36,150 bases of DNA. Source: Phycisphaerales bacterium (GTDB lineage: Bacteria; Planctomycetota; Phycisphaerae; Phycisphaerales; SM1A02). This document shows, piece by piece, positions 1 through 36,150 of this stretch. Every line of letters starts with the position of its first letter. Position 1 is the stretch's first letter. The DNA lies in the NCBI GenBank assembly GCA_020345805.1, contig CP070772.1, positions 3,902,929 through 3,939,078 on the forward strand, given 5' to 3'. A program made the position numbers and the translations under genes. The notes under the pieces are model-generated. The model worked only from the letters and a program-made list of their open reading frames with translations. It searched no databases and had not been told where the DNA came from.

Positions 1-489
1 GGCTGCGGGAACGGTCACATAAACCGAACCTTCGTGCCCCACCGCCGACTGGATGGAGATGTTGCCGCTGCTCTGCAGATCATAGACCGCCTTCAGCAGC
101 AGGCTGAGGATCCACACCATCCCCGCGCCGCAGGCGATTGCCACGAACAGGGCGACGGTCCAGCCCCAGTCGGTTCCGCGACAGACCCCCAGGCCGCCCC
201 ATCCGAAACCCATCAGGAACGCGGCAATGCTCTGAACGGACAGGAGCTTGAAGGCATCGCCGGAGTCGACGTGATCCGCCTGATCGATCCCGTCGCCCGC
301 CCCCACATCGCCATGGACATCCGCGCCCACATCGGCGTGGACATCCACGTCCATCCCGGCATCTGCATCCGCATCGCCCACGTGCCCGCCGGCCAGCATG
401 AGGGTCAGTCGGAGGAGGAAGAAGAAGCTCCCGATGATGGCCGGTGCGGTGAACCAGCCCACGTTGTCGCCGAAGAGCACGTCCATCAT
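1..489 (-). CDS. NfeD/YqiJ-like membrane protein (3' part off the left edge)
   Basis: The minus-strand frame is open from an ATG at 489 to the window edge: 163 codons, no stop. The start is supported by a GGAG seven bases upstream of a double ATG. The protein begins with a membrane segment (about residues 11-34), then a loop very rich in Asp, Val, His and Gly made of repeated DVH/DVG units (about 37-68). Two further membrane segments follow (about 80-103 and 107-137), then the start of a soluble domain reading SAVGHEGSVYVTVP. That last stretch resembles the beginning of the OB-fold of NfeD/YqiJ-type proteins (vGxxGxVyxxIP). Family members commonly sit next to a flotillin gene and act in membrane organisation; the expected neighbour would lie off the left edge. 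Family assignment is from topology plus the OB-fold start, so fairly but not fully certain. Confidence 0.7.
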   Translation of the reverse strand, partial: MMDVLFGDNVGWFTAPAIIGSFFFLLRLTLMLAGGHVGDADADAGMDVDVHADVGADVHGDVGAGDGIDQADHVDSGDAFKLLSVQSIAAFLMGFGWGGLGVCRGTDWGWTVALFVAIACGAGMVWILSLLLKAVYDLQSSGNISIQSAVGHEGSVYVTVPAA

Positions 490-516
490 GGCTCTGCTCC
501 TATCTCAACGTTGGGC

Positions 517-522
517 ATTATG
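517..522 (-). promoter_or_regulatory. Possible -10 element of the NfeD-like gene
   Basis: On the minus strand the hexamer CATAAT lies 28 bases upstream of the ATG at 489, leaving room for a short leader with the GGAG ribosome site. No convincing -35 is visible at 16-18 bases, so this is a weak call. Confidence 0.25.
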
Positions 523-960
523 CACCAGATTTTGCAAACCTGCATGTCCGGTTTTCGCCCCCGCAGGACGCGTGCCAAGTCCCGTATCCACAAGGACTAA
601 TGGATAATCAGCGGCCGGCTTCGGCCGCGAGCCCGCTCGCCTGCTCACCTGCTCTACTGATCTACTCTCCCGGCGAAGCCGCGGGCCTGGAGGCTCAGCA
701 AGCCGGGCCGTCCCCGGCCCCGGCGCTTTCCGAACCGGACAACGCTCACCTGCCACGGGAAGAAAAGACCTCACCACGGAGGGAGACGGATTCACGGGCG
801 TGGGGTAGGGGGGATTGGAGTATGTAAACGATGAGCAGTCGACAGGTGATGGAACGAGCAGTCCGGGGTCGCCGATTCTCCTGCCCATCTGTTTGCCCCT
901 CCCGGCCACGCCTGGAAGCGCTGTGCGTGATTGTGCAGTTGCCGTGTGCGGAGACGTTAC

Positions 961-980
961 TTCCGGGGGCGCCCCCGGAA
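961..980. repeat. Perfect 20-bp palindrome
   Basis: TTCCGGGGGC followed directly by its reverse complement GCCCCCGGAA. It lies between the divergent NfeD-like gene and the small gene starting at 1123. No T-run follows on either strand, so it is not a standard terminator. It could be a dimeric-protein operator or a cruciform. Confidence 0.6.
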
Positions 981-1122
981 CTGCTGCCGGAGGCAGGTGA
1001 TACGGAACCAGCCAAGTTGCTGGATGCGGCGTGACTGTATTACCGGTATGATGCAAGTGGAACCAAGTTTCGTGTGGACGGAACGCGGGTTCTTCGTCCT
1101 GGGCACTGTTTGGATAGCTCGC

Positions 1123-1470
1123 ATGCGAACTACAAAACACCTTACTGGTCCACAGTTGATCGACGAGTTGGTGAACAGGGACGGAATGACGCGCGATGAG
1201 GCGACATCGTGGTTCGAGCAGAAGTCCAAGTACAGATTCGATCCTAAGGCGATGTACAAACTCAGCTGGCCTGAGCACGAACAATCAGACTCACTGTCGG
1301 GTCATTCTGACTTGACAATCGACATTATGGGTGACTCCGAACTCAAAACACTTGAGGACAAGGTCCGCAAGCACAACAAAATGCCGTCAAGGAAACCGTG
1401 GGAACCTCACATGTTCGCAGCGCACATGGGACGGTTAGACGCCGCTGTTCTTCTTGAATCGGGGCCCTAA
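1123..1470 (+). CDS. Hypothetical protein, 115 aa, atypical composition
   Basis: I do not recognise this protein. The frame stays open upstream to 931, but that part is arginine/cysteine-rich and looks non-coding. ATG codons at 1048, 1051 and 1123 are candidate starts; 1123 gives a balanced soluble protein beginning MRTTKHLTGPQLIDEL. No clear ribosome site is visible for any of them. The product is charged and hydrophilic, without a signal peptide or membrane segment, and contains a helix-like GMTRDEATSWFEQK stretch. The gene is visibly poorer in G+C than its neighbours and ends in TAA, whereas most genes here end in TGA or TAG. Together these hint at recent acquisition. A false ORF cannot be excluded. 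Confidence 0.45.
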   Translation: MRTTKHLTGPQLIDELVNRDGMTRDEATSWFEQKSKYRFDPKAMYKLSWPEHEQSDSLSGHSDLTIDIMGDSELKTLEDKVRKHNKMPSRKPWEPHMFAAHMGRLDAAVLLESGP

Positions 1471-1532
1471 GATTTGCACGTTGGCAGGTATCCCTCCCTG
1501 CGTCGAGCTCTAACGCGACCTACACCACGCGC

Positions 1533-2537
1533 TCACGAACTGGAGGGGTTCTGCAGCCAGTCAGGGCCCGTCATGGCGGACAGCGATCGCATTGCGGGCG
1601 GGGGGTCGAGTTGCAGAATGATCGTCTTGCGCAGAGATGCAGCCAGCCATCTTCGCTCATCGGATGGCTCTCCGAGCTTGGCCAGCAGCTCTTGGTCCAC
1701 GCTGCTTTCCGGTGCGTCTTCACCGCAGAAGGAGCGCAGTGTCTGAGTGACGACTTCCATTCGCGGGTGGAGGGGTGTTGTGGCGATATTCCTGCCGCAG
1801 GCGGCGAAGGATGTGGGGGGGTGGAGATCGCCGCCGATCGCTGCCACCACGATCCGCAGATTCTCGACGAAGTCCCAGTGGCACGGCCAGAGCATGTCGA
1901 TGGCAAGGCCGAGTGAGAGTTGCGCCTCGTCGCCGTCGACCGTGTCGCGGATCATCGTCCTCACGGTCGCCTGCCAGAACTCCTCGTGCTCGCGGTAGTG
2001 TTCGGGACATGTCGTCAGGTACGCGAACTCATAGGAACCAACATCCAGCAGGAGCCACACATATTGGGCGGCCGGGTCATCCAAAGGCCGGGGCCAGTGA
2101 ATGGTGCTGCGGATCTTCTCTATGACCCTCTGGACCTGCCACTCCTTCAACGGCGAACGCTGCCCAAGGCCGGCCAGCAGGTCGGAAGCGCGCGTATCGC
2201 CAAAGGCCGGGTCAATCCTCTCGATGGGGCAGCCCGCGCACCATGCCGACAGGGCGGCACACGCGTTCTGCCACACGCGCTCAGCCGGATGCTCCACTTG
2301 TGATACTCGGGTGCCGAGTCCCTTTGTCGTCTCGCCGGCGCCGATCGCCTCGATGATGTTGGCCACCCAGCGGTCAGCCTTGTGGTGACACAGTTCCAGT
2401 CCCGTGATCAGGCCGCGGACCTTGGCGATCGCCGGGTCGACGGGCGCCAGCGCGTCCTCCATCCGGTCGATCGCCTGCATCTCGGCGTCGGCCTGAACTG
2501 CACAGTTCTGCCAGCACGGTCGGAGAGGTGGTGTCAT
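1533..2537 (-). CDS. Hypothetical protein, about 334 aa
   Basis: I do not recognise a domain. The frame also offers a TTG nine bases upstream, but the purine-rich AGGGAGGA sits about 9-10 bases before the ATG at 2537 and only one base before the TTG, so 2537 is the likely start. The protein is soluble, has no signal peptide and is mainly acidic and helical, with many Trp and Cys residues (for example AWCAGCPIERIDPAF and MLWPCHWDFVENLRIV). The alternating hydrophobic/charged pattern suggests an all-helical repeat fold; that is only a guess. It stands alone: the next minus-strand gene upstream is separated by a gene remnant. Confidence 0.7.
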   Translation of the reverse strand: MTPPLRPCWQNCAVQADAEMQAIDRMEDALAPVDPAIAKVRGLITGLELCHHKADRWVANIIEAIGAGETTKGLGTRVSQVEHPAERVWQNACAALSAWCAGCPIERIDPAFGDTRASDLLAGLGQRSPLKEWQVQRVIEKIRSTIHWPRPLDDPAAQYVWLLLDVGSYEFAYLTTCPEHYREHEEFWQATVRTMIRDTVDGDEAQLSLGLAIDMLWPCHWDFVENLRIVVAAIGGDLHPPTSFAACGRNIATTPLHPRMEVVTQTLRSFCGEDAPESSVDQELLAKLGEPSDERRWLAASLRKTIILQLDPPPAMRSLSAMTGPDWLQNPSSS

Positions 2538-2592
2538 GGCAGGCAATCCTCCCTAGTCGTCAACCACCCATGCGCGACCCACCCCACAGGTT

Positions 2593-2706
2593 CTAATGTA
2601 ACAGCCGGCGCTGAAGGAAAGCGAGTTGGCGATCTCTCGCGTCGCGGACTATTTTACCGAAGTGGATGTGCTCGAAGGGTGCGCCGGTGCGCTCGTAGGC
2701 GATGAC
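2593..2706 (-). pseudogene. C-terminal remnant of an alpha/beta hydrolase
   Basis: A 37-codon minus-strand frame ending in TAG reads YERTGAPFEHIHFGK and then DARDRQLAFLQ. It aligns without gaps to the C-terminus of the intact hydrolase at 5100-5885 (YTQTGAPYEHIHFGK, then DAKQRQRDFFA), including the conserved His. Immediately upstream on the same strand are a TGA in the same frame and the end of the TlpA-like gene, so nothing of the catalytic Ser or Asp regions remains. It is best explained as the tail of a deleted or replaced paralogue. There is no start codon or ribosome site for independent translation. Confidence 0.65.
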
Positions 2707-2723
2707 CTGCCGTCAAGCTTCGC

Positions 2724-4079
2724 TCAACCCTCGGTCGATTCCGTCTCCTTCTCCTTCGGCAGCGGCGTCGGCGCGGCGAGACCAGACTCCTTCAGAAGCG
2801 CGTCGATCTTTGCCGCCTTCTCCGGCAGGGGATCGGCTGGGTGCAGATCGTTGTAGCGCACTGTGCCGTCGGGGGCGATGATCGTCACGTGCGGAATACC
2901 GCGCACGCCGTAGTCGCGGTTGTACACCTTCTGCTTTGCGAACGCGATGGTCCAAGTGATGTCCTTCTGGCCGATGTACTCGGCCATAAGCGCCATCTCC
3001 TTGTCCGGATCGTCCTTACAGTCCACCGCGCCGTTTTCGCCGTAATGCGCGCCCTGGATAGACGTAACGCCGATGATCTTGACGGGATAGCCCTCATAGC
3101 GCGCCTGAAGCTCGCGCACGTTGGGGATGCTCGCCACGCACGGCCCGCACCATGTCGCCCAGAAGTCGAGGATGACGACCTTGCCTTTCAGTGCGGCGAG
3201 CGATGGCAGCGTCTCGTCGTTGGACCAGAGGAAGTCCAGATGCGGCGCAGCCGAGCCGATGAACGTGCCGCGCGCCGGCGCGCTGTCGAGCCTCGCCAAT
3301 GAGCCGGTAAGGAACTCGATCGAGCGCTCATCGACTTCGATCTCGCCGTTCTTGGCGCGGGCCAGCACGTCTCGGCCGTACTTGACGAGCCCGGCGCGTA
3401 TCGCTTGGCGGCGCGCTTCGGCGTCCTCGGCCGCGTCCTCATCGTTGATGTAGCCGAGTATCCCGAAGTACGATTCGAAGTCGAAAGCGATTCTCGGATC
3501 TTTGCAGTGCAGTAAATCGTCGGCGAGTGCGTAGATATCGTCCGCATGCGCCCGCCAGACGGACTTCTTGGCCAGGGCATCGAGGACGCCGATGACGAAG
3601 CTCGCCTCGCCCGAGCGGATCGCGTTGGGCAGGGCTTCGTGGGCGAGCGCCTCGCCGAGCAGTTCTTCCTGGAGTTCTGGATCGGGGCGGTTCTCCTCGT
3701 CAATGACGCCGCCGAGGAAGAACAGCCGCAGCAGGCGGGCGGTCGCGCCGGCGGACGTGGGGTCGTCCTTGAACTCGGTCATGCGCGCGACGATCATCCG
3801 GGTCGTCTCCTTGCCGTGAATCATATTCTCGCGAAATAGCCGGCCGACCTGTTTGGGCGTCAGTGCGCCGATCTCCAGGCCGTCCAGCGCGTGCGCCCTC
3901 ACCCGTTCGACGTCCTCCCTCGTCGCCTGGATCTCGAACAGCGCGGCCCAGGCCTCCTTGAACTGGTCCACGGCCTGCTGCACCTGCTCGTCGGTGGGGG
4001 GTGCGGCGTGAACGATGATCGAGAGCGCGAACGCGACAAGCGCCGTCGCGATGCGGCCGAGAACGGTGGTGGACGGCAT
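2724..4079 (-). CDS. Exported TlpA-like thiol-disulfide oxidoreductase, 451 aa
   Basis: A short N-terminal hydrophobic segment (about residues 7-26, ending VHAAPP) looks like a signal peptide. A helical region of about 240 residues without a recognised family follows. The C-terminal third is a thioredoxin/TlpA domain: FWATWCGPC puts the redox cysteines at 311 and 314, and the cis-proline motif GIPHVTI has Pro396. Such proteins reduce or exchange disulfides in exported proteins. A GAGGAG lies about eight bases before the ATG at 4079. The C-terminal tail is lysine/glutamate-rich. The gene ends right against a hydrolase remnant. Fold assignment is very sure; substrate unknown. Confidence 0.9.
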   Translation of the reverse strand: MPSTTVLGRIATALVAFALSIIVHAAPPTDEQVQQAVDQFKEAWAALFEIQATREDVERVRAHALDGLEIGALTPKQVGRLFRENMIHGKETTRMIVARMTEFKDDPTSAGATARLLRLFFLGGVIDEENRPDPELQEELLGEALAHEALPNAIRSGEASFVIGVLDALAKKSVWRAHADDIYALADDLLHCKDPRIAFDFESYFGILGYINDEDAAEDAEARRQAIRAGLVKYGRDVLARAKNGEIEVDERSIEFLTGSLARLDSAPARGTFIGSAAPHLDFLWSNDETLPSLAALKGKVVILDFWATWCGPCVASIPNVRELQARYEGYPVKIIGVTSIQGAHYGENGAVDCKDDPDKEMALMAEYIGQKDITWTIAFAKQKVYNRDYGVRGIPHVTIIAPDGTVRYNDLHPADPLPEKAAKIDALLKESGLAAPTPLPKEKETESTEG

Positions 4080-4575
4080 ATGCGAATCTCCTCGAGGGTG
4101 GGCGTCGACGCATCAAGATACTCGGCCGACGGGCGTCAGAGAAGCGAGAATTCTTCGGAAACGGCGAAAGTCAATCCTCGTCCGCGTATCGCCCGTCCCG
4201 ATCGTCCAGATTGCACGCGCCGCCGCATTCGGGTCAGTTCGCAGCGGACGACGCGTGTGCCGAAGTCGATATCGACCGGCGGGCTTCGATGTCAGCCGCC
4301 TCCGGAAGTGCGGGCGGAGCATGCGAAGGGGAAGAAGCCCAAACGAAAGAAGCGACCGAAGCAGAGGAACGATCCGAAGTGCGTCGCGGCGGCTAAGGGC
4401 TGCGCGATCGGTTCCTCGAGGAAGCGGAGCGCGATCCGAGCTTGCTCATTACAGGGGGGAAGTATGATGTGAGCCGAGTTCTCGATGCATCATTACGGAT
4501 ATTGATGCTTGGGCAGGATGCGATTCAGTTGCCACATGCAGCGTAAGCTGATGCCTGTGCTACGATGTCGCTGCG
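4080..4575. other. Divergent intergenic region, no gene seen
   Basis: About 500 bases separate the TlpA-like gene (minus) from the broken zinc-ribbon gene (plus). Open frames across it have shadow-type composition. An extended -10-like TGCTACGAT lies at its right end (4559-4566), just before the ATG at 4576. Confidence 0.45.
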
Positions 4576-5022
4576 ATGAAGATCATCCCGTCAAGCTTCC
4601 GCGCATGGATTGTTATCTGCCGGCTCGCGTGCATGGCGCTCATCTGGCTCGTGCCTTGGCCATCATCGTACTTCCATGTGACGATCATGCGGGGGCCGGG
4701 GGGCGGCGAATACTACCTCCGGGATTTCGGCGGATGCTGATTCGCAGCACCTATTGAGACGATTCGCCTCGATCCCGGAGGCGATATCGGTGTCCCCTGA
4801 ATCGACGGCCGGCTGAGGTTGTACTCTCGGACTTGGCCGTGGCTTGTCGTCTCACTCGGGCTCACAGCGATCGGCTGGAGATTTCACCGGCTGGACGCCC
4901 TGACCACGGCGGAGTCGCGTCAGAAGCGCGGCCGTTGCATCAACTGCAACTATGATTCGCGTGGAGATCTGGACGCAGGCTGTCCCGAGTGCGGGTGGAA
5001 TCGCGGGGAGACGAAGGCTTGA
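4576..5022 (+). pseudogene. Membrane protein with C-terminal zinc ribbon, interrupted by two in-frame TGAs
   Basis: One continuous reading frame from the ATG at 4576 to the TGA at 5020-5022 is interrupted only by TGA at 4738-4740 and 4798-4800. The first part has a hydrophobic segment (VICRLACMALIWLVPWP); the last part has a second one (WPWLVVSLGLTAIGWRF) and a zinc ribbon CINC...CPEC. This order matches a protein family I associate with planctomycetes: two membrane segments, a beta-rich middle, then a CxxCGYDLRG...CPECG tail. Neither TGA replaces an obvious active-site cysteine and no hairpin like that of the selenoprotein genes at 30-32 kb is evident, so nonsense decay is the simplest explanation. 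A TGCTACGAT -10-like element precedes the ATG by 15 bases. Confidence 0.6.
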
Positions 5023-5099
5023 AGTACGCAGCGCGCGACTAGCGATCAGGGTAAAGCAGTGGGGCTCGCTCCTCGCGTCGCTAGTCCCACCCTACGCAA

Positions 5100-5885
5100 C
5101 TAACTCTCCAGCCATCGTGCGAAGAAATCGCGCTGGCGCTGTTTGGCGTCGGCGGACATCTTGCCGAAGTGGATGTGTTCGTAGGGGGCGCCGGTTTGGG
5201 TGTATTCGACGAACTCGATCAAGCTTGGATCGTGATACCGGCCGCGCAGGGCGGTGATGAACTGGCGTTGGCCTTCGATGGAGACGAGTTCATCGCCAAC
5301 GGTGTGGATCGCGAGCAGCGGGATCTCGCGCCACCCGTCGATGCGGGTGAGGGGGTCGAGTCCGGCCAGGTCTTCTCGGGGGCAGCCGGGGAACATGTTC
5401 GCGTGGGCGGGGTGGGTCCAGGAGCCGGTCGTGGCCTCCACGGCCGCGCAGGTGAACCGGTGTTCGGAGCACAGCCGGGCAAGGGCGACCATTCCCCCGG
5501 CCGACATCCCACCAATAGCCAAGCGTTTCATATCGAATACGCCAAGTTGCCTCAGCGCGTCGATGAGCGAATCGATCTCGTCGTGCATCTGGCGCAGAAC
5601 GCGCACGGTGTGATGCGGTCCTGTCAGTGGGGGGGTGCCGCGTTCTCCGTGGCCGGGGAGATCGACGGCACAGAAGCCGATGCCCGCCCGCATCAGGCGG
5701 AGGTAGCGGGCGGGATCGTGTTCCTTTCTGACCGTCCGGCCATGCATCCACAACACCGCCGGCGCGGACGAGCCGCTTTCCCAGTCCGGATGGACGAGCA
5801 TGGCCGGGACACGGTGATCGCCCAGTCGCTCCCATCGAGCGGCGGCTCTCAGCGCCTCGGGCAGTCTCTGGAACCGTTCGATCAT
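5100..5885 (-). CDS. Alpha/beta hydrolase, about 261 aa
   Basis: The open frame extends up to 6107, but that part covers a repeat pair and is not protein-like; the ATG at 5885 is the likely start. The chain shows LWMHGRTVRKEHD after the first strands, DLPGHGERG, then the nucleophile elbow GGMSAGGMV. An acidic region near VGDELV and a late HIHFGK, which probably carries the catalytic His, follow. No signal peptide, so probably cytoplasmic. Substrate cannot be deduced; the fold includes carboxylesterases and dienelactone-hydrolase-like enzymes. There is no Shine-Dalgarno; TATGAT lies 12 bases before the ATG, suggesting a leaderless transcript. A remnant of a paralogue lies at 2593-2706. Confidence 0.85.
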   Translation of the reverse strand: MIERFQRLPEALRAAARWERLGDHRVPAMLVHPDWESGSSAPAVLWMHGRTVRKEHDPARYLRLMRAGIGFCAVDLPGHGERGTPPLTGPHHTVRVLRQMHDEIDSLIDALRQLGVFDMKRLAIGGMSAGGMVALARLCSEHRFTCAAVEATTGSWTHPAHANMFPGCPREDLAGLDPLTRIDGWREIPLLAIHTVGDELVSIEGQRQFITALRGRYHDPSLIEFVEYTQTGAPYEHIHFGKMSADAKQRQRDFFARWLES

Positions 5886-5948
5886 GGATTGATCATAACG
5901 CAGGGCCCCTCGGCTATTCGAATCACGTTTCAGACGCGTGACGACGTT

Positions 5949-6070
5949 CCCCTCTCCCTTGAGGGAGAGGGTGAGGGTGAGTCTGAGGAATCGAGCTGGC
6001 CGTCGAGTGAGCACACATTGCCTGGCGACCGCACCGACCCAGCCCCTCGCCCCCTCCCTGCCAGGGAGGA
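5949..6070. repeat. Inverted pair of REP-like palindromic elements
   Basis: The first unit (about 5947-5980) contains a 10-bp hairpin with arms 5950-5959 and 5962-5971, followed by GTGAGGGTGAG. The second (about 6041-6076) contains an 8-bp hairpin with arms 6053-6060 and 6062-6069. Its reverse complement reads like the first (GTTCCTCCTCCCTGG... against GTTCCCCTCTCCCTT...). Two similar palindromes in opposite orientation about 90 bases apart look like a REP doublet (REPIN). They sit between the divergent hydrolase and rsmD. Confidence 0.55.
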
Positions 6071-6142
6071 GGAACGGTTTGCTTCCGGCCTGACGCACGA
6101 GTCCCAATTGTGAACCGTATTAGATTGTGCATCAGACACGCT

Positions 6143-6158
6143 GCTACGATGGTCAGCG
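6143..6158 (+). promoter_or_regulatory. Extended -10 element of rsmD, probably leaderless
   Basis: TGCTACGAT (TG-n-TACGAT, hexamer 6145-6150) begins 14 bases before the rsmD ATG. A normal start point about seven bases after the hexamer falls at the ATG itself, and no Shine-Dalgarno is present. Confidence 0.45.
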
Positions 6159-6806
6159 ATGCTGAAGATCATTGCCGGTGAATACCGATCGCGGAAGCTG
6201 CTCTCGCCGCCCGATGGCGAGATCACGCGGCCGTACCCGCAGAGGGTGAAGGAGTCGGTGTTCAACCTGCTGGGGAAATGGTTCGACGGGGCTCGGGTGC
6301 TGGACCTTTTTGCGGGGGTAGGGACGGTGGGGCTGGAGGCGGTGAGTTGGGGAGCGGAAAAGGTGCTCATGGTCGAGCGCGACCGGGGGATCTTCCGGCT
6401 TCTGAAGAGGAACATTGAAACGCTGGACTGCGACGACCGAGCCACCGCCATGTGCGGCGATGCGCTGGGCGCGGCCTGTCTGGCCCGGGCTCCGAGGCCG
6501 GTGGATCTGGTGTTCATCGACCCGCCGTATCCGATGATGCTGGATCAACTCCAGCGACAGCGCGTGCTCAATCAAGTCATCCAGTGCCGCGGGGTCATGG
6601 CGGACGAGGGCTTCGTGATTCTCCGCAGTCCGATGGGGCCGGATGAGGCCGACCTGTCCATCGAGGGCTTTCTCGGGCCGGAGGATCATGAGTACGGACG
6701 CGGCATGTGGGTCCTGCTTTATGAGCCGGGTTCGAAGTCAGAGAGGCCCGCCGAAGAACCGGCAGAGGGGGAGGATCAGGAAGCCGCAGATGGTCGCAGC
6801 GGGTAG
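6159..6806 (+). CDS. rsmD: 16S rRNA (guanine966-N2)-methyltransferase RsmD
   Basis: RsmD methylates N2 of G966 in 16S rRNA using S-adenosylmethionine during 30S assembly. The 215-residue product shows the family order: N-terminal IIAGEYRSRKL, the RPYPQRVKESVFNLL segment, the SAM-binding VLDLFAGVGTVGLEA (about 47-61), an acidic ERD at the end of the second strand, and the catalytic DPPY at 121-124. About 25 residues rich in Glu, Ala and Pro follow the usual C-terminus. The next gene starts 9 bases after the stop, so the two are probably co-transcribed. Confidence 0.95.
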   Translation: MLKIIAGEYRSRKLLSPPDGEITRPYPQRVKESVFNLLGKWFDGARVLDLFAGVGTVGLEAVSWGAEKVLMVERDRGIFRLLKRNIETLDCDDRATAMCGDALGAACLARAPRPVDLVFIDPPYPMMLDQLQRQRVLNQVIQCRGVMADEGFVILRSPMGPDEADLSIEGFLGPEDHEYGRGMWVLLYEPGSKSERPAEEPAEGEDQEAADGRSG

Positions 6807-6815
6807 GCTATCGCC

Positions 6816-8072
6816 ATGGCGAAATCGCATCAGGGCAGATCGAACCGGCGGCAAAGGCGGAGCCTGCGTGAGGCGGCCACCGAGGTCGTGCGCCTTCTGG
6901 TTGAGGCTGGACATATCGCCTATTTCGCGGGCGGGTGCGTGCGTGACCGTCTGATGGGCAACGAGCCGACGGACTACGATGTGGCCACCAGCGCCCGGCC
7001 CGAGGAGGTCCGAGTCGTGTTTCCGGGGGCCCAGAGTGTGGGCGAGGCGTTCGGGGTGATGCTGGTGCGCAGGAACGGTCACATGATGGAGGTGGCCACT
7101 TTCCGCACGGATGGCGACTACGCCGATTCCCGCCATCCCGAACACGTGACCTTCTCCGATGCCCGGCACGATGCCGCGAGGCGCGATTTCACCATCAACG
7201 GCCTGTTCGAGGATCCCCTCAGGGGTGAGATCATCGATTACGTGGGAGGGCAGGCGGACCTCGAGGCGAAGGTGATTCGGGCCATCGGCGATGCGGCCAG
7301 CCGGTTGCGCGAGGATCACCTGCGGATGCTCAGGGCGGTCCGCTTTGCCGCCCGGTTCCGGTTCACCCTGGAAGAAGCAACGGCCGATGCCATAAGGGCT
7401 GGAGCGGCGGAATTGAAAGGCATCAGCCGTGAGCGGATCGGCCAGGAGGTGAAACGGATGCTCAGCGATCCCCACCGTACCGCCGCGGCCAGTCAGATCC
7501 AGCAGCTTGGCCTGGATGGTCCGCTTCTGCTGGAGGAGGCCTCTGAGGGGCCTCTGCGGCGTCTGAGGCGCCTGCCGGAGCAGGTGAGGTATCCCCTAGC
7601 CCTGGCGGCCTGGCTGCTGGACCGCCACGAGGGACCGTGGGAACGAGGCGAAAGCCTGCACCCAATCGTCTCTCGCTGGGGCGAGGCCCTGATTCTCTCA
7701 AACGACGAAAGGGCGGGCGTGCAGCGCTGTCTGGAGGTGCATCAGATCCTCAGCGGTCCGTGGCAGGGTCTGGGTATCGCCGAGCAGAAGCGCCTGGCCG
7801 CCGGGCCATGGTTCGAGGAGGGGCTTCTTCTCCTGAAAACGTCCGACGAAGAGGGCTTTGCGGCAGTCAATCGGCGGGTAGGCGAGCTGGAGGAGACGAG
7901 CCTCGCCCCGCCGCCACTCATTGACGGGAGGGACCTGATCGGCATGGGCCTGACCCCCGGGCCGATCTTCCGGCGGGTGCTGGACGCGGTCTATGACGCC
8001 CAACTGGAGGGTACGGTGGCCAATCGGCGCAGCGCCCTGGAACTGGCGGCCTTGCTGGCTGCCGGCGGGTAG
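6816..8072 (+). CDS. CCA-adding enzyme / poly(A) polymerase family nucleotidyltransferase
   Basis: This is a class II nucleotidyltransferase that either completes tRNA 3' CCA ends or polyadenylates RNA. The 418 residues start with a basic tail, then the nucleotide-binding GGCVRDRLMG (39-48), the metal ligands in DYDVAT (Asp53, Asp55), FRTDGDYADSRHP and RRDFTING (122-129). The RNA-binding head starts around EDHLRMLRAVRFAARF. The length and absence of a long basic C-terminal extension favour a bacterial CCA-adding or A-adding enzyme over E. coli-type PcnB, but sequence alone does not settle specificity. It lies 9 bases after rsmD. Confidence 0.92.
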   Translation: MAKSHQGRSNRRQRRSLREAATEVVRLLVEAGHIAYFAGGCVRDRLMGNEPTDYDVATSARPEEVRVVFPGAQSVGEAFGVMLVRRNGHMMEVATFRTDGDYADSRHPEHVTFSDARHDAARRDFTINGLFEDPLRGEIIDYVGGQADLEAKVIRAIGDAASRLREDHLRMLRAVRFAARFRFTLEEATADAIRAGAAELKGISRERIGQEVKRMLSDPHRTAAASQIQQLGLDGPLLLEEASEGPLRRLRRLPEQVRYPLALAAWLLDRHEGPWERGESLHPIVSRWGEALILSNDERAGVQRCLEVHQILSGPWQGLGIAEQKRLAAGPWFEEGLLLLKTSDEEGFAAVNRRVGELEETSLAPPPLIDGRDLIGMGLTPGPIFRRVLDAVYDAQLEGTVANRRSALELAALLAAGG

Positions 8073-8141
8073 GCCCCGGTGGAATGGGAGAAGTGGGGGA
8101 GGGGGGTCGAACCGGCGCTAAAATGCCGACGAATAGGAACT

Positions 8142-8169
8142 TTGCGGCCACTGAAGTGTCGAATAGAGT
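8142..8169 (+). promoter_or_regulatory. Possible sigma-70 promoter for the protease-like pair
   Basis: TTGCGG (8142-8147), a 16-base spacer and TAGAGT (8164-8169) lie about 100 bases upstream of the ATG at 8269, in a gap otherwise without genes. Both boxes deviate from consensus, so this is tentative. Confidence 0.3.
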
Positions 8170-8268
8170 ATCCACGGAACCCGCGGCGTGGTTGGCCGCC
8201 GTTTGGAGAAACACCGGTCCAGACCCGGCTGCGATCGAGAGAACCTGCTCAATCAGCGAGGGAATCCC

Positions 8269-9705
8269 ATGAAATCTCGCCCGTTTGTCATCTGGAGTGT
8301 TCTGCTTCTTGCGGTCCTGTCCCTGATCTGGCTGCCCGGCGGGTACGCCGCCGCTGCCGACGACGACACGACTACCGAGGACGTGATCTATCTCAACGAC
8401 GGCCGCGTTCTGCACGGCCAGATCATTTCCGAAACCGCCGATGAGATCGTCTTCGAAGCTCTGATCAGCAGTATCAAGGCCACCCTGACACTGTCGAAGG
8501 AAGATATCTTCCAGATCAAGCGCGACGTTCCGGTGGAAGGTGGGCAGAAGGCCACCAAGGACGCGAAGGAGGAAACCAAGGCGACCGCCGACTCCCGCGA
8601 CCGCGACAGGTCGGACGTGCGAACCCGCCATCGGGCGCAGTCCGATGATGAGAACGCCACCGGCTTCTACCTTATCCCGATGAAGGGGCAAATGGGCACC
8701 GACGTGAACCATCAGTTCTACAAAGGGCTGGCGGACGACATTCGTGCTCACGATCCCGACTACATCATCATCGAGATGGACTGCAAGGACATCGGCTCGG
8801 CACCGACGGATCTCATCTTCGAGTTCGATCCCGACGAGACCGGCTTGTACCTGGTGGACGAGTACCGGGACATGATCAACTTCTTCCGCGATGAGCTGCG
8901 GGAGTACAGGCAGGTCATCTGGATCCACGATTCGGTGGGCTACAGTTCGATGGTTGCCCTGGCCTGGCCGGACATGTACATGAAGCCCGATGGTCGTCTG
9001 GCCGGTCTCAGCTCGATTGGCGCGGGCTTTGCGAGCTGGGGCGATGAAGACATCCGAGGCAAGATGCGCGAGGCGACGATGGCCATGCTCAAGGGCTTTC
9101 TTGAGTACGGCACGTATTCACTGTTCATCGTGGACGCGATGGTGCGCCCGGAATTCCCGCTCAGCGCCACCTGGAAGGGACGGGAGGTGGAGTGGACTCT
9201 GGACCGGAACGGGGAATATGTCGTCGACGGCAGCGAACAGACCACGGTCGATTTTACGGCCAAGACCGCCGAGGACTTCTGTATCAGCGACGGTACTGCC
9301 GAAACTCTGGACGATCTTGCCCTGCTTATGGGAATCCGCGAGTATCGGGTGCTCGATGGCGAAGCAGAGAGCGAGTTCGAGAAATACACCAAGGATTGGC
9401 GGCGAACGTACGAGAACGCACTTCAATACCTCCAGGACTACCAGAAGTACATGAGCTGGGCCGGGGGCGACGAGACCATCCAGTGGCTGGGCCGAGCCAA
9501 GTCGATGCTGGAGAAGGTGGTCGCCGCGATCGACCGATACGATGCCGTCGAGATCCGGCTCCAGAGGCACGGCGTGTCGAGGTTCAGCCTCGTGACCACC
9601 ATCGAGCAACTCAAGGAGCGCCTCCGTGCTCTGAGGCAAGGGGGACGGGGCGGCGGAGGTGGCGGACGGGGGGGCGGCGGCAGCGGAATGGGAGCCGGCG
9701 GCTGA
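8269..9705 (+). CDS. Secreted protein with ClpP/NfeD-like fold, glycine-rich C-terminus (copy 1)
   Basis: Translation most likely starts at the ATG at 8269, seven bases after GAGGGA, giving 478 residues with a clear signal peptide (cleavage near GYAAAAD). Next is a small beta domain of the type LNDGRVLHGQIISE (about 38-80), a charged linker, then an alpha/beta domain with YLIPMKGQMGTDVNH and YIIIEMDCKD. VIWIHDSVGYSSMVALAWP aligns with the region of NfeD/SppA-type proteases holding the nucleophile serine. The C-terminal part is helical and ends in an almost pure Gly/Arg/Ser tail. The strict glycine-rich NfeD active-site context is not kept, so catalysis is uncertain. A diverged paralogue follows 96 bases downstream. 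Confidence 0.75.
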   Translation: MKSRPFVIWSVLLLAVLSLIWLPGGYAAAADDDTTTEDVIYLNDGRVLHGQIISETADEIVFEALISSIKATLTLSKEDIFQIKRDVPVEGGQKATKDAKEETKATADSRDRDRSDVRTRHRAQSDDENATGFYLIPMKGQMGTDVNHQFYKGLADDIRAHDPDYIIIEMDCKDIGSAPTDLIFEFDPDETGLYLVDEYRDMINFFRDELREYRQVIWIHDSVGYSSMVALAWPDMYMKPDGRLAGLSSIGAGFASWGDEDIRGKMREATMAMLKGFLEYGTYSLFIVDAMVRPEFPLSATWKGREVEWTLDRNGEYVVDGSEQTTVDFTAKTAEDFCISDGTAETLDDLALLMGIREYRVLDGEAESEFEKYTKDWRRTYENALQYLQDYQKYMSWAGGDETIQWLGRAKSMLEKVVAAIDRYDAVEIRLQRHGVSRFSLVTTIEQLKERLRALRQGGRGGGGGGRGGGGSGMGAGG

Positions 9706-9801
9706 ACCTGATCCCGACTCCCGCAGGCGTCCGCCTCATTCAGCGCGGCCTGAGCCTATGAGCACGGATTCGATGCCAAGGACCGAAAACTAGTGAGATC
9801 A

Positions 9802-11115
9802 ATGATGAACCGTTCATTACCACAACTCGTTGCCTCCCTGCTGGTGCTGGTGCTGGTTTCCGCGGCCCTGGCGGGTCAGTCGGTCGAGATCCGCATGAAG
9901 AGCGGAGCCAAGTGGCGGGGGGAGATCGGCGCGATCGTCGAGTTGACGTTCGCCCAAGGCCGGGGCGAAACCACGATCACGGGCGAACTGCTGAAGGTGG
10001 CCGATCTTTATGTGGTCGTCAAAGGCAAGATGGCCGGCAAGATGACCAAGAAGACCATCTTCAAGTCGGACATCATCTCGATTGAGACCGCCGGAGCCGT
10101 AGCTTCCGACGAAGATCGACCACCCAAATCCGGTCCGGAGAAGGAGAAGACGGTCACCGGTGTTGGAGCCAAGCCAGAGGAGAAACCCGCGGCGGACGAC
10201 GATACTCCCAAGCTGGGCGTGTTCCTCCTGCCCCTGGAGGGCGAGGTCGGCACCACGTTCCGGCATGAGGAGATCGACGCCATCGGCGAGCATGCCGACC
10301 AGTTCGGACCCGGCCAGGTCATCGTCCTCAGAATCAAGTCCAACGGCGGTCTGGTGACTGAATCGCTGGAGGTGCGGGAGTCCATCTACAAGCTGCGGGA
10401 GCGCCACCGCGTGGTGGCGTGGGTCGACAAGGCGCTGTCTGCCGGCTGTAGTGCCGCCATGTGCTGCGAGCAAATCTACTTCATGACCGACGGCGTGGCG
10501 GGCTCCGTCACCACCATCGCGGGCGGCAGCGCAGTCCAGGGACCGGAGCAGGAGTTGCACATTCAGTCAATGGTCGATCTGGCGGTCCGACAGGGTTACA
10601 GCGAGCACATTGCCCGCGCCATGAAGGCCAGTCGGTTCATGTGCTCTTACGACAAGGATGAGGAAACCGGCGAGGTGACCTTCTATGGCGACATGTCCGG
10701 TGAACACATCCTGTCGGATGACAAGAGCAACCTCTGCTTCAACAAGACCAACGCCCTGCACTGTGGCTTCTCAAGAGGCACCGCGGATACCGAGGAGGAC
10801 CTGGCCAAGCTCCTGCAGCTTCCCGAATGGCATGAGATCGACCGTTACGGTCGGGATATCGCCAAGGAGTGGCAGGAAACCTGCGAGCGGGCCGAGAAAG
10901 AGATCCCCAGGATCCGGGAAAGACTGGGATACAAGAGCAGCGCCGGCGACATCATCGAACGGCTCGGCGCACAGATAAACCTCCTCAAGCAGCTCGTCCG
11001 ATGGTGGGACCGCTGCCCCAACGTTGCCCAGAAGATGTTGCCGCCCAAGGAGGATCTTGAGCGCCAAATCGAGGAGCTGCGTCGGGAGCTGGCCCGACTC
11101 AGGCGGAATCGTTGA
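9802..11115 (+). CDS. Secreted ClpP/NfeD-like serine protease homologue (copy 2)
   Basis: The frame could begin at a GTG at 9793, but the double ATG at 9802/9805 precedes a proper signal peptide (LVASLLVLVLVSAALAGQS). The layout mirrors the preceding gene: a beta domain starting VEIRMKSGAKWRGEIG, a charged linker, then the protease-like domain. That domain is close to NfeD and SppA: VIVLRIKSNGGLVTESLEV matches the strand with the oxyanion-forming glycines, and VAWVDKALSAGCSAAMCC carries Ser residues where the catalytic Ser is expected. A helical, partly coiled-coil C-terminus ends LRRELARLRRNR. About 437 residues. The two genes look like an old tandem duplication acting on exported proteins; substrates are unknown. 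Confidence 0.78.
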   Translation: MMNRSLPQLVASLLVLVLVSAALAGQSVEIRMKSGAKWRGEIGAIVELTFAQGRGETTITGELLKVADLYVVVKGKMAGKMTKKTIFKSDIISIETAGAVASDEDRPPKSGPEKEKTVTGVGAKPEEKPAADDDTPKLGVFLLPLEGEVGTTFRHEEIDAIGEHADQFGPGQVIVLRIKSNGGLVTESLEVRESIYKLRERHRVVAWVDKALSAGCSAAMCCEQIYFMTDGVAGSVTTIAGGSAVQGPEQELHIQSMVDLAVRQGYSEHIARAMKASRFMCSYDKDEETGEVTFYGDMSGEHILSDDKSNLCFNKTNALHCGFSRGTADTEEDLAKLLQLPEWHEIDRYGRDIAKEWQETCERAEKEIPRIRERLGYKSSAGDIIERLGAQINLLKQLVRWWDRCPNVAQKMLPPKEDLERQIEELRRELARLRRNR

Positions 11116-11179
11116 AGATCCGAGCCGCCCGCTCCTGCAGGCTCTCGACATCACTGACCGTCTTACGATGAAATGCAAT

Positions 11180-11208
11180 CCGCCCGGCGTTCGCCGGGCG
11201 GTTCTTTG
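11180..11208 (+). terminator. Rho-independent terminator after the protease-like pair
   Basis: A perfect 10-bp GC stem (11180-11189 with 11192-11201) is followed by a T-rich stretch, 65 bases after the stop at 11115. It lies between convergent genes and may act in both directions, although the T-run is only convincing on the plus strand. Confidence 0.7.
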
Positions 11209-11244
11209 CGCTCAGGGTTGCAGACGTCGAAGCCGGCGCCGCGG

Positions 11245-11544
11245 TCAGATCTCGCTGTCGATGAACTTCAGAACCGCCGGGCCGATCTTGACCTCCATGC
11301 CGTTCTCGACTTTTACGGTGTCGATGCGCTTGTCGCCCATGAAAGTGCCGCCCGTGGAGCCGAGATCACGGAGAACCAGATTGTCTCCGTCGGTCTCGAT
11401 GGCGCAATGTTCGCGGGAGACGGATCGAGCCTGGATGCGGATGTCGCAACTGTCATCCCGCCCGATAATCACCTCGGTGCTGTCGCCCAGCGCGTAGGCC
11501 CGCAGGAGCATCCCCTGCTGGTTGCAGATGTGCAGTTCCATCAT
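11245..11544 (-). CDS. Single-domain FHA protein, about 99 aa
   Basis: FHA domains bind phosphothreonine peptides. The frame is open far upstream, but a GGAGG about eight bases before the double ATG at 11544 marks the start. The protein is essentially only an FHA domain: GRDDSCDI (about 28-35), SREHC with the phosphate-contacting Ser, then LGSTGGTFMG and a final beta region ending KFIDSEI. No membrane segment. Such small FHA proteins usually pair with Ser/Thr kinases or secretion systems, none of which is nearby. Confidence 0.9.
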   Translation of the reverse strand: MMELHICNQQGMLLRAYALGDSTEVIIGRDDSCDIRIQARSVSREHCAIETDGDNLVLRDLGSTGGTFMGDKRIDTVKVENGMEVKIGPAVLKFIDSEI

Positions 11545-11817
11545 CGCGGTAGCCTCCGTCCCGGGCCCGGCGATTCGGGGCGTGCCGTCGCCTTTCCCAT
11601 TCACTGCTGTCAATTGTGCCAGCAGTGACCGATTCTGCCAAGGCGACGTTCGCCAATTCCAGCCGTAATTCTCTCCGTGGGACAGGCCTGAACGGTTCCC
11701 CTCCCGTGGCGGACTCACCCGACGGGCCCGCCCGCACCGGCGGTGGGCTCGACGGCGGCCGCTTCCACTGATCCTGGTCGATCCGATCTCCCCGGCCCCA
11801 TCCCAATACGAAACCGC

Positions 11818-11831
11818 TACACTTGCCTCCC
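11818..11831 (+). promoter_or_regulatory. -10 element of waaA, probably leaderless
   Basis: TACACT (11818-11823) begins 14 bases before the waaA ATG at 11832; no Shine-Dalgarno lies between. The expected start point is at or next to the ATG. Confidence 0.4.
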
Positions 11832-13097
11832 ATGCGCTGGGCGGTGGATCTGGCATATCTGGCGGTAGCGCTAATCAGCCTGCCGATCTGGCTCACGCGG
11901 ATGATCCGCACGGGCAAGATCCGTACCGACTGGGCCGGCCGCTTCGGGGCGACTCCCCCCGCGGTCGTCGATCAGCGATCAAGCGTGCTGCTGCAAGCGG
12001 TCTCGGTGGGGGAGGTCAACGCGATCCGGCTTCTGGTCGATCGGCTGGCTGATCCGTCGCATCAGGCCGAAGGTCGGGAGCCGCCTCGGATCATCGTCTC
12101 AACCACCACCGACACGGGCTTTGAGCGGGCGAAGCGCCTGTTTGGTGATCGCCACCGCGTGGTTCGCTACCCGCTGGATTTCTCTTTCGCCGTGCGCCGC
12201 TTCCTGAAGGCGATCAGGCCCAACGTAGCGGTGCTGGTGGAACTGGAAGTGTGGCCCAATTTCACGGCGATGTGTGCAAAGCAGGGCATACGCCTCTGTG
12301 TGGTCAACGGGCGGCTGACGGAGCGCAGCGCCCGGCGGTATGGACCGGTTCGCTGGATGATGCGCCCCAGCTTTCGTCGGCTGGATCGCGCGGCGGTCCA
12401 GAACGAGGACTATGCAGCGCGTTTCCGGGCCCTCGGCGCGGAAAATGTATGGGTGACCGGCACGATGAAATGGGACACCGCCGAGATTGCCCAACACGTA
12501 TCGGGGGCCGAGGAACTGGCCCGGACCATGGGGATCGATCGGACCCGACTGCTCGTGGTTGCCGGCTCCACCGCCCCGGGCGAGCACGAGTTGCTTGCAC
12601 GGGCGGTCGATCCGGAAGTGCAGCTCTTGTGCGCACCTCGCAAACCGGAATGGTTCGATCAAGCCGCTTCGGCACTGCCCGGTTGCGCCCGGCGCAGCCG
12701 CGGCGATTGCGGCAGCAAGACGGGCCGCTTCCTCCTGGACACCATCGGCGAGCTGCGCATGGCCTACGCCCTGGCCGACGTGGTGGTAGTCGGTCGGAGC
12801 TTCGGTCAGCTGCACGGCTCGGACATGATGGAGCCGGCTGCCTTGGGAAAGGCGGTGGTGGTGGGGCCTGCGGTTTCCGATTTCCAGCAGACGGTCGATG
12901 CCCTGCTGGCCGGGGACGGGATGGTTCAGACTGATCGGGACCGGCTACCTGAGGTGTTGCGGGATCTGCTCAACGATCCGGGGCGGCGGGAGGAGCTGGC
13001 CCGGAACGGGCAGGCGGTGATTCTCGCTCATCAGGGCGCCACGGATCGCCACGTTGAGATTATCCTCTCGTTGCTCCGGGAGGGAAAGGGAGCATGA
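11832..13097 (+). CDS. waaA: 3-deoxy-D-manno-octulosonic acid (Kdo) transferase WaaA
   Basis: WaaA attaches Kdo from CMP-Kdo to lipid A precursors on the inner face of the cytoplasmic membrane. The 421-residue product has the N-terminal membrane anchor (LAYLAVALISLPIW), the VSVGEVNA motif whose Glu61 is the expected catalytic base, and VLVELEVWPNF. The C-terminal GT-B half carries VAGSTAPGEHE, the region after DVVVVGRSFG and the EPAALGKAVVVGP motif. Its presence implies Kdo-containing LPS. A TTG lies nine bases upstream, but the ATG is preferred because of the -10 spacing. The macrodomain gene follows 12 bases after the stop. Confidence 0.95.
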   Translation: MRWAVDLAYLAVALISLPIWLTRMIRTGKIRTDWAGRFGATPPAVVDQRSSVLLQAVSVGEVNAIRLLVDRLADPSHQAEGREPPRIIVSTTTDTGFERAKRLFGDRHRVVRYPLDFSFAVRRFLKAIRPNVAVLVELEVWPNFTAMCAKQGIRLCVVNGRLTERSARRYGPVRWMMRPSFRRLDRAAVQNEDYAARFRALGAENVWVTGTMKWDTAEIAQHVSGAEELARTMGIDRTRLLVVAGSTAPGEHELLARAVDPEVQLLCAPRKPEWFDQAASALPGCARRSRGDCGSKTGRFLLDTIGELRMAYALADVVVVGRSFGQLHGSDMMEPAALGKAVVVGPAVSDFQQTVDALLAGDGMVQTDRDRLPEVLRDLLNDPGRREELARNGQAVILAHQGATDRHVEIILSLLREGKGA

Positions 13098-13109
13098 AGG
13101 AGCTGACCG

Positions 13110-13613
13110 ATGCCACAGCCGGAGATCATCGTCGATGACATAACCACTCTGGAGGTCGATGCCATCGTCAATGCAGCCAACAGCCCGATGGCCCCGGGCG
13201 GAGGCGTGTGCGGGGCGATCCATCGGGCGGCCGGGCCCGCCCTCGCCGAGGAATGCCGCCGCGTCGGGCCCTGCCCGACCGGCGATGCCAGGATCACCGG
13301 CGGTCACGGCCTCCCCGCCCGGTACGTCATTCACACCGTCGGGCCGGTCTATCAGGGAGGAAGTGCCGGAGAGGGCGAACTGCTCGCCTCCTGCTATCAG
13401 CGCAGCCTGGAGCTTGCCTGTGACAGCGGGGTGGAATCGATCGCCTTTCCCTGCATCAGCGCCGGGGTCTTCAGATATCCCCTGCGCGAGGCAGCGGGGA
13501 TCGCCCTCAACGTCATCAACAAGTGGCTTCTGTCCGGCCGGCAGCCGCAGAGAGTGATCTGCTGTTGCTTTCGACGGCAGGATGCGGCGATATGGCGCGA
13601 ACTGCTGGGGTAG
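13110..13613 (+). CDS. Macrodomain protein, probable O-acetyl-ADP-ribose deacetylase
   Basis: The 167-residue protein is a stand-alone macrodomain: IVNAANSPMAPGGGVCGAIH with the ADP-ribose-binding Asn residues (NAAN, 21-24) and the diphosphate loop, GPCPTGDARITGGHGLP, YVIHTVGPVYQ, and CISAGVFRYP. This is the YmdB/MacroD pattern, whose members hydrolyse O-acetyl-ADP-ribose or remove mono-ADP-ribose from proteins or nucleic acids. AAGGAG lies seven bases before the ATG, and the gene starts 12 bases after waaA, so it is probably co-transcribed. No ADP-ribosyltransferase is visible nearby. Confidence 0.93.
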   Translation: MPQPEIIVDDITTLEVDAIVNAANSPMAPGGGVCGAIHRAAGPALAEECRRVGPCPTGDARITGGHGLPARYVIHTVGPVYQGGSAGEGELLASCYQRSLELACDSGVESIAFPCISAGVFRYPLREAAGIALNVINKWLLSGRQPQRVICCCFRRQDAAIWRELLG

Positions 13614-13663
13614 AACCGTCGCCTTGCGGGCAACCCCGGATTCTCCGGAGAAAGGGCGCCAAA

Positions 13664-13701
13664 ACGAAACTCGCCGTCCCAGCGATAAACCGGGACGGCG
13701 A
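13664..13701 (-). terminator. Terminator of the minus-strand esterase gene
   Basis: A 9-bp stem (13672-13680 with 13692-13700, extendable by one pair) has an 11-base loop. Read on the minus strand it is followed by a T-rich AGTTTCGTTTTGG. It lies about 350 bases beyond the esterase stop at 14050 and 58 bases after the macrodomain stop, so it may serve both converging transcripts. Confidence 0.5.
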
Positions 13702-14049
13702 AGGAGGAGAAAGAAGAAAGGAGGAAAGAAGTAGGGGAATCAGGATTGGAAGAGCGCCGTTCAGCGCTGCTTCGTCCTCCGGATAGTACAGGTACGCAAC
13801 TCGCGAAACCGCTGTTCTCAAAAGCACAGAAAGGCCCGCGATGGCGTGCTGAGGCGCCGAGGCGCCGCGTTCATGCCTGCTGGACCTTCGGTCGGGGGAG
13901 CACCCCCTTTCCTCACGGGTCTTCTGACACCACAACGAATATCGGCCCGTGGACGGGCTCAACTTCAATTCTCTCAAAGTTTCGGCAAGCCCGTCAAGAT
14001 TGGCCCCAAACGGCTCCCAGATGCGGGGCATCGCCCTAAGTCTCTGTCA
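13702..14049. other. Intergenic stretch without a supported gene
   Basis: It begins with a pure purine tract on the plus strand (about 13698-13735, AAGGAGGAGAAAG...). The rest holds open frames on both strands with shadow-like composition; the longest (minus) runs back into the macrodomain gene. A short GGCGCCGAGGCGCC inverted repeat lies at about 13852-13866. Confidence 0.4.
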
Positions 14050-15078
14050 TCAAAGAGTTTCCGGCTCCAATTCGCCCGCGAAAAGCCGGGCGGCCTCATC
14101 TGCTTTTTGGCTCGGATCCAGAAAAGATTGACAAATTCGCTCAAAAACCGCATGTCTCCGCGCGTTGGCGAGACCGCCCTCATAGTGCCCAAACGGAGTG
14201 ATGAACCGCCACTTCTGCCCGCCGGCCAAGCCGTTGAACACCGCAGCAGCAGTGGGGGCCGGGACCGTGTCGTCCCGCAGCGCTGATTTGCACAGCACCG
14301 GACATCTCACAAACCGCCCCTGGAGGGCCGCGTCGAACAGCAGCAGGGTCGCCAGCAGCTCCTCGCGATCCTGCCCACGCAGGGTGTCCAGCATCAGTTT
14401 CACCTGGCCGCCCGGCCCGTTGCAGTAGCGAGTGCTCCGCCATCGCCAGTCGCCGAAGCCGGGCAGAGCCAGCGCCAGGCGAAAGGGCGGGTCTTTCTCG
14501 TCGAGCAGGCCCAGCTGTGCCGCGGCGATGACCGCCAATCCGCCGCCGAGAGATTCGCCGTGAAAACTGATGGGCGCATCCGGCCCCAAATGCCTGCGCA
14601 GACACCGGTATCCCTGCATCAGGTCCGCGACTGCTCCCCGCGCGATCCATGCCCGCGCGGACTCTATGTTGTGGACAATCCAACGGTCGCGCAAATCGTC
14701 GATCTCCATCGTGGAGGGGGGGAAGCCCCGCAGGCGAAGCCGGAGCGTGGCCAGCCCCCGCGAGGTCCACGGCTCCCGCAGTTCCTCGCCGCACTCAAAA
14801 TCGTCCGGTGTCTCGTAGCCGTGCGATGCGATCACCGCTCCGCGCACCGGGCCGTCGGGCAGCTCCAGCCGTCCGATGATCCGCACTGAGCGGAGCGATG
14901 GAATGACGATCCGGTTGACGCGTTCATCCACGGAGCCCTGGAAGTACGTCGACAGGACCGCGATTTCCTCGCGGAACTCCCGCCAATACTCGGCAAAACG
15001 GTCCGGCAGAGCCTCCGCCACGGTGTGAGCCAGCGTCTGCCGGGGCGTGAGTCCGTAATCTTCCGGCGCTGAAAGCAC
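14050..15078 (-). CDS. Acetyl-xylan-esterase-like alpha/beta hydrolase, about 342 aa
   Basis: The frame is open up to an ATG at 15180, but that ATG overlaps the thiL ATG on the other strand (both within CATG) and its first 34 residues are basic and disordered. A GTG at 15078 after GGAAAAGG is a likelier start and leaves about 100 bases for divergent promoters. The protein has the AXE1/cephalosporin-C-deacetylase layout: a long N-terminal lead, VIASHGYETP, then LRLRGFPPS, the nucleophile elbow FHGESLGGGL, an acidic site after LRDDTVPAPT, and a C-terminal His in TPFGHYEGG. No signal peptide. Probably deacetylates small substrates; which one is unknown. Confidence 0.8.
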   Translation of the reverse strand: MLSAPEDYGLTPRQTLAHTVAEALPDRFAEYWREFREEIAVLSTYFQGSVDERVNRIVIPSLRSVRIIGRLELPDGPVRGAVIASHGYETPDDFECGEELREPWTSRGLATLRLRLRGFPPSTMEIDDLRDRWIVHNIESARAWIARGAVADLMQGYRCLRRHLGPDAPISFHGESLGGGLAVIAAAQLGLLDEKDPPFRLALALPGFGDWRWRSTRYCNGPGGQVKLMLDTLRGQDREELLATLLLFDAALQGRFVRCPVLCKSALRDDTVPAPTAAAVFNGLAGGQKWRFITPFGHYEGGLANARRHAVFERICQSFLDPSQKADEAARLFAGELEPETL

Positions 15079-15164
15079 GGGCCTTTTCCGTCGGTGGTGA
15101 GTTGGGCCGACTGTGCGCCTGCCCTTGCTGCCGCGGCGTTCTTCCGGCCGCCGATTATCGCGTC

Positions 15165-15178
15165 TAAACTTTAGTCCC
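15165..15178 (+). promoter_or_regulatory. -10 element of thiL, probably leaderless
   Basis: TAAACT (15165-15170) starts 14 bases before the thiL ATG. No Shine-Dalgarno is present in the short gap. Confidence 0.4.
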
Positions 15179-16093
15179 ATGCGGGAATTCGATCTGCTTC
15201 AGCGCATCTACGCGGCCAACGTCTCTCTGGGAGAGCGGGTGGCCATTCCCCCCGGGGACGATCTGGCGCAGATAAACCTGACCGATCGGCGACTGCTGGT
15301 GGGCGTCGATCAGCTCGTGGTCGGCCGGCACGTGAACGCGGCTCGGACATCCATCGAGCAGATCGCCCGCAAGGCGATCGCGCGAAGCGTGAGCGATATC
15401 GCGGCGATGGCGGGCCGGCCGCTGGCATCGCTGGTCGCGGCCGTTCTACCCCCGGATTTCGGCCAGGAACGGGCCGGGCGGTTCGCCGATGCCCTGCGCG
15501 AGTCGGCGGCGGAACTGGATTGTCCGCTCATCGGCGGCGATGTCGCCTTCCATTCCGATCCTTCACACCCCCTGATCTGTTCCGTGACCGTTCTCGCGGA
15601 GCCGGCCTCGGATCACCCCATCACCCGAAGCGGCGCGCTGGTCGGCGACACCGTGTACGTCACGGGCGAACTGGGCGGAGCGGTCGAGCCTGACGGCACG
15701 GGCCGGCACCTGACCTTCGCCCCGCGAGTCAAGGAGGCGATCGAGCTCGCCACGAACCTGGGCGGTCGTCTGCACGCCATGATCGACATCAGCGACGGGC
15801 TGGGGCGCGATGCCTCCCACATCGCCGAATCTTCCGGCACCCAGATTCGAATCGATGCAGGCCGCCTCCCACGGCACGAGGATCTTGACTGGCAGGCCGC
15901 AATGTCCGGCGGAGAGGATTACGAATTGTGTTTCACCGCGGCCGGGGAGGTGCCCGCCCGACTCGGTGAGGTGCCCGTCACCGCCATCGGCGAGGTGGTT
16001 GAATCCCCCGGCGAAGATGCGCCGTTGGTTCTCGTGCAGGCGGAAGGGCGCGAGGTCCGGGCCGATGAACTGGGCTGGCAACACGAATCATGA
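15179..16093 (+). CDS. thiL: Thiamine-monophosphate kinase ThiL
   Basis: ThiL phosphorylates thiamine monophosphate to the diphosphate cofactor. The 304-residue product follows the family from end to end: [20 protein letters not shown] with the metal-binding Asp pair, [26 protein letters not shown], the internal [14 protein letters not shown], and [11 protein letters not shown] near the end. GVDQLVVG replaces the more usual TTDxLVEG, a mild divergence. The open frame extends to 15113, but the ATG at 15179 gives the family N-terminus. Its stop overlaps the start of the next gene by four bases (ATGA). Confidence 0.95.
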
Positions 16094-16797
16094 ACTCGCA
16101 GATCATCACGGAAAGCCCGGAGGAGACTATGGCCCTGGCCCGGGCCCTGGCATGTCATCTCCGCGGCGGCGATTTCCTCGCCCTGTCCGGGCCCCTGGGC
16201 TCGGGAAAGACGTGCTTCGTGCGAGGGCTGGCTGCGGGGCTGGGTATCCCCGGAAACGCTGTCTCCAGCCCCACGTTCATCATCTGCCAGGAATATGAGC
16301 CACCCAACCGAACTGAGGGCGGGGGGGGTGATGGGGGAGGTGTGGCGGCCGCGGAGCAGGAAAGCGCGGGGAGAGTGGGGGGGGTGGCGCTGGTGCACAT
16401 GGATGTCTATCGCCTCACGGATCCCTCGGAGTTGGAGACGATCGGCTGGGAGGAGCGACTGGATTCGCCCGGAGCGGTTATCGCCGTGGAGTGGGCCGAT
16501 CGCATCGCCTCGGCCCTGCCTGAATCGCGAATCGACGTGACCTTCGCGCACGTTGATGAGAATCGTCGGGCGATCACCATCGCCGCCTCCCGCGGCTTGG
16601 AGGACCGGCTGAAATCGCTCCCCGCGCGGGGGCGGACCGATTCCCCCGGTCGCTGCCCGATCTGTGGGACCCCGGTTGGGCCTGCGGACAAGAGGTTCCC
16701 ATTCTGCTCGGAACGCTGCCGCTATGTCGATCTCGGCCGCTGGTTCGATGAGGATTACACCGCCACGCGCCCGATAGGGGAGGGCGATCTGGAGTAA
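16090..16797 (+). CDS. tsaE: TsaE ATPase fused to a YacG-type zinc finger
   Basis: Residues 1-165 are TsaE, the ATPase partner of the threonylcarbamoyl-adenosine (t6A37) tRNA-modification complex: Walker A GPLGSGKT (34-41), the VSSPTF switch (58-63), HMDVYRL (103-109) and VEWADR (133-138). An unusual Gly/Ala-rich insertion (about 74-98) lies between VSSPTF and HMDVYRL. After a short linker, residues 186-229 are a complete YacG domain: Cys189, Cys192, Cys206 and Cys210 in CPICG...FCSERC, followed by [12 protein letters not shown]. YacG is normally a separate small protein that binds and inhibits DNA gyrase. The frame is continuous without a start codon or ribosome site at the junction. Coupled to thiL by ATGA. 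Confidence 0.92.
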
Positions 16798-16874
16798 TCG
16801 TCGCCGAAGACGGCCGAAGACTTAGTTCGACGCAGGGTGGAGCGGGCGGGCGGTTCCGAGGAAGCTGCGTTTTC

Positions 16875-17315
16875 TCAGTCCGCCTGATCGCGGCCTTCGG
16901 GACTGATGGCGTAAACCAGAAAACGATGTCCGACGGGATCCCAGCCGTGCTTTCGGCAGAGCTGATCGCGCAGGGCGACCAGGTCGTCGCTGGAAAACTC
17001 AATGTGCCGCCCCGTTTTGATGCAGACCAAATAATCCCGGGGCGCCTTGCCGTAGATGAGCTGATAATGCGACTGTCTTGCGTCGAACAGCGCCTGGTTG
17101 ATGATCCCGGCCTCCTGGAGAAGCTTGATCGTCCGGTAGAGTGTGGCCTTGGAGACGCGATAGCCGCCGGCCCGCATCTCCATCAGCAACTCCTCGACCT
17201 CAAACACGTCGTCCCGCTCGATGATGGCGTTGAGGATGTCCGCCCGCTCGGGCGTGTATTTGAGGTTCCGCGATTTCAGGTGCTTTCGGAAGATCGCGCA
17301 CAGCGGCGCGGTCAT
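16875..17315 (-). CDS. Fur-family metal-responsive repressor, about 146 aa
   Basis: The open frame allows starts at 17378 (GTG) and 17372 (ATG), but the ATG at 17315 follows GAGG by six bases and gives the normal Fur length. The winged-helix half is clear: TPERADILNAI, then FEVEELLMEM and the recognition-helix region RVSKATLYRTIKLLQEAGII. The dimerisation half keeps YLVCIKTGRHIEF, but the usual CxxC zinc pair is missing (only VCIKTG) and there is no C-terminal cysteine pair. Fur proteins repress genes for iron, zinc, manganese or peroxide response; which applies cannot be read from the sequence. Divergent from the QTMAN-like gene. Confidence 0.88.
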   Translation of the reverse strand: MTAPLCAIFRKHLKSRNLKYTPERADILNAIIERDDVFEVEELLMEMRAGGYRVSKATLYRTIKLLQEAGIINQALFDARQSHYQLIYGKAPRDYLVCIKTGRHIEFSSDDLVALRDQLCRKHGWDPVGHRFLVYAISPEGRDQAD

Positions 17316-17424
17316 GACTCCCTCGCCGCTCACGGACTGATCGGGCGGAGTTTTATTCGGTCCGGGATCCATAGCCACAGTGTACTCTGTAGGACTTGTC
17401 TGGCCATCGCCGGGGATCAGAGAG

Positions 17425-18630
17425 ATGCACGCCCGCTCCCCAATTCTGCGTATTGTGGCCTTCGAGCCGTTCGACGCCGGCTCTCACCGGGCGGTGAGGC
17501 AGTCCATAACCCTCCATGCCCGGCACCGATGGGTCTGGCTGACGCGGCCGGGCCGGGCCTGGAAGTGGCGCATGCGCACCGCGGCGCCGGAACTGCTGGA
17601 TATGGCACGGCGGGAGGGGACCTTCACTGAGCCGGTGGATGCGATCTTCGCCACGTCTCTTCTCAGCGCCGCAGACCTCCGGGCCTGCCTGCCCCGGCGT
17701 TGCCGCGACACGCCCCTGGTCCTCTACATGCACGAAAACCAGGCCGCCTACCCGGGCGGCCATCAGCCGGCCGCGGCGTCAGGAGAACGGGATGCCCATT
17801 TTGCCCTCACCAATCTCACCAGCATCCTGGCCGCGGATGTCGTGCTCTGGAACAGCCGCTGGAACCTCCGGTCGTTCACCGAAGGCATTCAGATGCTCCT
17901 TCGCAACGCTCCGGATCCAGCCCTGCCGGAACTCGCTCCCCAGATTGAGGCAAAGAGCGAGGTCATCTGGCCACCGGTGGAGCCTCCGCCGGAGCCCCTG
18001 TCAGACCGCGAGCGGTGTGAAGAACCGCCCGGCGACTCTGTGCCGAGCCCGCCGCCTGACACCACCGGCGCGGCTTCTGCCGGTCGCGCTCCCAATGGCG
18101 GCAGAGTTTTACATAACTCCGCCAGCCCCATCCGAATCCTCTGGCCGCATCGCTGGGAGCACGACAAGGGGCCCGAGGAGCTGCTCGCACTGGCACGACG
18201 GCACACCGAAAACCTCAACCTCCGCTGGACTATCCTCGGCCAGCAGTTCTCCGAGGTCCCGCCGGCCCTGCAGTGCTTCGCCGAGGAGTTTGCCGACCGA
18301 ATCGACCACCTCGGCTTCGTGCCCGAACTCAGAGAATACTGGGGCCATCTCAGGCGCTGCCACTGGGTGCTCTCCACGGCCCGGCATGAGTTCTTCGGGA
18401 TCGCGGTCGTGCAGGCCATGCTGGCCGGGTGCTTGCCGTGGCTGCCGGGGAAGCTGAGCTACCCCGAGCTTCTGCCGCGGATCGCCGCCGGCCTGAGCCC
18501 GGCCTCTGCGCCCGGGGACGAGCCAAGAGTTCGTGCGGCAATCCTCAGTCACCTTCAGCCCGCCCTGGCCCCCAACGCGGTGGCAAGGCTTGAGGCGGCG
18601 ATCGAGGCCGCAGTTGCCGCTTCGGCCTGA
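17425..18630 (+). CDS. QTMAN-like glycosyltransferase (tRNA-queuosine mannosyltransferase family)
   Basis: The 401-residue product matches the eukaryotic GTDC1/QTMAN family, which mannosylates queuosine-34 of tRNA-Asp. Visible shared blocks are FEPFDAGSH at the N-terminus, WKWRMRTAA, VLYMHENQAAYP, ADVVLWNSRWNLRSF, WPHRWEHDKGPEELL opening the second Rossmann half, and ARHEFFGIAVVQAMLAGCLP, then LSYPELLP. A proline-rich linker of about 50 residues separates the halves, longer than I would expect. The ATG at 17425 is preferred over a GTG at 17380 because FEPFxGGSH normally begins within about 15 residues of the N-terminus. The bacterial substrate is inferred, not shown. Confidence 0.85.
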   Translation: MHARSPILRIVAFEPFDAGSHRAVRQSITLHARHRWVWLTRPGRAWKWRMRTAAPELLDMARREGTFTEPVDAIFATSLLSAADLRACLPRRCRDTPLVLYMHENQAAYPGGHQPAAASGERDAHFALTNLTSILAADVVLWNSRWNLRSFTEGIQMLLRNAPDPALPELAPQIEAKSEVIWPPVEPPPEPLSDRERCEEPPGDSVPSPPPDTTGAASAGRAPNGGRVLHNSASPIRILWPHRWEHDKGPEELLALARRHTENLNLRWTILGQQFSEVPPALQCFAEEFADRIDHLGFVPELREYWGHLRRCHWVLSTARHEFFGIAVVQAMLAGCLPWLPGKLSYPELLPRIAAGLSPASAPGDEPRVRAAILSHLQPALAPNAVARLEAAIEAAVAASA

Positions 18631-19102
18631 GCGGGCCGGTGGCAGCGCGCACGGTAGGGGGGCATTTTTCCGATCCTTACCTGAGGAAATGGTTCCATTC
18701 CTCGCCGGATCGTGTATGCTGATCTCGTTGCGCCACGTCGCGTGTAACAGTCGGGTTCCCAGGGAGGCGTACCTCCAGGAGAAGGGGCTTCCAAAAGGGG
18801 GTGGCAACTGGCTGGGGGAACCCATGGGGGAGCTTGTGAAGGGAGGAAACCTGCCCGGGGCCAAGCGCTCCGGGGCGGCCAGGTTCGGGGTGGGCATTTC
18901 CGGCGGACCGGTGGGGGGGTCCGGCGGGGCCTCAGTGCCCGGCCAATCCCGACTGGCAGCAAGCTGGGCCGCCATGACCTGCGGCCCCGTGTTGTTTTTG
19001 GCCTTCTCCTTCCGCCCATACCCGGCCCTCGGCGGGATGCAGCCCCCCTATTGCCCAGTCCTATAATGCATCTTATGTAAAACCGCCCAAACGAGGCGTC
19101 AG
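18631..19102. other. G-rich intergenic stretch without a supported gene
   Basis: A plus-strand frame could run to 19066, but it is glycine/proline-rich, lacks a ribosome site and resembles no family I know. Runs of four to five G occur at 18784, 18797, 18814 and 18826 with long spacers. A TATAAT is present at about 19061-19066 without a matching -35. Confidence 0.4.
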
Positions 19103-20419
19103 TCACTTCGCATCCCGTTTCCTGATTTCTTGGACCGCACGACGGTAGTGCCGGATTCGCCGTTCAAGCACGTCGCTGGATGTTGGAAGCGACAGGAACT
19201 CCCCGTATTCCTGAAGGCTTGAAATGTCGTAGTCATTGCGGAGCAGTGCGATCAGGTGAGGCTCCACGAGATCCTTTGTGATGTACGCAATCTGATCTCG
19301 CTCTTGACTATCCACCGCCTTGTGCACGAAACGGTTTCTCAGACATCTCAGCGACTGAGCCAAACCACGCACGAGACGGCGATCGGCGAATATCCAGGAT
19401 ACCCGATCGAGCGTTTCATCATAGCTGGCACCAATAGTGTTGCTGAGCTTCTCAAGGATTGCCCACATCTGAAGGAATGCCAGGCTCAAATTGGTCTGAT
19501 CCAGGGCTACCGCGTATCGCTGGATCAAATCCTCTAAGTCGCTTCCATATGGTAGAGAGGCGACACGGCGCATCGCCCACCGCCGGTTTTTTTCAATGTC
19601 CCCCCATCCTTGGGGAGGATTGAATAGTGGGCGACCTTCCGGGAAGTCAGGTTCGTACCAGAAGATATCCTCCACCGGTGAGCCGTCTGGTGAATGTAGG
19701 GTGTGGATTGCCCCGAGATGGACCACCCCAAGAGGCGCTTCCCTACCTATGCCAAAACGTAAGGACCACGCACCTCTTGTGGCGAAAAGAGTCCAGAATC
19801 CACGCGCAAGGTTGAGCGCAGCGAGAGCACGCTCTGCTGCTTCATAGGGTGTTCGTCCAGCAGTCCGCGCAACCACTCCCTGATAGTTGGCCGCAGACAT
19901 TTGCCTCGCTGCTCGTCGCCAAGTAAGTTGCTTGCGTACAGCGCTCGGCACTTGATATCGCTCGCGATCTTTCAACGGTTCAACCTCGCAGTCTAAGACG
20001 CGGATGCGCCTGAACGGTAGCTGCGCCACAGATAGAGTCGTCACTAGGAGAAACTGTTGAGAGGGTCTGCGAAAGTACTTGGCTGCTTCCCGATCCGCCG
20101 CTGCGATGAGCTCTCCGGGTTGGATCGGCGTGCCCCCGCCAGATTGTTTGATGAGCGAGCGAATTGCCGCGTCCACTATCCCCGCCGTGTCCACTTGGTT
20201 GAGTTCTTGGTTCTTCGGATCCAGTACCACTAATGACGAACGAACAACGGTCTCCAATCGGAGCGGGAAAAGACCAGCGGAGGAGGTCAACTGGCCGTGC
20301 TGGTCGACATGCCACGACGTACCGACTTTGGCAAGCAACTCTCTCGGGCTGTATTGATCACCAGCGCCCTTTGAAGCTGTACCTTTTGGTGTCCGCCAGA
20401 ATACGTACCGCCTTCCCAT
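19103..20419 (-). CDS. Apea-like HEPN-domain protein, 438 aa
   Basis: The start is firm: AGGAGG lies eight bases before the ATG at 20419. The first 250 residues have no family that I recognise. The C-terminal part is helical (from about 290, DLEDLIQRYAVALDQ) and contains LRCLRNRFVHK, in which Arg361 and His366 form the R-x4-H motif of HEPN ribonuclease-type domains. The following segment ending in LVEPHLIALL fits the Apea-like HEPN subfamily. HEPN proteins often cleave RNA in antiviral or toxin systems, but Apea-like members are also found alone. The gene has visibly lower G+C than neighbours and no partner gene, consistent with an acquired accessory gene. Defence function is inference only. 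Confidence 0.7.
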   Translation of the reverse strand: MGRRYVFWRTPKGTASKGAGDQYSPRELLAKVGTSWHVDQHGQLTSSAGLFPLRLETVVRSSLVVLDPKNQELNQVDTAGIVDAAIRSLIKQSGGGTPIQPGELIAAADREAAKYFRRPSQQFLLVTTLSVAQLPFRRIRVLDCEVEPLKDRERYQVPSAVRKQLTWRRAARQMSAANYQGVVARTAGRTPYEAAERALAALNLARGFWTLFATRGAWSLRFGIGREAPLGVVHLGAIHTLHSPDGSPVEDIFWYEPDFPEGRPLFNPPQGWGDIEKNRRWAMRRVASLPYGSDLEDLIQRYAVALDQTNLSLAFLQMWAILEKLSNTIGASYDETLDRVSWIFADRRLVRGLAQSLRCLRNRFVHKAVDSQERDQIAYITKDLVEPHLIALLRNDYDISSLQEYGEFLSLPTSSDVLERRIRHYRRAVQEIRKRDAK

Positions 20420-20551
20420 GTTGGATCCTCCTCGCTAAGCCAATCATGCTACGCGCAAGGGCTAGCCTTCGCCCGCGAATGCCGCCAAGAGGAGCCCTGA
20501 TTCTCCGACCTTGAGATGACAACTCCTGGTGAACACGCCCTCGCCGCGAAC

Positions 20552-20581
20552 GAAAAGCGGGCCTCCGGTTAGGGAGGCCCG
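20552..20581 (-). terminator. Rho-independent terminator of the PEP-CTERM gene
   Basis: A 9-bp stem (20558-20566 with 20573-20581) and six-base loop are followed on the minus strand by GCTTTTCG, 46 bases beyond the PEP-CTERM stop codon. Confidence 0.75.
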
Positions 20582-20626
20582 TCTCGATCAGGGATTCGTT
20601 GTACTTGTCAGCTTTCTCGCACGCTC

Positions 20627-21181
20627 TCAGCGACGACGCCTTCGAACCAGGCCGGCCAGGCCGAGCAGCGCCAGAGCGCCGGGGGCCGGAACAACCCAGG
20701 TTCGGAAGGTGTAGTCGTAGTTCGGGAACTGCTGGAAGCCGGCGTTGGCATAGACGCAGCCGTAGGGATACGGATTGGCCGTATCGCCCGCGATTCCCAT
20801 ACCGGTGTTGTCATCGGTGAACACGAGATAGTAAGTCGTGTTGGGGGTAATGGGTACCGGATCCCAGTACACATCGAACCAGCTATTCGGCGTTCCAACG
20901 GCCGTGGCCGAGGTCAGCATGGTCCCGCCCTGATTGGGCAGAAAGTCCCAAAGAGAGATGGTGACGTTGCCGGGATTGCCGTACAGCCACAGATAGATGC
21001 CGGCACCGGCGATGTGATTGTAATTCTGCGTCTGGAAGGACTGGGCGAGATCGGTCTGCGAGAAGGCGGCCATGTACACATAGGCGTTGGGCTGATTCTG
21101 ATCGAGGATGTAATCAGCCGACGCCGGGACAGCCACGGTTAAGATGGCGGCCCCACTCAGGACAATTGCAGCTATTTTCAT
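20627..21181 (-). CDS. Secreted protein with PEP-CTERM-like sorting signal, 184 aa
   Basis: AAGGAGG lies five bases before the ATG at 21181, although the frame is open to 21355. The product has a signal peptide (MKIAAIVLSGAAILTVAVPASA). A beta-rich middle of about 135 residues follows, with many Asn, Tyr and Gly residues and short motifs such as WFDVYWDPVPITPNTTYYL. The C-terminus reads VPAPGALALLGLAGL followed by RRRRR: a short motif, a hydrophobic segment and a basic cluster, as in PEP-CTERM proteins sorted by exosortase. The beta region resembles choice-of-anchor domains of exported planctomycete proteins. Likely exported and then processed or anchored; function unknown. Confidence 0.85.
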   Translation of the reverse strand: MKIAAIVLSGAAILTVAVPASADYILDQNQPNAYVYMAAFSQTDLAQSFQTQNYNHIAGAGIYLWLYGNPGNVTISLWDFLPNQGGTMLTSATAVGTPNSWFDVYWDPVPITPNTTYYLVFTDDNTGMGIAGDTANPYPYGCVYANAGFQQFPNYDYTFRTWVVPAPGALALLGLAGLVRRRRR

Positions 21182-21375
21182 ACTTTCCTCCTTTGACTTG
21201 CGAGCAGGTGCCACCCCGGGCAGAGGGCTCGGGGCAGCCGAACGCGATTCTGGATTTCGAGCAAAGGCGCTCCTTCGTGCCGCTGCACACCAGCGACGGG
21301 CGCCCTCTCGTCTTCGGAGTCTCTCTCGAAGGGCGCAACGACAATAATGCGACACGCCCGGGGACCTGCTCGCTA

Positions 21376-21404
21376 AATTGTCGACGATTGCGGAGGCCTG
21401 TCAA
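21376..21404 (-). promoter_or_regulatory. Possible promoter of the PEP-CTERM gene
   Basis: A perfect TTGACA (complement of 21399-21404) is followed after 17 bases by ACAATT (complement of 21376-21381). The -10 match is poor, and the leader to the ATG would be about 190 bases. Confidence 0.25.
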
Positions 21405-21613
21405 TGTTCCAAGTCGCGGTTTCACGGGGTTTTCAGACTCGCCGCGGCCCCTCATAGAATCCGCGCTGATCCTGGCTTCGCTCGACAGCGGTCGAAACAG
21501 AGGAATTGCCGGAAAGATGGGCAAGACAGGGTTCCAGGGCACTCAGTGCCCCGCCGATTCACGACCCCTGCCGACTCAGGTTATGTAAAGCTCTCGCCCG
21601 ACACACGCGCTCG

Positions 21614-21640
21614 GGCCGGCTGGCAATGGCCGGCCTTTTT
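21614..21640 (+). terminator. Orphan Rho-independent terminator
   Basis: A 7-bp GC stem (21614-21620 with 21629-21635) is followed by five T residues. No plus-strand coding gene precedes it for more than 2 kb, so it either stops readthrough or ends a small RNA. Confidence 0.6.
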
Positions 21641-21824
21641 CGTGTTTGCCGACCTCACCCGCCTCGGGGCCTGTAATCAGCCTTGCAAGGGTTGAGGGCG
21701 GCCGACGATTGCGAAAACGCAGAGAGGGATGAGACATCCACAGGTCGCGTGTAGGGTTGAGATCCGCGCTGCAAACCGGCAGGGGAATCACCGCTAGACC
21801 CGGGGTGAGAGCCTGAGGCATGGA

Positions 21825-22835
21825 ATGGACGGACCGACCACCAGCCGTCACAAGGTGGTGTTCCTCATCGCGACAGTGGCCACTATTTTCTGGGGAATCA
21901 TCGGCTTTATCGATGCCCCGAACCGCGGGCACGGAGGGTTCCAGTACTACAGCCCGGACTATCTCGTCCAGCACGTCGAGCGAGATGGGCCGGCCGATCT
22001 TGCCGGGCTGAAGGTTGGCGACCGCATGCGGACCGTCAAGGGCATACCGGTGGAGGAACTTCCGCTCTATTCGCGGTGGCCGCTCTCGGTGCAGCCGCGG
22101 GCCGGGCAGTCCCTGCGGATAGAGGTGGAACGTGACGGCCGGACGGTGCCCGTCGACGTGACCTATACCGGCCGCCCGGTGCGAATGCTTCATGTCGGCG
22201 GCGCGCTCATCGGCCTGGCCTTCATGATCTGCGGCCTGTGGTCACTTTTCGCCGTGGACAGCTCGCACGCCCGGATGCTGGCGGGAGTCTGCCTTGCCGC
22301 GGGCCTGGGCATCTTCGCGGGGGGAGGCCCCTACCTCGGCTCGTGGGACGGGGTGCCCGCCCACGTCTCCGCCGCCTCCATGATGCTCTTCGTCCTCCTG
22401 CTCCTGCGATTCTTTCTTGCTTTCCCCGAGCCGGGTCGCCTCAGCCGGAGCCGAATCGTCACCGGCGTCATCTACGCGCCGCTGGGGCTATTCATCATCT
22501 GTCTCATTCTTGAACTGATCTTCCATCCCCGGCTGTACAACGCCTTCGGCGTCGCCGCGTCACTTGTGAACGTGTTGTATGGCCTGCTCGCCCTGATCGC
22601 CTTCATATCCGCATTGATTCTTCAGCGCAAGAAGATCGCGCCGACCGGCCTGGGGCTGGTTCTCATCGGCGTCATTGTCGCCGTGGCTCCCACGATCGTG
22701 GCCATGCTGGGGTTCAGCTTCCGTTGGGCTCTGCCCGGTTCCAACTACTATGCCCTGGCCCTCGCGGCCTTCCCCGTATTCCTGGTGCTGGCCGTGCGGA
22801 AGCAGGCGCAAACGGCGCAGGCGCAGATGGCCTGA
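21825..22835 (+). CDS. PDZ-domain multi-pass membrane protein, 336 aa
   Basis: One N-terminal membrane segment (VVFLIATVATIFWGIIGFI) is followed by an extracytoplasmic PDZ-like domain (about 40-110). That domain carries VERDGPADLAGLKVGDRM and VERDGRTVPVDVTYTGRP, with the usual G-L-K-x-G-D turn. Seven more hydrophobic segments follow, separated by short loops. The layout resembles the sensor half of PDZ-containing 7TM histidine kinases without the kinase. No zinc-protease HExxH is present, so it is not a site-2 protease. TGAGG lies six bases before the ATG. Role unknown; a membrane sensor or scaffold is plausible. Confidence 0.75.
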   Translation: MDGPTTSRHKVVFLIATVATIFWGIIGFIDAPNRGHGGFQYYSPDYLVQHVERDGPADLAGLKVGDRMRTVKGIPVEELPLYSRWPLSVQPRAGQSLRIEVERDGRTVPVDVTYTGRPVRMLHVGGALIGLAFMICGLWSLFAVDSSHARMLAGVCLAAGLGIFAGGGPYLGSWDGVPAHVSAASMMLFVLLLLRFFLAFPEPGRLSRSRIVTGVIYAPLGLFIICLILELIFHPRLYNAFGVAASLVNVLYGLLALIAFISALILQRKKIAPTGLGLVLIGVIVAVAPTIVAMLGFSFRWALPGSNYYALALAAFPVFLVLAVRKQAQTAQAQMA

Positions 22836-22902
22836 GCCCGCGGCGCTCACGCGAGATCATCGTATGATGGGATACTCCTCTGCGATGGACACGGTGATCG
22901 TC

Positions 22903-24687
22903 ATGCCCGCGTTATGGTCTCGTGCGTTTATCCCCACACTGCGGCAGGTTCCGGCCGAGGCGGAGATCGCTTCGCATCAACTCATGCTCAGGGCGGGGCT
23001 GATTCGCCAACTCGGCAGCGGCCTGCATTCGTATCTGCCTGCGGGTTGGCGGGCGCTGAGCAAAGTGGCCGGCATCGTTCGACGGGAGATGGATGCGATG
23101 GGCGCATCGGAGCTGCACACGCCCGCCATCACGCCGCGCGGACTGCTGCAGGAAACGGGCCGCGATGACGAATCCGACGAGGAGCTGTTCCGCCTGAAAG
23201 ACCGGTTCGGCCGGCAGAGCGTGCTCGGGCCTGCCCCGGAGGAGGTCATCACCGATCTCGCACGCTACTGCGTGCAGAGCCATCGGCAGTTGCCGCTGCT
23301 GGTGTATCGGATACAGGGCCGCTGCTGCGATGAGGAACGCCCGCGGGCGGGCGTGCTCCGCGGTCGGGAATCGCAGGTCATGGACGCCTGCTCGTTCCAT
23401 CTGGCCACCGATGGCGAAGGCGGGCTGGAGCAGACCTGTGAATCGATGCGGGCCGCGTTCCGGCGCATCTTCGACCGTTGCGGTCTGAGGTGCGAGACTG
23501 TGCGTGCTGCGGGGGGGACAGATCAGACGGCGTCTCATGAGTTCCATTTCGCCTGCGAAGCCGGCGAAGACACCATCTTCAGATCCCAAAGCGGCGGCTA
23601 CCTGGCCAACACCGAAGCCTGCGGCATCGGCGAACGGGCGTGGACTCTCGACAGCCCCCCCACCGGAGAACTTGCGGAGGTTCACACGCCCGATCTGCCG
23701 GGGGTCGAGGAGGTCGCGGCCTTTCTGAAGATCCGCCCGGCCCAGATGCTCAAGACGCTCGTCTGCCGCGGTGATGACGGCTGGATAGTCGCCGTGGTGC
23801 GCGGCGATCACGAACTGAATCTTCACAAGCTGCGCAATGCCGTGGGCGGCGAGGTGGCGCTGGCGGATGATGAGGAAGCGGGCAAGGCGGGTTTCGCCAT
23901 CGGCTTTGTGTCACCGTCGGTTATCAGGTCCGCTGATGTCGCAAAGCTGGTGATCGATCCGGATGCCGCGCAGGAAGGGTTCTGGGCGAGCGGGGCCAAC
24001 CGGATGGACTATCACGTGCGGCACTTCAACTGGCGGCGCGAAGTCGGCGATGCGCTCGAACCGGATCGCGTCCGAGTGGCGGACATCCGCAACGCCGTGG
24101 ATGAGGATCCATCACCCACGGATGACGGCACTGCGCTGCGGGCGGTCAAAGGCATCACCCTCGGTCGCGTTCACAATGCAGGCAGGAAGTGCGCCGAAGC
24201 GATGAAGTTTCTGGTTCTGGACGAACAGCAACGGCAGCGCCCCCCACACATGGGGTGCTACTCCATCGCGATAGAGCGACTCATCGCTGGGGTCATCGAA
24301 TCGTCACATGACGATGACGGCATCATCTGGCCTGCACTGATCGCTCCCTGGCAGGTTCATACGGTGCCGATCAAGTTTGAAGGTGAGGTCCGGGAAGTGG
24401 CTGCGCGATTAGCCGGTGAGCTGGAGGCCGCTGGGGCGGATGTGGTCATCGACGACCGTGCCGAAAGGCCGGGCGTGAAATTCGCCGACGCCGATCTGCT
24501 GGGATGTCCCGTGCGGATCACCATCGGTGACAAGACCTTGGCGGAAGGGTGCGTGGAGATCAAGCGCCGGATCGACGGCCGGGCGAAGGGAGAGCTCGTG
24601 CCCGTAGATGAAGCTTCGCGCCGATGCCGGGAATTGCTGAATCAGCTTGCTCCGGCAACGATCGGGGATGGGCTCTCAGAAATCTGA
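22903..24687 (+). CDS. proS: Prolyl-tRNA synthetase, bacterial type
   Basis: ProRS charges tRNA-Pro. The approximately 594-residue product has the class II core (SRAFIPTLRQVPAEAE, RAGLIRQLGSGLHSYLP, RREMDAMGASELHTPA). A YbaK-type editing insertion follows from around EVHTPDLPGVEEVAAFL through CRGDDGWIVAVVRGDHELN to LVIDPDAAQEGFW. Motif 3 is GCYSIAIERLIAGVIE (normally GCYGIGVSR), and a C-terminal anticodon-binding domain starts near WQVHTVPIKF. Possible ATG starts are 22864, 22885 and 22903; the last follows GGTGAT and gives the shortest, family-like N-terminus. A TATGAT at 22863-22868 could be the -10. The 3' end overlaps the convergent aspartokinase gene by 46 bases. Confidence 0.93.
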   Translation: MPALWSRAFIPTLRQVPAEAEIASHQLMLRAGLIRQLGSGLHSYLPAGWRALSKVAGIVRREMDAMGASELHTPAITPRGLLQETGRDDESDEELFRLKDRFGRQSVLGPAPEEVITDLARYCVQSHRQLPLLVYRIQGRCCDEERPRAGVLRGRESQVMDACSFHLATDGEGGLEQTCESMRAAFRRIFDRCGLRCETVRAAGGTDQTASHEFHFACEAGEDTIFRSQSGGYLANTEACGIGERAWTLDSPPTGELAEVHTPDLPGVEEVAAFLKIRPAQMLKTLVCRGDDGWIVAVVRGDHELNLHKLRNAVGGEVALADDEEAGKAGFAIGFVSPSVIRSADVAKLVIDPDAAQEGFWASGANRMDYHVRHFNWRREVGDALEPDRVRVADIRNAVDEDPSPTDDGTALRAVKGITLGRVHNAGRKCAEAMKFLVLDEQQRQRPPHMGCYSIAIERLIAGVIESSHDDDGIIWPALIAPWQVHTVPIKFEGEVREVAARLAGELEAAGADVVIDDRAERPGVKFADADLLGCPVRITIGDKTLAEGCVEIKRRIDGRAKGELVPVDEASRRCRELLNQLAPATIGDGLSEI

Positions 24688-25754
24688 GAGGGGATCACAA
24701 ACTCAAGCACCGGCGGCGGGTCGATGGAGGTCTGTCCAGTGCGCACCTCCCCGAGGCTGAGTGCATCGTGGACAGCTCCCAGCGCAGCCTTCCCATCGTG
24801 TGACGGCACGACACAGGAGACTTCGGTATCCGAAGTCGTGGCGCTGATCAGCTCGATCCCCGTCCCCTCCAGCGCTTCGAAGATTGTCACCGCGAATTGA
24901 GGCGCAGCTTGAAGAGAAGAACCCACTGCGGAAATGCAGGTCACCCCCCCCACTTCCGCCAGCGCGCACCCGACAATCATCGGCGGCCCTGACCGTTCAT
25001 CACGCGATGGCACCTCGACCACTGTTCCGTCCGCGCCGTTGCCGGACATGCTGTGACGAATATGCAGCGGCAGGCCCCGGTGCAGGGCCAGGCCGACCGC
25101 ACGGGCGTGCAGGACGCCGGCGCCGGCGGCGGCCAGCGCGAGCATGTGTCGGGCGTCTATGCGGTCAAGACGCCTTGCATCGGGCACGATCCGGGGGTCG
25201 GCAGTGAACACGCCGTCCACATCCGTGTAGATCTCGCACGCCCCGCCCGTGGCAACCACGTCCAGGGCCGCGGCGAGGGCCACCGCGGTGATGTCCGAGC
25301 CGCCCCGTCCCAGCGTGGTCAGCCGGCCGGTCTCGCTCATGCCCTGGAAGCCCGCGGCGACCACGATCCGCCCTTCGCTCAGATGGCGCAGGTAGCGTTC
25401 CACATCCACCGAGACAATGCGTGCCTCGCCGTGCCGGTCGTCGGTGGTGATTCCCAGCTCGCTGCCGGCCAGCCCCACCGCATCCGCCCCCAGCGACTGG
25501 ATGGCCATGGTCATCAGGGCGGTGGAGATCTGCTCCCCGGCGGCCAGCAGCAGGTCCATCGCCGCGGTATCCGGTATGGCGGACACCTGATCCGCGAGCC
25601 GGCTCAGGTTGTCGGTGGTGTTCCCGGTCGCGGATACGACAACCACCGCGTCATGCCCCGCGCGGCGCACGCTGACCGCCCGCGCAGCGCAGCGCCGGAT
25701 GGCTTCCGCATTGACCAGCGACGAGCCGCCGTATTTCTGCACGATGATGGGCAT
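24642..25754 (-). CDS. lysC: Aspartate kinase, short form, 370 aa
   Basis: Aspartokinase makes aspartyl phosphate, the first step to lysine, threonine and methionine. The kinase domain is complete: QKYGGSSL (usual KYGGTS), VVVVSATGNTTD, LAAGEQIS, ALMTMAIQSLG, the GFQGMSETGRLTTLGRGGSDITA block and YTDVDGVFTADPR. The regulatory part is reduced. Only one ACT-like region is clear (ISAVGSSLQAAPQFAVTIFE, then SATTSDTEVSCVV), which resembles the second ACT repeat of normal enzymes; the expected first repeat is hardly represented. The protein is correspondingly about 30-40 residues short. Feedback control may therefore differ. The final codons overlap proS on the opposite strand. Confidence 0.9.
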   Translation of the reverse strand: MPIIVQKYGGSSLVNAEAIRRCAARAVSVRRAGHDAVVVVSATGNTTDNLSRLADQVSAIPDTAAMDLLLAAGEQISTALMTMAIQSLGADAVGLAGSELGITTDDRHGEARIVSVDVERYLRHLSEGRIVVAAGFQGMSETGRLTTLGRGGSDITAVALAAALDVVATGGACEIYTDVDGVFTADPRIVPDARRLDRIDARHMLALAAAGAGVLHARAVGLALHRGLPLHIRHSMSGNGADGTVVEVPSRDERSGPPMIVGCALAEVGGVTCISAVGSSLQAAPQFAVTIFEALEGTGIELISATTSDTEVSCVVPSHDGKAALGAVHDALSLGEVRTGQTSIDPPPVLEFVIPSQISESPSPIVAGAS

Positions 25755-25913
25755 GGGTCGGGGACACTATCGGCTGAACCGGGCGGAAAAGCCCAACGAT
25801 TGCGCGGCCGTAGGAGCGGATCGCCCGGCGCCGGTTACGATGTGATCGCCGGCAGGCACCAATGGGAGGTTCGAAGTGCTGAACCTCGGCATGAGACGTG
25901 CGGGAGTCACATA

Positions 25914-25943
25914 AAACAGCCCACGGACAGGAGTCCGTGGGCT
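25914..25943 (-). terminator. Rho-independent terminator of the aminotransferase gene
   Basis: A perfect 11-bp stem (25918-25928 with 25933-25943) and four-base loop are followed on the minus strand by GTTTTATG. It starts 38 bases beyond the aminotransferase stop. The plus-strand side has only TTAT. Confidence 0.85.
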
Positions 25944-25980
25944 TTATAGCGCTTGATCGACTTGACTATCTGGCAGGGAT

Positions 25981-27192
25981 TTACCGGTAATCCTTGGCGA
26001 TGGAGGCGATGGCGTTGAAGGCCTTGACCAGGGTTTCCTCGGGGGGCAGGAAGACCACGCGGAAGTGGTTGGTGCCGGGGCGCTGGCCGAAGCCGGAGCC
26101 GGGGACCACCACCACGCCGGTTTCGCGGATGAGCCGGGTGACGAACTCCGTGTCGGGGATGCCCAGCTCGATCTTCGGGAATGCATAGAACGCGCCGGCG
26201 CACTTCACGCAGCTTATGCCGTCGATGGCGTTGAGCCGGTCCACGGTGATGTCGCGGCGGCACTGCAAGCGCTCGATCATGTCCGGCAGATGTTCCTGGG
26301 TCCCTTCCAGGGCGGGCTTGATCGCGTATTGCAGGGGATGATTCGCGCAGACCCTGGCCCGCTCCATCTTGCGGATGCCTTCGCAGTACTCTTCCAGCTC
26401 GTCGGGCGGGCCGGAAATCACGCCCCATCCCACGCGGAAGCCGGGGACGAGGTACGACTTGGACAGGCCGTTGAAGGTGATGACCTTCGCCCCGGCCGAC
26501 AGGGAGGCGGTGGACGTGGATGCCGGTCGGCCGTCGAAGGTCAGCTTGTCATAGATCTCGTCGGAGATGACCACCAGGTTGTGCTCGATGGCCAGATCGA
26601 TGATCGCCTGGAGCGTTTCGGCCGAGCAGACCGAGCCGGTGGGGTTGTTGGGATTGATGAGCACGATGGCCCGGGTCTTGCCATCGATCTTGGAGGCGAT
26701 GTCCTCGATATCCGGCTGCCAGGCGTTTCCTTCATCGAGGTAATAGGGCCGATTCTCAGCCTCGAGCTTGGCGATGACCGCGGTGTAGAGCGGGTAGCCG
26801 GGCGAAGGGGTGAGCACGTTCTCGCCCGGGTTCACCAGGGCGGTGAGGGCCAGCTCGATTCCTTCCGAGCAACCCGAAGTGATGTAAGTGTGGCAGATGG
26901 ACTTGATGCCTTTGCGCTCCGCCTCGCGGTTGACCGCATCGATCGCCTCGGGGATGCCGGAGGATGGCGAGTAGCTGTTGCGGTTGGTGCGCATGGCCTC
27001 GTGGGCGGCCTCAACGATATGGTCAGGGGTGATGAAGTCGAAGATGTTGGGATCGCCGATGTTGAGGTACATCATGTCCTTGCCGGCCTTTTTGGCCTCC
27101 TCGGCGAGGACGACGATGTCGCGCACGGCGTACTTGATGTCACGGGTGCGATGGGCGGGGGTGATGACGCGCGATTTGGTCGTGGTGGTCAT
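25981..27192 (-). CDS. alaA: AlaA-type alanine/glutamate aminotransferase
   Basis: A class I PLP-dependent aminotransferase of 403 residues, closest by eye to AlaA, which interconverts pyruvate/glutamate and alanine/2-oxoglutarate. Conserved blocks: YLNIGDPNIFDF, SYSPSSGIPEA, ITSGCSEGIELAL, PSPGYPLY, VLINPNNPTGSV, ISDEIYDKL, and FNGLSKSYLVPGFRVGW with the PLP-binding Lys in LSKSY. Near the C-terminus NHFRVVFLPP supplies the carboxylate-binding Arg. GGAGG lies five bases before the ATG at 27192; a frame extension to 27225 is ignored. An aspartate aminotransferase activity is possible. It lies upstream of lysC on the same strand but behind its own terminator, so it is a separate unit. Confidence 0.9.
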   Translation of the reverse strand: MTTTTKSRVITPAHRTRDIKYAVRDIVVLAEEAKKAGKDMMYLNIGDPNIFDFITPDHIVEAAHEAMRTNRNSYSPSSGIPEAIDAVNREAERKGIKSICHTYITSGCSEGIELALTALVNPGENVLTPSPGYPLYTAVIAKLEAENRPYYLDEGNAWQPDIEDIASKIDGKTRAIVLINPNNPTGSVCSAETLQAIIDLAIEHNLVVISDEIYDKLTFDGRPASTSTASLSAGAKVITFNGLSKSYLVPGFRVGWGVISGPPDELEEYCEGIRKMERARVCANHPLQYAIKPALEGTQEHLPDMIERLQCRRDITVDRLNAIDGISCVKCAGAFYAFPKIELGIPDTEFVTRLIRETGVVVVPGSGFGQRPGTNHFRVVFLPPEETLVKAFNAIASIAKDYR

Positions 27193-27309
27193 GGCGGCCT
27201 CCGAACATGCTTTAGAACACATCATATGCCCGCGCAGAGCGAGCGGCGCGGTTTTCAGACGGGCCTATCCGGTATGTGAAGAAGCCGGCGGGGAATCGCA
27301 AACGCGCCC

Positions 27310-28905
27310 CTAGCGCACCGTCTCGGGCGGGCTGAGGATCAGGTCCAGATCCAGCGTCATTTCGTTGACCGACGGCCGGGCCAGCCGCCAGTGACAGCGA
27401 TGGATTCCGGAGGCAAGCTCCGAGAGAAGGAGCATGGTCTGCCTGAACTGGGCGGCGTCGGCGGGATCCTCGCCGGTGAACAGCGAGGCCTGATCGCTGT
27501 AGCTGCGCAGGTGCACGCCGAGACGGGGCCCGTTGGCGAAGCCGCAACTGGTGTACCGCCCCGCCGCGGGTTTCCTCGCGGGCTTCTGCTTCAAGGCCTT
27601 CAGTGCCGCCTGAAGCTGATCGGGATGGGAGGCGATGACGTAGTAGCCGGCATCATCGTTCTGAGCCACCGCCCAGTTGAGCGAAACGTGCTGCATGACG
27701 GGCATGGCCCCGCCGAACAGTTCGGCGGACGGGTTGAGCTTGATGGAGCGCGGCTCGCCGGGCAGCATGTCGCGGCGCCTGGGAACGCCGGCCAGCAAAG
27801 TGCCATCGCAGAGTTCGTTCAGCCGCCGGCTGAGGCGGAACATGGAGCAGTCCAGATGGTGCTCGGCGTTCCGGGAGTCCTTGAGCTTGAAGATCACGGC
27901 AAGGGTGGCGGGCAGGAGGTCTACGGGGTTCTCCTGAAGGCGGCCTTCGACCTCGCCGAGGGCGAAGATCCGCGTCTCGCCCAGGTTCGCCTGCATCTCC
28001 TCGTCGATGAGCGGTTCTCCGACCACGGACTGAAGGTACGCGGCGGTCGAGCCGCCCCCCACGTCCGTCGGCTCCATAACCACCAGCAGGGCCGAATCTT
28101 CGAAGGCCTCCAGCGGCGAAGGATCCCAGGTTGTCCCGGTCATGCTCCGCTCAAACGGCGGGCTGTCGAAGGATCCGGCGTGCCTGATCGTGGCGTGCTC
28201 TCCCTGGAGGTCGGCTACCGCCACCGACCAGCCCCCCAGGGGCGGATTGTGCCGGATCATCAGGCCCACACGACCCGATCCAAGCCCTTTGGCGCGCGCG
28301 ATCGGTTCGCTGTCGGCAAGGCTGCGGGCAAGCGGGTCGCCCAGATGAGGCAGCAACTCCCAGAACAGCTCCGGCGCGGGTTTGGGACCGATCATGAGCT
28401 GGTGCTCGCCGATGCAGAACAGCAGCTCCTGCTCGGGCAACTCGGCGACCGCCCGGCCGCTGCGGGGGCTCAGGTGCTTGAGCCGCAGGCTACGCAGGAC
28501 CGGTCGGACCTCCTCCGGCTCGACGTCGGTGACGAGAACCCAGGGGACGGGAACGGCACCCTCGACGCCGGAGGCGGTTCCGGGGGGAGCGCGGTTGATA
28601 AGAGTGAAACCCCGGCCGAAGCAGCGGTCGAAAAAAGCCTCCGGCTCAAGCCCCGCGCTGTGGGCCAGTTGATCCCACATCCGGGCGATCTGCCCCTGCT
28701 GCAGCAGGGAGCTGAACCACCGCCTGAGGGGGCGATCGGCGATGCGGCGCCGAAGCTCGGCAGCGTCCGCGACGTGCAAGTACAGGCTCACGTCCGCGGG
28801 AACACCGTCTGCGGCCACGAAGGGATCCGGCTGCTCAGCGTTCGCGACGACAGCATGCCCGCCGGTGTGCGCAATTGTCAGAATAAGTACGATGAGCCAG
28901 CGCAT
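27310..28905 (-). CDS. Secreted protein of unknown function, third gene of the sigma-factor operon
   Basis: The product (about 531 residues) starts with a signal peptide (MRWLIVLILTIAHTGGHAVVANA). Its first domain, DGVPADVSLYLHVADAAELR, is typical of exported planctomycete proteins of the DUF3352-like kind, with alternating beta strands and amphipathic helices (FFDRCFGRGFTLINR, IGEHQLMIGPKP). No enzyme motif is visible. The ATG at 28905 is chosen over a GTG at 28911; AGGTGG lies just before it. The gene begins ten bases after the stop of the one-TM gene, in line with the ECF sigma gene, so the three form an operon and this protein may be part of the signal sensed or the response. Confidence 0.72.
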   Translation of the reverse strand: MRWLIVLILTIAHTGGHAVVANAEQPDPFVAADGVPADVSLYLHVADAAELRRRIADRPLRRWFSSLLQQGQIARMWDQLAHSAGLEPEAFFDRCFGRGFTLINRAPPGTASGVEGAVPVPWVLVTDVEPEEVRPVLRSLRLKHLSPRSGRAVAELPEQELLFCIGEHQLMIGPKPAPELFWELLPHLGDPLARSLADSEPIARAKGLGSGRVGLMIRHNPPLGGWSVAVADLQGEHATIRHAGSFDSPPFERSMTGTTWDPSPLEAFEDSALLVVMEPTDVGGGSTAAYLQSVVGEPLIDEEMQANLGETRIFALGEVEGRLQENPVDLLPATLAVIFKLKDSRNAEHHLDCSMFRLSRRLNELCDGTLLAGVPRRRDMLPGEPRSIKLNPSAELFGGAMPVMQHVSLNWAVAQNDDAGYYVIASHPDQLQAALKALKQKPARKPAAGRYTSCGFANGPRLGVHLRSYSDQASLFTGEDPADAAQFRQTMLLLSELASGIHRCHWRLARPSVNEMTLDLDLILSPPETVR

Positions 28906-28914
28906 GACCACCTG

Positions 28915-29403
28915 CTAAACCCAGCGCACCGGGGCGATCGCGGAGCGGTCGACGTCTTCGTCAAGCTCCACGGGCAGGGAGGCCGGGACCGCATCCGGCT
29001 GATCGGCCGCGGCCGGCCGCTCCTGAACGGGGGGTGCGAGGTTCCGGATCGTCCGAATCACGTTGGACAGTCCGTTCTGATGATGGTTCAAACCGCTGCC
29101 GATGGCGGCAGGCAGAGTCTGATCGACCGGGCGCCGGGCCTGCGGGCTGTGCTGGTGCACCTGGACCGCGGCGAGGATGACGGTGACCATGGCCAGCGTG
29201 AACAGGGCGCGGTTGATCCTGCGGCGTATGCGATAACGCCGCGCAACTCGAGGGGAAGCGTGCATGAAGCCGAGCCGTCCCATAATGGAGCGGGTCATGT
29301 CCGGCGCTCGAGCCGATTGGCCCAGGGTGCGGGAGAGGATCGCCGACAGCCGTTCGCCGGCGTCGCGGTGCGACAGGTTGCCTGGCCCGCTCGCCCATTT
29401 CAT
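28915..29403 (-). CDS. One-TM protein following an ECF sigma factor, putative anti-sigma factor
   Basis: The ATG at 29403 overlaps the stop of the sigma-factor gene by four bases (ATGA), the usual arrangement for translational coupling with an anti-sigma factor. The 162-residue protein has a cytoplasmic N-terminus of about 65 residues, one membrane segment (about 66-82, RALFTLAMVTVILAAVQV) and an external Pro/Ala/Asp-rich part. It lacks the HxxxCxxC zinc motif of ZAS anti-sigma factors, so the anti-sigma role rests on context and topology. Confidence 0.65.
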   Translation of the reverse strand: MKWASGPGNLSHRDAGERLSAILSRTLGQSARAPDMTRSIMGRLGFMHASPRVARRYRIRRRINRALFTLAMVTVILAAVQVHQHSPQARRPVDQTLPAAIGSGLNHHQNGLSNVIRTIRNLAPPVQERPAAADQPDAVPASLPVELDEDVDRSAIAPVRWV

Positions 29404-29993
29404 GACCACGCCTCCTGCACCTGCTCGTGCATCTTCCGGTTGGCGGTGATGAGCCGCTTCATCCGTTTGCGGGCCCGGTGGAGATGGCTCTTGACCGTTC
29501 CCTCGGGCATGTCGAGGTGTTCGGCGATCGTCGTAATGGGCCAGCTTTGCTGGTGGAAGAGGAGAATGATCTCTCGCTGCTGCTCGTTGAGACCGGCGAG
29601 AGCGGTCTCGATCAGGCCGCGAATATTGCCCAGCACCTCCCGCCGTGCGGTGACGCCTCCGGGGCTCTCCTGATGGCACTGGCGGGCGTTGACGGTTTCC
29701 GTGTCGTAGGCCGGCCGATGCTTCTGAATCCAGTTGACGTACAGCCGCTTGGCGATGGTGAACACCCAGGTGCTGAAGCGGAAGCGGTCGTCAAACCGGT
29801 CCAGGTTGTTCAGGACGCGCACGAACGCCTCCTGCACGATGTCCTCGGCCACGTCGGGCCGGCCGGACATGCGCAGGATAAAGGCGTAGAGGGCATCCTG
29901 ATGGGCACGGATGAGGCCTTCGATGGCGATGGCATCGCCACGTCTGGCCCGGCCGATCAGCGCTCGCTCGGTATTGATGCCCATCATGGCCAT
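29400..29993 (-). CDS. ECF-type RNA polymerase sigma factor, 197 aa
   Basis: Region 2 is clear (DALYAFILRMSGRPDVAEDI, then VQEAFVRVLNNLDRF and FSTWVFTIAKRLYVNWI, about 33-90), as is region 4 (LNEQQREIILLFHQQ and DMPEGTVKSHLHRARKRM, about 140-180). This is a SigE/RpoE-like extracytoplasmic-function sigma factor directing RNA polymerase to a stress or envelope regulon. Starts at 29993, 29987 and 29984 are all possible. TACAAT on the minus strand (29997-30002) lies 15 bases before the ATG at 29987, and no good Shine-Dalgarno is visible, so 29987 may be the true start. Followed by the putative anti-sigma gene and a secreted-protein gene. Confidence 0.92.
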   Translation of the reverse strand: MAMMGINTERALIGRARRGDAIAIEGLIRAHQDALYAFILRMSGRPDVAEDIVQEAFVRVLNNLDRFDDRFRFSTWVFTIAKRLYVNWIQKHRPAYDTETVNARQCHQESPGGVTARREVLGNIRGLIETALAGLNEQQREIILLFHQQSWPITTIAEHLDMPEGTVKSHLHRARKRMKRLITANRKMHEQVQEAWS

Positions 29994-30112
29994 GCCATTG
30001 TACCTACAGAGCCACCCCTAACGGGTTGCAAAATGCGGATATGGGCGAAGTTTGCCCGCCGAGCCGGCGAGAGCCGACTGGCATTCTCAAGCGATCGCTA
30101 TCCCCCGAATCG

Positions 30113-31039
30113 TCACTGGCAGGGCCCCCAGCCGCCGAGAATGAGGAAGAGATCATCGATGTTGACCTTGCCGTCGTCATTGAGGTCTTCGGGGCAGGTA
30201 TCGCAGGTTCCCCACGCGCCCAGGATCATGAACAGGTCATCGATGTTGACCTTGCCATCGGCGTTGAGATCTTCCGGACATTCCGGAACCAGGGGCCAGT
30301 ACATGATCTCGGCCTGATGCACCTCGGCCGGGGCGCTGTCCGCCGGGTCCTGGGCGAAGGCCATGATCCGGATGTTCTCGCGATTGTCCCAGCTCTCGGC
30401 ACGGAAGGTGATCTGCTGCTGGATGTCGATCGTCTGGCCGGGGACGAGTGGAAACTCACCCATGTCAAAGCCCTGCCGAACGCAGTTGTTGTACCGGCCG
30501 TCGGTGTACCCGGGCGGATAGTCGAAGAGGGTGTCCACGATGTGGACCCTGACGGTCTTGGCCACGCCGTCCGCGTCCAGTCCGACGGTGGCGGTGATGA
30601 GGTAGGTCGCCTCTGCGACCTCCTCCGCGGACAGCGTGATCGTAACGTCGGTGGGCACGGCCAGGCGGGTGAGCAGATCCTGCTCGAGTTCGAGGTAATC
30701 CTCTTCCCACTCCCCGGAGGAGCCGAGCATCTTGATCAGCCCGTCAGTCCACACCACCGGAATCGAAATCGCGGTATAGAAGCTCCTGCGCCCCAATCCC
30801 CAGGCGGTGGTGTAATAGAAGTTGTGCATCTGGAAAGCCACCAGATCGTCGGGATAATCTGCCAGCAGTTCTGTCAGCGCACGGCCGACGTAGGGGCAGT
30901 ACTCTCAGTTCTCGGCCGTGAACGCTTCGGCGAGGACCTTGCGGTCCGCGGCGCGGGCTTCCACGCTCACCGCTACCGCGGTCATGGCCGCGACAAAGAC
31001 GATCGCGATCAGGCGCTTCTGCGGCATGTTCAACCTCAT
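30113..31039 (-). CDS. Predicted secreted selenoprotein A: thioredoxin/Omp28-like with UxxC and dockerin repeats
   Basis: The start is the ATG at 31039, ten bases after AAGGAG, followed by a signal peptide (cleavage near EARA-AD). Codon 45 is TGA (30905-30907), within VLAEAFTAEN-U-EYCPYVGRA. The sequence continues in frame for 263 codons, so the TGA stands in the first position of a thioredoxin-type CxxC; Cys48 is the partner. The fold resembles secreted Omp28-like/thioredoxin proteins with FYYTTAWG, IPVVWTDGL and a beta-rich domain. Two dockerin-like calcium-binding repeats (DLNADGKVNIDDLF, DLNDDGKVNIDDLF) end the protein. Without recoding, a caller would start at an internal ATG near 30841 and lose the signal peptide and active site. 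Predicted total 308 residues. Confidence 0.85.
30873..30907 (-). promoter_or_regulatory. Candidate bacterial SECIS element of selenoprotein A
   Basis: After the UGA, 15 nt lead to a stem GUCGGC / GCUGAC (30884-30889 with 30873-30878, six pairs including one G-U) closing the five-base loop CGUGC. The loop starts 21 nt after UGA, within the range usual for bacterial SECIS elements, which are small hairpins with a GU in the apical loop. Confidence 0.65.
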
Positions 31040-31363
31040 GGTGACTGAACTCCTTGCTTCGGTTCCACGGTAGGCGTGCCCTATGGAGGCTCTCCGGAAT
31101 CAATCAGGGTGGCGACCGTCCCGTGCGGGCCGCGAGCGCCGGGGGCAAATCGACAGCCGGCCGCCGACCGACGGCCCGGGGTATTTACATCCGCAACATA
31201 GCACCTCACGGTTCCCGTTCAATCCGGACATTGACAGAACCTGCCGGCGATTGTCGGCGCTGGAAGGGGCCGGATGGGGCAGTGACGAAAAGCGGCCCCG
31301 CCGGGTGGCGGGGCCGCTTGAATCCCAATCGGGGAGGGATGCGGCAGGACCGGCTGCCGATGA
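31040..31363. other. Spacer between the two selenoprotein genes
   Basis: No gene. It contains the terminator of selenoprotein B (31288-31318) and must hold the promoter of selenoprotein A; a minus-strand TAAATA at 31182-31187 is a weak -10 candidate. A plus-strand TTGACA near 31230 has no matching -10. Confidence 0.4.
31288..31318 (-). terminator. Terminator of selenoprotein B
   Basis: A perfect 12-bp GC stem (31291-31302 with 31307-31318) and four-base loop are followed on the minus strand by TTTCG. It begins 46 bases beyond the stop of the gene at 31364, so the two selenoprotein genes are probably separate transcription units. Confidence 0.75.
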
Positions 31364-32308
31364 TCAGCAGGGCCCCCAGGCCGCCAGGACTGCGAACACG
31401 TCGTCGATGTCGACCATGCCGTCATCGTTCACGTCATAGGTGCCGCCCGTCTCGCCCCAGTGGGCCAGAATGTCGAAGAGGTCGTCGATATCGACCATCT
31501 CGTCGGCGTTCACGTCCTCGGGGCAGGATGGCGGAGGCGTGAGCGGCCAAGTGGCCATCTCCGACTGGTACACGTTGCCCGGTTTGTGAGTGACCGGCTC
31601 CTCGGCGAAAGCGATGATCCGAATGTTGTCCGGATTGGCCTCGCTCTCAGCGCGGAAGGTGATTTCCTGGGTGATCTCGACGGTTTCACCGGGAACGAGG
31701 TCGATGTCGTTGTGCGTGTAGCCGTTCCTCACGCAGTTGTTGTATCGGCCATCGGTGTTGTAGGGATAGTCGAACAGGGCATCGATGATGTGGAGCCTTA
31801 CCGTCTTGGCCTCACCGCCCTCCTCCACGCCGAGATAGACGGTGATGAGGTAGGTCGGGAGGCTATCCTTGCCCTCGCCCTTACCCATGGGCTCACCGTA
31901 GATCTCGATAGTGACGTCCGTCGGAACAGCCAGGCGAGCGACCCTCTTGCTGTTGTACCAGTTGTACATCTGGTCGTCGTTCTGGTAGGCGCCAAGGCAC
32001 TGCAGCACCGCGTCGAAGTAGGTGTCGGGGATCCCCCCAACGCTGAAGAACGACTTGCGGGCTGTTCCCCAGGCGGTGGTGTAGTAGGCGGTATGAACCT
32101 GAAGGGCGACCAGTGATTCAGGATAATCGTTGATCAATCTCGTCAGCGCACGGCCGGCGAAAGGGCAATACTGTCACGTCTGGCTCGTAAAGTTCTCCGC
32201 GATGACCTTGCGCTGTGCGGCCTGGGCCTCTTGGCTCAGGGCAGCCGCGGCCATCGCGGCCAGCAGTGCCGAGGCGGCGAAAGTTGCGAATCTCGACGTT
32301 TTTCTCAT
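31364..32308 (-). CDS. Predicted secreted selenoprotein B: thioredoxin/Omp28-like with UxxC and dockerin repeats
   Basis: Paralogue of the adjacent gene at 30113-31039. It starts at the ATG at 32308 after GAGGAG and a signal peptide (cleavage near EAQA-AQ). Codon 45 is TGA (32174-32176) in [21 protein letters not shown], the same residue number and motif position as in copy A; Cys48 completes UxxC. The body shares AYYTTAWG, the [10 protein letters not shown] segment, [12 protein letters not shown] and [16 protein letters not shown] with copy A. It ends in dockerin-like repeats ([34 protein letters not shown]) and GPC. Predicted 314 residues. Two diverged paralogues keeping TGA at one cysteine position, with the rest of the frame intact, argue against random nonsense mutation. 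Likely role: extracytoplasmic thiol/disulfide or peroxide redox chemistry. Confidence 0.85.
32142..32176 (-). promoter_or_regulatory. Candidate bacterial SECIS element of selenoprotein B
   Basis: The hairpin is at the same place as in copy A: loop CGUGC (32148-32152) 21 nt after UGA, closed by CGGC/GCUG, one C-A mismatch, then further pairs from UCG with CGA (arms 32153-32160 and 32140-32147). The 15 nt around the loop are identical to copy A. Confidence 0.6.
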
Positions 32309-32812
32309 TTTGATCTGACTCCTCGTTTTCTCTGGCGATTGCCTTTGTTTGAGGAGGCGACGCGGCCTCCGGGACGTGCGACAGAAACACTGCTCGACAC
32401 TCTGCCGGCCGGCAGAGTGCGAACCGCCACCCCTCTCCGGCAAGGTCCAGGCGAAACCAATGCTCGCCTGTGCGGGCCGGACACGGCTGTATATACTCCA
32501 AAAGATACCGCAATTGGGCGATTGGCCAAAGAGAAATCCGCCCGCAAGTGGATTTGGCTTGTGTTCGGGGCCTCCGGAAGTCCGGTAAACGTGCCCGCCA
32601 CGTCGCCGGCCCGGGATAACCGAACGGCCTTTTTTCGGTTTGCACTTGGGTTGGCCGGAGAGTCCGGATATGCTTACGGGCGTCAGTATCCGCAACCTGT
32701 CGCGACCGGCCGCGTTGGAGGCGCGGTCGGTAGCCGGTGTCGAGGCCACGCCCACTCGGCCGCCGGTTGGTCAATCTTTACCCCTACCCTCAGTGTGATT
32801 GGAGAAACGTTC
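32309..32812. other. Divergent intergenic region between selenoprotein B and the pseudopilin
   Basis: No gene is supported; the open plus-strand frame is an upstream extension of the pseudopilin frame. The region contains a 22-bp palindrome (32398-32419), a plus-strand TATACT (32492-32497) without a good -35, and a 7-bp hairpin AACCGAA/TTCGGTT near 32618-32640 with a T-rich loop. Confidence 0.45.
32398..32419. repeat. Perfect 22-bp palindrome upstream of selenoprotein B
   Basis: CACTCTGCCGG is followed by its exact reverse complement. It lies 90 bases upstream of the selenoprotein B ATG, in the shared divergent region, with no T-run on either side. This fits an operator for a dimeric regulator better than a terminator. 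Confidence 0.5.
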
Positions 32813-33664
32813 ATGAGACCCAAGCGTGGCTTTACCCTCATCGAACTGCTGGTGGTCATGGCGATCATCGCGCTGCTCATCGGTCTGCTGCTGCCGGCCC
32901 TGGCCAAGGCCCGCGCCGAGGCCAAGCGGCTCAAGGACGCCACCCAGGTCAAGCAGGTCCACCAGTCCTGGCTGGTCTTCGCCCGCCAGTTCGACGGCAT
33001 CTTCCCCCTCCCGGGCCTGATCAACCGCCAGCCGGTCAACGGCGAGCAGATCCCCGGCCGCGGTGCCGAATACGTGACCTACAACGATCACGCCGCCCTT
33101 TACTCGGCCTGCATCATGGCCAACTACTTCAGCCCCGAGCTGTGCGTAGGCCCCACCGAGCCCAGCGGCAAGATCCTGGTCAAGGACGACTTCAACTGGG
33201 ATCTCTACAGCCCCATCAACGACATTTACTGGGATCCGTCATTCCAGGCCAAGCTCACCAGCCAGTGCAACACCTCCTACGCCACCATGGGCCTGTTCGG
33301 CAAGCGGAAGACCAAGGAATGGCGTGAGTCGATGAACAGCATGTATGGCATGGTGGGCACCCGCGGCGTGGAGAACGGCAGCCTCGATCCCAACGACTAC
33401 GAAAGCTCCATCACCCTGCAGATCCACGGCGGGCGCAAGCAGTGGGTGGGCAACATCTGCTACAACGACAACCATGTCGGGGTCCACGCCTCGTTCCTGC
33501 CCGACGGCGTCAACTACGCCGGCGAGCCCGACAACATCTACAAGCCCGACTGCTTCGGCGGCACCTGCGATGATTACCAGGGCGATGTGTGGCTGGTCAT
33601 GTGCTGGAAGTTGCTGGGCTCTCCGGATGATGAGTTCCCCACGCCCATGATCCAGTGGGACTGA
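32813..33664 (+). CDS. Type II secretion/type IV pilin-like pseudopilin, 283 aa
   Basis: GGAGAAA lies seven to eight bases before the ATG at 32813; the frame extends upstream to 32231 but only as non-coding. The N-terminus [20 protein letters not shown] is a prepilin leader: cleavage after RG, N-methylated Phe, Glu at +5, then a hydrophobic helix to [10 protein letters not shown]. The rest is a 240-residue globular domain rich in Asn, Tyr, Trp and Cys, with [17 protein letters not shown] and [18 protein letters not shown]. The last block is like the C-terminal H-x-DG motif of planctomycete prepilin-like proteins. Likely assembled at, or exported to, the cell envelope. Followed by a strong terminator. 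Confidence 0.88.
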
Positions 33665-33700
33665 TCCCTTCGCGAGCCTGACAACCGAACGAGAACATCA

Positions 33701-33741
33701 GCCTTCAATCCGGATCGAGATCCGGATCGGGGGCTTTTTTT
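33701..33741 (+). terminator. Strong Rho-independent terminator of the pseudopilin gene
   Basis: Arms 33701-33714 and 33721-33734 pair over 13 of 14 positions (two G-U, one mismatch) with a six-base loop, followed by seven T residues. Confidence 0.9.
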
Positions 33742-33754
33742 AATCGGTCCCATC

Positions 33755-34516
33755 TCAGCCGCCGGCGATGTGCCAGGCGAGAGCGGTTTTCTCGAGCCCG
33801 GACCAGGGGTCGGACCACTGCCGCATATCCACCACCACCGGTCGGGTGAACTCGCAGGTGGCGATCGCCCGCCGGTAGATCCTGACGTTCAGTCGTCCAT
33901 CCCGTGGCTCGCCCGCCGGTCCACGCGCTCCGGAGCGGAGCAGGTCGCACAGTCGTACGGAGATCAGTCGGAGCGAGCAGGAGGCGACGGTGGAGGCCGG
34001 GTCTTCGCCGATGCTGAGCACCGCGGCCGGATCTATGCCCACGCCCACTCCCGAACGGCGGGCGGGGGGCAGAGTGTGATCGGCGAGCTGGACCCCGAAT
34101 GCCCGGGCGTGAGCGGCCAGCTCCCGCACCACCGCTTCGCAATCCTCTTCGTCGACCGAAGGCAAGGTCACGCTGAGAGGGCAGCGCCCCAGATCCGCCG
34201 CCAGTTCGATGGCGTCACTCACCGCATCGACCGCCCGATCGACGGAAGTCGAATCGAGAAAGTGCGTCGGGGGGATCCACAGGTCAAGACCGGCCACGCG
34301 CAACTCCCGGCGGGACAGTGTCGCCCGCAGGTCGCGCCGCGCTGATTTGCTCAGCTCCCGGGGTCTGAAGCCGGGCTGGGCCGCGCTGAGCTGCACGTAT
34401 CGAAAGGCCTGCTCGGACAGCCGATCCAGCACTTTGCGAAGGGCCATCGACCCAGTCAACGGGCCCAGCGTGGGGGCCAGGTAAATGTCGTCCGCCTTGT
34501 TCTCCGTGGACTGCAC
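33755..34516 (-). CDS. TIM-barrel protein related to sugar phosphate isomerase/epimerases, about 253 aa
   Basis: The sequence fits an AP-endonuclease-2/xylose-isomerase-like TIM barrel: ALRKVLDRLSEQAFRYVQLS, LRVAGLDLWIPPTHFLD, then VDAVSDAIELAADLGRCPLS, the GVGIDPAAVLSIGEDPA segment and VVVDMRQW. The expected Glu/His metal ligands are only partly recognisable, so enzyme activity is uncertain. The open frame reaches an ATG at 34609, but that would overlap moaE's start on the other strand. A GTG at 34516 with TATGCT 12 bases before it avoids the overlap and is chosen with moderate confidence. Confidence 0.7.
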   Translation of the reverse strand: MQSTENKADDIYLAPTLGPLTGSMALRKVLDRLSEQAFRYVQLSAAQPGFRPRELSKSARRDLRATLSRRELRVAGLDLWIPPTHFLDSTSVDRAVDAVSDAIELAADLGRCPLSVTLPSVDEEDCEAVVRELAAHARAFGVQLADHTLPPARRSGVGVGIDPAAVLSIGEDPASTVASCSLRLISVRLCDLLRSGARGPAGEPRDGRLNVRIYRRAIATCEFTRPVVVDMRQWSDPWSGLEKTALAWHIAGG

Positions 34517-34572
34517 CGAGTAAGCATAACGGCCCGGTCGCTCACGCCAAGTCCCCCACTCCTCTCCGGACA

Positions 34573-34586
34573 GATAACATGAGGCA
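34573..34586 (+). promoter_or_regulatory. -10 element of moaE
   Basis: GATAAC (34573-34578) begins 14 bases before the moaE ATG, the same spacing as for rsmD, waaA and thiL. A GAGG is present but only two bases from the ATG, too close for a normal ribosome site. Confidence 0.35.
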
Positions 34587-35045
34587 ATGGACGAGACCGA
34601 CGCCGTCATTGACGTCCGGTTGTGCGATGGGACGGTTGATTACCGCCGGGTCGGATCATTTCCGCCGCAGGCTGGCGCCGAGTGCGTCTTCCTGGGCCGG
34701 ACTCGCCGGGACCGCCATCCGAAGCACGGCCAACTCGTTCGGCTGGAGTATGAGGCATATCAACCGCTGGCCGAGCGGGTTTTGCGTGAGCTGGCCGCAG
34801 AGGCGGTAGCGCGATTCGGCTGCCTGATGGTGCGCGTACATCACGCGGTGCGTGAAGTCCCGCCGGGCGAGGCGAGCGTGCTGGTGCAGGTGGCGTGTCC
34901 CCATCGCAGCGAGGCATTCGAAGCCTGCCGTTTCCTGATTGACGAGCTGAAGGCAAGGTCACCCATCTGGAAGCGCCAGATCTGGGCCGACGGCGCCGCC
35001 TGGTCGGAGGGCAGGGTGGTGTCAACGCCGGAGGACGACGGATGA
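34587..35045 (+). CDS. moaE: Molybdopterin synthase catalytic subunit MoaE
   Basis: MoaE, with the sulfur carrier MoaD, inserts the dithiolene sulfurs of molybdopterin. The 152-residue product carries CVFLGRTRRDRHP with the conserved Arg, LEYEAYQPLAERVLREL, VRVHHAVREVPPGEASVLVQ, then HRSEAFEACRFLIDELKARS and the active-site lysines in LKARSPIWKRQ. It ends soon after. Other molybdenum-cofactor genes are not in the window. Its stop overlaps the start of the next gene (ATGA). Confidence 0.93.
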   Translation: MDETDAVIDVRLCDGTVDYRRVGSFPPQAGAECVFLGRTRRDRHPKHGQLVRLEYEAYQPLAERVLRELAAEAVARFGCLMVRVHHAVREVPPGEASVLVQVACPHRSEAFEACRFLIDELKARSPIWKRQIWADGAAWSEGRVVSTPEDDG

Positions 35046-35659
35046 GCGGGTATCACCGGCTGTGCAACGCGGCGTACTGGCTGGCCTTGACGATCTGGGT
35101 CAGCGTCCTGGTGTCAGCTTTCGTGGCCAGGATCGCCGCATTCTCGATCCTGACGGATCTGCCGGTGACGATCGATGGCTTCCCGGCCCATGAGGTTGCC
35201 GTCCACGGGCAAATCGCCGCAGAGAAGGTGATGGAACCGATCCTCACTTTCGTCGATCTGGGGCAGCTCGCGGCCGCGGTGATTGTTCTGGTGGCGGTTG
35301 TTCTTCAGAGGGTGGCGCTTGGCACCTCGTTTCGATCGCCGGCCGTCGTTACGCGCATTGTCTGTCTCTCGCTGGCGACGATTCTCCTGGTCCTGAGGGT
35401 CGCCGTGATCATGCCGGGGATGAATCGAACTCTGAGGGCCTACTGGGAAGCGGTGCAACTGGCGGAGGCGGAGACGGTTCGGCAGCATCGAGACGCACTT
35501 GATTCGACACAGCCGATCGCGACCTGGCTGCTCGCGGCGACGCTGGCGCTGCTGCTGATCACGGTAGTGACATCTCCGGCCGCGCTGACCGCGCGCAGCG
35601 CGCCCGATTCTCCGCGGCTGGAGCGGCCGGCACTGTTGGAAAGGGGGCAGCAACGATGA
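35042..35659 (+). CDS. DUF4149-like four-TM membrane protein, 205 aa
   Basis: Four hydrophobic segments: LALTIWVSVLVSAFVARIAAF (about 14-34), LAAAVIVLVAVVLQ, IVCLSLATILLVLRVAVI and LLAATLALLLITVV. A small soluble loop lies after the first segment (HGQIAAEKVMEPIL), and MNRTLRAYWEA follows the third. This pattern resembles DUF4149 membrane proteins of unknown function. It overlaps both neighbours by four bases (ATGA), so moaE, this gene and nth are translationally coupled. Confidence 0.78.
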   Translation: MSGYHRLCNAAYWLALTIWVSVLVSAFVARIAAFSILTDLPVTIDGFPAHEVAVHGQIAAEKVMEPILTFVDLGQLAAAVIVLVAVVLQRVALGTSFRSPAVVTRIVCLSLATILLVLRVAVIMPGMNRTLRAYWEAVQLAEAETVRQHRDALDSTQPIATWLLAATLALLLITVVTSPAALTARSAPDSPRLERPALLERGQQR

Positions 35660-36150
35660 CCGGCCCCGCAGCAAGACCTGCGACCGCCCAATCCGCCGTC
35701 GGCAAGGCCAGGTTCGATCTGCCGAGCAAGAGCCGGACTGAGAAGGCCCGGGCCAGACGGATTCTCGACGGTCTGTACCGGCACTATCCCGATGCCCGCT
35801 GCGAGCTGGACTACTCCAATCCCCGCGAGTTGCTCATCGCCACCATCCTCTCGGCCCAGGCGACGGATGTGAGCGTCAACAAGGCGACGCCGGCGCTGTT
35901 CAAGGCCTTTCCGGAGGCGGCTGACTACGCCGCCGCCGCACCAGAGAAGATCGAGGGTTACATCAAGTCGATTGGCCTGCACCGGAACAAGGCCCGCAGC
36001 CTTCATGCGGCGATGTCCACAATCCTCGAGCGGTTCGACGGCCAGGTGCCCCGGACAATGGAGGAACTGCTCACTCTCCGCGGCGTGGCCCGCAAGACGG
36101 CCAACGTGGTGCTGGGCAACGCCTTCGGCCTCAACGAGGGCGTGGTGGTG
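35656..36150 (+). CDS. nth: Endonuclease III (3' end beyond the right edge)
   Basis: Nth removes oxidised pyrimidines and nicks the DNA. The 165 codons inside the window read without interruption to the edge. LLIATILSAQATDVSVNKATP (about 60-80) is the family signature, and LTLRGVARKTANVVLGNAFG is the helix-hairpin-helix with the catalytic Lys. The catalytic Asp and the four iron-sulfur cysteines would lie beyond 36150. About 28 extra residues precede the family start. The ATG overlaps the preceding stop (ATGA). Confidence 0.95.
   Translation, partial: MTGPAARPATAQSAVGKARFDLPSKSRTEKARARRILDGLYRHYPDARCELDYSNPRELLIATILSAQATDVSVNKATPALFKAFPEAADYAAAAPEKIEGYIKSIGLHRNKARSLHAAMSTILERFDGQVPRTMEELLTLRGVARKTANVVLGNAFGLNEGVVV

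Follow-up and report, generated by a model that had tools for sequence, protein, structure and literature searches.

Thioredoxin-fold selenoproteins with a conserved UxxC motif were described in 2008 as GOS_C, a set to which ocean samples contributed 74 selenoprotein and 312 Cys sequences (PMC2398784), and a 2026 catalogue of prokaryotic selenoproteins lists the NCBIfam family NF045500, the Omp28-related selenoprotein, as GOS_C, with the motif UxxC (PMC13188914). HBP35 is a cell-surface protein that binds hemin and whose thioredoxin activity needs its two active-site cysteines (PMC2907840). Here we analyze two adjacent genes, A and B, in a 36,150-nt stretch of a Phycisphaerales genome (the window; bases 3902929–3939078 of a 3.94 Mb scaffold, in an assembly that is ~80% complete). 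NF045500 is the best family match of both gene products (E-values of 4e-16 and 2e-16, with ~225–240 residues aligned) as well as of 34 of 35 relatives. The two scores, 59.4 and 60.1 bits, do not reach the curated cut-off of 200, and none of 392 genomes of the phylum yielded a match to this profile above that cut-off. With a probability of roughly 0.88, we interpret the products of genes A and B as exported, selenocysteine (Sec)-containing thioredoxin-fold oxidoreductases that belong to a divergent branch of the Omp28-related (GOS_C) proteins.

Results

Translated through the TGA at codon 45, which is read as Sec, gene A (31364–32308, minus strand) encodes 314 residues and gene B (30113–31039, minus strand) encodes 308 residues, each frame closing at a second TGA (31366–31364 and 30115–30113, respectively). 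Both genes start with ATG behind a purine-rich site (GAGGAG at 32324–32319 for gene A, AAGGAG at 31055–31050 for gene B), and their proteins are 51–52% identical. The original prediction, which described minus-strand paralogues with a codon-45 TGA at 32174–32176 (gene A) and 30905–30907 (gene B) and 260–270 codons beyond it, is exact in its positions, and we counted 269 and 263 codons, respectively, between this TGA and the TGA stop. The motifs read U-QYCP in gene A and U-EYCP in gene B; as had been proposed, the TGA replaces the first Cys of the CxxC found in Cys relatives, with the second Cys intact. The N-termini of both proteins (32216–32308 in gene A and 30947–31039 in gene B, minus strand) resemble signal peptides by sequence reading, with cleavage likely near AQA-A and ARA-A, respectively; this segment of gene A is of low confidence in the structure model.

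A 100-N gap directly precedes the window, which therefore looks like one original contig, and a plasmid search returned no match. Gene B is closely followed downstream by an ECF-type sigma factor gene that is also on the minus strand (29403–29993), and a regulatory link between this factor and the selenoprotein pair is possible.

To identify homologues, we used the core sequences of genes A and B to search 301 genomes of the order. The genome that contains the window holds five family copies, each with a single TGA in the core. Two other Phycisphaerales metagenome-assembled genomes carry TGA copies, namely G003 (one TGA and two Cys copies) and G175 (two copies, both TGA), and the remaining family-bearing genomes of this search have Cys copies. 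Two further Planctomycetota genomes, G662 and G663, hold three and two TGA copies, respectively, plus Cys or altered copies. In total, five Planctomycetota genomes supply 13 TGA genes, and in some of these genomes Cys paralogues coexist with the TGA copies. A search of named contig records recovered no relatives with a two-sequence query and five loci with a six-sequence query.

The original prediction had proposed that homologues be aligned and inspected for Cys or TGA at codon 45. In our alignment, the TGA of all 13 TGA genes matches the first Cys of CxxC, a motif seen in some 30 Cys relatives, and the core domain of each TGA gene contains exactly one TGA, always in this same column. Past the TGA, substitution reaches 0.44–0.56 at third codon positions versus 0.20–0.36 at positions 1 and 2; third positions are the most changed, and the downstream part is therefore still under selection as protein. 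These observations bear on the simplest alternative, that the TGAs are ordinary stops, left by nonsense mutation or sequencing error in Cys genes that were duplicated and are decaying. Most TGA-interrupted open frames are indeed ordinary stops, but the recurrence of TGA at one column in 13 homologous genes of five genomes and the intact, selected frames beyond it make a chance origin as unlikely as had been predicted. The tRNA-Sec that accompanies TGA copies and the hairpins that follow the codon, both described below, argue in the same direction, and we rejected this pseudogene reading as very improbable.

In a tree, the first eight TGA genes group with both Cys genes of G003 in a single part, an arrangement that needs two state changes. 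These two Cys-type copies of G003, which are sisters in the tree, lie side by side (L054, G003:C76:4138-6104), much as the Sec-type genes A and B do in the window. Individual members also depart from the common motif. One gene of G663 (G663c; L117, G663:C4:12538-13224) reads UxxD, with the TGA retained and the second cysteine absent, so that the usual internal selenylsulfide is impossible in its product. In G662, a genome with TGA copies, one gene has no first Cys at all (TGLPC; L115, G662:C205:6963-7649).

The genome that contains the window encodes a tRNA-Sec whose anticodon is UCA (70 bits), SelB (324 bits, cut by an N gap), and a SelD with an in-frame TGA of its own, in the motif SGUAGK (L018 6465-7391; G000:C1:3609464-3610390); the SelD of G175 is likewise TGA-bearing. 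Hence, of the sel genes that the original prediction suggested looking for, those for tRNA-Sec and SelB, whose joint or single absence it had named as evidence against Sec, are both detected, as is that for SelD, whereas SelA was not found in this gapped, ~80% complete assembly. Taken at face value, the missing SelA would favor ordinary stops. The simplest reading follows from the genomic context: selD and selB lie close together, selB stops at a gap, and tRNA-Sec begins ~100 bases from another assembly gap, while a single contig of G175 carries selD, selB (11964-13856), selA (13948-15291), and tRNA-Sec (15427-15522). Because the gaps fall where G175 keeps selA, the sel cluster was presumably broken by the assembly, and selA would reside in the missing piece.

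The distribution of this machinery follows that of the TGA copies. Among the 25 family-bearing genomes first tested, tRNA-Sec was found in all three that hold TGA copies, whereas the other 22, whose copies are all of the Cys type, yielded none; SelA is present in two of these three TGA genomes (G003 and G175), the third being the gapped genome that contains the window. By counting alone, the co-occurrence of tRNA-Sec and TGA has a chance of 1 in 2,300, which is not a clean probability since the genomes are related and the counts are not independent. SelB scores above its curated cut-off in all five TGA genomes. G663 also has a tRNA-Sec, and a search of G662, with its three TGA copies, found none.

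We also considered that UGA might be reassigned, or read as another amino acid (Trp or Cys) without selenium, as the frame alone would stay open whichever amino acid TGA encoded. However, genes A and B both also terminate in TGA, the normal code keeps neighboring genes open, the core of each family copy contains TGA just once, and tRNA-Sec, SelB, and SelD are all present. Stop-codon reassignment was rejected on these grounds, and we assign it a negligible likelihood.

The published model of the bacterial SECIS element describes a hairpin 16–37 nt after the UGA whose first two loop positions include a G and whose folding energy is −7.5 kcal/mol or lower (PMC13188914). Both genes of the pair have a hairpin of this form. 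The hairpin of gene A (32138–32162, minus strand) has a 5+4 bp stem with one mismatch, a CGUGC loop 21 nt after the UGA, and an energy of −8.8 kcal/mol, and that of gene B (30873–30889, minus strand) has a 6 bp stem with the same loop at the same distance and an energy of −8.4 kcal/mol. We applied a constrained SECIS model, in which the G[G/U] form is required, identically to the 13 TGA genes and to 31 Cys genes. Hairpins of −5 kcal/mol or lower were found in 13 of 13 TGA genes versus 3 of 31 Cys genes (Fisher 1e-8), and hairpins of −7.5 kcal/mol or lower in 11 of 13 versus 1 of 31 (Fisher 1e-7). Thus, the hairpin tracks the UGA codon within one family. In the TGA genes, the G-U loop lies 18–22 nt after the UGA, and the hairpins average −9.1, versus −3.3 in synonymous shuffles (0 of 200 shuffles are as low on average).

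Two types of hairpin can be distinguished among the TGA genes, one with CGUGC or CGUGA loops and one with mostly GUC, GUA, or GUU loops. Within the former, the loop-closing pair has changed from C-G to G-C, with both sides altered. Considered alone, the hairpin of gene A does not stand out from its own synonymous shuffles, and unconstrained folding of the 48–66 nt that follow the TGA gave no significant result for gene A or gene B. The TGA and Cys genes were told apart only by the constrained model, for which the Cys relatives and the synonymous shuffles served as controls. The strength of the SECIS evidence lies in the whole set of genes, gene A being unremarkable when taken singly.

The tRNA-Sec, SelB, and Sec-type SelD, the alignment of TGA with Cys, the co-occurrence of the machinery with TGA copies, and the SECIS-type hairpins all point to the same conclusion, and the selenocysteine reading of the two TGAs is strongly supported. 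The original proposal of Sec in an exported thioredoxin-fold protein is upheld by this evidence.

The structure model of the gene A core (mean pLDDT of 90.8) displays two domains. The first (residues 32–129; 31922–32215, minus strand) is a predicted thioredoxin domain, assigned from the model together with structural matches and the alignment, with Cys48, His72, and Pro94 invariant; UxxC is located between the first strand and the next helix, and Pro94 follows later in the domain. The second (residues 130–255; 31544–31921, minus strand) is a predicted beta-sandwich, which is covered by the matches to HBP35 and 2axo. The best solved match over the whole core is P. gingivalis HBP35 (5y1a; Z = 21.6, 2.8 Å, 214 residues), and the second is 2axo, which we take to be a DUF1223 protein (Z = 19.0, 193 residues). 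Thioredoxins alone match with Z-scores of 11–12, well below these two. As HBP35, the closest fold, has Cys-dependent thioredoxin activity, the likeliest function of the gene A and B proteins would be that of an extracytoplasmic selenol/thiol-disulfide oxidoreductase.

The same comparison admits a different role, in which the proteins are selenoproteins that mainly bind an extracellular ligand (heme or metal), with the selenol acting as ligand or sensor rather than as disulfide catalyst. HBP35 also binds hemin (PMC2907840), metal contacts have been argued for many Sec residues in a 2026 review (PMC13188914), and G663c has UxxD without the second Cys. However, UxxC is retained by 12 of the 13 TGA members and Pro94 is invariant, which is the usual oxidoreductase site, and we therefore regard a primary role in ligand binding as unlikely, with a modest share of the probability.

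Both proteins end in a tail with two calcium-type loops (residues 262–314 of gene A, 31367–31525; residues 254–308 of gene B, 30116–30280; both minus strand). When compared to the NCBIfam GC-type dockerin model (NF041540; cut-off 29), the tails of genes A and B score 22.6 and 26.9 bits, respectively, whereas Pfam Dockerin_1 (PF00404; cut-off 22.9) matches gene B only, with 20 bits. Since these scores fall just under both curated cut-offs, we term the tail dockerin-like; the original assignment to dockerins goes further than the scores allow. A long, unrelated protein encoded elsewhere in this genome (L018 10970-12853, minus strand) ends in the same dockerin-like tail (NIDDLFRVLGKWGTC ... GPC), which suggests that the tail is a general envelope or sorting module of the organism. 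A literature search found nothing that joins selenocysteine with dockerin in an architectural sense. We suggest, tentatively and with more doubt than confidence, that these may be the first exported selenoproteins on a dockerin-like calcium anchor, a lineage-specific expansion of five selenocysteine paralogues that would form a selenol redox system at the envelope, acting on substrates of its own.

Discussion

The computational evidence supports the frame, the pairing of TGA with Cys, the machinery, the hairpin, and the fold; from it we infer Sec insertion, export, redox activity, and envelope attachment of the two proteins. In the proposed mechanism, SelB with Sec-tRNA(UCA) would bind the hairpin 21 nt after the UGA, and selenocysteine would be inserted at codon 45. 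The protein would be exported by means of its signal peptide and would then fold into a thioredoxin domain with the redox pair U45-C48, followed by the beta-sandwich and the calcium-loop tail, which may anchor it at the cell envelope. The folded protein would work outside the cytoplasm in selenol/thiol-disulfide exchange, and together with its relatives would constitute a divergent Phycisphaerales branch of the Omp28-related (GOS_C) UxxC selenoproteins.

A standard annotation pipeline would call a 44-residue stub and a truncated frame for such genes. Our analysis adds well-supported selenoproteins in Phycisphaerales, where the NF045500 cut-off was reached in none of the genomes searched, and a multi-copy, putatively exported family with Cys paralogues provides a natural setting in which to ask why selenium stays extracellular.

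Four described families invite comparison. HBP35 shares the thioredoxin and beta-sandwich arrangement over the whole core, but at 12% identity, and it is a Cys protein that binds hemin, carries a C-terminal domain for type IX secretion, and is not a selenoprotein as described. DUF1223 (PF06764, 2axo) shares the fold and a weak sequence match at the CxxC region, but the scores of 23.2 and 13.3 bits lie below the gathering score of 30.7, and the DUF1223-like homologues found here are of the Cys form. The Omp28 family outer membrane lipoprotein model (NF033782) is the second sequence match for 24 of 35 relatives, but it covers only the start of the thioredoxin domain and gives the full window proteins at most 43 bits against a cut-off of 150. 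A literature search found nothing linking Omp28 or DUF1223 with a selenoprotein. With NF045500/GOS_C, finally, the window proteins share UxxC (U-EYC and U-QYC here) in a thioredoxin fold, but they end in two dockerin-like loops, and their genome has five TGA paralogues. The earlier statement that no selenoprotein of this architecture had been described was thus too strong, since the thioredoxin-fold UxxC kind is already known through NF045500/GOS_C, and it is right only in part. What is new is this divergent, calcium-loop-tailed, multi-copy Phycisphaerales branch, beyond the present NF045500 model, together with the evidence that UGA is decoded as selenocysteine within it.
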